From assembly GCA_025602915.1 (NCBI GenBank), contig JAHLJZ010000009.1, forward strand, positions 310,001 through 374,000: a DNA stretch of 64,000 bases, given 5' to 3'. Shown here piece by piece: positions 1 through 64,000 of this stretch. The position numbers and the translations under genes are program-made. Under the pieces are notes generated by a model. It was not told where the DNA came from. It ran no database searches and saw nothing but the letters and a program-made list of their open reading frames with translations. Position 1 is the stretch's first letter. Every line of letters begins with the position of its first letter. This stretch comes from Paraphysoderma sedebokerense (Eukaryota > Blastocladiomycota > Physodermatomycetes > Physodermatales > Physodermataceae).

Positions 1-730
1 ACAAAGGATTATCCTTTTGTTGTTTTGCGAACTGTGAAGTAGGGCGCAATGCGTGATTAGTTCCCGGAATGGTTGATATCAGGGTTACAAAAATCGAGAT
101 ACTTACGTTGTCCATTTGATTATAATAGTTCTTCACACAGTCGGTACAAGCGACTTCCTTTGGCAAATCCTCGATCAAATCAGCGCCATAATCCCAAGTG
201 GAAACATTACCGCCAGTGGGTGGCTCCTTATTCAAAGTCTTGTAAGATTCCAAAAATTTGACGGTACAGTATTGGCCTGATTGATCTTTGAGACAGTACA
301 TGTCACGGCTGACTGTGACGAGAGAACTGAATGAGAGGGCGGAAGCATCACCGGGGGCGGAACAAGCTTTCTTTGCGTTTTCCATGTTGTTGGAAATTTC
401 TGTGCCACAGGTTGGAGAGCAAAAATCGTTGAGGAAAGTGGAAAGAACTTTGGAGTACTAGATTTAGATATTAATCGCTCGGTTAGCTTTTTCAAGTATT
501 AAAGGCAAGGCGGAAAATAGATAACATACAGCATCGAAATCAAATCGCTGACCGTCGGCAACAGTGGTGGCATTTGACATTTCAGAAAATTTGGCAATAC
601 ATTTTGATTCACTCCCAATTTTCGCAATGGTTGCCAAACACTCTTGTGAAATATTGGTAGAGTTGCCGGGCATTTGAGCGACAGCTGAAGAAGCAAGAGC
701 CAAGAGAGCAATGACGGAGTGAACGAGCAT
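1..730 (-). CDS. Secreted cysteine-rich protein, 3' end beyond window edge
   Basis: Three exons are visible: 730..530, 457..107 and 31..1 (cut by the window edge). All have GT/AG ends, and phase 0 is kept at both joins. The product starts with a clear signal peptide (MLVHSVIALLALASSAVAQ) and continues as a small Cys-rich secreted domain with spaced Cys residues (ECLATI, KCIAKF, FCSPTCG, KACSAPGD, MYCL, QYC, CTDC). This resembles the short Cys-patterned secreted proteins common in fungi (DUF7729-type), but I cannot assign a family firmly. There are N-glycosylation sequons near the N-terminus (NST, NIS). The role is unknown; an extracellular or cell-wall location is inferred from the signal peptide. 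The C-terminus lies outside the window. Confidence 0.75.
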
Positions 731-1529
731 GATTAATAAATTTGATTTTCTAAATTGTACTGCAACGAATTGAAGAAAAGGAGATAATTTAAAGAGCTAT
801 GAATGCTGAGAGCGGGGATAGAATGAGTGTGCAAGTGTCTACATGATTCCCTTTTAAGTCATGATTTGTGGAAATTAGAAATAGGGGGATTTCAAACATT
901 GTTTCAACGCATAGATTTGTATTGTCGATATAATCAGAGCTGGTTAATTCTGGTGCGCGCACAATACCCCACCTGCAAGGGATGGCAGGGTGAAATGAAA
1001 CACCGGACAAATACGATAATCCAGCATTGGCCGGCATTATTTCATACGAGTTTAAAGATGACACAAGATGAATAGGACTTATCACATCCAAAACGTTACA
1101 AGGACAGTGACGCTCTCAGTTGGTCCTCAAGCTTGTGCGGTGCTTTTCCGCAACATGGATCGGTTTCAGCTTTACAGCGTTCCCTACACTCTGGTTCCAG
1201 TAGTGCTGCACTGTGATGTCAGAGAGTCAGTAAACGTAATATCCCCGTGCAGTATGGTTTTCTTTCCTGAATGCTGTGCGCCTTTGGTCTTTTCATCGAA
1301 ATGACATGCAACTTTTGCAGCTCAAAGTAGTGTTCTTGGGTTTCGAATTGTGAGATCCCTGCAAGGGTGCAGTGTCTCTTAACTTGAATCGTATGCATAG
1401 ACTGCAATCGGCACAACTAGTAGGCAACCACAAGCTTGTTTTACATTTCATAATGAACGTTAATAAACCTGCCACCTTATTACAAATACATTACTCGTAC
1501 TCTAATCTCATAGACATTATTCCGAAATT
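731..1529. other. Intergenic region
   Basis: Between the start of the secreted-protein gene and the end of the UVRAG-like gene. Short open frames occur on both strands (for example 827-1075 plus), but none shows conserved domains or splice logic. It probably holds the minus-strand promoter of the secreted gene next to position 730. Confidence 0.5.
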
Positions 1530-3600
1530 TTATTTCACATTCTTATTGGTGCCACCTTCCGATTTTTGATTTCCGTATTTCCCACTCTTTTTCGCCAATG
1601 GCGATAACGCTTCTCCGTCCATCTCCATAATCACATTAGGCTTAGCCATTCCTTTCAGGGACGGAGGCGTATTCCCAGCACTACCACCTCCCCCATTTAA
1701 CGTAAATCCCTTGGCTGCATTTACACTAGCAGTTCCTACACCATTCAGCCTTCCATTTCCCCAACTTAAATTTTTTCGATGGGTCCTCAAGAATTGACTG
1801 CTAGGACTAGAAACGCTACTGACTGATGAAATGGAGATGGTCGATCGATGTCTGGGACCTGAGCCAGAACCGGAAGCGGAGCCTGACGCGGATCCTGTGG
1901 ATTTTGTCGGTGAATGAGGGGACGAAGAGAACGCTGGGTTGTGTAGAGAGGGTGGTAGAGGTAAGAAATTCGAAGATGTGTAAGAATGAGAATGAGCATG
2001 CGAGAACAGAGAACTTGAATGGGACGACGATGAAGGCGATGTTGAAAGAGGCGAAATGTAGGGCGATATGCGGCTATGAAATCATTACAAGTCAGTTGAC
2101 GGCAACGATATACCATAACGGAAGGTGACTTGAAAAAATGGTCATGTTGAAAATGACAGAACAAACTTACCCCAACTCGGTTCCGTATCCACTCCCTGAT
2201 TTTCTTCCATGCCGCCTATCTCCTTTGAAACCCAACACACTATCTACCACCATTTTTAAGTTCCCTAACGTATTTCTTAAATCTAAAACATTCATGCCAC
2301 GCTCATTCACCAACCCTTCTATATTTTTATTCAGCAAAAATACGGCGTATTCAAATTTATATAGATCTTGGTTTTTTAAATATAAAGGATAAGTCTGGGA
2401 TTCGTAAGAGGTGCTGTCTGTTACGGTGGAGCGAGATGAAAGCATAGTGATAGGGTATCGAAGGGGAACGGATAATATGTGGGATAACAGATGCGTGAAA
2501 TGCGAAATGTAGAATAAAGCAGTGGAAATAGTGGAATCCGGAGGAGAGCCTGTAAACCACAACAAAGTTGTTAGTTCATCAACTCTTCGCCTTCAAAGTC
2601 ATACAAGTAACAATAACAAACTCGAGAAGTCAGAATTGGGCACAGGAATTCCTCGTATGGAATAATCTACAGCCTCGGGTCCACACTGTGCAATTCATCG
2701 AATGGTACAATCGAGTAAGTAAAGCAATCGAGTTTTAGGGGAGAATTCAACAGATTATCAAACCTGCACAATTGGGTATATTTCCATCAACTCTTTCACC
2801 AATTCTGCCTGGTATTTGTACGTTTCAATCAACACATCTTGCAATGAGTCCCTAAATTTGAGCACCGTACATATTAATTTACCTGATCTGCAATAGTAGA
2901 GGATAAAGTATTTGAATGGCACGTACCTATTACGGCCTAAATTTTCCCAATTCTCGTCTAACCACCTCACTTCTTCTTCGTATCTTAACTTGACTTCGTT
3001 CAGCGTCTTTTTCCTCAGCAAGATAAAACCTTTTTGTCGAGTTCTTTTCAGCTTTTCGGCTTGAATCAGATGTCGGGTACGCGACACTTCGGTTTCAATA
3101 AAATTCACGCGGGCGAGTTTGGTCTGGGTTCTGGAGGTCTAACAGGGACATACCCATAACAGAATAACAGAAACAAAAGATTAAGGGGGAAGCAAGTAAT
3201 GCGAAAACCAATTATGGTAATAAAGACAAAGATTAATCAGCAATTTTATCAAGGAGAGTAATCAATCTTTTCTCTTACTAAAACGTGAAAATTTGCTCAA
3301 GTTTCCTGCCTTCTACATCCGAATTGACAGTCAAACAATTTTAGAAAGAGGAGTCCACTTTTGCCATCTTCTTTAGTTACGAACATGACAAAAGCGTCCC
3401 GACTGAAAAGCGAAAAACGAAATCATAAAACGGTGAAATAGACAACAAACCAAATCACACCCCTCCACACTCATCTTCACAATGTCATCATTTTTTTCAA
3501 TCAAAGATTCAATCTCTATTATATGTTCATTCAATGATTTCGTCAATTCATCGATTCTAGTCGTGCAAGCGATGAAGTGGTGTTTATCGATGTGTCATAG
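1530..3600 (-). CDS. UVRAG/Vps38-like PI3-kinase complex II subunit (N-terminus unresolved)
   Basis: Subunit of the Vps34-Vps15-Beclin complex acting in endosomal sorting and autophagy. Coding exons read from about 3600 down. A coiled-coil stretch (about 3450-3590; DELTKSLNEHIIEIES) is followed by the charged coil at 3108-2940, then ELMEIYPI near 2770. Next comes SIRGIPVPNSDF (about 2690-2635), matching the human UVRAG motif IYPI...CGVKLPNSE. The exon ending at about 2172 has ALFYISHFTHLLSHILSVPL, then RYPITMLSSRSTVTDS, FPLY-like YPLYLKNQ, and FEYAVFLLNKNIEGL, with the final DLRNTLGNLK. These are the diagnostic C-terminal UVRAG/Atg14-domain motifs. The last exon (2073..1530) is a Ser/Gly-rich tail. 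The first exons, which should carry a C2-like domain, probably lie between 3600 and 4370 but I could not join them with confidence. Confidence 0.82.
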
Positions 3601-4931
3601 TTTCGCGGTTTTGGTGAAGGTCATGTAAAGGCGACCAAGGACGGGTGAGAGAGCGAGTTGATAAAACAGTGACAGGAGGACCGATTGATTAGAATAGGAA
3701 GACAACATTGATGATAATTGAAGAGTTCGAATCAAAGATTAGCTTATCAAGGATTACTCGGATCAATTAAATTAAGTGTTGAATCTCAGTCAGTCGGAAG
3801 AGGGGGGATTATGACTGATTTCTGAGATAGCTCGAGAGAAGAACGACAGCAAAAGTCTGTACATCAAATTATAGAATTGAAACAAACTTTTCCATCAACT
3901 CAGTCCCGCAACATTGTTTGCTGACAGTACTCGGTGACTGTAAACTTTGACTTGAAATAGACTTGGGAATGACTTTTGAGATAGAACTCTGGGGTGTGTG
4001 CCGGGATTTTTGCATCGCAAAACTTAAGCTCAAAGATATAGCGATAGCAATGAATATGGGCCGATAAGTGTTGATGTACGGGAAGAGGAACGCAGGGCAG
4101 CGAGAGAGTTGACGAGCGAAAGCGGAAGGAGGAGCCTCGCCAGCGTCTGCCGTGAAATCGTACAGGAGATACGAGGGACAATGGAGGCAACTCAATATTC
4201 ACACTGTATTTATTGTATATAATACACTTCGTTGTTCCTCTCTTGATTCCTTTATATACAATGCCTCTCGACTGTAAATATCCCCAGACCCCAACCGAGT
4301 CGATGCTGAACGACCTCCAGGCCTCTGTAAAGAGAACCTACCACTCGGAATTACAATTTCTTTCATAGGCTCCATTATTTCACTTTTATTAACTCAAAGG
4401 AAAAACATATTTCTCACTTCGTACTCACTTCATATTAAATCATATATCCCATTTAATAGTAATGCCGCGTTTTGTAAATTCTTAAGTTTTTGAATTTTTT
4501 CTTGTTTAGTAATTTTGCTGTCGTCGGTAACTAATCAAAGCGATAGTAAAACAATTTTTTTTAGAATTCTTAAACATCTTCCATTCGGACTGCACAGCAG
4601 TAAAAGCGCTCGTTAATTCCGTGGTTTGTCAGAATAAGCGCGGTTTGTAAAGCCTTTGGCTAAATTGCGTCGATTGTCCTTTAGGCCTCAATTAAATACA
4701 TTTGAAACGAGTGCATAGTTGAAAGGCTATTCATACTTATTCACCTGAGCAACATAATCCTTCGCTCAAAAGCTTGAATGATCAAATTCTATTGTTGACA
4801 TTGCATTTCACGAATTTTTCAGACCGCATGCGGAAATGCGTTACTGCTGTAATGCTATAAAATCGAAGTGTAAGTCGCAATGTGCGTATGGAGTTACAGT
4901 TACATCCATATCACTTTCTGAACTCGGCAAT
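3601..4931. other. Unresolved 5' region of UVRAG-like gene and upstream intergenic DNA
   Basis: On the minus strand, 3870-4202 is open in two frames and 4371-4200 holds a 55-codon frame beginning MKEIVIPSGR. One of these may be the missing N-terminal UVRAG exon, but no C2-like motif was recognisable. The rest is AT-rich and probably holds the promoter of the plus-strand membrane-protein gene at 4932. Confidence 0.35.
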
Positions 4932-5798
4932 ATGGCAACAGATAATGGTTATATCCATGGTGAAGCATCCCCGTTGGGGGCAATTTTCATAACTAGCGGC
5001 CTATTCGTTCTTGCAAACGTTCGATTCGCTCACAAACTATACTCATTCATCTTGAAATCAAAATTTACTTCATTGCCAATTCGAAAGCAACAAATGGCGA
5101 CAACATACACTAATAAAGCTATATGTTACGGCGTTGCTTTAATATTCGGATGTTTATCGAATCAAATTCAAACTTTGTTCCATCGAATCATTACAAATAC
5201 GTATATAACGATAGAAAAAAACTTATACCTCGAAATTGCCGCCGCCATCATAACCATGCTATATATCCACGATTTATTTATTCCAACAGACCTAAACTGG
5301 AGTCTATTGCTGCATCATTTAACAAGTCTAGCTGGGGGTTGTTCATTTTTTAGTTTAACCACCGGTCTTTCAAATTCCTTCATTGTGTGGCACGCCGTAT
5401 TTCAAGTTTTAGAACTGCCTTGTCAATGTGTTTTAGTTCATTATGCTATTTATCGATCTCCAAGATTTATTAGGCCAGGAGTGATTTATTTTGGGCTATC
5501 AAAATTGTGTAGCCATGTGTTCTTAATAATTCTATTGATTCAGGAGGCGAGCACTATAAAAACATGGTTTCTAGTTGTAAATATAGTTGTACAATTAATA
5601 CTTGCAGCAACTCAGATTGATTGTGTTAGAATATTAATACTAGTTAGGAAAAAGGCATTAAAGGAGTCACCAGTAGTTACGTTAAAAAGACGGAGACATG
5701 CAATTATAGTTCCAGCACTTAGTGATATCTTTAGACTGAACTTAAAATCAAATTGTAACGTCCAACAGAGCGAGGATACTGTAGAATGGATATATTAG
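4932..5798 (+). CDS. Seven-helix membrane protein, TLC-domain-like
   Basis: A single-exon protein of 288 aa from the ATG at 4932 (MATDNGYIHG). An upstream in-frame ATG at 4836 would add 32 residues of non-protein-like, Cys-rich sequence, so I prefer the downstream start. Seven hydrophobic segments are visible, for example GAIFITSGLFVLANV, YLEIAAAIITMLYIHDL and VVNIVVQLILAATQ. The segment after helix 3 has D-L-x(n)-N-W-S-L-L-L-H-H-L-T-S, like the paired-His region of TLC (TRAM-LAG1-CLN8) proteins, and is followed by a conserved-looking E (FQVLELPCQ). TLC proteins act in sphingolipid synthesis or membrane lipid sensing in the ER or plasma membrane. The family call is tentative; the multi-pass topology is clear. 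The C-terminal tail is basic. Confidence 0.7.
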   Translation: MATDNGYIHGEASPLGAIFITSGLFVLANVRFAHKLYSFILKSKFTSLPIRKQQMATTYTNKAICYGVALIFGCLSNQIQTLFHRIITNTYITIEKNLYLEIAAAIITMLYIHDLFIPTDLNWSLLLHHLTSLAGGCSFFSLTTGLSNSFIVWHAVFQVLELPCQCVLVHYAIYRSPRFIRPGVIYFGLSKLCSHVFLIILLIQEASTIKTWFLVVNIVVQLILAATQIDCVRILILVRKKALKESPVVTLKRRRHAIIVPALSDIFRLNLKSNCNVQQSEDTVEWIY

Positions 5799-6275
5799 AC
5801 AATATTTTAACACAATGTAATATATAACTGCTACGTTCTCTTAAACAATGAGGCGAGAACAAATTGGGAAGCACTCATTCATTACTGTAACAAATTGAGT
5901 TTCATACTCATAATTTCTCACTCGTTTGTTGCGGATCTCGCGCAATTATGAAGTGACCAAAATAAAATTTATTCAATACTAGTAGGCAAGTGGTGAGCTG
6001 CTTTGGAGCAATTGAATTCAATTCAACTTTTGAGTAACAATTTATGTTAGAAAGTCTTGGCAAAACTTTGAATATGAATGCTTCTTGTATTTTATTAAGT
6101 CCAGTCCATGGCTGGTATTTTACAGAGGATTCGCATTTAAACTACAAATTTATATCCACACACACAACAGTTCTTCAGTCCAGTTTATTGAATTGTTCAT
6201 CAATCTATGCTTCCTTGACCAGGTTATAGACATCCCGAAGCAACAGAAGCCAAATCAGGCTTACTTGGGATTCTA
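5799..6275. other. Convergent intergenic region
   Basis: Lies between the plus-strand membrane-protein stop and the minus-strand TAF8-like stop. Nothing coding is supported. Both 3' untranslated regions probably fall here. Confidence 0.5.
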
Positions 6276-7751
6276 TCATTCTCCTTCTTTACCTCTCCTT
6301 CCACCGCCGCCAGCTTTGCCGACAATGCCAGGAATAATTGAACTGCTACCAGCGCCGGTATTAGGAAGAAATAATGTCGTTTCATGCAATCCATTTCCGT
6401 TTATGTCTTTCTGCCTTTGCAACAATTTGAACGTAGTCATTGTGGTAGATGACGCAGTTGTTGCTGAAAAGTCCATGGAATGCGACAAGCTTTCTAGAGT
6501 TTCGTCAAGGATTGAATCTGGGTTAAATGAAGAAATATTTGACGTCAACGAGTTTCTACGGGATAACGAATTTGAGTTGAGTTTCTGATTTCGAGTTGAT
6601 ATGATCGACTGGGTTGAGCCGACGGTGAGTGTTAGGCGTCTTGTACTTGCACCTGCGGAAACGGACGTTGAGGAAGTTGGAACAGAGCGAGGAGCTATCG
6701 ATGATGATGATGTCAAGTGTTCTGATATCGGGAGTGTTGCAAGCTGAGATTCGGAGAAAGGGATGACATTTGAATACAAGTCCTTTGATCTATGAGCCGT
6801 CGAAGAGACAGGTTGTGTGTACTGATGTTCAAAATTATTGTGAGGGGGTAATGAAGTAGGCTGAGCAGAGAGATGCGATGGAGATGCGGGTGCCGAAGGG
6901 ACTGGGGTGGCAGAAATTTCAGGGTCAGAAGGAAATGGTGGAAAGTGTGGCGGTATATGAGAATATCGGGGTAGCGTTATAGGTCCTGCAAAATCATTTT
7001 CATTCTTAACAAAATCAAGCCCGATATCGTCTGTAGGATTACTATCAGCTGCCATATCCGAATCGTGCATATCATTCAAGTCTCCATTCATCTGAGTATC
7101 AACTTCATGTAGGTTTACATGCCCTGAATCCGAGGTTGGCTCGTCGCTCGACGGGACGATTAAAATATCGTCATCCGACATTTCAACCAATCTTTCTAAT
7201 ATTGATAATCCATTGATGTAATATTCTTCAATATCTTCAATTGCGTCATTCAACATCCCTGTTGAATCGTATACGGTATCTAGTAAAGGGTAAACCAATG
7301 TTAAATCAAAACGGTTCTTGCTAAAATTCTTCTGAATCTGATGTTCGAATGATTGGCCAAAAGTACTCTCAAATATCGAGCAATCGATGAATAAATGTTT
7401 GAAACAAATGGAAAAGAGAAGAAATAAGATTTAACACAAACCTGTCGGAAACTCTGGTACTTCACCCAGTGCAAAACTATTATTGCACCATCCAGCGTCC
7501 ACAAAATCCTTTAAATCCTTGGCCTTGATATTGAATCTTTTAAACACGACATTCACATCACTAAAGTTAACATTACTCCTCCCGCACAATTCAGCCGATA
7601 TTTTAGCATGAGTAGCGAGTAACTCCAAATACCGCAACATGATATCAGACAGCACGGATGTCGTTGAATCCAACATGCCGTGAAAACCTTGTTGGTGTAG
7701 TATTTGGGCCGCTATGATTCGAGCAAGAGAATGGGTGAAGGGTAGGGACAT
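6276..7751 (-). CDS. TAF8: TFIID subunit TAF8-like, histone-fold protein
   Basis: Two exons (7751..7442 and 7279..6276) join in phase 1 through a GTTTGT donor and a TTTACTAG acceptor, giving about 437 aa. Residues about 5-80 form a bromodomain-associated histone fold (LARIIAAQILHQQGF, STTSVLSDIMLRYLELLATH). Around residue 230, HIPPHFPPFPSDPE matches the TAF8 C-terminal signature (human HIPSHFPEFPDPHTY). The rest is Ser/Thr/Pro-rich and probably disordered, with a basic end (GGGGRRGKEGE). TAF8 pairs with TAF10 in TFIID at RNA polymerase II promoters. TAF3 shares the fold, but it usually carries a PHD finger, and none is seen here. Confidence 0.85.
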
Positions 7752-8683
7752 TCTGGGGTTAGAGAGAGTACGAGATGCAGCACGGATGGAGGAATTATAC
7801 AGGAAAGTGTCTGGATAATAGTCGATTTGAATAGATCGTGATTCGGTTAAGGGAAGGGAGGAGGATATATGAGGAAACTATGCATGCAGAGAGCGAGGGA
7901 CAACAGCGACAAACAGTGATTGCGGTCGAATAGATAGGGCAGAATGAAAAGATGGGATAAGATTCATTATTGCTATATAAGTGGTTCATTCATTCCATCC
8001 CCGTTTCCTTATATCCTTGTTGATTGAATTTCGGACGATAACGATTTTGGATTAGAAAGTGGTTGAGCCGAAGGCCAAACGAGCACGTGACTTTAATAAA
8101 TTGTCAAAAGTATTGCAGTATTCATGATTGAATTTCAGCAGACAAAATCTAAATCTGAACAGCCATATAGTATAAAATAAGAGGCAGAGATGATACCTTC
8201 TAGCGAATCCAGCGCAAACCTGGTGCATTGGAGATGCCAGAACTTTTTGAGCACTGTATTCGTATTTATATAAATCAATCATAAATTCATGTTTTTCCGG
8301 TCGATGGAACTTAAATGTATTGTTTTAATTCATATAAGAGCTTGATTAGCAAAATCGGTCAGATACAACCTCAGTCTATTCTCATCTCATTTTTCCTCAT
8401 GTGCCTTGAATCTGCCTTGAATCTGCTCACTCTTTAACTTGCCCTCGCCTTCTTCAGTAGAATTGATTTCGTACTCTATCTATCTCTGCCATTTTTTCCC
8501 CCTTTATTATCCAATTCTTGCACGCGCAGTTGAATTTCTTTGAATTGATTTAAAACACATGACCGCAATTATTAGTCACGTGACCGTTCTCCATTAATGA
8601 TTCTCCTTCCTTCATTAAATCCATTCCCCATATCTATAGTTATATCTGTCATCACTGAGGGACGACAATAACTCTCGATTATC
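7752..8683. other. Divergent promoter region
   Basis: Separates the TAF8-like start (minus) from the small membrane-protein start (plus). Short frames on the minus strand (7795-7989, 8052-8282) show no family features. AT-rich; no clear motif. Confidence 0.45.
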
Positions 8684-8932
8684 ATGGACGCACTTCCCAA
8701 AAACCATCCCCCGATAGCGGACTCATCCTCACCCTCGCAATGTCCCTTCCATACCTCCCAACAATCCCTCTCTACCGCCGCTTGTCCATACATGGCCACA
8801 AAGAACGCTTTTCTCTGGGTATCCTCCCCCTCTCATCTCCCTATCACCCTGACTGCTGTCTTATTGCTTATTTATGTTGTTAAATTGCTGCGGAAATCGA
8901 AATCAACTGAGTACACCGCAAAATTAGAGTAA
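8684..8932 (+). CDS. Small tail-anchored protein with two Cys-Pro motifs
   Basis: An 82-residue frame with a good in-frame ATG. The hydrophilic Ser/Pro-rich N-terminus contains SQCPFH (about residue 18) and AACPYM (about residue 33). Cys-Pro pairs spaced like these are seen in haem-regulatory or haem-lyase N-termini, but no other haem-lyase feature is present. Residues about 52-70 (LPITLTAVLLLIYVVKLLRK) form one membrane helix followed by a basic stretch, so a tail-anchored or type-II single-pass protein is likely. I do not recognise a family. Its reality rests on composition and topology only. It lies in its own gap between the divergent TAF8-like gene and the RIIAD1-like gene. Confidence 0.5.
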   Translation: MDALPKNHPPIADSSSPSQCPFHTSQQSLSTAACPYMATKNAFLWVSSPSHLPITLTAVLLLIYVVKLLRKSKSTEYTAKLE

Positions 8933-9110
8933 AGATAGTTCAAAAGGCTCGAACGGTGGCGATGCAAAAGGTCAAAATAGTAATCCAATAGTTATTTAAT
9001 CCATGTAATACATAAAATATCAATCTCTTAATAAGTTAAGAATTGTGAAAAATGTCCGAAAATTTTCCGCTCTCCTCAGCAGTCGACTACAGGGCTAACT
9101 TTGCATGCAT

Positions 9111-9386
9111 TTAATGAGTTTGAGATTCGTTTCCAGCAATTTGCCCATTCGCCATACTCTCCACTTTTACTTTCAAATCATCGTCTGTAAACACTGTTCT
9201 GGCGAATTCAAATATATCTGTTGGTTTCTCTAAAAGCCAACGTTGGGTAAAGTACGACATGATATGCTTAATTTCGGGATGAGCGCGAAGATAGCGTTCG
9301 TTAGAGATGGAGAGAGAGACACGAGTAGAATGGGACAAGTTCGATAACTGTGAATTAGTTGAAGTTGAAGGCATTAATTGTTTCAA
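9111..9386 (-). CDS. RIIa-domain protein, RIIAD1-like
   Basis: A 91-aa protein. The core NERYLRAHPEIKHIMSYFTQ, then LLEKPTDIFEFARTVFTD, aligns with human RIIAD1 (ANEKYLRTHKEV, FFREIFLKRPDNILEFAADYFTD). The upstream TRVSLSISNERYL also matches the human TRIANEKYL spacing. RIIa domains dimerise and dock A-kinase-anchoring helices; short versions of this kind are mostly ciliary or flagellar. The start could be the ATG at 9386 or 9374, and a small upstream exon cannot be excluded because an AG acceptor lies just upstream. It is divergent from EFM4, with about 380 bases between the starts. Confidence 0.8.
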   Translation of the reverse strand: MKQLMPSTSTNSQLSNLSHSTRVSLSISNERYLRAHPEIKHIMSYFTQRWLLEKPTDIFEFARTVFTDDDLKVKVESMANGQIAGNESQTH

Positions 9387-9769
9387 TTCCTAATGGAGAA
9401 TCCAAATTTACTGGCGTTAACTGAAAGAGACGCGGGAATAAGACTGCATGCTTTCAATTTTGAAGAAGAATATACCTGTGGGATGTTAATGGTAGATGAA
9501 AAACCTAAATTTCAACCACTCAATAAGTTATTTCACCTTGTATGACGTTTTTATATGTGAGCAGTTAAATAGCAGATTATCTGTTGAATATATGTCTGTT
9601 AAAATGCGAACGACTGGCAGAGAACGAGGACATCGTTTTGCCAATCTCGGTTCCTCCTCTGCCGAATTTCGCTCCATTCCCTCAGACATTCAGCAATCGT
9701 TAATCCATCATCAGTACAATTTTCATCCAGCATCGATCATACATTCTCATCGTCACTCCCTTATGAACA
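9387..9769. other. Divergent promoter region between RIIAD1-like gene and EFM4
   Basis: About 380 bases. Contains a 50-codon plus-strand frame from 9393 (MENPNLLALTERDAG...) without conservation clues. I do not call it a gene. Confidence 0.4.
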
Positions 9770-10988
9770 ATGACTGTCCAATCCCCTCCAACTGATTTTG
9801 TCCCCTCCGTATTGGGTACCAAAGAATAGTTCGTCATCTTTTCCTTGTTCAAGAAAGCAGACATCACCCATTGCCAAATTTGACTTTTACTTTCTCTTCT
9901 AATATAAATGATAGCTGGGACAGTATGTACGAGACAGAAATTAAAAACTTCCAAGATCATGGTGACGAAGGCGAGATTTGGTTTGGAGAAGATAGTGAAG
10001 AGAAAATGGTTGATTGGGTATACATCAATTGATTTTTTCGGACCTGAGTCCGACTTTATGTTTCCAATTATAATTAGAGGTTCCATATCCAAGGAAACAA
10101 AATCAGATAATTTACTCAGAACTAAATTGTTTTTTTTTTATCTTGTTAACAATCTTACAGGTCTTGGATAATCATACCAACCATGGAACTCGGATCTTAG
10201 ACTTGGGATGTGGCAATGGGCATCTGTTGTTTTCACTGGTATTACCTCTTTCTTTCTTTCTTTCTTTCTTTCGATGTTTCTGAATTACTTTCTTACTAGT
10301 ACTCGCTCACTCTATTCTTCTTTTTTTGCTCTATTCGGATGCCACCCTCTCTCTTTAACCGCATGAACACAAGGCCGAATCATCATACACTAATCTGACA
10401 GGAATAGATTACTCGCCTTCCGCCATCTCACTGGCAAAGTCGATTCTCTCAACCAGAAACTTTCCATCGTCCCCTTCCATTCAATTTTTCCAAGCAGATC
10501 TGCTGAACTCAAATTCAGTTGAACAGTTCGTAACGAAGGCTGTTTTGAAAGAAAATGGAAAATTTGATGTGATACTAGATAAAGGCACATTTGATGCTAT
10601 CTGTCTGAGTTCAGCGTCTCCGTCTCCACCAACGTCAGTAGATTCTGAGAATGAAAAACCGAAAACGACAGAGAAGCAAAAACCTGCTGATAAAAAGCAC
10701 TTGGCTACTCTCTTTGTGAATTCTATTTTGCAGCTGTTGGCCGATGATGGTCACTTTTTGCTCACGAGTTGTAACTGGACGATGGACGAACTTATTTGGT
10801 TGTTTTCCGGAGACGAGATGACTTCAGATATTGCAACCAGTGACGACAACGGGAGCAGCGACGAACCTTCAAAGAAGGCGAAAACCTTAGGTCTCTCTTA
10901 CCATTCTCATGTGAGATATCCGACTTTTAAATTCGGAGGTGTGGAGGGGCAAAAAGTTGTGACGGTAGCGTTTAAAAAGCAAATATGA
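9770..10988 (+). CDS. EFM4: EF1A lysine methyltransferase Efm4 (METTL10 family)
   Basis: Four exons: 9770..9828, 9915..10017, 10161..10238 and 10374..10988. The reading phase is kept at every join. The first join restores the hallmark LGTKEYWDSMYETE, followed by NFQDHGDEGEIWFGED, the METTL10/Efm4 N-terminal signature. The SAM-binding motif I is ILDLGCGNGHLLFSL, followed by LTGIDYSPSAISLAKS (motif II region) and GKFDVILDKGTFDAICLS (the family's D-K-G-T-x-D-A). Members trimethylate a lysine of elongation factor 1A in the cytosol. An acidic, low-complexity insert sits before the C-terminal strand. Intron 3 contains a TTTC microsatellite. Confidence 0.93.
10247..10272 (+). repeat. (TTTC)n microsatellite in an EFM4 intron
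   Basis: About six tandem TTTC units directly after the exon 3 donor of the methyltransferase gene. A simple repeat. Confidence 0.9.
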
Positions 10989-11300
10989 AGTGTGATGGTT
11001 CAGTAAATCCGTATGATTAGATATATCAAATCAGAGACAGTAGATATAGATAGTCAAGAGTGTTAACAATGAACAAATTCAAAATACAGATTTATTAATG
11101 ATTCAAATTTCAATCTTCTCTACGTTTAACTATATTACAAGAATAAACCAAGGAATCTCCGTTCCCTGCTTTCACAACAATAGCAGTTCCTAACTATTTG
11201 CAAATTAATAACTTTCACTGACCATACACGACCAACTGGTCGAAACTCGACACATTTTAGTACACATCCGCCCCACAGTAATAATGTCTGTAATTGCTAA
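10989..11300. other. Convergent intergenic region between EFM4 and NOP16
   Basis: About 310 bases between two stop codons. No coding or structural feature seen. Confidence 0.5.
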
Positions 11301-12211
11301 CTATGACTTTGATTGTAAATACTTCTCCACCTTTCGTCGCAATTGTGCCGGGGTTTGTTGGTAAACATTTAGTTTAAGATCTCGGGACATTTTCTGTTCA
11401 ATAGATCAAAACAAAAGGCAAGCGAATCATATGAGAATGAGAAAGAGATTGAGTTATATATTCACAAAAGGTGCATACGAATTGTTAGGAGAAAGGCAAG
11501 GTTAAAATATAAATAGAAACAGCGTACATTATAATCTGTGTCATATTTTTTAATCAAATCTTCGATCCATTTAACTTCGAATTCAGATTGCCACCGTTCT
11601 TTTTTGCATTCAAGGCTCGCTAATTTCTCTAATTCTAATGACAGTATCGAGAAAGTGAATTAGGATTAGTTTAAATGAAATCAAAAGAGCCAGAGAGAAC
11701 CAAGTAATAGCTACAAACCTTTGACTACTTCTGTTTTTTTCCCTCCGTAAAAGCCTTCCACATTTTGCTTCAACTTTTCGTCAAACTCTTCATCCAAAGG
11801 ATTCACACTTTCAATCATAACATTCTTGACATTACCCTCTTCGTCTCTTTCAATCACACCTACTTCAATTACATCTGTGATTCCAGAACTTAAATCCAAT
11901 TTATTGATAATCTTCCCTTTAGTCGTTACAGCCAAGCAAGCGGGGTCGACATCCGCCGTCGATTTGGATGAAGAATGAGCAGATGATGAAGGGGAGGATG
12001 AAGACGACATGACGGAACCGCCTTTTGAGCCATTTAAATCGGCCGAGAGTCCCATATTGGCATAGTTTTGTCGTAACGTTTTGGTTTGGTCATAATGCTT
12101 CGCGATGATGGGGTTTGAAGCGATTGGAACTTTACGGAGCTTCTTGTTCACTCGGCGAGTTACTTTTTGCGAAGGGTTTTTGATCTTTCTTCGAGCTCTG
12201 GGGCGGGCCAT
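11301..12211 (-). CDS. NOP16: 60S ribosome biogenesis protein Nop16
   Basis: Three exons (12211..11719, 11634..11528, 11393..11301) join in phases 1 and 0, giving about 230 aa. The basic N-terminus MARPRARRKIKNPSQKVTRR and the following HYDQTKTLRQNYANMGL are typical of Nop16. The C-terminal exons supply ELEKLASLECKKERW and KMSRDLKLNVYQQTPAQLRR, then KVEKYL, the conserved end of the family. Nop16 is a nucleolar factor in pre-60S assembly. A poly-Ser insert occupies residues about 60-85. The start is divergent from the M3 peptidase gene and about 100 bases away, so the two probably share a promoter. Confidence 0.93.
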
Positions 12212-12308
12212 TCTTATGATGTATTTGTATTCAGTTTATTCGGGCTGTATGGTAGAAGTCAGGGACTCCGGACTCCAAGAAGGGAGAAAATCTTAATTAG
12301 GAAATCAC

Positions 12309-14854
12309 GTGTCCCGTTGCTGGGGAAGTCTGCTAATTCTGTTGGCGATCATTTCGTTCTCTTTTGTTCAATGGACCAAACTCTATATTAAGGCCGCATC
12401 TTTGAAAATGACCACAACATCACATCCTCTTGCTCCGTTTTCACTAAAGTTATCCCCTGCCGACATCAAAACACTCTCGGCCCATGTCCATTCCCTCATT
12501 AAACGCGCCGGTGACTCTATTGCCCAGGTTCCATCTCATGAACGAACTATTCAAAATACTCTCTTGATATGGTCGCATTACCATAGTCAAGCAGCGTCCA
12601 AGCAAGGAGAATGCAGTACGCTGCCGGCTATGGTTCATGAGAATGCCGAAGTTCGAAAGGCCGCGACGGCAGCGAAGACAGAAATAAAGAAGGCCTTTGA
12701 AGAGTCGTACACTCGGACTGACGCCTTTGAGGTTTTAAAGTCTATAGACAGTTTGGTAAGCAAAGAAGGAGATGAGTACATAAAGCGACTATACGGGCGA
12801 ACGATGTCGCTGTTTAAAAGGAATGGATTAGGCCTTGACCCAAAGCAACGTGAAGTTTACATTAAATTGAAGAATCGCATTACAGATTTAGAATCAGAAT
12901 TTACACAAACAATCAATGAAGATACAACGACAATTGGATTCACCTTGGAAGAATTATATGGCTGCCCGGATTCTTTCATCGCAAATCTTGCAACCAAAAC
13001 GCTACCTCAATATGGCCCGGGTTCTGGGGGTCGAAAAGTTTACCTAGTCACCATGAAAGCGCCGGATGTATTGACAGTTATGAAAAATGCTAAATCTTCA
13101 GAAACAAGAAGTAGAATGTATACAACTTATAACTGTCGCTGTACTCAAAATGCGCCGCTGCTGGCTCAATTGATATATACTCGACACTTGGCTGCCAAAG
13201 TCTTGGGTTACGAATCGCACGCTCACTTCAGGTTAGACGAAAATATGGCCAAAACGCCTGAAACGGTGGTTAAATTTTTGAAGGGAGTCGGAGATCAGTT
13301 GGAGAAGAAACGTGACGCCGATATTGTCAAGTTGTCAGGATACAAGAAAAGAGAGAACCAGAGCGATGAAGCCTTGAAATTATGGGATGTTGGATTCTTT
13401 GAGAATATATTGCGAAAAGAAGAGTTCAATGTAGATGATGAACTCGTGTCTCAGTACTTCCCATTAGAATATGTACTAACTGGAATTCTAAAAACGTATG
13501 ATAGCTTCTGCAGTAGTATTACTTGCAGGTAATTTTGGCCCCACGATTTTATCTAACGAATCTTTTCCAGATACGAGAACCTGTTCAACTTAAAATTCAC
13601 TCAGATCACAGATCCACAACTGAAATGGCACGAATCGGTGTTGCTTTATTCAGTTGAAGACATTTCCTCCTCAAAGGAACCTAGTCATATTGGATATTTT
13701 TACCTCGACCTTTTCCCACGTCCAGGAAAATACTCACATCAATGTGTCCTTCCCGTGGTTCCTGGCATCTGGACCGAAGAATCGATAAAACCTGTTGCGG
13801 CAAATATTGGAAACTTGAGGAAACCAGAAGGAAACAAGCCCAGTCTGTTGAGATACGCAGAAGTGAGAACATTTTTTCACGAGTTTGGTACGTAAATCTA
13901 CCATTTCTTCATATAGGGGAATGTAGCAAAATAGTTTAATTGACGCTTGTGTAGGTCATGTTGTGCATCACTTGTGCACGAAATCAAGAGACTCGTTGTC
14001 GTCTTGGACTTGGAGTATGAACCCATATCCTGGGTAAGACGAATGGTTAGATTTCCAATCTGGACAACATAAAACTGATAACATTAACTTAGGGGCGTGG
14101 AAATCGACTATCTCGAGTTGCCATCTCAAATGTTAGAGGTAGTGCTTCCGTATCTACTTGAACGTAGCTTTGTGATTATTAAAATTTCTTCGTATTTTGA
14201 AGAATTGGATTCACGATCCTTCAACCCTTGCGAAACTTTCTAGTCACCACTCGACTTCAGAAACTCTTCCAGCTTCACTTGTCTCTTCACTTATTCAGAC
14301 TCGTCACGTCAACGCTGGATACGCGTATACCAGACAGATTTTCATGTCACTATTCGACATGTATATTCATATGCCTGAATTTTGGTCAAACCTAGATGTA
14401 CCGTCTGCTGCTGACACTGAATTGACTGACCAAGTCGTAAAAGAGGTGGTGAGTAAAATGATCAGTTTGTGGAAACAGTTACAAAAAACCGTGAACGGTA
14501 TGGATATGGTAGAAGACACTATGCCTTTCTGTACTTGGTACCACTTAGCTGGTTACGATGCAGGTTCGTTGATTCATTAATCACAGCACAGTTTCATCTG
14601 AAAGCTACCAAATTCACTGACTTATGATGTCGTTTTTAGGTTACTATTCCTACTTATATTCTGAAGTCTTTTCACACGACTGTTTTTCTGTTTTCAAATC
14701 ATCTTCCGCTGGTTGTCACGATGTCGAACTTGGAATGAAATATAGAAAATGTATTCTTGATCCTGGAGCAACTTTGGATGGAAATACAATGGTCAATTCG
14801 TTTTTAGGCAGGGAACCTAACGATAAAGCCTTCTTGGAGTTTGTTCTTGGATAA
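12309..14854 (+). CDS. M3-family zinc oligopeptidase (saccharolysin/thimet type)
   Basis: Six exons (12309..13495, 13571..13887, 13955..14033, 14093..14138, 14203..14563, 14640..14854). The joins rebuild the family core: [13 protein letters not shown], then HEFGHVVHH (HExxH zinc site) and the third-ligand region [17 protein letters not shown]. Later [20 protein letters not shown] and the C-terminal [19 protein letters not shown] also match M3 peptidases, which cut short peptides. Using the first ATG the protein has a hydrophobic N-terminus ([15 protein letters not shown]), a possible signal anchor. An alternative start at 12408 ([11 protein letters not shown]) would give the usual soluble form. 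Which start is used is not settled by sequence alone. Confidence 0.93.
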
Positions 14855-15073
14855 TTTACATACTGCTATAGAGGAATAAACGCCTATAAATTTTGTAATG
14901 ACATTAGCTGCTATATCAATAAATGTTTCAAAAGTGTTACGACGAGTTTACGAGGTCAAGATTCTATGACGTCATCTCCGATAAGTTCCTGGTATTGACC
15001 TTGGTATTGACCTTAACGAACTAAATCCCCTAGAAATCCAACAATTCCATGATAATCAATCCAAGCAGAAGTA

Positions 15074-18000
15074 ATGTCACAACATACAAACCGATTAATC
15101 GACGAAACCAGTCCGTACCTCCTCAAGCATGCTCATGATCCGGTCGATTGGTTCCCTTGGGGTCAGCATTAATTCCATTAACCACTTCGGCAGACAAAGT
15201 GACAGGAAACTAAACTGTAAACACTTTACGACAAATTAAGGAGAAGAAGCGTTCGAGAAAGCGCAAAAGGAGAACAAACCGATATTTTTGTCCGTAGGGT
15301 AATTAAAGCACCCTCTTGTCGAACAGTTTTGAGGGCGGCTAACTAAAATTGCACTGCCTCTCTGACGTGCCTATCAGTTACCGGTGTTGTCATTGGTTCG
15401 TATAGAAATATAATATATAATTCACATTATGTTCAAGGGCAATTGAAACCTTTCTGGGCCTGAAAATAGGTGTAATGTCATGCACAAAGAGTCGTTTTCT
15501 AATGATCGTGTGGCGGCGGTCTTGAATCGCGATTTTGTTTCGATCAAGGTCGGTTGCTATTAGATGTTCTGAACATTAACTAAATTCTCTTTACTAATTA
15601 ATCTTGATGAATCTAGGTCGATAAAGAAGAAAGACCGGATGTCGACAGGATTTATATCGTTCGTGTCAACATTGGTTTTCTCGTTTCTCTATTTAATATC
15701 TTCGTGCAAAAAGGACGGAACGAAAGGGGTTATTGCTAACAATCTGTAGACTTTTATTCAAGCAATTCATGGAAGTGCAGGCCACCCGATGAGTGTATTC
15801 TTGACACCAGATTTGAAAGTAAGCGCTTTTATTCTTGCGCCTTCCAAAGTCGCTTAATTGACTTTATTGATCTGTAAAATAATTTCTTTAACATGCAAAA
15901 TTTACGTCAAACATTTAAGCCTTTCTATGGTGGAACGTACTTTCCTCCCCACGATTCGTTCGGTCAACCTGGATTTGAAAATTTACTCAAAGTGCTGGCC
16001 TCCAAGTATGACCTACTCTATCCTTTTTAGGCTGGTAGGCGAAAAAGAAACTCATTCCACTCTGCTACTAGATGGAGAGAAGACCGACAAAGATTAGTTG
16101 AAGGCGGAAACCAAGTAATCAGTATGCTTAGGCAATTACAGACTATGGTACTTTTAATTAAAAACTCGATAGCGTAATTTAATTTTTCCAGAAAAGACAC
16201 AGACTGATACTGTTTTAAAGGAAAAGGTCGAAAAAGAGTTCAGCCCGGAAATTGTGCAAAAGGCGTACGAGGATTATGCGAAACGTTATGATCGACAAAA
16301 CGGCGGATTTCGAAGTATCTTGTCATTTTATCACGGACAAAATTTTGGTAGCTCGTGCTAACCTATTGATCCATAGAGCGTCCAAAATTCCCAACAGCAG
16401 TTGAAATTGACTTCTTACTTCGTTTCAACGTTTTTCATGACCGTCCAACATTTAAAAGAGATGCATTAGAAGGGTTGTCTGTTAATGAGTTGAAACTGAA
16501 AGCAAAGCAGTATGATCTTGATTGTAGCAATTGCGCGGACAAAGGGGATTATATAAATCTGTTGTCGGGACTATCTCAAAAGGGTCACCACGCTCTCGAA
16601 ATGGTAGAAAAAACGCTCAAAGTATGAAAAATGCTCCGTAAATCACATTGTTCGCGAAACTAACGATTCTGCTTTGGATTAGAAAATCGCCTTCGGTGGA
16701 ATTCATGATCACGTTGGCTACGGTTTTCATCGCTATAGCGTTGATGAATCCTGGCATGTTCCTCAGTCTGTATCTGTATCATATCTGAAGATTTGTGAAA
16801 CAACCTCTAAATTCCTCTTTAGTTTTGAAAAAATGCTTTATGATCAAGCGCAACTGCTTTCAACATATACCCAGACGTATGCGGTCACGAAGAACGAATA
16901 CTACTTAGAAGTCGCTCGCGATATCGTCAATTATCTTACGACTTGTCTACAGAATCCGGATGGTGGCTTTTACTCCGCCGAAGATGCCGACTCGTACCCA
17001 ACTGCAGAATCGAAAGAAGTGAAAGGTTGAGCTTACTCAAGTATTCCATCCTGTATTAATGTCTAACCAATTAAACCACTACAATCAGAGGGCGCCTTTT
17101 ATGTTTGGACTGAATCTGAAATTAAATCTATTCTCGGAGCTGACATAGCGTTATTGTGGAACTACCATTATGGTGTCCAAGATACTGGCAATGTTAATCC
17201 GCGAGATGATCCCCATCATGAACTTCAAGGCAAGGTAACCCAGTTTTATTTGAAATCGATTATACCCATTCTTCTAGTCATTAATACCCTATTCTTGATA
17301 GAATGTCTTAATTCAAAGACATACAGTGGAACAGACTTCCCAGCACTTTAGAATTGATCCTGAGGACACAAGAAGGATCTTGAAAGATTGTAAACGACAG
17401 CTCTTCGAACGACGCGAGAAACGGCCGCATCCTCATCTGGACGACAAGAGTGAGGTTTTCTCGGTGCGACGAAATAGCTCATATCATGTATTGACACTTT
17501 TGTTTTACAGTTATTACCGCATGGAATGGTTTAGTTTTAAGTGGGCTCGCGGCCGCCGGGAAATATTTTCCGCCAACAGAAGGAAAGCGACATCATAAGC
17601 TTGCATGTGATACAGCACATTGGCTACGACAAAATTCCTATGTTGAAGAATCCGGGATAATACGTCGAAGCGTTCGATTAGGCGTTAGTAAAATTGATGG
17701 ATTTTTGGACGACTATGCCTGCTTAATTCAAGGTAAATATTTCATTGTAGCATCATTTTCAGAATATACTCACTTAGCCCGTTCAATTCTCTAGGTTTGA
17801 TTGATCTATATGAGGTAGAATTTGACGAAGAGTGGCTGGAATGGTATGATACTTTTTCCTTTCAGTATATTCATCGATAAGAGAACACAAGACTGGTTAA
17901 TTCTGCTAACTCTTGTTCTTCCACCTCAGGGCAATAAAGTTGCAACAAAAGCAAGATGAACTATTCTGGGATAACGAGAATGGTAGTTACATTACATATC

Positions 18001-18735
18001 TAAAAAGTGCTTTCATGCTGACATAGCCACTGTTTTCACTACCAGGAGGATATTTCGCGACTACAAATGATAAAAAATTAGTGGTTCGATTAAAAGATGG
18101 TAACATCATTATCCTCTTATTCGTCTATACCTCCGTATATATTGATATTTTTGCCAGATTATGATGGAGCTGAACCCTCCGGAAATTCAATCGCGGTTTC
18201 GGTATATCAATATGCTCGTCGGTCTGCACATAATTTTTGCTGACAACAATTCTTATTTTCAGAACCTCTTCCGCTTATCGAGAATTTTCGACGATGAAAG
18301 TCTTAAAGAAAGGGCAATCGAGACCATCAAATTTTTCAGCGAAAGAATGTATTCTTACCCGGAAGCATTGATTTGCATGGTTGGAGCCATGATGAGTTTC
18401 TTGTTTGAACCCGAAAAGAAGGTGCACCGTCTTCGTATTCTGAAATTTAAAGAACCAAAGATTTGCTTACACGAACTTTGTTGAAGTTGGTTATTCATGC
18501 GGCTGAGCAAAAATCCTATGACGAATTACTCCAAGCAATACGATCTCAATTTCTCCCTAATCTCTCAACGATTTTGGCTAAACCTGACGGCATCGTTGCA
18601 GACCGCAATGCAACGGTGCAGTCAATTGTAGAGTCCCATAGAAACCAAGAGAAATCGAAAGCATTTTTATGTCAAAATTTTACCTGTGTACCCGTCGAAT
18701 CGGTTGATGATTTGATTAATTCGTTGAAACAATGA
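15074..18735 (+). CDS. SPATA20/YyaL-type thioredoxin-like protein
   Basis: An intron-rich gene with about 15 exons. It starts [20 protein letters not shown], then [29 protein letters not shown], which is diagnostic for the DUF255 thioredoxin-like domain. Joins over short introns restore [49 protein letters not shown] and [15 protein letters not shown]. The (alpha/alpha)-barrel half follows: [72 protein letters not shown] and [19 protein letters not shown]. The C-terminal [19 protein letters not shown] is as in SPATA20. The biochemical role of the family is poorly defined. The usual STCHWCHVM is altered to RCCHWCNVM, although the C-x-x-C pair is kept. Confidence 0.9.
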
Positions 18736-19352
18736 TTAAAGGCGGATCCACAACAATTCATGTCACCTCTAAAGGAAAGGGTTGAAACCCAAAACAACTG
18801 AGCACACAAATATTGCTACTGCATGATGTTATTCCTTTTTTGTTCTATATATATATAATACCTTTGGAAATATATTTTGTGTCTCGTGTTTGCATATCTG
18901 TAAATTTTATGTGTATTTTATCAAGACTGATGAATTGTTTCAAACACAAGCATTTTTAGCTTGTACAGCCCCAAGAAGTTTCTACCTTTTCATACGAGAT
19001 CAGTTCTAAGAAACTGGAGCCGAAAGGTTTTCTTGTCTTCCCACTTTAACTCAGTAAGCAAATTTCTCTTGTATAAGTATACAGCACATGGATCTGCCTC
19101 CGGGTGGGCATCATGACAAGCTTCAACAACATGTAATGGCAAGGCTCTAGATGGCGGATGGTGAGCAACGCTCGAGCGTTACGCGGTCGAGGAACCCATT
19201 CAAAGCAGTATTGTATGGCAAAGTCCAAGAAAAATGATACTTTCTATTCAATTAGTATACAATGTTTTGATTTGATTAGACCTACGAAGAATTTACAATA
19301 TATATTCGCGAATATACTGAATTAATATATCTATCAGAACCTATATTTCTAC
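18736..19352. other. Convergent intergenic region with a 14-base palindrome
   Basis: AT-rich 3' DNA between SPATA20 and the M43 protease. A perfect palindrome, AACGCTCGAGCGTT, sits at 19167-19180. A minus-strand frame at about 19170-19000 reads like protein (PLHVVEACHDAHPEADPC) but lacks an obvious start. Confidence 0.5.
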
Positions 19353-20491
19353 CTATTTCGCTCTAAATTGCTGCCAAACTCGAACCATTCTATCGATTTG
19401 ACCAGGAGTGAAAACCTTCATACAAGAGCTGACGACATAATCCATGACATTTGTTAATTGATCTGTACCAGGCTGATTCGGACAACTGTCAACAGGTTTC
19501 TCACAGTTAAGATGTTGCTTGTAACGCAATGCGCTATCTACGGCCGGAGTATCGTCCACTCCGTCGCCATCTGATGTAGGATTACATCCATTTGTGAAAG
19601 GGTGGTAAAGACCGAGCTATTTCAAAAGTGTTGTTAATATCAAATAGTCAAATTCAAGTTCTGTCGTACAAAAAAACCTAGATATTTACCCAATGACCGA
19701 GTTCATGGGCTGCAGCTGCTCCAGTTTGGTTGGGCCCTTTCAAATGACCTAGTGCAACCACAACACCATCGGCAACTGGTTCAGGATTCCAAGGAAAAGT
19801 TCCCCAACTGGTTCTAGCTCTTCGTCCTTCGAACCCAAATAATTTCCAAGTCGTCACTGCACTATCTGCACTCCAGATGTTTAAGACCGATTTTCCACCT
19901 TTCCTCGTTTGCCTTTTCATGTCTTTTTCTAATTCTGATACCGGATCCCACGGGTTTGAAAATAGTCGACGTAGGCTGAATTCAGGCAAGAGAGATCGAG
20001 AAATTTTAAACCATTTGTCGTTTTGTACATAGTTGATTCCAACCAAGTTAAATCTGAAAGGAGCCTTATTGGATTGAAATATATTATTCACAACTTCTAT
20101 GTTTTCCCTGACTTGAGCTATTTAAAAGATTATGAATTAGTATATTGACCAACGCCAATTACAGAAAAATAGCCGAAAAAATCGGCCACGAAAAAAAAAA
20201 GCAGGAATAGGCTAGATCCTTACCCTCAGTCAATTTTCCGTTCGCTCCATCATGTACAACATGCCAATGAGTTTCTATTGTATATCCTCCGTTCGGAATT
20301 GGCTCAATCTTAGAGTCTACCGGTCGAATTTTTATTCCTGCTCCCGCTTGTCTTCTTGCAAGTCTGTGATGAGAAGAATTACTGCCAGGCAAGGGCGGCT
20401 GAATTTGTTCGGAAACGCATTCATAATGAGCGTTTGCAGATTGCGATAAACAGATCAACAGAATTGCGCAAATAAATAGTGACTTCATCAT
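19353..20491 (-). CDS. Secreted M43 (pappalysin-like) metalloprotease
   Basis: Three exons: 20491..20224, 20117..19690 and 19616..19353. The start carries a signal peptide (MMKSLFICAILLICLSQSANA). A short propeptide region ends near LARRQAGAGIK, then IETHWHVVHDGANGKLTEG. The third exon completes the extended zinc motif across the splice: AAAAHELGHW|LGLYHPF. This is followed by the family's GCNPTSDGDGVDDTPA, LNCEKPVDSCPNQPGTD, NVMDYVVSSCMKVFTPGQ (Met-turn MDY) and the C-terminal QIDRMVRVW. These are hallmarks of fungal MEP1-like extracellular proteases. All catalytic residues are present, so it should be active outside the cell. Confidence 0.93.
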
Positions 20492-21437
20492 TTCGGCGAA
20501 GAGAGTGATTTAGTGTTAGGTAAAGGGCGGTTCATCTTATATGTCTTGATCGGCGGTGCGACCTTCATCCCGAATAATACAAAGTTGCAACGGATCATGA
20601 GAATGATACATCCTGAAGTTACATAATTGACAACATAATCGCTCTATAATACGGCACTATAGTATGGGGTTGAATGTAAAACGATTTGGTTTCATATTTG
20701 AGCAATACAATTGAATCCCTGTGCCCTTCGAAACAAGGGACAAGCGACACGCGCACGAGTTTGATGCAAATTTTGCAGACTCCATTTGGTCGCGTCAGCG
20801 GTGCGTTATGGACAGCCCTCGTGCGGTTCAGCTATGCTTCCTAATTCGGAGGAACTCGATCATTCATACTCACGACAGAAACTTGATGCTTTTGTCTCAA
20901 ATTGACTTTTTCTGCGCTGACCTATTCGCGAACTTCATGCTCCAGCATCAATGTACAACAGGCGGACATCGTTGCGACGCAATAATTGCTATAGCGTTAA
21001 ACCAAAATTGGTGGCTAATTTGAGGGAGTGCAATTTCAAACTATAAGACCTTATATGCAACCCACGTCTCTGTCACAGACATAGAAACATCTGGGGTTAA
21101 ATCAAGCTGTATATTAGAATTATATTCGCAAACGTAATTCGATCTGATACTCTTTTTAATTCAGAAGGAATGCCAGGGTAATTGTGCTGCACATAATTTT
21201 TAATAAATCAGATTCTTACAATGACCTGCCATGATGTAACTGATTAAATCATGAATTGGCAATCGATTTACCAATAACGAAAATCATTATATTTCTGGCA
21301 CCTGCATGAATGCCACTTAGAATTTTCCTCTAACCCTATTACAAGTCAATGGTTGCAACTTTCCTGGAACTAATGATTCAAAATATAGGCAATAACTGAA
21401 ACCGTGTCACTCATTTTTTGGACAAGATCGATTGAAA
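20492..21437. other. Intergenic region
   Basis: About 950 bases between two minus-strand genes. A plus-strand frame at 20721-21023 lacks a proper ATG context and any domain. The 3' UTR of the Kre9-like gene and the promoter of the protease are expected here. Confidence 0.45.
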
Positions 21438-22394
21438 TTATAGACCCAACATAATTAATCCTAGTAGCGCCAGCACAATGTAAAGGTGAACATTTCCCGT
21501 GCTAATCACGCTCCATGCATCGCCTTCAAGTGGAGGCAAAGTAACAGGCCCAAGTGGACGTTCTTTATAAACTGCAAAACGTCCTGAATGACTTTCTCGC
21601 AATCTTCCAGGACGAATTGTACCCGGTCCCAAATTTGAATCGAAAACTCTAATCACATACCCTCGTCCTTCAGGTGTGCTACCGGGTACTTCCCAGATAT
21701 ATTGGTTGTCAGGCACAGATTGGTTAACGAGAATATCTATCCATTGTTTCTGGACATCTACTCGGTTGTTGATAATTGCTGGCAGCATTTGCAGAGTAAT
21801 GAGACGAGGTGCGACTCGGACGCCTTCGTAAACCCACGAGATATTCATTAATGAACCTGCAGGAATGACACTATGCTCAGATGGCTTATCTCCTGGCAAT
21901 GGAATAACAAATTTTGCTCTTCCAGCGGGAACTCGAGCATCTATAACATTCTCTTCGTCTGAAATTTCAATAGGGGTTTGACGTGAAGCTGGAGTTGCGG
22001 AGGTCACTGTAGAATTCAAGGTGGAAGTATTACTCGCAGCTGCTTGCCTTGTTTGACTCTGTACTTGAGTTCCCACTGAATATTTAAAAAAGTGAGTTTT
22101 TATATTTTGACAGATATTGGAATTAAACGACAAAAAGTTGCATCTGAAATAAACTAACAAAGAAATAAAGTAATGGAACAGATAATTCCATTGGCACTGA
22201 AAAAAATTGGACAAAATAAAAGCTCACAAACCTTGTTCCTGTCGTCTGTGTCTTTCTCTTTTGTGTAATCCATATGAATTTAACTCGTCGAGGTCAAATT
22301 TGTTGAAGTAGCAATTCGCATGTACGCGCTGCGAAACGGAAAGGAGAATAGTGAAAAGTAGAACTAGCAACGACCGTTGCTTCATTAGCCTCAT
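21438..22394 (-). CDS. GPI-anchored Kre9/Knh1-like surface protein
   Basis: Two exons (22394..22232 and 22075..21438) join in phase 1. The start is set at the ATG at 22394 (MRLMKQRSLLVLLFTILLSV), giving a signal peptide; the frame is open further upstream. A Ser/Thr-rich linker follows. Then comes a beta-sandwich-like module: IPAGSLMNISWVYEGV, LITLQMLPAI, QYIWEVPGS, GYVIRVFDS and SGRFAVYKE. This pattern (ISW...ITLQ...Y.W.VP...Y.IR.FDS) is that of Kre9/Knh1 N-terminal or DUF7137 fungal wall proteins. The C-terminus ends in a hydrophobic stretch (LYIVLALLGLIMLGL), suggesting a GPI-attachment signal. A role in the cell wall or surface is inferred. Confidence 0.75.
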
Positions 22395-23035
22395 ACTGGA
22401 TAAAATAATATAATAAAGACAGTGAAGAGTAGATTGCTTTCCAAAGAATATGAGCAGAGTATGCAAATGATTTCCAGAATCAGGAATCGTGCTGCACAGT
22501 GAGAGTGCCACTACTGGGCCGCCGCTGGCGTGTTAGATTGTGACAGCAGACTGTCGTGCTGGTCAATTCGCAGCTCGTGACGACGAAATATATTGCGCAA
22601 GGCGAAACATGCAGTATTCTAGAATAATTCCCATGTTGGCTCATAGTAGGTCGGATGTAATGATTTGCCTGCTCGAAATTTCAATCGTGTCGGTGGTCGG
22701 AGCTCGTTTAATGGATCTGGTTTCCAAAGTCGGACCGGCACAATTGTTACGATCGGCAAGGCATCAGGTATATTTATGATACTGAATACTAGTAGTGTAT
22801 GTCATTCACTTATCACAACTCAAGCCATCTGCAACATCACAAATTTTTTGAACGGGGAAACATTTATCTCATTATATTTATATAATTATTATACATTGAT
22901 ACTTATATAACGCAATCCTCGCGTTTACTGTACGAGCTCGTACGTTATAAAAAAATACATAATATTTTGCAGGTTGCAATAAATATCTACATTTGGTTGA
23001 ACTCAAGCAAATTTCTAACATTGAAAGGTGGCGAA
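22395..23035. other. Intergenic region
   Basis: Promoter of the Kre9-like gene and 3' end of the acidic-protein gene. Frames at 22540-22910 (plus) overlap each other and have no domain. No gene called. Confidence 0.45.
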
Positions 23036-24178
23036 TCATTTCCGCTTTCGTCGCAACGACTGCTTAATCAATCTCCATTTCGACGGCTTGAAGATTAAGT
23101 TTTCCGATGATGAAGAGGGGGTCGGCCGATTTTCGCCTGGGGTGATTATGTGAAATGATGGAGCAGAGGTATTGGTGGACAGTGGACCGGACCGTATCAG
23201 AACAACTTCAGATGAAGCTGAAGTCACCGGAGATGTTGAAGGGACAGGCAATTTGATTTCCCCAGGAATGGAATCAAAATCTTCATCTTCATCTGTATCT
23301 TCTTCGACTTCTGTATCAGTAGAATCTTCGTCTTCGGTTTCATTCTCTTCGTCGCCAATTTCCGTATCGGTATCAGCGTCTCGGTCTACATCATCCATTT
23401 CGAAATTACCAAAAGCTCCAAACATATCGTCCATTTCATCGACTTTGGTATTGGCGGCTCTCACAACTTCAAACAAACTGTCACAATTTTCATCGGTCAT
23501 CTTGACTACGGAATCAATCACAACCCCGAATTCGTTCAACTTTCGCTTTTTCAATATACCTTTAAGAGGTTTTTTCGCCTTTTGCTCCACTCGCAGAAAT
23601 TTTGGAGACTTGCTAGTTGGAGAACTCGAAATCATTAAAATATCATCGATGTCATTGCTCGGACTATTTGAAGGCAACGAGACACCACTGTCCCTTTTTA
23701 TCGGGACAGAGATCGGAATTGTCACTGTGATTCCACTCGAATCATTTTTCTTACCAACCTTTGATGTGGATGTCTTGCTCGATGTCGGAGGTTCCTTTCC
23801 TTCTTCCTGCGCAGGAGTATCCACTACCAAAACTGGCTTTCCTTTCTGCTCTTCAATCCAGTATCGCCCATACGCTTTAGAAGTTGAATCTGTGATATTT
23901 TTTTCTTGCAACTGACAAGACAATGACCGCCAAGTTTTATTGGTATTCCGAGGAAGCGTTCGAACTGTGTTTTTGCCCAAATTTATCTGAACGGTTCTTC
24001 TTGCCGGTGGCGCAGGCAGGGGTTTGTGGGACTGCAGCGATGAGAACGGGGAGTAGGAGGCAGGGATTGAGGAGATGAACGGAGGGGAGAATGATTTGTG
24101 TGTCATGTTTGTCATTGATGCAGAGTGAGCAGAAGCCGAGCGTTGAGTTGGGATGGGAATTGGGGCCGACATTGTCAT
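23036..24178 (-). CDS. Acidic low-complexity protein of unknown function
   Basis: A single-exon protein of 380 aa beginning MTMSAPIPIPTQRSASAHSA. No known domain is recognised. Visible parts: a Ser/Pro-rich N-terminus with KPLPAPPARRT, a short conserved-looking block TWRSLSCQLQEKN...AYGRYWIEEQKGKP (residues about 80-115), a basic KKPLKGILKKRK motif near residue 210 (a likely nuclear-localisation or docking site), a run of Asp/Glu (about 265-305), and a strongly basic C-terminus (KWRLIKQSLRRKRK). A nuclear, largely disordered protein is the best guess. The Glu/Asp run produces a long antisense frame that is an artefact. Confidence 0.65.
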   Translation of the reverse strand: MTMSAPIPIPTQRSASAHSASMTNMTHKSFSPPFISSIPASYSPFSSLQSHKPLPAPPARRTVQINLGKNTVRTLPRNTNKTWRSLSCQLQEKNITDSTSKAYGRYWIEEQKGKPVLVVDTPAQEEGKEPPTSSKTSTSKVGKKNDSSGITVTIPISVPIKRDSGVSLPSNSPSNDIDDILMISSSPTSKSPKFLRVEQKAKKPLKGILKKRKLNEFGVVIDSVVKMTDENCDSLFEVVRAANTKVDEMDDMFGAFGNFEMDDVDRDADTDTEIGDEENETEDEDSTDTEVEEDTDEDEDFDSIPGEIKLPVPSTSPVTSASSEVVLIRSGPLSTNTSAPSFHIITPGENRPTPSSSSENLIFKPSKWRLIKQSLRRKRK

Positions 24179-24589
24179 GGGTCTTTTTGTGGATGTGCGA
24201 TGGTGCGCAAGGACGCCGCTTGTTTCACAGGGATAATAGGAATGATAATACCAGATGAATTACGAGGAAAACTACACTTTCTGCACACACTGCTTTGACT
24301 GTGACTGCTACTGCTGTGAAAAAGAACACTCCCGCTCTTGTGATATTGCGGGTAATTCTATCCTCCTCGCAATAAGTGCTATAATGAAGTCGCACGTGAT
24401 TTCCTCATTATTGCGTCTGCGTTGGACTGACAATGAAAATGACGATTCGGAGTATCCGGTGCAGTGGCTTGTGATCTCGGTCAAGTTATGTCATTAAATT
24501 TTTATTTCAATCATTAAAATAGTGCTTTTTGTATGTTTCTATGTACATAAATTTACAATGACAGTACATTAAAACTACATTCTGTTGTC
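24179..24589. other. Intergenic region
   Basis: Promoter side of the acidic-protein gene and 3' side of the receptor gene. A plus-strand 80-codon Cys-rich frame at 24255 has no supporting feature. Confidence 0.45.
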
Positions 24590-27500
24590 TTAAAAATATT
24601 TGTAACTTCCATCAAGACTAGCTGGATTGGTGTCGTTACTTCCAGAACTCAGTCTTCTGTTAGAAGGACGCCGTCCTCGCGACCGTGGTGAGTCTTGCGA
24701 GCCGTCCCAAGCTATCTTCTCCAAGGCATCCATTTCCTTGATATCAGGCAATCTCATTGAAATGTCCAATCTAACGTTCTCCCATGGCTCACTTTCGTTC
24801 GCGAACACGGCCATCCAATGATTCAGTTGCTCTTGATTTTCGGCTTGGAAAGTAAAAGTGTATCGATCAGAATTGACGACAAAGAAGAACGGATGAACTT
24901 TGGTGTCATTAGATGCTGTGGGCGTGAAAGGCGTATCAATCACTTCTGGAGATCCAACAAAACGGAAAGAACGAAGGACACCGCTGCTTTTTGATGGATC
25001 AAATTTGAAGCGTCCAGATCCAGTGTCAGATTTGATATACGTTCGGGGAATTTCATTGACGGTGAAGTATTGCTTTGATCGAACAACAACAACTTTAACC
25101 AGGACCCAACGGTCCCAGATACTCGAAATGTTGCCAATGATTCCTTTACGCGACTTCTTCATAATTAAGACTCCTTCCACGGTATCGGTTAGTGGTAATG
25201 CGGAAGGCAGCGTTGTATATCGATGTTGTTGTTTACGGCTTGCTGAGGGTGATAACGGCGATCGAGGATATGCATGTAGCAACGATGAAGCTGAAGCCAA
25301 AGAAGCATCTGATTGATTCGAATCAGAACGAGATCGAGTTTGTGGTACATGGGTTGGGGTGGTCGGTGATGAAAGAGAATTGTGATCTGAGCCGGACATA
25401 AATTGAAGATTACCACCAGAGCCTAGAATGGCACTTGTGATTTGATCTTCAAGATCTTTGCCAGAGTTCGGAGAAAAGAATAATGTGTAGAGATGTGGTA
25501 AGAAGAAAGCACAAATGGTGAAGGTAGTGCAGAAGAGAGTGGCGATGATTCGAAGGTAGAAGGGAGTGAGGTAATCGTACGATCCGATAAATAGAGTTGG
25601 AAATGTCAACAGTAAACCAAAGAAGATATTGCTAGAAAAAAGGTTGATTGATGGTTGGTTACAACATCTTGAATTCCAAAGATGAAAGGTATTGTACATA
25701 CTAGACACAAATAGAAATAGATTTTGCTTCTTTGTACACTCCGCTGGGTACTTTTCTTGTCTTCCAAGCGAGGAAAATAGCGTACGAAATAAGCGCAAAT
25801 TCGTAAACTATAATGGCCCACAACCAACCATTTTGTACAGCGCGGATGCTGGTTAAGCAAGTGACATAATGAGTTGTTGGAGAAGCTTGAACTACAGCTG
25901 GCGCGCAATTTTGTGCGAAAAGATAAGGCAATACTAAGATCACAGCTACGGCAACGAATCCAATAGATAACTTTAAGAGGGGTTCGTCCTAGAAGTACAG
26001 GCAGTTAGATAAAGAATTACATTGAAGTCTGAAGGAACGGCAATCTTACCGGAAGTCCATTCCTGAACGCAAGAGGGCTTCCAAAAATTTGATAGATTCT
26101 CTGATTCTTCACTATGATATTTCCGACTACCATCGTCAATCCGACTACGAATGCGACGGGATCAAGGTAGCAGATAATGTGTCTCTCCAATCCTCTCAGC
26201 AAGTGCAAGATAACACCCAAATAAATGAATAACGCTCCAATCAAAATGAGTACGCAAAACAGCGGCGACAATGCCTTGATGAGTTTGTTTTCTCGGAAGT
26301 AGATTATGGTTCCCAAAATCATCAAGTCGAATAACATCAGACCACAAGTAAGAGCAAAGAAAATTTTCCCCGGTAACGAGTTCATGCCGACGGTAATATC
26401 TCGGCTTCGGGGTCCATCGAGAGGAATGTTGCTTGTACCGTCACTGAATACTGGTTTTGAAAAGACTGTAACTCTTCCTGCGAGAACCCTGGCGTAACTT
26501 GCGGCAACTCCATTCTTCCAGTTATAAACTTCCCAATTTCCTTGAATATCACCGTGTTCGTCAAATTGGAGAGGACCAGCGGGACTGTTGTATCCTGTGT
26601 TGAAGAACTTTGGGGTAGGATCTGTTGTGTACTTGCCTCCTGCAAGATCAGCAATGGTAGCTGCTTGATTGTTAGAATTTTGTATGAGGCGAGCCCAGGC
26701 GCGGGCAATGCTATAGACACAGCTATAGGCGAGGATTTCGTTTTGTTTAGGTCCGCCGGGTCCAGCAGTTGGATATCTATAATTATTTGCAGTCAGTAAA
26801 CTGTAACTATTGACTTAGATTGTAGTTACGAAGCAAATAGTTCACGTACAATGCAGGATTTGCAACACTCCATTTATTCACCCACGCATCATACTCTGGT
26901 AATCCTGGCAATTTGGTGGCGGCGTCAATCATAAATACGCCTCTTAATTTATCAGCTTCGTCTCCGAGAAATTTTTGCGCATCATCGGTGATATTGTTGA
27001 CGGTGATCCATGTGTAATCTGGGTTTCCTAACATGTTTAACCGGAGAGCTTGTCGCATAATCGACATTTGAGGTGCAGCCACAGCAGCTAAAATAATGAC
27101 CCTATTGGTACAAATAAGGTTAGAAAAGCCGTCTTTAACATCCGACCGTAACCAAAAAGAATGTGAGCGCATGAATTTACCTGGCGTTGCTGTCTTTGAT
27201 ATTCTTCAAGGGAGTGCTCAAGTCACTTTGTTCACCACGATCCCAAAAACTTTGTTGCACCAAAACTGATACATTAGTATCTTTAGTTCTCTCAGAAATT
27301 GTGTTCGCCACTGCAAAATGAAAAGTCAAGATTAGTTCACATTTATCGCAGCCAACTCTTCTCAATTCTAATTTCAAGCAAAGAGAGTCGAAACATACAG
27401 CCTGTGCCGAAACTATCCACCGAATTCAATATAGCAACTTTTGTCCAATTAAAATATTTAACTAAATTGACAGCTGCTTCTCCGAATGTAGCTACTGAAG

Positions 27501-28005
27501 CTACAGTTCTGAAGAAAAACGGATACTGATTTTTATCACTCAATTCACCGGCAGCAGAACTAAAACTACATTGAGGCACCATAAACTTTGAACTAATCAA
27601 GGCCTCTAAAATGGTTTGTTTAGATAATAAATCTCCAATAATAGCTGATACATTTTGATTGATTAAATTGATAGTCGAAACGATAGCTTGTCCGTTATTC
27701 ACTGTTCGTCCAGTAGCAGGGATAGGAGGAATTCCGACGGGAGTGTTGTTCGTTGAAGGTGCCATCGAGTCTAGCTCGATAAGCTGAATTTGAATGTTAG
27801 GTAGTAATGGCGAATTATTTATCTCATCGACGGCATAACGAACGGCGCCGACGGAAGAGTCAATGAGTGTTCGAACTTGTGCGGAGTCATTCTGTGATAG
27901 AGGTAATAATAGTCCTATCTTAACTGTAGTTCTCTGAGATAGAATGACATTTGAATAGCATAGTAGTAGTATTAGATATATGAATATGATGCTGTTGGCC
28001 TGCAT
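24590..28005 (-). CDS. Class C (GABA-B-like) receptor with a PH-like domain in its cytoplasmic tail
   Basis: A multi-exon gene; exon 1 is 28005..27399 and joins in phase 1. The order is: signal peptide (IIFIYLILLLCYSNVILSQ); a periplasmic-binding-type Venus-flytrap domain (VKIGLLLPLSQ, AVRYAVDEINNSPLLPNIQI, VSAIIGDLLSKQTI, FFFRTVAS, VAILNSVDSFGTG, VIILAAVAAPQ, EILAYSCVYSIARAW, GPLQFDEHGDIQGNWEVYNW); then seven helices (GKIFFALTCGLMLFDLMILG to LRIIATLFCTTFTICAFFLP) with Cys in loop 1 (HIICYLDPV). The tail is Ser-rich, then holds a PH-like fold: VEGVLIMKKS, WDRWVLVKVVVV, KQYFTVNEIP, HPFFFVVNSDRYTFTFQAEN and NHWMAVFANE. Ligand unknown; amino-acid-type small molecules are typical for the family. 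The PH-like tail could bind phosphoinositides (inference). Confidence 0.88.
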
Positions 28006-28883
28006 CGTTCGGGAAATCGATTGAAAGGCGCAAGAGGGCGGACGGCCGGTCGGGGTCGAATGAAGATGTTAATCGGTTTGCGGAGATGAAAATGGATTAT
28101 ATCCGAATACAGGATGAAGATACAATTTTAAAATGAAATATTTGACTACGAGTGATATGATTTCGAAAAGCTAAAACGTAAAGATCAAGGATGTCGGGCA
28201 GACGCAGAGTTGCGGCAGAGCAATTAGGGAAAGCCACAGGCATAATCAGTGGCCAATGACAAGGACGCGTTCATTGATTGGGAGCACAAGGAGCCATTTT
28301 CTATTAATCCCATTAATTATTTTCAGCCCACATTGACAGAGTTGGGTGCAACATCAAATTAATTATTGTTTAAACCCTTGGTGACACATGACATTTATTA
28401 GAGATGAATGGTCGGCAATCAAGGCTGCTCAAAATTGTTAGTAATACATGTTACAAGTCCGTAATGAAGTTGCTCAATTCACAGCTATTCCCAGCGATTA
28501 TGCGGCTGTATGACGTATAAATAATGTATAAATTCAATATTTCAGCAATTGTTTTGAATACATGAGAAAAATTGCTCGCAGTTGCCACAGTTGAAATCTA
28601 CCGAATGCAGAATTGAAAGCAGATGCCATTTAACCTTCATTGAAATGCCAAGGAAACGATATCATGCCAAGAGATCGGAGGCTCGCCATAGATTCCGCGA
28701 GTAAGGGGCCACAGAACCGCACAGTAATTTTTGGTTTAGAGGAGAAACTTTTAACCATCAAGTGGACACACACTATTAACCCATAGATAGCGACGGTTTT
28801 TATTCTTTCGTCATAATAATTTCAGCTTGGACCCAAATCTGACTGAAGAGATCCAAGCATAAATTTTCAGTGTTCATGACTTT
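28006..28883. other. Intergenic region
   Basis: Receptor promoter and 3' end of the aminotransferase. No coding frame of note; AT-rich with no clear regulatory motif. Confidence 0.5.
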
Positions 28884-30911
28884 TATAATTTTGTCAATAC
28901 ATTTTTTAAGTGCAATATCCTTCCATCTTTAAACATTTCAGTCAATGATTCCATGGAACCACGGTCGTTGATTCCAGATAATTTCAGAATAACGTCAGCT
29001 AAACGAACATAATCATCCTGTGTAACCATATGCGAAGTGGATGGAAGAGAAGGTGAAGAGCACGTCAGTCATTACTCGGAGAAAACCTAAGAAGAACCCA
29101 TTAATGAACGAAGTCGGTTACCTCGTCATTGTAAACTTGCGCCGATATTCGGACACACAATTTTCCTTGCACAACCACGCACATGCACTCTATCTTATAC
29201 TCGTACAATAATTGATCATGCAAACAAGTAGCAAAATACCATAGTCGAGGCAATTCTGCCAGCTGATCCAATTTCTTTGATTCTTTCGAAGTGGGGAGAG
29301 TTGCGCGAGGATGGGTTTGGGTCTGTGTGATGATTTTATTTTGAAGGAGCGAGGGAGGCGTAGGGATGATTGCAATACACCCAATCGTGGTGGGATCAGT
29401 TACCAGGAGTGAGGTGCCGAAACAGCGGGCAAGGAAATGTGCTTCAAAAAGTTAAGTCATCGTTGGTGAGATATAAGATTGCACGATTAGACTGCTGGGA
29501 ATTCTGAACTTTCAAAAATGCTTACCAGCTCGTAGACAAAGATCGTGGTTTCTTTCCATCAGCTCCTGCCCTCCCAATTTTTCATAGAACTTGATCGCCG
29601 AGGGAACCACCAAAAACCTAGAATAATCTGCCGTCCCTGTCCAATAGAACTCGCTTAAAAATCCTTGATTGTAACCATGACTTAGTACCAACGGTTTGAT
29701 TCTGTATGTATCAATCAATTCTTGATTGCGAATATACAGAACAGCGCAACCACGAGGATTGAATAACCATTTGTGTAGATTTGTTACGTAAAAATCAGGT
29801 TGAAGACCACCAATGTCGATTGGTACGTGGCCGATTGCATGGGCTCCGTCGATTAAAGTCAAGATAACGCTGATTAAAGTTGTTACATTTCTGAATACCA
29901 GTAAACAATTACCGTAGCAAGGAAATCTTGTTTACCGTCTCTTACAGACTCCTATTAAGTCCTTGAGCGGCAATATTAGAGCCGAGGCACTAGTGATGTG
30001 ATCAAATATTGCCAATTTGACATTGGGGTTATGATCAAGGGCACTTTGAACCCGCTTGACTATCTGATTGCGAGAACTATTTAATCACACTGGGATTTAA
30101 GTCGAGTGAGAACTGCGAATGGATACCTCATTTCTCGTAGACGGCAAAGGGATTTGAACGATCACGAGTTTGCATCCACTTAATTTGGAGATTTCTTCCA
30201 AGGTTCTGGCCACAGCATCTATTCAAATAAATTAAACGTATTAGGTAACGCTGTATGTTGGATCATTTGGTTAATCTATCTGAAATGTACCATAACCCAG
30301 CGAAGTTGCTAAGATCGCATCATTCTTGTTGAGTTTTCTTGAAACGGCACGTAAAATCGTATTCACTCCAGCAGTTGCATTTTCAACGTACGCTATCCGT
30401 TCTGGTGAAACCTCTAAAGCAGTTGATATGTAAGAAAACATGCAAAGTGTTCAATTGTAGTGGACAGGAGTCAACCTAAATACTTGGCTAGAACTCGCAA
30501 TGACCAAACTATTCGCTCGCCTAAATCTGTTTATTTGTCTTAGACCGCCTTTCAATGTTAAGTAGCTGTTATCATTAAGGGAACAACCATACCGGCCATG
30601 AATTCCAACGGCTGATATTCCATTGCATCCATCCACTGTCGTTGAATAGTTGCAACTACTTTAGGTATGGCGCCGTAACTGCCGTGGTTGATGAAGGTGA
30701 TATCCGGATCTATACTGAATAGCGCTTTCTTCGCTTCCTTTCCATATCTTCCATTATACTTAAACTTTGAAAGATATACATCTATCGGCTCGTTGGAAGG
30801 AAGCGATGTAGGAATAGAAGGAGGAGTGTATTTGTCGGGTGAAGCCGAAATTAAATGTGTAACCTGTTGAAACGGGTTCAACTTGACAGTTGATGGAACT
30901 TTAAGTGGCAT
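28884..30911 (-). CDS. Class V PLP aminotransferase, isopenicillin-N-epimerase-like
   Basis: About eight exons; the first are 30911..30593, 30520..30476 (45 bases) and 30413..30291. The joins restore the family order: GKEAKKALFSIDPDITFINH, GSYGAIPKVV, EYQPLEFMAGGERIVWSLRV, YLEVSPERIAYVENATAGVN, ILATSLGYGDAVARTLEEIS, LAIFDHITSASALILPLKDL, LIDGAHAIGHVPIDIGGLQP and FYVTNLHKWLFNPRGCA. HK in this last block is the Schiff-base lysine. WTGTADYSRFLVVPSAIKF and the C-terminal VRISAQVYNDE|DDYVRLAD complete the fold. Family members are cysteine-desulfurase-like or epimerase/lyase enzymes acting on amino-acid substrates; the substrate here cannot be read from sequence. Confidence 0.9.
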
Positions 30912-31782
30912 GATATCCCAATTTTAGCGGACTGATATGTATTATTGTACGGTTGAAAATATTCAGCATTGGAAAGTAGAACTGCCCAACCATGTATTTT
31001 TTAATTTGATATCCGAAACCTCACGGAGTGATCGACGAATCGCCAAAGCACCGTGCACCACTGATGCAGATTATAATACATTAACTCAGTTTTATTTTAC
31101 ATTCTCAAAACGAGGAAATATATGATGTGGAAATGCGACTGAATAGTCTTCATCTTGCTTATATCTGCGTTATTTCGGGCATGAATGGAGACATTGCATC
31201 ATTCGTGTTCACTGAGCTGGGTTTCATGGGTCAGCGCATTCAGCTTTTATTTGTGTTCACTTGTAATACATTGTGAAGTGCGAAGATGAGGGGGGACAAG
31301 CTTGACATCTCAGCGACACTCATATCCATGGAAGTCATCACGGATAAAAGGGACTATTCCCTACCGTCCCGGGGATGGTTTATTGGGTGAGATTCCATGA
31401 CAGATAATAGGAATACATGAGGAAGCCATGAAAGCCTATTCAGAGTAGTGGGTACTGCCAATTACACTCGATTACACTCTTTCGGAGGACAAAAGGACGA
31501 GGGAACGACGGGCCGAGGGACACGGGTGAGCGGCGGACGGCGATTGGGCAGTTCATTTAGAGTGGCCAATCAAACGCGTGGGACGGGCAGTCCATTGGCG
31601 GCATAGCGTGATGGCCGAAAGCACCGCGCTCGCAACGCATTCAACGCAACTCAGACAGACGACATCTCTGCGACAGGGGGAATGCTATGGCAAGTGAAAG
31701 AGCACTCACTCGTTAAAACTCACTCTCCACCACTCGTATCCACCATAGATATTACGTACAGACACTGCAACTAGAACGGACA
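30912..31782. promoter_or_regulatory. Divergent promoter region between the aminotransferase and the tyrosinase
   Basis: About 870 bases between divergent starts. Three CCAAT-type boxes lie in 31541-31605 (GATTGGGCAG, GGCCAATCAA, CCATTGGCGG), in a locally GC-rich stretch about 180-240 bases upstream of the tyrosinase ATG. This is consistent with a CCAAT-binding (Hap) promoter; binding itself is inferred. Confidence 0.5.
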
Positions 31783-33649
31783 ATGCTGCTGTCGACGTTG
31801 TGCCATCTACTCTTGCTATCCTCGGCACTACTATCTCTCCGTTTCAATCCATGTTTAGCACAGTCTTCCGCACCAGATACTTCAAACTTTCGGTCAGTAG
31901 AAAATACCGGATATAGAATTTTTGACGGCTCGCCGGTTCCCTCCAAATGGCCCGTCGTCTTTGCCGTCCTCCCTTCCAACTCCTCGCCACCAAATTGGCC
32001 CTCGAATCCGAATTCCCTCACATATGTATGGAAATTTGAGAACGCTGATACAGAGTCATGTAATGTGGCCGGAGTGCCCCGGCAATCACCTTGCGTAGGA
32101 AAAGTTGTAGAGCAGATATGGTCTCGTGCGGGCCGCTTCCCAGTTTCCGTCCAAGTAATTAATACTGAGAGGCGAGAATTTTTGACGATTAACGGAAATG
32201 TGACAATCGCAGGGAGAATGAATACTGGGAAAAGAACAATAAGAAGAGAATTCAGAGACTTACCAGCGGAAACTTGGGAACGAATAGTAGCTTGTTTCAA
32301 GTTTTTGAAGGTTGTTGGCATCTGGGACCATATGTCCTGGATTCACGGTAAAAGCTTCGACAATGCGACTGCTGGCGCCGGCAGAACAGTCGGTAAGTAC
32401 CATAAAAATATTTGTTCAGGATCTGGCGTTCGCATGTGACTTATGGATATAATTTATAGGACATGGTGGGCCAGCCTTTTTACCATGGCATCGAGGATAT
32501 CTCAGGATTTTTGAACGATTGATGCAAAAGTGGCTGCAAGATGACTCTATCGGATTGCCTTATGTAAGCTAATATTCGCACACTGTAACTCTGTACGCAT
32601 TTGGTTAACCGTTTGTTATAGTGGGACTGGACAATCGACACCCTCAACTCCACTGCCGTTGTCCCTCCATCCCTGCCTTTATTCACCGACCGATATATTG
32701 GCCCAAACGGAGATCGAAATCAGGATAACGCAGTCAGCTCCGGGCCATTTTGCAACACCCCCAATTGCGGATCCTCCTGGCCTATTCCTCGTGAATTCGA
32801 ACTCGGTAGCGGAGTCAAGCGGGACTTTGGGCGTCATGGCAGACTCCCTGTACGAGCAGCATGGGAACAATTGCTGAGAGTTGAAGAATTTGATCGGCCT
32901 CCTTACCATATGAACTATACTGGATTCGAGCAGCAATTAAATGGGATACCGTTTGTCCCTAGTTTCAGAGGCATTTTGGAAGGTTGGGCTCCGAACCCAT
33001 GGGGTGATTTCCAGTACGTTGTCTTAAGTTTCTGAAGTGCTCTTTTGGCAGCCCGCCGAGATCATTATCTAACACTTGGTAAAATAGTAATGGCGTACAT
33101 CGCTGGATTGGTGGAACCATGGAAAACGTTAAATATTCCATTCAGGATCCCGTCTTTTTATTGCACCATTGTAATGTCGATCGAACCTACTTCCTCTGGC
33201 AAGAAGCCCGAAACTGTTTCGGCCAAAGCTGCTATCGGCCGCAAGCTAATAACTTGTCTCCTAGTATGCCTGGCGTTGTAAACGGTCCGAACGGCTTAAG
33301 AATTCCAGGCCAAATGTTTAACGATGAATTATGTATGTATTGGTGTTGTCTGATCTCATATAGTTTCATTACATATCTAATTAATTCCGATTCTTCATTA
33401 GTTCCATGGCCAATTACAATCCAAGACATGTGGGTTCAAGATGGTGTGTTAGGTGAATACAGGTATGCTACTCCTGGGGAGTCTGCACCGACCGGTGGCT
33501 TCCGAGGAGGAACCAACGCTACGAAAGAAAGAACTGGAATCGGAAAAGAAGCCCAGGATAAATCTGCAGCCACATCCTTGTCACCCTTTGCCAATATTAT
33601 CAGTCCGACTTTCATAGGATTGATGATGATTGTGGTGTCAATGATGTAG
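31783..33649 (+). CDS. Secreted, GPI-tailed tyrosinase (type-3 copper oxidase)
   Basis: Five exons: 31783..32392, 32460..32563, 32622..33013, 33088..33331 and 33402..33649. The order is: signal peptide (LLLLSSALLSLRFNPCLAQ); a PKD-like beta-domain (YVWKFENADTESCN, GRFPVSVQVIN); then the copper enzyme. CuA: WIHGKSF and, across a splice, GHGGPAFLPWHRGYLRIFER. CuB: GDFHNGVHRWIGGTM, rebuilt across a splice and giving the HxxxH pair, and DPVFLLHHCNVDRTYFLW. PYWDWTIDTLNST is also typical. All six copper histidines appear present. The C-terminus ends in a hydrophobic stretch (FIGLMMIVVSMM), suggesting a GPI signal. Such enzymes oxidise phenols to quinones, often for melanin in walls. Confidence 0.93.
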
Positions 33650-33927
33650 GGAGCTGTCGTTTTGTTTAAGGTTAAACCATTAAACTAGATCAATAGAATT
33701 TAGATAGATTATTAAACTTATCCAATTACATTTGTAAATAAATGCACGCATGTAATCCGTCGTTAACTAAATATAAGATAATATTTCTAAGATTTTGTCG
33801 TCTGCCCCGTTCGTCGTTCCCCGCGCCTTGATTGCCCAGAGCTCCTTTTGAATTCCCAAAAAAAGTGACGCACCGACAGACTCCATTCGTTACCGGACTT
33901 TTATCCACTCCCGCACAACGATCAAAA

Positions 33928-35052
33928 ATGCTCTCCTCAACGTCTCATTCCTCAACAAACCCCTCTTCGTTGTCGCCGAAACCAAAGACTACAATCAACC
34001 CAAAATATTCTCGTATTGCGCTCGGTGAAATCAATAAAAACAATGTCAATCAAATCCGAACCCTAAATTCCGTTATCTTCCCTGTTACATATAATGATAA
34101 ATTCTACAAAGATATTTTGGAAGTCGGCGAATATGCGAAAATGGGTAGGTGACATTCTATTTGGCCTTTTCCTTTCATCCTTTCGTAGTGATGCACAAAT
34201 AAGTGGCCTGGGTCAAGACCATTTTCGTACGGCCTGGTGTTTAACCGGAAATAACCGTGGATGTACTTATTGCGATGATTATATCGATACAATCGACTGT
34301 TCTCTTTATTTAAAGTTTCTTGATTTTTGCCAAAAGATAGAGACAATACTCTATGGGGTATTGCAGATTTGCGTCGGCCTTGAGGCCTCTTTCTCACTGC
34401 GTTACTTCAAACTTCTGCAATTTTCAGATTGTTGGATATTTAAACCCACACTAACTTACTGGTTTGCTTTTATTTGTTACTATCTACTGCTTTTTCTTCC
34501 GCCTTGCTTCGTTTTCATCAACCGCGGAATACCAAAACGACAACAAAAAGCCTATTACAATGATATCTGTGTAGGTGGAGTTTGTTGCCGGAAAGAACCC
34601 ATTACACCTGCCTCGACACCATCTTCCGGAGGAAAGGATAAAGATTCTTATAAACTGTATATAATGACTTTAGGTGTATTAGCGGCGTACAGACGATTGG
34701 GCATCGGTAATGTTTTATTCAGTTTATTAGCCATTTTCTTCAGTCATTAGCTGATCTATGTTATTAATTGAAACATTAACATTTTTGATTGATTTCATCC
34801 TACTCAATTATCGATTTGGTTGTTTTCCGAATTGTAGGCACAGATCTTCTAAACCATATTCTCACGCACGCCCAGTCAGATCCTAAAGCTGCAGAAGTTT
34901 GGTTACATGTTCAGACATCAAATACCGATGCTTTAGATTTTTATAAGAAACATGGATTCGAGGTGAAAGAGACGGTGAAAGATTATTACAAGAATATCAG
35001 TCCTACTGACGCATATATATTGGTCAAAAAGTTTGAAAGATCCTCAAAATGA
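33928..35052 (+). CDS. NAA50: N-alpha-acetyltransferase NAA50-like (GNAT)
   Basis: Three exons: 33928..34144, 34551..34706 and 34838..35052. Joins rebuild IALGEINKNNVNQIRTLNSV, FPVTYNDKFYKDILEVGEYA, KMAYYNDICVGGVCCRKE, LYIMTLGVLAAYRRLGIGTD (acetyl-CoA binding R-R-x-G-I-G) and VWLHVQTSNTDALDFYKKHG, all diagnostic of Naa50. The family acetylates protein N-termini (NatE), usually beside NatA at the ribosome. A Ser/Pro extension precedes the GNAT core, and a Ser/Thr/Lys insert lies in the second exon. Intron 1 is unusually long for this window (about 405 bases) and is open in the frame of exon 2. Confidence 0.92.
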
Positions 35053-35469
35053 TGAACATTTTTCGCAGAGTTTTGTTTGCTAGAATTGGACAGAAAAAGC
35101 AGTCGGTCATGTTTGTATTAAAAGAAGCATCTTTGATATGGAAACGAAGGTTCACTGATTAACCGGCTTTCGGTTGTGTGTGGGTATCGTCTTTCTGATT
35201 AAGATGCTTGTTGTATTGACATGGTTGATGGTGGGCTATTGTTGCACTCAGCTATCCAAATCGTATATTCCTTATGTTTCTTCTCGATCTCAATAGTGTC
35301 TTTGTATTTGTATTATAAATTAAAAAGATTGTAGTTGTTTGGAATACAAGACGTCAGATTTGAATTCAATCTTCTCGCAATACCTGCAACAATCATTAAC
35401 GACATTGTTGCACTAGCGATGAACAAACGATTGGGTTTGGTAAAAATAGATAATCTATATTCGCTTCTT
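35053..35469. other. Convergent intergenic region
   Basis: 3' flank of NAA50 and of the minus-strand coding segment that follows. Nothing else seen. Confidence 0.45.
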
Positions 35470-35860
35470 ATCGTTATATCACATCACCAGGTGGTTTAAC
35501 GAAACATTCATCCACATAGAATTCCATCTTGGTCTCCAATCTTCTGATGTCTAATCGTTCTCTCCGTGCATGATTCACTACCTTTAACATGAACTCTTCA
35601 AAGTTCCATGCGCATAAATAATTCTCCCCGCTTTTGAATACCAAATCCTCGTTCTCTTTGGTCCAATAAGCTGCAAAACCATTTTTGCAACTCCTGAAGC
35701 TCGGCTGTTGAAATTTGTCACTTCGATCAATCTGACCAACCCAATCCGGCGTATTATGCCAAGACTGCTACAACCATACCGATCAGTAACAGACCAGTGC
35801 TTATCCGTTGTAACAACAAGTCATAATTTCTCTTTGCATTCTTAGGCTTTTTCAATATCT
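35470..35860 (-). CDS. Unassigned coding-like segment, possibly two exons
   Basis: On the minus strand the segment from about 35735 to 35472 reads KFQQPSFRSCKNGFAAYWTK, then VFKSGENYLCAWNFEEFMLK and RRERLDIRRLETKMEFYVDE, ending CFVKPPGDVI and a stop: well-formed protein sequence with no family I recognise. A second stretch just upstream (about 35857-35782) reads AKEILKKPKNAKRNYDLLLQ followed by a hydrophobic RISTGLLLIGM. A 41-base GTTGTA...GGTCAG intron would join the two in frame. No convincing first exon was found between here and the PEN-2 stop at 35921. It may be a small membrane-protein gene whose start I cannot place. Confidence 0.4.
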
Positions 35861-35920
35861 CCTTTGCCTGTCACCATCATCAGGTCACCACCACAACCGG
35901 CGCACCAGTGAATCAATTCA

Positions 35921-36494
35921 TCACCATCCTTCAGGAATCACAACAGTCAATTGGTCACCCAATATTCCCCAGTTATTTCGGTTTACGAGAAATATAGATA
36001 ACCATGTTGTTGTAATAATTGTCCAGAGGAGAGTCAATGAAAGTGAGATTTTGATGTCTTTTGTGAAGTTACGGGGAGGCGGGAAACGTCGGGTAAGATG
36101 GAATACGCAGGGGAGTAGAATCAAGTAAAATGAAGTAACATTAATGGAATAACAATAATAATGAACGAAACAGAAATTGTGTTAATTTCACTGATACAGT
36201 TTCATTTTAAGAATACAGCATCTCCATGACTGTTCGAATGAATAGAATATCTCTTGTACAATTGTCTCGGACAAGAACAAACCACCGGAAACCTCAAACT
36301 GAAGGGAGAAAAGATAACATACTGTTCAAGACAGTTCCTTTGACTTGATTTCTCTCGGGTTTTTGAATTTCAGGATACATATACATGGCGTGAATAATCC
36401 AAAGTAAAGGTAGAAAAGCGAATCCACCGTAGTACATTATTCGTGAGACTCTTAGCAGGTCAGTGTCTGGGAGAGAATGGAGTGGTTTCGGCAT
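35921..36494 (-). CDS. PSENEN: Gamma-secretase subunit PEN-2
   Basis: Two exons (36494..36323 and 36058..35921) join in phase 1, giving about 102 aa, the normal family length (human 101). Residues about 18-35, RIMYYGGFAFLPLLWIIHAM, match human RKYYLGGFAFLPFLW. NQVKGTVLN aligns with SQIKGYV, and the second exon TLLWTIITTTWLSIFLVNRN, then NWGILGDQLTVVIPEGW, matches the human end RWGALGDYLSFTIPLG. PEN-2 is a small membrane protein that activates presenilin endoproteolysis in gamma-secretase. It sits just downstream of the acyltransferase gene on the same strand. Confidence 0.92.
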
Positions 36495-36880
36495 TGCGTT
36501 TCTTGAATAATGAGAGAGAAAGAAAGATAGTGCGGTAATAATGAAAGCTACACAAGTAGAGAAGTGGGAGATTGATTAAAGGCGGAACTGGTGGAAAACC
36601 GTTTGGTGGGGTTGGAGGTATCTGAAAGTTCACGCTGCACGTATTAAAATAGACTATTTCGTGCAATTTACTACAGAAAATATAGTTTCTAAATATTATA
36701 TGAATACATAGCTAAATTATAGAGATAACACATGAATCGACGATACTATGAACCTACAGAATACAACAGGTTCAAAATCCAAATTCAAATTGATCAGGAT
36801 TCCACAACTTTTCCAACTGATCTTTGTCTGAGGGGTCTTAGAACCCCACAATCCCTCATCATTCAATCTACAAAGTACTA

Positions 36881-38860
36881 TCAGATATTCTCTCTGATCC
36901 AGACTCGCTCGGTTTTGTACCATCCCGTGCCACCATCTTTCTTCCGTTCCTTCGGCCAACCAGTTTCATCCACTGTTTTCCACTTTTGCACAACGTTGTC
37001 CCAATTCCACTTTACAGCTTTCAAATCTTCCACAACGTTACTAAATTCTTTTTTCTCCAGTTTGATTCCTACTTGTTTCGGAAAAGACTCTAACTGTTTC
37101 TTCTGAGTTTCGTTTAATTGTCTCATGATATAAGGAGGAATAGGCGTAACGGGATTAAAAGGACCAAATTCCAAAGAATTGTAAAAACTTTCTTCCAATG
37201 GTTGACTGAATAATTCAGATTCGGTGAGAAGATGCTGAAGATCACGGAATGCTTTGTTGCGTTTATGAACCAATTCTGCTACTTTGTTAGAGTCGGTCGA
37301 AGAAGGCGATAACGAATGCCTTAACAGTTCATAGATTCCTTTTAAAGAAAGTATCCTCGGCATATTTTTATCTAATAGATCCAGGTATGTCATAGAAATG
37401 ATAGGCAGACCGAATACACTGAAGAAAAGGCCTGACGTTCCGTAGAATATCGAGAATAAGATGATGTAAACCAAATAGAGAATAGGCAGCCCCAGAAATG
37501 TGGTTAGACCCATAATTTGAGCGTTACATTCAACATATATTTCCTTTCTTATGAGGCGATAGGCAATGAATTGAAGTGGTGAATGAAGTAACAGGCCAGG
37601 GAGAAGAATGGGTACCACCGAGAGGGTGGAAAAGAAGGTAAAGATGAATGATGGGAGGAGTGACAAGAAAGTAGGTTTTGCTGAAGGAGTAAGATAGGCA
37701 GTTACATCTGTGTCTCGGATTTGGAGATCTCGCAGTAAATTGTAGTAATCGAGAAGGGACTGTTTTACTGTGGGAATGGATGGATGAGACGAAAGTGAAG
37801 AGAATAATGTGATAAAACTAGATGAGGTAAATTTCGAGGTTAATATATCGCCAGTAATGGAAGAAATACAAATAATAATTTTCTGCTTGCCTTTGCGATA
37901 TCGACAAATATTCCGTTAGATCCAGGTAATCATAGGGGATGGTTAGGCGGCGAGCCATACGGGCAGCGTTTAAAGACTCCCTTTAAAATATTTAACAATG
38001 TGAGACCAAAGGCATCATACTGACACGAAAGTTCATAGACAGTAAAGTTACCAATCTGGCGCATTCAAGGTAACAGTTTTCATTGCTTCAGTAATAATTT
38101 GGGTAACTTTTTTCACAGTCGCCTTTCGATCCTTTACAAACTCATCAACGTATTTATCTACGTATATAGGAGTTCCATATCTGATGTCCAATATCTAGAT
38201 AAGCCTTCAAGTTCTGAAGCAGGTAGGAATGCAGAATACATACGTCACAATGACAACAGATCGCCATTTATCTTTTTGAATGTAGTTTAATCCAACGGGA
38301 ATCACTGGAGCCGGCGGACTGTTGGATTCTTTTGCAAAGAGCGCATATTCGAGGGCGGCCTATGGATTAAATGGCCTGGAATTAACACAATAGTCGGACA
38401 GAAAGAAATGACGACAACAATCGCACCCAAGATATCCCGTCTTTCACAACAATCATATGCGGCAGAGTATATGAAGTGCCTGAATCCGGACAAAAACATA
38501 TATCGAATTAGAACTGATGTAGTCTGTTGTCAATTCCTTCATCCAAACAGGTTACCTTCAGGGAAAATACCCATCAATTCTCCTTTTGCCAACATGTTAA
38601 CCGTACTTTGAAACAAATTCTCGTTCTGCTTTGCATTTCTCTCAACAGGTACTGCACCAAGTCCATCAAAAATGTAACCTAAGAAGCCAAGTCCAGGGAG
38701 CGAATGAGTCCACTAAACAAAAACGCTTGGTGCATCTCTGAAATAAATACCTGTCACTGGGTGAGCCCAAATACTCGATTTCGCCCAGTAATGATTCTGT
38801 CGGCCATTTGGTGTCGTTATAATTAAAAGGCCGGGGTCAATAACCATATTGTTGTGGGTA
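36881..38860 (-). CDS. Glycerol-3-phosphate/DHAP acyltransferase, Sct1/Gpt2 type (N-terminus unresolved)
   Basis: At least eight exons. The first resolved exon (from 38860) gives THNNMVIDPGLLIITTPNGR, then NHYWAKSSIWAHP. Further joins give LPGLGFLGYIFDGLGAVPVE, LAKGELMGIFPEG|TSYTLPHMIVVKDGISW and AALEYALFAKESNSPPAPVI (PVGLNY), IRYGTPIYVDKYVDEF, and NAARMARRLTIPYDYLDLTE. FPEGTS and G-V-P-V-x-R are PlsC/GPAT blocks II-III. The last exon has hydrophobic segments LLLHSPLQFIAYRLIRKEIY and YLVYIILFSIFYG, then a charged cytosolic tail. The enzyme makes lysophosphatidate at the ER. The HxxxxD block appears as THNNMVID (H-N-N-M-V-I-D spacing typical of the fungal subfamily). Exons before 38860 were not identified. 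Confidence 0.85.
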
Positions 38861-39979
38861 CTTTGTCAAATGAAATTAGATAGGAAACCAAAACGTGTTA
38901 GTACGAATTGAAAAGAAGATATGAATGAGGGGACCAGGGTACCTTGACCTATCAAATATGCACATTGCAAGTAAAAATAGGATAAACAAGTTAGTTCATC
39001 ATGTTTGTTCCAATACATTGGCAGGGTATAGAGTATAAGACCACAGTAGGATCTGACGACTTTAAGACTACTCTCGAAAAAGTTGTCCGTTCTTTCACCC
39101 AAGATTTTCAAATTCGAACAGTAAAAAAATGGAGAGTTGCCAATACATACAAAAAGCAAGGCCCAGATTTGGGGACATTTTCGTTGCCATTCACTATGAT
39201 CTTGTGAAAAAGGGCTTTGAGAGCGTACTGGGCCCCGTAATAAGTTAAGTCATAGATAAACGGCATCTGCTTCGTAGGTTAGGCGCTGATTAAAATTGGT
39301 TAAATAAAATCCGCAGATGCGAGTTTAAATAGACGCTATTCACATACCTCAAGATGTATCTATGCTGTGGTGGTTAAACTATGGCCCTGGTAAGTTGCCA
39401 GTCCGTGCGGTTTTGTTGAAATTGAAAACAAGCGCAACAAGCGGACGGTCTTGTGATGAAATAATGACTTTACAATCACAACTGCGGAAATGACAACGTA
39501 AGTTTTTAGCAATGTTCTCAATGTATTCAGGGTGAATTAATGAAATTCCCGACTGTATTGGATAAGAATGTAAGGATTGAAGTGTTGGGAGTACAAAATA
39601 AATTTCCCAATTGTTTTTTGAATGCCTTCGCCTCACCCCGGTCCCTGGCACCTATATTTCAAAAAAGAGTACAGATTCCAGGAAAATGTGTTGAAGGAGC
39701 AGCAGGAAGTTGTTAATTTAGTTTAACTTAATATTAAATTCAAGTTTTCTTTATATATTTATCTTCTTAGTTCTGACAAAATTGAGTTCAATGTCTACAC
39801 ACTGAAACATATATTACATTGCAGGATAAAAGGAATGATGGCGTTACAGAATTTATATGATAAAAATAAAGCATATATTTACACAAAATATTAAAAAATT
39901 CTGTTACTGACTGTTTTTTTGTGGATACTGCAGGTCGACCTCTTGGTTTAGATTCGGATAATTACTGCTTTCTGACTTT
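38861..39979. other. Region upstream of the acyltransferase; small plus-strand frame
   Basis: Should contain the missing first acyltransferase exon(s) on the minus strand. A plus-strand 68-codon frame at 39001-39207 (WQGIEYKTTVGSDDFKTTLE) looks protein-like but has no recognised domain. The part next to 39979 is the AT-rich 3' flank of the homeobox gene. Confidence 0.35.
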
Positions 39980-41405
39980 TTACCAAGCAACCAATGAATT
40001 CAAATATTCAACACCTGCAACATTTTGCTGAGAGTTTTGCATGAATTGCATGTTCATAGCATCGTTATGTTGATTAGCATTTGAATTCAATGTCTGAAAG
40101 GGGGATCTTGTTTGATCGAGCGCATTGGAGTATTGAACTCGTTGCTTGAGTTCAGTAAAAGAAACATCTGATTCAGGAGTGAGAATGCTGGAAAGAGGGG
40201 TTTCTGGTTGAGGAGCACTTTCAGCTTGTTGGAAACCGTGAGACGGGATGAATATCGGCGCTGGTTTGATTGAAGGAGACAACGATTGCGGGGATTGAGT
40301 TTGTTGAGGATGAACTTGATGAGCTTGCTGTTGTTGGTTTTGGGGCATGGTCAGGTACGGATCAAATTGAAGTTGGCCAGCCATCAAAGACTGTTGTTGT
40401 GGGTTGTTTGGTGTTTGGGGGGAATGAAGTGAAGGGGATTGAAGAGCTGGGGAAGGAAGAGGGGGAAGATGTGACAGATTTAATCCCATTGGATTCATGT
40501 TCATATTCAAATGAGACATATTCATTGACATGTCCATTGGAAGGCCCATGAGAGATGCTCCTTGAAAGGTAGCAGGGCAGGAATTACGACGGTTGTTGGC
40601 AAACGATGGGCTAAAATTGACGTTCTTCTGACCTGCGGAAGCATTAGAGCCCTGTTGTTGAAGAGCCTTTTTCTTCATTTTGAGACGGTGGTATTGTCTT
40701 TGATTTTGAAACCAAATCTACATGAGCAGTCAAGGTGTTAAAAATGAGGACTTGAATGGAGCACCACGGTCTGAATTGCTTGCAGCAGTAGAATAATAAA
40801 AGTCATGCTACGAAATTCGCAATAGTAACGACATTTACCTGGATTGTTCTGACTGGAATGTTCAGCTCCTTGGAAAGTTGCTCTTTCGTTGCTTTGTCCG
40901 GGAAGTAAGTCAAACTATAGACTCTTTTTAACACGGAGGTTTGCTCTCTAGTCAATCTACTGCGTTTAACAGATGCTGAGGAGTCATCCGAATCCTTAAG
41001 TTCTTCCTCTCCCTCGGCGTGTGCATGGCTATGATCGCCGTTACTGGAGGTACTATTTGAACTGTAGCGTGACTCCAACGAGGATCGTCGACGGGTAGCG
41101 TTCAAAGAATCTGAGTTTGGGGACGTGGAAGGCGTGGTAGAGGGTGTCGGGATGAGGGACCCGTTCGCGCCATCTTCGGGAATTGAGGGCAGAAGGAAGG
41201 AGAACCCCGAGTTTGCGTCTCCGTTGTCGCTGGCAGAGGGAGTACCTGGTTGAGAATCGAAGGCCGACAACAGACTGGATTGAGCGGAGACCAGAGTGTG
41301 CTCGAGGGATATGGCCTGACCCAAGCCGTGCTGGGCGAGCGGCGGTGGGTATGCGGCGGACAGGGTGTGTCTGCGCTGGCTGATTGCGGGGAACTGGGGC
41401 ATCAT
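39980..41405 (-). CDS. Homeodomain transcription factor
   Basis: Two exons (41405..40839 and 40717..39980) join in phase 0, giving about 434 aa. The homeodomain spans the splice: KRSRLTREQTSVLKRVYSLT, FPDKATKEQLSKELNIPVRT, IQ|IWFQNQRQYHRLKMKKK, with the invariant W-F-x-N-x-R of helix 3 kept as WFQNQR. It sits mid-protein (about residues 148-207), flanked by a Ser/Pro/Thr-rich N-terminus with an acidic stretch, and by a Gln/Met/Asn/Pro-rich C-terminus of the kind seen in activation domains. A sequence-specific nuclear regulator is inferred; the target genes are unknown. CCAAT boxes lie upstream in the divergent promoter region. Confidence 0.93.
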
Positions 41406-43116
41406 GACCGTTGAGAGATGGGAATAAAAATGAGTATAGGATAAAGAGTGTGTGCTGAAGGAGCAATCCGAGTTTAATTCAGTTATCAGAAAGCCAGGGC
41501 CGGTCCTTTAATGACGAGGAACGGACGGATTCACCTTTAAATGGGATTGGACGCGCATGGATGGTCAAGCCACGAAATTAATTGGCTCCGGCCAATCAGC
41601 GCGCGCAAGGAGGTGGCTAGCGCAGCGTGGTGGGACAGCAAATTAATTCTCGTAGCCAATCCACTCCCTTGAATGGCCATTTATTATCGCATATTATCCT
41701 GCTATGCTCTCGGCACAAGCCCGCCCTCCCTTTGTGCCAATACAATTCCTTTGTCTTAATGTTTCACACAATCTATTTGTTTTTTCTGACAAGCATCTGC
41801 GTTCAGTGTGCCGCCCCATGTGTCATGTTCCACTGGTTTGCATCACCGGAACTTTAGTCCGCCTTGCTCAATAGGGCCACAAATTCGCGGATGGTGACCA
41901 ACGTCCCAACGACAGAGAAACTGAAAAATTATCCTTGGTTGCAATGCTGACGTCTTTGTAAAAATTAATGCATTACAGTTATACATCGCGTCCACATTCA
42001 GCTTTGCCATTACACCCGACATGAACAACATTCCTCTGCTGGCCGCTGGGATTTTGGTGCGCGGTGCCAAAAATAGCTTGTTGACCTAATTAATGTATCT
42101 CCGTTGCAGCATGCCAAGTCCACTGAATGTTACAATATCTCTTCGGATACTCCCGTTCCGAAATGACTCTAAATTAAGATATAGTTTGAGTTGTGCGTTG
42201 ATTGGAGTCTTGCCCTATCATTGCTACTCGGCAATTCCAAGCTGCTGAACATTGGCATTCGGCCTAATATTATGCTAACGTTCATCATATGGTACAGCGC
42301 TCCAGATGTGGCACCCACCCACATGCGATGCAGTGCAATTCGACTATGTGCGCTTGCCAAAATTGCATTTTAGCAAGGATGGTTATCATTTCCAGAAGGC
42401 TGGGCCCATCCAATATAGAGTAAAATTCTCCGCAAATTCACTTACAGTTTTGACGATGACTGATTAATACAATGCTCACGTAATAATTTTGTGGAGTGCG
42501 AGCTGTGACATTGTCGCACAAATTGATGAATACGAGCACATGCAATTTCGAAATTATTGCTCAGATAGAGTTCTGCGACCTCACATCACGATGATCGTGA
42601 CACTTGTTAAATTGTATCGGCAATCTTGCCGAGTCAATAATCAGTTGAGAGTACACAGCATATTGCTATCTACCCGCTCGAAAAAGATGCTTTATGTGAA
42701 GCTGCATTTTAGTCGGAAGAAGCAATTGCGTCGGTTGCTTAACGAGTAAATTTTGGTCAATTTTGGTACAGCCAACGCAGCTGGAAACAGACACAATTTC
42801 AAAAATTTACACTCCATTTGGGATGCTGACAGCTGAAGGCAAAATTTTACCGGGGGCTGAACTGATACTGGAGGCCTTCAGATGCGAACATATTTGACGA
42901 ATTCCGGCTTCCAAATATTTCAACTCAGGTTCATAGCTAAAGTGATTTAAGCGGATCATTTAAGCCTTAGCGTGGTCACCAAGCTTTTGGTGCGTGGGCC
43001 TCGTCACAGGAAGATCTTTTGCCAGTCGCCGCCATCTCGTCAGGAATTCCCGAAAATAGCAATTGCGGCCGTAAAGAGTCAAAAACTCTTCAGATATCTT
43101 GTAAATCAAATTGATA
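41406..43116. promoter_or_regulatory. Long divergent promoter region with CCAAT boxes
   Basis: About 1.7 kb between the divergent homeobox and O-methyltransferase genes. CCAAT-type boxes occur near the homeobox start: TTGGCTCC and GGCCAATCAG (about 41580-41600) and AGCCAATCCA (about 41656). Small frames within (42169-42749) have no domain. The length suits a regulated transcription-factor promoter. Confidence 0.45.
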
Positions 43117-44292
43117 ATGACTACTACAACAGACGAAAACGTTGAAGTGTATGTGTACATTCAGGGTTCCGCGAAACGTCTAATTTGGCCTTGGCCCTTC
43201 CTGAAGTCCTAACGTCCTTACGCTTTCCATCCTTTAATTATCATACTTTCATATTTTCGGACATTCTTTCGTTGCTGTATACTGTATAGCGCTGGCAAAG
43301 AACGAAAGTGTTTAGACTATGTTTTGGCTCACTCCGACAAAGGGAGCCCTGATTCAGTACTAGACGCAATTGACCGTTTCGCCAAAACGGAGGCCTGGAT
43401 GGTTTGTGTTGTGTCATTCAGATTTAGTAAGCAAACATATTGATTTTGGCTCTTGCTTGATAATGCTACATATAGATGAATGTTGGCGATGATAAAGGTA
43501 ATTCGAAACTGTCTGGCCTCTCGTATCAAAGGCTTTGCTGACTGTGTTTGATATCCAGGACCGATCGTCGACAATCTTGTCAAGTCTCGCTCTCCAACCA
43601 CTGTCGTCGAAATTGGAGGATACTGCGGGTATTCGGCTGTTAGGTTCGCTAGATTGTTAAAGAATACCCCGAACGCCCGTTACTTTTCATTCGAAGTGAA
43701 TCCAGAATATGCTGAGGTGGCTACGAAGGTATGGATTGGTGGTACCCTTTGGGATCAATGGCGTTTGTCAGCTCTTGATACGTTGTAGCGAACGATAGCA
43801 TAACCATTCTCAAATTATTTCATCTGTTTGCGTTACCGCTGTCTCTGCAATGTAGATCATCGCCCATGCCGGTCTCTCCTCAATTGTCACTTTAATTGTT
43901 TCACCGTTTTCTGATGGCCATAAACAATTGAAAGAAAAATATGGTATCCAAAATGTTGACGTCTTCTTCATTGATCACTGGAAAGATTTGTATTTGAGTG
44001 ATTGTAAAGTCATCTTGGGTAGCGGTTTGGCCAAGAAAGTGAGTGATGTTCCCGTATTCCTATAACTTGCGATTACCCTGCTTGCCTTTGACCAACTCAT
44101 CAAAACTAAAAATTATCACAGGGTACTCTACTGATAGCAGATAATGTAATTTATCCTGGTGCTCCAGATTACCTTGAATTTGTTCGTTCCCACCCAAAGT
44201 TGAAATCTAGAATGATTGATACCGTGTTGGAGTACACTGATGGAAAAAGAAAAGATGGAATAGAAGTCTCCGAAATCGTTGAAGCTTTGTGA
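43117..44292 (+). CDS. Catechol O-methyltransferase-like enzyme
   Basis: Six exons: 43117..43205, 43290..43401, 43476..43497 (only 22 bases), 43559..43728, 43856..44038 and 44122..44292. All phases agree. Translation gives ERKCLDYVLAHSDKGSPDSV, AIDRFAKTEAWM|MNVGDDKG|PIVDN, VVEIGGYCGYSAVRFARLL (SAM motif I), YFSFEVNPEYAEVATK|IIAHAG, DVFFIDHWKDLYL (catalytic D with H-W-K) and LLIADNVIYPGAPDYLEFVR (metal-binding D-N). This is the COMT order and spacing, including N-V-G-D-x-K-G, which only appears when the 22-base microexon is included. It transfers methyl from SAM to a catechol-type substrate. The first exon's donor (GTCCTA) is atypical, so the N-terminus is less certain. Confidence 0.9.
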
Positions 44293-44603
44293 GATATAGA
44301 AGTTCGAGCGTTTGAAAGTCATAAACATGTACTGTATTTTTATATTATTGTTCGACGTAATTCTCCAATGGAGGGTCAAAGTAAAAATAAATGTCCATGA
44401 ACTGGCATACATCATAAACCAAGACTATAAGAGAGTTGTGGTAAATCTCAATGAACATAGAATGCGAGGGAAGGTATCTCCGTATCAACGATTAGGGAGT
44501 GATTGATATTATATTGATAAACAAATCGGTGTATTCCGAACTTCATTCGCAACGCAACCTTCTATATTACATTAATGATACAATCGCAAAGACCAAGCTA
44601 TAA
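44293..44603. other. Convergent intergenic region
   Basis: Short 3' flanks of the O-methyltransferase and desaturase genes. No feature seen. Confidence 0.5.
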
Positions 44604-46239
44604 TTATTCTTCCTTCGTGTTACTTAATCTCGCAACCCTAAATCTTGTCATCAAATTCCTAGCGGCATTGGAATGATCGTATACCTTCCCATTAAACTGA
44701 TCTGTCACGTTCTTTCCAAAACTGGTTTTCAAAAAACCTTTACCGCCCGGATGTTCGTCCACAAAATTTCCAACGTCGTACACAATGTCGTCGATGATTA
44801 TGAGCGACGATTTTTGCTGTAATTTTGCTTTAACTGATTGGTGACAGGTGTTAGTGGAAGGCGCCTCTGAGTCATGGAGATTTGAAATTCACTCACAATC
44901 AAGTTCCCTCCAAATAGGTAACTGTTCAATAGGAATGCCCCAATCTAACTGTTGTCTTTCAACGTCCAGTTTCTTTTGTTTCATCTGAATTGCACCCTTC
45001 TTTACTTCGTTGTCGGGGAACTTTTTGAGGTTATAGGTTATTCCGTAAAACGATAAAGCTTTGATCAACCACTTGGTGGGATCAAATTGATAAAACCGGA
45101 TCGCGTTACGATAGTCTATATCATTTTTGTTAATCTCTTTTGATTATATATCTTGAGCGAAATAGGCAGCAAGTCACCTTGGGGATATTGATGATGGAAG
45201 TTGTGATATCCTTCGCCGAAAGTCATTAATGCGGTTATAAAATGATCCCGGGGAGAAAGTTTATCATCGTAATTTGTCTAGAATGAATCAATATCGGGAG
45301 TGAGTTTATAACTATATATCATCTCATGGTGGAAGCCAGCAGTCTATAAACGAAACATACATCTCCAAGATAATGCGCCAAACTGTTAACACAAAACGTG
45401 GCGTGATGAACAAAAACCAACCGAGCGACAGCTGCGAAGAAAAATCCTCCCTTGTAGTCTCCCCAACCCAATCCAGCGATTACTGTCGGGAGAAGAAATC
45501 CCATGACAAGAGCAAAAAGCCCATAATATTTATGTTGAAATCGAACCAACGGATCGGCCATGAGATCAGAAATATCGACTGTTTTGAGTTTGTCGTTCTT
45601 CTTTTTAACCAACATCCAACCGATATGAGACCAAAATAGACCCTTGTGTGCGCTATAAGGGTCATCGTCGGTATCGGTATATCTATGGTGAGCACGATGA
45701 CCTTGGCACCTAAAAACCGTAAACGTCATTCACGGCGCTGAGTGAACCAAAAACACCCAGTTTATGGTGACGTACCACCACTTAATTGATCCTTCAACGG
45801 CGGCGCTCCCAGCTAGACACATCCATAGTTTGTATAAAAAATTCGAATCGTATGATTTGTGTGACCATAGCCTACAAATTTATTGGTAGTAAGTAATTCC
45901 GCGTAGTTCCGTACTTGGAACGTAATCGAGAGCACACCGATGATAGCCCGCAGTAATTCCGAGGCCGCTGAAATAGTAATACAAAAGCTTTTGGTTTCCA
46001 ATGAAAGAGATAAATTATTGTCATAAGGGATTCGTATTAGATATATGGGCTAGGTTTACTATAGAAACTAAATGACTTACTGTCCAGACAAGTGTTGGCC
46101 GTTGCAGCGGCACATATAAAAATCCGTAGATTGCCAACGCAGGAGTTACAGATAGCAATATCGCATGAACCCAGTTAACCCTGGACAAGATTGCTTTTAC
46201 ACCTTTCGTTTGCGAGGATGGAACTCTTTCGGATGCCAT
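44604..46239 (-). CDS. OLE1: Acyl-CoA delta-9 desaturase with C-terminal cytochrome b5 domain (Ole1 type)
   Basis: A multi-exon gene with its start at 46239 ([13 protein letters not shown]). Joins give [37 protein letters not shown] (H-box 1, HRLWSH), [28 protein letters not shown] (H-box 2, HRAHH) and [17 protein letters not shown] (H-box 3, HNFHH). The family's [14 protein letters not shown] follows. The C-terminal exons encode a cytochrome b5 module ([38 protein letters not shown]) that supplies electrons, as in fungal Ole1. It inserts the first double bond into stearoyl- or palmitoyl-CoA at the ER. All three His boxes are intact. Confidence 0.95.
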
Positions 46240-46895
46240 TTTCTTTCAATTGAGATGTGTTGCGTACCCAAATGCAGAAAAACCTGTTCCGACTGGGTAG
46301 GCAAAAGACAACGGAACTTTATATCAAATTTTCCATCGATTGCAGACCTTTTGACGAACAATGTAGCCAAATCAACTATGCTCGCCGCATGCGCCGTGTG
46401 ACATGTCTCGTGTGTCCGTTCTTACGCTTTTGCGAATTGATAAGGCTAATCCGTGGCTGGGGCCTTACGTTTTTCCCCGAAGCACGACTATTTCTACTAC
46501 AATAAACATGTGAAAGTGGTAGCAAGATTAGCGAGAGTGGAGAAATTATTTTCACATTCTAATCTCATCGATATTGATGAAACATTTATTAGTGACATAA
46601 GCATTTGGGACGTAGACGGTGGAACTGCCTCGAGTTTGATTCGCAGATCAAACGCGGATTATTTTGGCACACTTTGATCCGTCGCAGGAGGGAACTCGGA
46701 CGAGATCGGAAAGATAGCAAATGCATTCCGTGTTTCGCATACCATTAAGCCATTAAGCAATCCAGTATTACGAGCACCGTCAACTCTAAAATGTTGTTCC
46801 CAAATATTATCAGGAGAAAATCGGCACATCATGGTATCGCTGCAAAATTTCAATTATTTAATCAATATTTACAACATTAGAAATTCTACAAAATT
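46240..46895. other. Intergenic region
   Basis: Promoter of the desaturase and 3' flank of CDK8. A minus-strand 60-codon frame at 46659-46853 follows an AG but has no partner exon or domain. Not called. Confidence 0.45.
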
Positions 46896-48810
46896 TTATT
46901 GCACCCGAGGTCGTTTCGCCAATCGATCCTGTTTGAAGGTAATAGAAGGGTAAGTTAATTGTTGTCATGCTGTTGATTCAGATTTCAACTCACCGCTTCG
47001 TTCACGTTCTTCATTGGTGGTTTTTGAATCTGGCTCAACTCGTTCTGATCTATCTCGGTAACTCGCCGTCGGGGATATTCCATTTTGTTATAATCATGGA
47101 TCGAACTAGAAAGGAACGCACTTCAACCGAACGTCAGCACAAACTATAACAACATAACATTACAAAAAAAAGAGCTTACTTGACGCTTGGCCTCGGTTCT
47201 TCCTGAAAGTAAGCATGATTAAGCGCATCCTCGGCTGTCAATCTGTTTACGGGGTCATATTCTAGTAAACCCGACAGCAATAGAAAAGCGGATTCAGATC
47301 TCACTGAACAAGCTTGGAAGTACGATCGAAGGTTATTTGAGTATCTAAGAGATGCGACAGGATTCAGTCAATGGTCTACCTGACCGGTCGTGCTATGATC
47401 TGAAGGCAACGTACTGTCGAAAATCTTTCAAATGATGGTAATCTGGCATTGATTCCAGAGTGGGCCACCGATCTTCTGTTGTGTTCGGAATCAAATAAGT
47501 ATGACTTCAAAAGTCTATAATAAATATAGAACGCTTACTGGTCGGAGTTCCCAAAACCTCGATTATCTTTTGCACTTGATCCTTCTGAAATGGTATTTTC
47601 TTCTTATCAATTATTTTTGCTTCCTCCCCCTTAAAAATTGGTCTCAAATTCATCAATTCAGCAAATATGCAACCCACTGCCCACGTATCTTAATGAGATA
47701 TAAACGGTTGTCAGTTGAATAACGACAGCGGTCCCTGAGGATCGGTAAATGAGGTGTACCGTACCAATAGTTTTGGTATAATGGCGAGAGCCGAACAATA
47801 GTTCAGGAGAACGATACCATATCGTCACAATAACTTTGTCTCCGTTGTATAATGGATGCAGTGGCCTATGATAAAGTCTCGCTAATCCTAAATCGGCTGC
47901 AAGATTTACCAAGTTAGTACCCAATTGCCATTCTTGAAACGTTCGCGGTCAAACATCATATACCTATTTTAACTACACCTTCGGATGTAACAAGTATATT
48001 CGCTGGTTTCAAATCCTATGGTATATGTCAATGAATGGCGGGTAATGGGCACGATTTGGCCCGAATTGAAAGCAAGTATATCAATTCGAACATTACCCTG
48101 TGTAGAACCCAATTCGCATGCAAGTATGCTAGACCTTGGAAGGTCTGCCATAAGACAGATTTAATTAAAGAGTCAGGAAGCGGCCTTCGCTCATGCGTAA
48201 TGTGATACTGTAAAATCGCCTGGAATCAAAATAGTTGTAAGTCGAGCAGCACTGACTTCAGAAGCGAGATAGGAAAGGATTAAACTTGGTACCTGTAAAT
48301 CGTACTCGGCATACTCGAAAACCATACAGATCGACTTATCCAACGGCGATAAGATAATTTCTTTCAGTCGAACAATATTTTCATGGCAGAGTTCCCTACA
48401 AAGCTATTACATCGATTCCGGTCGAGTTGGGCGTTGAATATTCCCTTCATGAAGAGTTATGAACACTAAGCCAGACTTTACTTACATTTATCTCTCTGCA
48501 TGCAGATTGAGATATACCGGATCCACCTTCCTCTGGCTTAAACTTTTTGATCGCATAAATTTTAGAGATTGCGGGAAGCCTAGATAAGTCACAATGTTTA
48601 GACCTAAACCCGGAAACCACCTTTTCACACAACACATGAGCTGATGAGTTATTACCGACTGGTACTTTGGCTCAAATTATTCTGGGTCGACTGCTTGGCC
48701 ACTGCCTTATACACTTTCCCATAAGTTCCTTGGGCGATAAATCCAAGGACTTCGTACTTGTCAAGAAGTTGTGGCCGATTGGCGTTCTTCCGTTGCTTGT
48801 AGACCTCCAT
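46896..48810 (-). CDS. CDK8: Mediator kinase CDK8 (Ssn3)
   Basis: About ten short exons. The protein starts [20 protein letters not shown], then [17 protein letters not shown] (Gly-rich loop). [20 protein letters not shown], then ACREIN, matches the CDK8 cyclin-binding helix (SMSACREI). Next come [40 protein letters not shown], the DLG version of the magnesium motif ([20 protein letters not shown]), [59 protein letters not shown], and [28 protein letters not shown] and the D-x-G (not DFG) distinguish CDK8 from other CDKs. It is the kinase of the Mediator module, paired with cyclin C. The tail ends [10 protein letters not shown]. The start is the second of two close ATGs; the first is out of frame. 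Confidence 0.93.
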
Positions 48811-49010
48811 TTCATGAGCTTAAAGTGTTTTCAAACCCACAACTGAATCTGAAGATAGGCTGAGATTTATGGGCAAGGCAAGTTCTGCAATTTGAGAGAT
48901 GGAATGGCTTCAATCTTTGAATGAACTATGAAGATATCGCGAAACGCCACATTTACATCGCAGAACTCGGGAAAAATGCGCTTTTTTATAATTCACGGAA
49001 TTCCAATATC

Positions 49011-51911
49011 CTACAAATCAGACGACCCAAAATTACTCACACTCTTATTTAGTCTAACATTATCATATCTTCCCGATCGTTCCAAGCCACGCAATGAATT
49101 CAAACTGCTAAAACTCTTTGTCCTAGCGATTAACTCTTGCAATTCAGCTCTTGATTCTAGAGAAGCTAAACTACTCGAACTCTTGCTTCGCTCCAACTTT
49201 AATTCTTGTACAACGGGTCTTAGTTCATTCAGACGGGCCCGTAACTTAGATTCTTCAGCTAATAAATGTTCCAATTTCTGTTTTTCCTCTTGAAGTGCCA
49301 GACGCTTCTGAGGGTCAAGTTCAGTAAATACTGAGGAGTACATTTGGTTAGCATTTTTATGTTGACAAGAGTCTGAAGGCATTCGAAGGAACTTACCATA
49401 ACCGCCCATACCATCATATTGCAAAATGTAATTATGATATTGCCATAAACTAGGTCGATGGGACACTGTAAGGAGACTAATACCGAGGTGTGTGGCATGG
49501 GTATACATAATGCGTTCAATATCCATAGAAACGGCACTGGTACATTCATCTAAAATAGCATATTTCGGTCGATGGTAAAATAAGCGGGCCATAGCAATCT
49601 AGAATAAAGGTAAGTTTCAAGGAAAAATGGATTTCATCGGAGAAACCAAGTGACTTACTCGTTGCTAATAAACAGTGAGGTAAATTCACAAAAAAGAAGA
49701 CGAATTAATGGATGCCAACCGTAAAAGGGAAGAATTATGAAATTATTCTCACCAACCTTATCACCACCGGATAAAACATCTCTCCATTCTTTCTCGACGT
49801 CCCAACCGCCTTCTCGCTCAACCAAACTCTTCAACTCTACGATTTCCAATAATTGTTGTAATTCTGCGTCCGTAACATTCTTTGCCTTCATGTCAGCAAG
49901 TGTATGCGGATAGATTATTCTGATAGCAAATTACTTAGTTCCTGATAATTACATAATAACCAACATGAAGAATACACACTGATCTCTAAGAGTGCCAGTG
50001 CAAAGGTAAGGCCGTTGAGGAATGTAGAAAATCTCTTTGGGATTAGGTTTATGTACCACACCACCATAGACTGGCCACAGACCCCCAAGGATTCGGAACA
50101 ATGAACTTTTGCCGCATCCATTTGGACCAACTGATTCAAAATGTGAGCTGTAAATCAGAACCATAAGCACAACGAATTTTACAAACCAATCAATAAATGC
50201 ATTCCCGGTTTCACGTAGAAACTTAAACTTTTCAAAAGGACGTCGCCATTTGGGGATATAATTGGCACATTATCAAACTTGATATAGGGAGCTTCGATTA
50301 TTTGGCCACGCGATGATAGAAGACTGGATTTGGATGGCGATGAGGCGGTCTGTTCCAGAGCGGAACCAGGCATTAGGCCACGTTTGGCAACTGATGCGGT
50401 ACTTGATCCCACCAGTGTCTTTTCGTATTTACCAGATTTGATATCATCGAAGACTGTGAGCAATTCGGCCACCTAATATGAGCGGTTAGAAATTTGTGAC
50501 GAAACTGAAATTAGGAAGAGGCAAAAGGTACTCGTGAAGTGTAACCCGCCAACTCTGTTATTTCCTTATAACTATACATAATCCTGCCAAACGCATCTGA
50601 AGATGATAACAAAAGGCGTCTATTTGTGATGAACCCTTCTGTTCGGCTTCCGACTCCAGTTCCACCTGTCGGGATGAGCCCAGCTGAAATCTTACCAGCC
50701 TGTGCGGCTTTATCTCCTAGGAACACGGGATATGCACATATGATGAGTCCACATGCACCCCAGAAATACTAACGAACACGTCAGAAAATCATGAATCAAT
50801 ATAGGGTATATCACAAGCGTAACTTTCACTCACCTTGATTACCCAGTCCTCGGTCATATTGTACCAAACACGAGTCTTAAAAATGGAATTAACATGTTTG
50901 ATTAAAGAGAAGTAACGTTTATCAAGAATTGATTTTTCCACATCATGTCCGTTATAAAATGCGATTTCCTCGCTATTTTCCAATAATCTGGAGTGAGTGA
51001 ATCTGAAGTCTCCTTCCAACTTCTGCTCTTCGGCAACCATTTTACCAAAGGGGGGAGTCGCAAAACGCAAAATCTGAGCAGACATATGCACAACAAAGGA
51101 GCCAAGTAACAGAACATTCCCACCGACGGAATGTGCCAGCTGATAATTATACAATGCGACGTCAAGTATTGGCTTCGCCAAGTTCGAGTACAACTCTGCT
51201 AAACTATAGCAGAACTTGGAAACGTCTTGGGTAATCAGCTGATCCGGATTCTTAATGCGGTCATCAAGGGTTAGAATGCGATAGAAAGTTGAGTCCGTGA
51301 GGTACTTCGTGTGTATGTAAGAGGTGAGGCGACTTCGGAATGCTATGGAGAGCTTCGACTGAAGATAGGCAATCTAATACGGAATAAACAGCTAAATATT
51401 AGCGATTCATAATATTTTCTTGTGAATTTATAATAAATACCATTGAATTAGTGAAGCATGCCGGAATTGAAATTAACATCCAATACATAATATTCTTGAC
51501 GAAGTCGGTCCCTCGACCTTGGACCAATGAGGATACTATCCTTCCGTCCAAAGCGGCCACATAAACCGAAACTATGGTTCGGAATATCAGAAACCCTGAA
51601 TGTAGCATCAACATTCCGAATTCCTTGCTCCGTATTCCGGGTATGCAAATTTTAAGTAGTTTGTTTAAACTGTGAAAGAACTCTGCGTTGACCTCGACTT
51701 TGTTATTTTTCTTCTTTGTTTTCGAAGATCCTGAAGGGGAAGTTTTTGTGAATGATTGATACGATTTCCTGACTCTATTCCCTAGGGACAACAAGACAAG
51801 GACAGTGATGATCCTTCGAACAGGGTATTTCTTCATGAATGCCATAACGGTGGGAATGAGGGAGGGCGGAAGATGAAAGCGGGGCGGAGACTGGGTTGCA
51901 GGCATCGACAT
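49011..51911 (-). CDS. Peroxisomal ABC half-transporter, ABCD/Pxa type
   Basis: A multi-exon gene. The start is set at 51911 ([20 protein letters not shown]); the frame is open to 52010. The membrane half has [60 protein letters not shown], then EIAFYNG (EAA-like loop), and [30 protein letters not shown], all ABCD signatures. The ATPase half has [20 protein letters not shown] (Walker A), [18 protein letters not shown] (Q-loop), [20 protein letters not shown] (signature), [12 protein letters not shown] (Walker B) and [11 protein letters not shown] (H-loop). Relatives import very-long-chain acyl-CoA into peroxisomes as dimers. A Ser-rich coiled C-terminal tail follows. Confidence 0.93.
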
Positions 51912-52269
51912 GATAGACTGTGAGTTGAATATTGCACGATAAGATATAAAAAATGAAAATGCTCGCTCTTTTACTGCGAGATGTAATTTCACGAGGGAAC
52001 GATATCCCAATTCAGCCTCTGAAAAGAATCACGGGACAGAACGCACTTCTGGCGTAATCAATTTCCGAGATCAAAATGGACAGCATATTATCATTTGAAT
52101 GTGTAATTCTTTATAGGTTTTCTATTTATTTAAGTCAAATCTCCAATTAACATAAGGCACTGACTTGTGTCACGTATTACAAGTCTCGGGATCATTCATT
52201 AAAGGGTATATAAAGCAAGAATCTTTATGGATTATACTGATAAAATAAGCATTGAAATGAACGAATATT
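51912..52269. other. Intergenic region
   Basis: Promoter of the ABCD gene and 3' flank of the first seven-helix gene. The ABCD frame runs on to an upstream ATG at 52010, which remains a possible start. Confidence 0.45.
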
Positions 52270-53248
52270 TTAAGCAACGGTGGGCCCAATTTCGCTCTCT
52301 CCCTTTGATTTGCCGAGATTAACTGTTTGAGGAATCGTAGCGCTCTGAGCGATCGTTGCGGATCCACCTTTGAGGTTGCTGAATCTTTTCAATTGTTGGA
52401 AGCAAAAGATATTTCCAGCAATGTAAACTCGATACACGAATTCACCAATGCCACGAAATAAGCCTCCATTAAAGCTTGCGCTGTTGAGAGCTGCCAAAGC
52501 TGGCCCCAACAAAAGAATGACGACGTTGCAACATAAGAGAGTTATGATAACCCTCATATCGTGTAACATGCGTTTATCACTCTGTACTACACTTGTTTTA
52601 ACTTTGAGAACGAAATAAATAATAGTCGCATCCACGAATACGTGCATAGCACCAACCCACATAAAATTGAACCAACTCGTCGGGACAGAAATGTTATCGG
52701 CGGCATTTCCAGGGTCTGGATAGTTCGCAAGTCTCGAAGTCTTTCCGGCCAGAGACACACTTATGTGAAAGCACATCAACACACATGATGCGTAAATTAA
52801 TATTTTTGGTACTCTTCTCATCCAGAGTTGAGTGAAGAGGTGGTCTGCAAACGCAGAATGGTTAATGATGCATCCAAAGCGAGCAAAGATTTTGTGAGCA
52901 CTCACCAAATAGAGATAATCGTTCTAATCCTACCGTGGTATGTAGAAAACTGCCAATGGCGAGGAAAATTGTCTTGAGTAGACCAAATAGGATATTCTGT
53001 TTCGAATTTTCTACGGTTGGATTCTCAATGCGAGCGAAGAAAAAGTAATTTTCGCATAGGTTAAAAACGTCTGCAAAAATCAGGATGAAAGCCACTGCCA
53101 CCAGCTGATATAAAAATCTCATGTGCTGATGCGAAGAACCAGCTTTAATACTCTGCCACGTTTGCTGGGAATATCCAGCAAGCATCCCGAGAGTGATGGC
53201 GACCGTGCTGGCCATACAAAACCAGGAAACTGCACTTTGAGAAGACAT
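52270..53248 (-). CDS. Orphan seven-helix membrane protein, copy A
   Basis: Two exons (53248..52906 and 52844..52270) join in phase 1, giving about 305 aa. Seven hydrophobic helices can be placed, for example AVSWFCMASTVAITLGMLAG, FLYQLVAVAFILIFADVFNL, VIITLLCCNVVILLLGPALA and YRVYIAGNIFCFQQLKRFS. Marked motifs are ADVFNLCENYFFF after helix 2, LHTTVGLERLSLFG after helix 3, DATIIYFVLKVKTSVVQSDK after helix 5, and the Arg/Tyr-rich final helix. The topology is GPCR-like, but I recognise no known receptor family and no retinal lysine. The downstream tail is Ser/Thr-rich. It is a paralogue of copy B, which lies directly upstream on the same strand. Confidence 0.8.
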
Positions 53249-53885
53249 TCTAAAGTGGTAAACGCAAAGCAAGAATTTCTGAAAGGGGAACACAGATGAC
53301 TGCAGCTTCAGGGACTTAACTATATATGTTCCGATTCTTTGCGGAGGGCCATTCCTTTGAGCAGAGAACTTTCTCAAATACGTCGCGACAGAAGTTTCGG
53401 TAGTCGCCTCACCGTTCTGTTGGGCCAGCCACTTCGTTCTTCTGCGATCAACGGAAAGGTATGACGCATTATATAGAAATAACGTTACTGTAACCAGGTG
53501 AATGCTACCAGTAATAGATTTTCTAACAGTAGAATTACATAATTAATAGTTCCTTGCCCCCTGCCAAGCGATTAAGAATATTTAATTTGCTTTTTTGAAA
53601 ATAGTATTTTATTGCATTCAAAATTAGTGTAATAGGAAATTGAATGTCTGAAATATAATTGAGTTTTGGTTTCTGATCACTGTTCAGTTATTTTGGATCG
53701 CCTGGTTCTCCGTGCTACTTCAGTTTTCTGTCGTTGAATATGGCCAAAAAGCAGTAAATTAATACTGAAGGCTCAAGTACAAAGAGACATTAAAATTCTT
53801 TAAAAGAAATTTTATCCGATCACAACATTATATTGCAACAAAAATTGACATCTTGCAGAGTAATATATCAGATAGCGGAAATAAT
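53249..53885. other. Intergenic spacer between the paired seven-helix genes
   Basis: About 640 bases: promoter of copy A and 3' end of copy B. AT-rich; no gene. Confidence 0.5.
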
Positions 53886-54909
53886 CTACGCTTTAGTACC
53901 ACCGCTTGAGCTACCTAATGCCCGGGAAGCAATAACGCTAGGAGACGCAGCAGTGCTATTAACTTTAACAGTACTAAACTTTTTCAATTGTTGGTAGCAG
54001 TAAAAGTTGCCGGCAATATAAATTCGATACACCATTTCACCGGAACCTCGTAAGAATGCACTACCAAATTTGCTGCTGTTTAGGGCAGCCAAGACTGGAC
54101 CACAGAGTAAAATGCAGAAGTTAATGCACAAAATAGTCAAAATAAATTTAATCTCTTTAACCAGAGCTTTGTCGCCCTGCATGACTGTTGTTTTTGTCTT
54201 GAAGACCAAGTAGATGATTGTGGAGTCAAGAATAATGTGGGAAATCAAAATCCACTATAGAAAGCCATGGTATGTGAGCCTCAATGTCAGTGAGGAGTAA
54301 TTGAGAAGCAAAACTGACCATAAAGTAAACCCAACTCATTGGAGTAGTAATTGACTTTTCCGATTGGTTACCAGTCAAACTGTCAATTCGGCCATAAATT
54401 GCAATCACGATGTTCGCTGTTATTAAAACCCAAGTCGTGTACTTCAATGCAGCGGGCAGGTATTTCATCCATTTATAAGGGAATAAATGACCTGAAATAA
54501 CAAATATTCAAATTTGAATCAGAAAAAATTTTTGTTTGTAACCAAATGCGTAATAGTTACCAAATAAGGCCAATCTTTGAACACCAACAATTGTATGTAG
54601 CAAAGAGCCGATGGCCAGAGGGACGGTTTTCAATAGACTGAAAACTGTGTTCATTCTGTCGTCTTCTCTGCTTCCAGTTTCCAGGCGACGATAGAAATAA
54701 TAATTTTCGCATAAGTTCATTATGTCAGCTATTAGGAGAATCACGGCAACACAGATAAGTTGTTTGACGAAGCTTAAATGCTGTTCGGAACGGCCTTCGC
54801 GAACACCAATAATGTACTTTCGTACATAGCCTACCAGCATGGAACTGGTTATTACAGCGGTTAAGCTCATGAAGGTCCATGCTACAGCAGAACTTGAATT
54901 TGTAGACAT
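53886..54909 (-). CDS. Orphan seven-helix membrane protein, copy B
   Basis: Three exons (first 54909 to about 54560; second about 54492-54325; third about 54262..53886). It aligns with copy A along its whole length: MSTNSSSAVAWTFMSLTAVI, LICVAVILLIADIMNLCENY, LLKTVPLAIGSLLHTIVGVQ, PMSWVYFM|WILISHIILDSTIIYL, GPVLAALNSSKFGSAFLRGS and YRIYIAGNFYCYQQLKKFS. The first intron position is the same as in A (after L-F-G), while the second intron is extra. An origin by tandem duplication is clear, and the proteins have diverged considerably. The tail is short and Ser-rich, and the function is unknown. Confidence 0.8.
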
Positions 54910-55764
54910 TCTATCTTAGGGTATAAACTGTAACGTTAGTGGAGTGTAAAGTAGAAGTCGAAATTGCACGGAAGCTGCTAAAAGTATTAAGCTGTTATTC
55001 GAGATATAACTATTACTACGTTCTATTTAGCGAGAGGATGTAGTTATCTCTGGAATGCGTACGTAGACGGGTTAATATCACTTTGCGGAGAAAATATATA
55101 AATAGTAAGTAGAACATCGGGACTGGAACATCCTGACACGTTCCAACTTCGTTGTTGGGTATTGCCACCGTCTGGACGCGAAAAACGTTGACGCCACTCT
55201 AGCGAATTCTGGAACTCAAGTGTCAATAATGCGGAACATAATTTAGTAAACTCAATACTACGTATCGACTATTTCGTTTAATTGCTCGATATTTTTAATC
55301 CCCCTTTCTTTGTATCTGCGGAGGATTCATATATGTGATGTCTCAGGCGATGAGGCTCGTCCCCATAGCAAATAACAGAAAAATGATTTTGAAGATTTTA
55401 GCTCGTCACTCATATTCAGTCATTTAAATTCTTATATATTCCGTTTGACCTGGTTGTAAGAACTTACTTTCCCTTTCTGCATTGGCTCAAAAGGCAGGTC
55501 TGCACAATGCCACTCGGCTAGGTAATTTTACCAAAAAATTGTTTGGGGCCAACATAACCTTGCAGGCACTTATTTCAATATAAACACAGGGAATTCTACT
55601 GAGTGAATGAAAGAGGGGATTCAAGGAATGGAATGGGAGTACGGTAAACATAGCTGTTATCGGTTCATGGATATGTTCGAATTCCCTAGCGCTGTAGAAG
55701 CAGTAACCCATCTAGAAGAAGTTCTAGCGCCATCAAATGATAAATCTGCAGGCAGTGCTGATTA
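54910..55764. other. Intergenic region upstream of copy B
   Basis: About 850 bases with no supported gene; holds the promoter of copy B. A minus-strand frame at 55487-55711 has no resemblance to the seven-helix proteins. Confidence 0.4.
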
Positions 55765-56075
55765 CTGAACTTCTCAGCTGCATGTAGGTAGCAGTAGACA
55801 ATTCCGGCAACATGAATTCGATCAACGATTTCTCAGAATCCGGACAGCAGAGTAAAATGCAGAAAGTAGAATGCATAAAATACTTAAAGGACTAGTTGGA
55901 CCTCCTCGAACAGAGATTTGTCGGTCTCAGTTAAACATTCTTTCGTCTACAAGTAGGAAAATGATTGCATATTATGGTGTGGAGAGTGAAGTTCTACTGT
56001 AAATTGGAATTCTGTACATATGCGTTGTAACTCTGATCACCGTTAGGGAGTACTGATCGACAACCCATAAAATAA
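55765..56075 (-). pseudogene. Decayed third copy of the seven-helix gene family
   Basis: Nucleotide blocks match the last exon of copy B (about 53975-54230) in the same order and orientation: GTAGGTAGCAGTA, CCGGCAACATGAATTCGAT, CAGAGTAAAATGCAGAA and AATGCATAAAATA, then CAAGTAGGAAAATGATTG. About 60 bases present in copy B are missing between the second and third blocks, and no open frame runs through. A possible trace of the preceding exon (CCCATAAAATAAGTT) lies near 56065. It appears to be a relic of a former third tandem copy. Confidence 0.7.
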
Positions 56076-56356
56076 GTTAATTTATGTTTGACGTGACATT
56101 TATTCCCGCTATGTGATTAAATAAATGTTGAATGAACTGCACGAGAACTCAAATTAATCATGTTGAGATAACCTCCTTGTCGAAACAGATGCTTATCGAA
56201 ATCTCATTCTTCACTGGGTGAGAATCGTAGAATTTTCGTGGAAGCTCTATCATAAAAAGTTCAATGATTGTTCTTGATTGTTGGAAGGATCTAGCACCAG
56301 CCGCTCTACTTCTATCTACCGGAACCCCCATAATAACCTCGAAAAACATCCCACGT

Positions 56357-57567
56357 ATGACTTCCCACCTTAGCTTTACGCAGATAGCGGTTGTACAGAT
56401 GTGCTCCACATCTGACACCGAGAAAAATATAGGTACAGTCATTGACTTGATGAGGAGGGCGGCTGAAGCCGGCTGTAAAGTTCAGTACCCCTTATTAGTG
56501 CGCCTGCTGATTTCGAAAAGTACACTTACTTCATAAAGCGAACACACGTAGACTATATTTTTTCCTGAATCCACAGATTTTATAGCTGGCGATGCGGATG
56601 AAACCTTACGATTGTCACAAACTTTGAACGGAAATTTTTTGAACACAATTCGTGAAGAGGCAAGGAGAAGTAAAATATGGGTCACAATAGGACTACATGA
56701 ACTAGTTGAAGAAGAAGACAAAATTTACAACACATGTGTTGTTGTGAACGATGAAGGTCTTATAGAAGCAACATACAGGAAAATCCATCTGTTTGATGTG
56801 GTTGGTTAAACGAATATCGTTGCTGCTGTACACAATAGTCTTAGATCTCATTAATTCCTTTGGTTGCAGGATATTCCTCAGGGTCCTGTGTTATTGGAAT
56901 CAAAGACAGTGAAGGCGGGGACAAAGATTGTCCCTCCTGTACAACTGCCTTGCGGAAAAACTGGCCTTGCCATTTGCTACGATTTGCGATTTGCTGAGAT
57001 GGCGCTCGCTTTGAGAAAGTTGGGTTCAAGTAGGTGATTAAATTTCGGAAGCTTAAATAGTTTTCTATAGGAATTTACCTTTCGCTCATTGTCGTTCCCA
57101 GAAATTATAATCTACCCTTCAGCCTTCACTGTCCATACTGGAAGTGCACATTGGGAGGTCTTGCTTCGATCTCGTGCAATTGAAACACAGTGTTATGTAA
57201 TAGCCCCTGCTCAATGCGGAAGGCATAATGAAAAGCGAGAAAGTTGGGGACATGCGATGGCAAGAAGAATTTATTTTTGTAAATTAGTATTCCGAAGCAA
57301 ATTCTAATACGCTATCAACAGATTGTAGATCCTTGGGGCACAGTTATTTCCCAGGTTTAAATATTTCCTTCAATGCAGTTACCCGTATGATTTCATACCC
57401 AATCTAACCATGCATGTTTTGATTTGTTAATTGTATAGTGTTCGGAAACCAGAGGCGGGGACGGATCGATATGTGTTGCGCGGGTCGATACAGCATTCAT
57501 CAAAAGAGTACGAGATAGTATGCCTGTCATGAAGCATCGACGACAAGATGTCTATGAGGACGTTTGA
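56357..57567 (+). CDS. NIT1: Nitrilase-family amidase, Nit1-like
   Basis: A multi-exon gene; exon 1 is 56357..56479 and exon 2 starts at 56552. The product begins [20 protein letters not shown]. The catalytic triad is visible: E in [15 protein letters not shown] in [12 protein letters not shown] and C in [20 protein letters not shown]. The following [61 protein letters not shown] are classic for the branch that includes Nit1 (deaminated glutathione amidase) and fungal Nit2/Nit3. The C-terminal exon ends RRQDVYEDV. It acts in metabolite repair in the cytosol or mitochondria. The exact orthology within the branch is inferred. Confidence 0.92.
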
Positions 57568-57941
57568 TTTTTCAGTAGTCGGTGGAACATTGAAAGTGGG
57601 CGCGTTGCTTGAATAGATACATGGGGATGTATTTCTCCGCACATTACTCGCTCGGAGGAATATTGATTGACTGCAATTATTGAACGGAACATAATTCGGC
57701 GCTGCTGTAATTAATAGAGTGTGTGCTTTTCATGTGTTGAAGTCTGTTGAGAAAAACCAAAAAAGTGGCTTTTGGTTCAACCGAGCCCAGCCAGGAGAAT
57801 TGAGCGGAGTTTTCACCTTGGCTGAAAGTTTACAAGCACAGCATCCAAGTTTCAATCTATTTTTAATCCGTATCGTTCGCTCTTTGCATTCTATATTTAT
57901 ATAGATAAAGAGAAACATCGTTTCAATCGCATATAAAGATA
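57568..57941. other. Intergenic region, promoter of the P450 reductase
   Basis: About 370 bases between two plus-strand genes. No coding feature and no distinct motif. Confidence 0.5.
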
Positions 57942-60391
57942 ATGGCCGACAATTCTGGTAACTCTCCGCCCCTCATCGACTCAACCGATATGGTCATCCT
58001 CGGCCTACTGCTTGTGGGCACGCTCGTTTTCTTCTACAGGCGTTCGCAACAGTCCCAACCAAAACCGACAAAACTGAATTTCAAAAGAGCATCTTCTCCA
58101 AACATTAATGCCGTAAAGTCTTCTGGGACTAATGCTGGAGGCGTCAGTGACAAAACTTTGGTGGGAAGATTGACCAAACAAAATAAAGATGTAGTCGTGT
58201 TTTTCGGAAGTCAAACTGGAACTGGTATGTCTCTGACACAATTGAAAACTACTTTTTGTTTCAAGAAAGCATCTTTGATGGCATTGCGAATACGGAATAT
58301 GCCTTGCTTTTATTGCTCTTGGGTTTTCCCCATTTTCAACAGTTATTAACTTGATTTCATCAATTTGTCATCACAACTTCTTCGATCGAATTCATCACCG
58401 CTATTCAACCAACGAAAAATAGCCGAAGATTTTGCAGGGCGACTAGCGAAAGAGGCTACTAGATATGGATTACAGGCTATGACAGCCGATTTTGAAGATT
58501 ACGAACCGGCAGAACTTAAAAATCTTCCTGCCAACAAACTCGCCATTTTTGTCATGGCCACGTACGGTGAAGGGGAGCCCACCGATAACGCTGTCGCATT
58601 TCATGAATGGCTTTCAGAAACTGCACAAGAGAATCAAGGTGCATCGCCAGACGAATTGCCGCTCAAAAATCTCCATTATGTTGCATTTGGTTTGGGCAAT
58701 AAAACCTACGAACATTTCAATCTTACAATCCGAAATGTTGATAAATGGTGTAAAGCACTCGGTGGAACTAGAATAGGAGAAAGGGGAGAAGGTGACGATG
58801 ATGCAAACTTAGAAGAAGATTATTTAAATTGGAAAGATAATATGTGGTTGGAAGTCTGCAAATTTTTCAAAATCGACCCTTCCACTGTCTCTACAAATGC
58901 GAACACTAGTTTACGATCATTCAGTTTAGTCGAGCATCAGCCTGGAAGTATCAGTGATGCGGATATTTATACGGGACAACTTGGGCCAAAAACCAAATCA
59001 ACTGCAGCACCGACATACGACGCAAAGAATCCTTATTACGCTACTCTGACTGTCAGTCGCGAATTATTTTCTTCCGAAGCCACGAAGCCGTCAGAACCGA
59101 AAGAATTACCTCGAAATTGTTTGCATATGGAGATCGATGTGTCTGGGTCTCGTGTGACTTATCAATCTGGAGATCATGTCGCCATTTGGCCAACGAACGA
59201 TTCTGATGAAGTTTCAAAGTTGGCGAAGGCGTTAGGTCTGTTAAGTAAAAACGAAACAGGCTCAATTAAATTCGATCAACACTTCTCTATGGTCGCTACA
59301 GATCCATCCGCTCGCAAAAAACATCCATTCCCGTGCCCCACTTCTTATCGTACAGCTTTCACTCATTACGTGGATTTGTCAGTTCCGCCGAAACAGCATG
59401 TTTTGCAGTCCTTCATTTCGTACGCCGCTGATGAGCAAACAAAGAACTACGTTCAGAAACTGTCAACCGACAAAGAATTCTACAATGCCGAAATTACCGA
59501 GAAGCACTCAACCATCGCAGATTTACTTGCTGCTCAACCTCAACTAAAAGTTCCCATTGATCTCATTCTTGAATCATTGCCACGCATTCAGGCGCGCTAC
59601 TATTCTATCTCTTCCTCATCGAAAGCCCATCCGACCTCAATTCACATTACCGCTACTATCCTTCGCTACAAAACGTCACATGGAAAATTGGTCAAAGGTC
59701 TATGCACTAATTATCTTTATCAAATACATCAACAACTATTGAAAGACCCAACAATGAAAATAAAAGTACCTATCTATGTTCGACATTCTAACTTCAAACT
59801 ACCTCGTCGGAACGAAACTCCCGTCATCATGATCGGCCCAGGAACAGGAGTAGCCCCGTTTCGGGGATTCATTCAAGAACGATCATTCATTGCTGCCAAG
59901 CAAGCTTCATCTGCTTCTCCTGTAACACCGACGGTGGCCACTCCTCTCGGCGAAGCTATTTTATTCTTCGGTTGCCGAAAAGCAACTCACGATTTCTTGT
60001 ATAGGGAAGAGTGGACCCATCATTTATCAACTGGTGGATTAACGAAGTTGATTACCGCATTTTCTAGAGATCAAAAAGAAAAGATTTACGTCCAAAATAA
60101 GCTTGAAGACGAAAAACATTATATTTGGGATTTAGTGTCCAAAAAGGGTGCTTATATTTATGTTTGCGGAGATGCTAAAAATATGGCTAGAGATGTGAAT
60201 AAATGGTTCGTGGATAAAGCAGTCGAGCTGGGTGATCTAGCTGAAGACAAAGCCGTCAAATGGGTGAAAGAGTTGAGAACAAAGGTTGGTTCAATTTTAT
60301 TTCCCCCGTAGTAGATGGAGTCTTTTCATGTAACATGTTTACTGACGTTGACACAACACAGGGTCGTTTCTCTGAAGATGTCTGGAGTTAA
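57942..60391 (+). CDS. NADPH-cytochrome P450 reductase
   Basis: Three exons: 57942 to about 58225, 58423..60284 and 60362..60391. The order is: N-terminal membrane anchor (DMVILGLLLVGTLVFFYRR); flavodoxin FMN domain (VVVFFGSQTGT|AEDFAGRLAKE, FVMATYGEGEPTDNA, LHYVAFGLGNKTYEHFN); FAD domain (RNCLHMEIDVSGSRVTYQSG, DHVAIWP, IQARYYSISSSSKAHP, GLCTNYL); and NADPH domain (VIMIGPGTGVAPFRGFIQER, AILFFGCRKATHDFLYREEW, AYIYVCGDAKNMARDVNKW). The last 10-codon exon gives GRFSEDVWS, the conserved C-terminal Trp position that stacks on FAD. It donates electrons to microsomal P450s. The gene is complete. Confidence 0.96.
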
Positions 60392-60987
60392 AGAAATTAC
60401 ATCTTTCCTGGATCTCAGCATTATCATTTATCCCATTTTTTGGTGAAAGATACCCAACGACTATCATATTTGAGTTCATTCGATTTTTATAGAACACTAA
60501 AAATGCGCGCTGCTATTCTCTTAATTCCAGATTGTTGTTGAGAACCGAAATATTATTCTTTGATTTAACTTGTCGTTGTTGTTATTCTCTGTATTTTCTT
60601 TCCTGGAATATGTAATAATGGGTGTTTTGAATTATTATGTATTGAAAGAGAAATAGAAACAAGATCTATTTACATTTCTCTTACCCAGTTTATCCAGCGC
60701 CAACGACATCCACGAGCCTTTTCAAAATAATTTATATATCGCAACTTTTTATACATATTACAGATTGTAAACTCCACACAAGCCATTGCATATACATCAA
60801 CCTGCGAAGCTACAAAAAGATTGAAAATCAATGGCCTTATATTTACATCGACTAAAAGAAGGAAGGAAACTGAAAATAGGTATGCCATAATGGAAAATGA
60901 GGCGTGCTAACTGTATAGAAATTTGACTGCTGGCGCCAAAATCGGCACAGATTGCTCCACCTTTAGCGACACTGTGTTCAACTTCTC
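60392..60987. other. Convergent region with a kinase-like remnant on the minus strand
   Basis: Between the P450 reductase stop and the GATA-factor stop. The minus strand reads VAKGGAICADFGASSQIS (about 60975-60915) and, after an intron-like gap, SQVDVYAMACVEFTICNMYK (about 60820-60750). These resemble protein-kinase subdomains VII (DFG) and IX (DVYA.G.V.W). The two pieces are isolated, so a gene fragment or chance resemblance is possible. Confidence 0.35.
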
Positions 60988-63096
60988 CTATCCACTTCCT
61001 TCGTTTTTCTCGTCCTTCACTCCAGATTCTTGAGCAGAAGCCGCATTAACTTCTTTTGTATTCAATAATTCTTTTTTGAGCTTCCGGTTGTTGCCGAGGT
61101 TGCCTCCAGATGTTTGCAGCAATAATCTGTATTGCTCTGCTCGGGCCCGAAATTCGTCAAGATCTGTCACACCTGGTTCAAGTTTTCCAGTTTTCCAACG
61201 GACTCCACAAGCGTTACAGAGGGTCCCTGAGTGTGGGTTATCATAAGGTTGAAGAATTTTAAACAGGTATAAGAGAGACGCGACGGAGAAAATGTAGAAA
61301 CATTTGTTAGCACGGAGTAATTCATATCGGCTTGACACCAAATTTCCAGACGAAATGCACAATAGAAGAACAACAAAGCTGAAATCATACCGGTTCCTAA
61401 TGGACCACTCCTCCAGATTGGAGTGATATTGACCCCACAATAAGTACAACTTCTCCCATCTTTCCACTTCTTCTTCCCTTTACCCTTTCCACGGCTTTTC
61501 CCTCCCTTCCCAGCCTGTCCCTTTCCTTTCTTTCCTGCGGTTTTTGCTTCTATTCCGTTAAAGCCATCTGGGTAACTCTGAGAAGGTGAGTTTGAAACTG
61601 ACGGAGAGTTAGAGACGGACCGCGAAGGACATCCTGAACTGGAATCAGGTTCTTGCGAGCGTTGAACCTGCTCTGGTATTGGAGGTAACGATTGCATTGT
61701 CGACGTGGAAGAATTCATAGAAGTAGACAGCGAATGACTTTTCGGCTTCTTGGATTGCTTTTCCTATGGACGAGTATCATGGGGTTCACAAATAGCATAT
61801 GTATGGATAAGATGGTGAGAAGGAACATATCAAGGTAAATAAACAACTGATATATGAGACCAGTTAATATTACCTCTCTTCGCTTCGCGCTCCTCTTTTT
61901 CCCACTCTTGGTGACGACGACATTGTGATGCGTACCACTGATTTGACTGGATACCTTCATAGCGGCAGCACGGTCTGGCGCCGGAAAAGCCACTATGCCA
62001 GAACTGAAGGTTTCTCCAATCTCGGATAGAATTGCACGTATCCGTATCCTTGGCTTTGGTGACACATTGTATATCGGCAGAATATCTGACGGGGGTGGAG
62101 TCGTCGGGAGCGAAGAAGTCGATTCCGCGGAAATCTGCACCGTAATGATATATGATTTGGATTGGAGACAACGGTGAAAACAAAACAATCATACTTTTAG
62201 TATCGGAGACTTGAATGACCCCGAATGGATGAGAAGGAAACTTACTTTGTCAGCTAAGCAATCATAAACCCATGACCGTTCTTTCAACACCCGTTGCAAC
62301 GCATGGAAAAGATTCTACAGAAATAACTATTGTCAGTGTCTCTGTCATCACAAATGCTCAACAAGGATAAACCCAAGGAGCAACTGACCTGCCCGACGCC
62401 ATTCAAATGAACTAACACGACTTCGCCATCTTCGTTTCTTCTGTCTTTTGACCGTCGCGGAGAATGACTCGTTCCAGCATCATTGAATGAAGAAGTTGAA
62501 TCCAAAGTTGATTGAGTAATCGAAGATGCAGTGGATGAAGGAGGTGGACCAGGAAGGAAGCAGTAAACAATAAGGTCGTGTTCATTCTCTTGGGTATCTT
62601 TGATTCCAGCGCCGGAATCAACATTGTAAAACGGTGTATTCTTTTGTGCATCATTCAATTCGAATAAACTAATCTCCGGCCATATGAAAGGTGTCTCTTT
62701 GTTTTCTCGAAATTGAAATATGATTTCTTCCTTCTTGATTCCAGATTCGTCGTTTCGACTGATTCGGACGCTCGAATCCTCAATCATTTTGGATGAGGCA
62801 GTTGAAAGATCAACGCTCCAGAATTTTGTTCCTGAGAATATATGTGGCCCAATTGTGACATCTGCTTCCCCTAAATAAGTCGTCTTGATCTGGTGATTCG
62901 GCGAGTCTCTGTTTGTACCAATACTTTCCGGGCCGGTTATATTAGACTGATGGGGAGCAGAGGGATGTGCGAGAGTGGAAGGAGAAACTGATGACTTTTG
63001 AAAGTTTGCCGTTAACCACAATTGCCGAGATTGGAATAAGGAGGAGATAAGAGTTGAATTTATTCGTGTTGACGGTTGAGTCGAGGGTGCGGCCAT
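60988..63096 (-). CDS. Single GATA-zinc-finger transcription factor
   Basis: About six exons; the last ends at 60988. The start is MAAPSTQPSTRINSTLISSL. The N-terminal half (residues about 70-200) has a folded-looking domain (YLGEADVTIGPHIFSGTKFW, ETPFIWPEISLFELNDAQ), then VHLNGVGQ|NLFHALQRVLKERSWVYDC. A middle exon reads ISAESTSSLPTTPPPSDILP and ends KSGKKRSAKRRE. A Lys/Gly-rich basic stretch precedes the finger CTYCGVNITPIWRSGPLGTG|TLCNACGVRWKTGK, a CX2C-X18-CX2C type with the splice inside the finger. The C-terminal segment is charged (DLDEFRARAEQYRLLLQ). The 18-residue loop fits the fungal/plant-like subgroup (WC-2-like loop length), but no PAS domain is recognised. A nuclear regulator is inferred. 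Confidence 0.9.
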
Positions 63097-63480
63097 TGTA
63101 AGGAGTTGCGAGGGCGATGGATGGCTCGATGACAGAGAGTGGAGAAAGCAAAGGATTAGAATGCTACGTTTTTATTTGCATCGTTGTGTTCTGCGATGAG
63201 TTGTAATGTGGGTCGACAAGGAAGGGAACTCTGACACTTTCAGTTAAGTTCAGAGTTCACAACTTTTCGCGAGTATCAAAGAATAACAAGGAAGGTCCCT
63301 GATGTATTATTATAAGTGGATATCATTTACAAATACGACTACTTTTTAACTCCCAATATACAAGGATTCACAAAGCTGGTTTTTTCTACGATCACGACCA
63401 AATCTATTCTACAAGAACTATTATCGTCAATACCCATTTGCTCAACAACTTCAGCACGATCAACCTCGACGGCTCATTCA
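63097..63480. other. Intergenic region
   Basis: Promoter of the GATA-factor gene and 3' flank of the edge gene. A plus-strand frame at 63316-63591 overlaps the antisense of that gene and is not called. Confidence 0.45.
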
Positions 63481-64000
63481 CTACCATCTAAACCCAACCA
63501 TCTTTCCCATCACCCATCCAACACCCCCCTCGCCCATCTCAACCATCGCCACCATTTTTTTAAGCATAATGACAGCAACGCTATTCAGTAATTCATTCCT
63601 CATCGTCTCGTTGATTATCAGTGGTATTTCTAACAAAGTTTTCAGGAGTTGAAAAGAGAATCTAGCTCGACCGAGAACATTAAAGTAAGACAGAGACAAA
63701 AGTTCGACATGCAGATCGTGAATTCTGTATAGGGATGGCTGGGCAGCATGAAAACAGGATTTGGCGACTGATTTAATTTTTTGGAGAACAGAACAATCGG
63801 TAAGAACAGGGAACCAGACAGGCAAAAGAATAAGAGTAAAAGCTATCATCTGAAGAAAACGAAACGAACCAATCATTTTATCTCGTAACCCTTCTAAAAA
63901 CTGTCTGGCATTTTCTCTTTCAATGGTGACGGCAGGATTATGATCGCAGACAAAGTCGACTACATTTAATAGATTTTCAAAATTCCCATCCATAAATTCA
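63481..64000 (-). CDS. Unidentified protein, 5' end beyond window edge
   Basis: An open frame runs from the right edge to a stop at 63481. It reads FENLLNVVDFVCDHNPAVTI, RENARQFLEGLRDKM, then possibly an intron-derived hydrophobic stretch (MIAFTLILLPVWFP), and LYRIHDLHVELLSLSYFNVL, FSFQLLKTLLEIPLIINETM. The helical, repeat-like composition suggests an alpha-solenoid scaffold protein, but I recognise no family. The C-terminus is Gly/Met-rich (GEGGVGWVMGKMVGFRW). The start lies outside the window. Confidence 0.55.
   Translation of the reverse strand, partial: EFMDGNFENLLNVVDFVCDHNPAVTIERENARQFLEGLRDKMIGSFRFLQMIAFTLILLPVWFPVLTDCSVLQKIKSVAKSCFHAAQPSLYRIHDLHVELLSLSYFNVLGRARFSFQLLKTLLEIPLIINETMRNELLNSVAVIMLKKMVAMVEMGEGGVGWVMGKMVGFRW

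Follow-up and report, generated by a model that had tools for sequence, protein, structure and literature searches.

The gene under study lies on the minus strand of the window, i.e., the whole stretch of 64,000 nucleotides that was analysed, and reads from 28005 to 24590, its ends being exactly an ATG and a stop codon. It consists of six exons separated by five GT-AG introns of 61-88 nt, and the spliced reading frame codes for 1014 amino acids without stop (Table 1). This predicted product is identical, letter for letter, to the public Paraphysoderma sedebokerense protein P0002, which in its source is named merely 'periplasmic binding protein-like I'. According to the accessible part of the literature the organism is a zoosporic blastocladiomycete which infects algae; strictly speaking, it is no chytrid.

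Table 1. Exons and protein features of the receptor gene (positions in the window)
Feature	Position	Strand	Basis and content
Exon 1	27399..28005	-	gene model; signal peptide and first part of Venus-flytrap domain; product is P0002
Exon 2	27181..27310	-	gene model
Exon 3	26850..27101	-	gene model
Exon 4	26050..26776	-	gene model; flytrap end and seven-helix start
Exon 5	25702..25988	-	gene model; middle helices, first residues of TM6
Exon 6	24590..25631	-	open, 1042 nt; nearly all of TM6, TM7, linker, PH-like domain, C-terminus, stop
Signal peptide-like hydrophobic start, aa 1-23	27937..28005	-	hydropathy
Venus-flytrap ligand domain, aa 53-417	26515..27849, introns inside	-	Pfam ANF_receptor PF01094, E 1.9e-43
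Class C seven-helix domain, aa 466-713	25496..26370, introns inside	-	Pfam 7tm_3 PF00003, E 2.3e-38
Ser/Thr/Pro-rich linker, aa 720-815	25190..25477	-	composition: 22 Ser, 7 Thr, 9 Pro of 96
PH-like domain, aa 816-949	24788..25189	-	Pfam profile, predicted fold, held-out HMM
C-terminal extension past PH helix, aa 950-1014, and stop	24590..24787	-	gene model

A flytrap and a seven-helix part had been recognized by motif, and Pfam bears out both, with matches far above the cut-off. Judged by its sequence, the gene product is a class C G-protein-coupled receptor, having both the 7tm_3 seven-helix domain and the ANF_receptor flytrap. The nearest PDB relatives of the flytrap by sequence are T1R3 and mGluR3, and a profile of ten family members finds GABA-B subunit 2 as its first PDB match. 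Two Cys columns are invariant in these ten members, the studied receptor included. The NCD3G domain (PF07562) expected of the mGluR/CaSR/T1R type gave no Pfam match at E<=1 between flytrap and TM1, where the gap between the two Pfam matches measures 48 residues. Since GABA-B receptors likewise have no NCD3G domain reported, the layout is GABA-B-like. The class C glutamate and GABA-B receptors (PF00003 plus PF01094) share the flytrap and the seven helices with the studied receptor, which is set apart from class C receptors by its folded PH-like tail domain. We know of no animal class C receptor with such a domain in its tail.

The tail belongs to the receptor. Exon 6, which is contained in ORF 24590-25807, is preceded by an intron (25632-25701) that interrupts codon 668, at the outer end of TM6 (residues 665-683 by hydropathy). 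RNA across this last intron would say nothing about whether the tail is joined to TM7, because both lie within exon 6.

That the tail contains a PH domain had been proposed from the order of its blocks. In a Pfam scan of the whole protein a PH match appeared at residues 902-944 with an E-value of 0.027, under the cut-off. When residues 800-965 were searched alone, the Pfam PH profile PF00169 matched with E 8.9e-4 over profile positions 16-100 of 105, at 20.2 bits versus a curated cut-off of 25.1, which the tail does not reach. As a control ten sister tails (not including the studied one) were reversed, and none of them matched any PH model. The predicted fold of the tail consists of seven strands followed by a C-terminal helix, as is characteristic of PH domains, and the blocks VEGVL, RWVLV, YFTV, HPFFFVV, YTFTFQAEN, and NHWMAVF are indeed located in the predicted strands and the helix. 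The conserved Trp of this helix is W940. The tail model has a mean pLDDT of 61, the five models ranging from 61 to 37; a model of the full-length receptor (mean pLDDT 31.5) was set aside. When the predicted fold was compared to the PDB, the matches included the PH domains of DAPP1, Tiam2, 1btn (presumably the spectrin PH domain), and GRK2. In the four best rows the Foldseek TM-scores by query length were 0.35-0.42, and no match reached E 0.001 or better. Searched by sequence against the PDB, the tail by itself gave one chance match (E 1.6), and a 131-residue piece of the tail found only itself in its own genome. On the strength of profile and model, residues 816-949 very probably adopt a PH fold.

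A genome-wide search with the 7tm_3 profile gave at least 50 matches, which were grouped into 29 loci. We examined 28 of them, the studied gene included, using our own splice predictions for the sisters; the locus left out, C17:38243-39050, scores equal to C17:14908-15715. The two lie 23 kb apart and may represent a recent duplication or an assembly repeat. A PH-like tail follows TM7 in 21 of the 28 loci and is absent in seven (L011, L013, L014, L016, L017, L018, and L021). The strand-2 Trp is common to all 21 tails in our alignment. The Trp of the C-terminal helix is found in some sisters and is missing in group A (L019, L020, L028, L029, L030, L033) and group B (L022, L023, L025, L026, L027).

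Single-tail Pfam scans covered 18 tails (L028, L030, and L033 were left out, L030 being scanned as a group member). PF00169 was matched in ten of the 18 (studied gene, L010, L012, L022, L024, L031, L032, L034, L035, and L036) and was the best match in nine of these; in L010 it is outscored by PH_9. The tail of L032 is the only one over the cut-off (25.5 bits versus 25.1). L025 matched a bacterial PH model only (0.08), and the tails of L015, L019, L020, L023, L026, L027, and L029 matched no PH model. A PF00169 search of the whole genome gave 37 matches, one of them behind a class C receptor (L010, C3:394805, under the cut-off), and misses the studied tail. In L010 (positions 1370-3214), also a PH-tailed receptor, the outer part is unusual: as judged by eye, the flytrap is replaced by an EGF-like block and a region that is rich in repeats and resembles a beta-helix.

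The homology of the tails was assessed with HMMs from whose training the tested group was excluded; they were run against a set made up of 3996 ORFs from the loci and the held-out tails. The studied tail was recovered with E 7.5e-6, L034 with 1.7e-8, L012 with 9.6e-9, L035 with 6.6e-7, L036 with 1e-5, L031 with 1.3e-5, L015 with 1.5e-5, L032 with 3.6e-4, L024 with 0.001, and L010 with 0.0017. Two tails from Allomyces, described below, gave 0.0062 and 0.0082. For group B the E-values range from 0.0016 to 3.5; in group A the best value was 4.1 and four of six tails were not found. Run on the seven loci that lack a tail, the full tail model found nothing below E 1.1. In a profile-profile test with hhalign all nine groups outscored their own reversed control, with probabilities of 7% for group A, 35% for group B, and 57% over 26 columns for group D, which holds the studied gene; we gave the held-out HMMs more weight than hhalign. 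By these comparisons tail homology is well supported for ten tails, marginal for five, and suggested for six by pattern and intron position only.

Two introns recur in the tails of the predicted sister models. A phase-0 intron immediately precedes strand 1 in 15 of the 20 sisters, and another follows strands 3/4 in 16 of them; both are absent from the studied gene. The spacing from TM7 to the PH-like domain, measured from one alignment column, is 30-52 residues in 18 of the 21 tails and longer in L015 (67), the studied receptor (95), and L032 (129). The architecture had been considered unusual for a fungal receptor. An isolated, one-off fusion is ruled out by the sister tails and the held-out HMM tests, and we have good confidence that the PH-like tail is a family trait. 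Four genes of one class C subgroup (L019, L028, L030, and L020) stand in a row about 5 kb apart at C2:188121-204589, a tandem expansion.

Protein database searches returned P0002, two Allomyces proteins, and two further class C proteins, P0004 and P0006; two of the searches scored the 7988 and 7998 candidates with most shared words, so that relatives elsewhere are possible. The same tail is present in AMAG_04609 (1229 aa) and AMAG_03312 (1150 aa) of Allomyces macrogynus. In the studied and the Allomyces tails an invariant KKS closes strand 1 and an invariant WDRW marks strand 2; strand 7 and the helix have F, Q, E, E, Q, and W in common (this W being W940), and long insertions lie in between. 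Pfam scans of both whole Allomyces proteins gave no PH match. Taken together, profile, predicted fold compared to the PDB, conservation in Allomyces, and homology to the sister tails uphold the sequence-only reading of the gene as a class C receptor with a PH-like tail.

In a tree of the seven-helix domain (32 rows, root not fixed, groups A and B labelled as tailed) the studied receptor groups with these two Allomyces 7tm_3 receptors at 100/100. L013 and L021, a pair without tails, are placed as sister to the tailed L015 (100/98), which suggests that their tail was lost. Both are close receptors with short Ser/Gly-rich ends. The remaining five tail-less receptors form one clade, for which the direction of change depends on the root. 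Two changes explain the tree labels, compared with an average of 6.4 for shuffled labels, none of 500 being as low; if group A is not PH, the tree needs more than two. Support is weak at the deep forks, and the branches of L010 and of both outside rows are long. Judged from tree and homology tests, the studied gene and its Allomyces relatives inherited the PH tail from their common ancestor. The ancestor of most of the family probably had it too, and at least one loss has occurred.

As to function, the Venus-flytrap would close on a small ligand outside and drive the seven-helix domain, as inferred from the family, and the helices would couple to a G protein. The PH-fold module hangs about 95 residues below TM7, and from the spacings given above the domain must lie beneath the membrane, next to the receptor. 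The main role of the tail would be to dock a protein there, and any contact with lipid would be weak at most; the candidate partners are G-protein beta-gamma, small GTPases, and cytoskeletal proteins. In effect the receptor would bring its own adaptor. Two features make us prefer docking, the tethering of the tail close beneath the membrane and the lack of the phosphoinositide motif, and we give protein docking rather than lipid sensing about an even chance. The explanation as a whole, namely a class C receptor with an ancestral PH tail serving mainly protein docking, appears probable to us.

Alternatively the tail could be a phosphoinositide sensor, the receptor reading the outside ligand and an inside lipid together. 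Such binding had been suggested before and would agree with the predicted PH fold, with the conserved basic cluster formed by R842 and the KK that ends strand 1, which Allomyces also has, and with the net charge of +3 and the pI of 9.3 of the studied PH core. The classical phosphoinositide-binding motif of PH domains, K-Xn-[KR]-X-R at strands 1-2, did not, however, turn up in the b1-b2 segment of any of the 21 tails as cut, two of which, L026 and L030, begin late, at strand 1. The sole regex match (L031) falls beyond strand 2. At the motif the studied tail reads K..W-D-R, so that W or D occupies the middle basic position. Moreover, the 21 PH cores have no general basic character, because their net charge spans -5 to +7. 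Phosphoinositide binding is thus unsupported and lipid sensing rather unlikely. We consider it still more doubtful that the tail is a cousin within the PH superfold (PTB, EVH1/Homer, or Ran-binding domain) which binds peptides or a GTPase. The idea that a separate gene was joined to the receptor, or that the tail reflects faulty annotation, has nothing in its favour beyond the caution of the sequence-only reading itself; it is ruled out by the single open 1042-nt exon holding TM7 and tail, and the same domain order in the two Allomyces receptors and the sister receptors leaves it practically no chance.

The receptor can be set against known systems. Fungal 7tm_3 receptors of the same Pfam family have been described as 'class 16' (PMC12842992) and as an Allomyces set (PMC3251606), Blastocladiomycota being named in the accessible parts of both. 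These report 78 class C receptors in Allomyces (PMC3251606) and 918 glutamate-type sequences among 1357 fungal species surveyed (PMC12842992). Class C receptors are known in Blastocladiomycota, chytrids, and gut fungi, and in the sections available to us their outer domains are described (PMC3251606, PMC12842992, PMC5168858, PMC12716839). The 7tm_3 papers, as far as accessible, describe N-terminal domains (PMC3251606, PMC12842992), whereas the PH tail belongs to the studied receptor. In the available text 'PH domain' does not occur in PMC3251606 and PMC12842992 (main texts) or PMC12716839, nor 'pleckstrin' in PMC3251606, PMC12842992, and PMC5168858; PMC12716839, in its available part, has 'pleckstrin' once, within the name of the GPR155 DEP domain. 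'C-terminal' does not occur in the main text of PMC3251606. No class C receptor with a PH tail was among the matches listed in the open-access PMC literature, and the accessible portions of the literature searched contained no description of the tails of class C receptors from zoosporic fungi. From the parts available, the nearest known concept is the GPCR-bigram (PMC6033456). GPCR-bigrams (GPCR-PIPK, GPCR-TKL, and others; PMC6033456, PMC12716839) likewise join seven helices to a C-terminal intracellular signalling domain, but the C-terminal types described there are catalytic (PMC6033456) and the PH domain of the studied class C receptor is not, all Pfam matches in its tail being of PH type. 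The known receptor-plus-domain fusions would thereby gain a non-catalytic type. The PH domains of DAPP1, Tiam2, 1btn, and GRK2 share the seven strands and the C-terminal helix with the predicted fold, but are only 9-20% identical to the studied domain, which has an incomplete basic lipid motif and is attached to a receptor.

PH-like tails mostly escape Pfam at the curated cut-off. The conserved tail would be a first handle on signalling by orphan class C receptors and predicts a shared intracellular partner. Tentatively, the PH tail might even be the ancestral design of the fungal class C receptor radiation, a built-in coupler holding a G-protein subunit or a small GTPase at the receptor. If true, dozens of zoosporic-fungus chemosensors would have one intrinsic adaptor in common, where animals supply such a scaffold in trans, as with Homer on mGluRs.

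Elsewhere in the window we noted a peptidase M3 exon (12300-13532, plus strand), a class V aminotransferase exon (29512-29928, minus strand), and a flavodoxin/FAD/NAD reductase domain set (58353-60311, plus strand), which, judged by its domains, we take to be of the cytochrome P450 reductase type.
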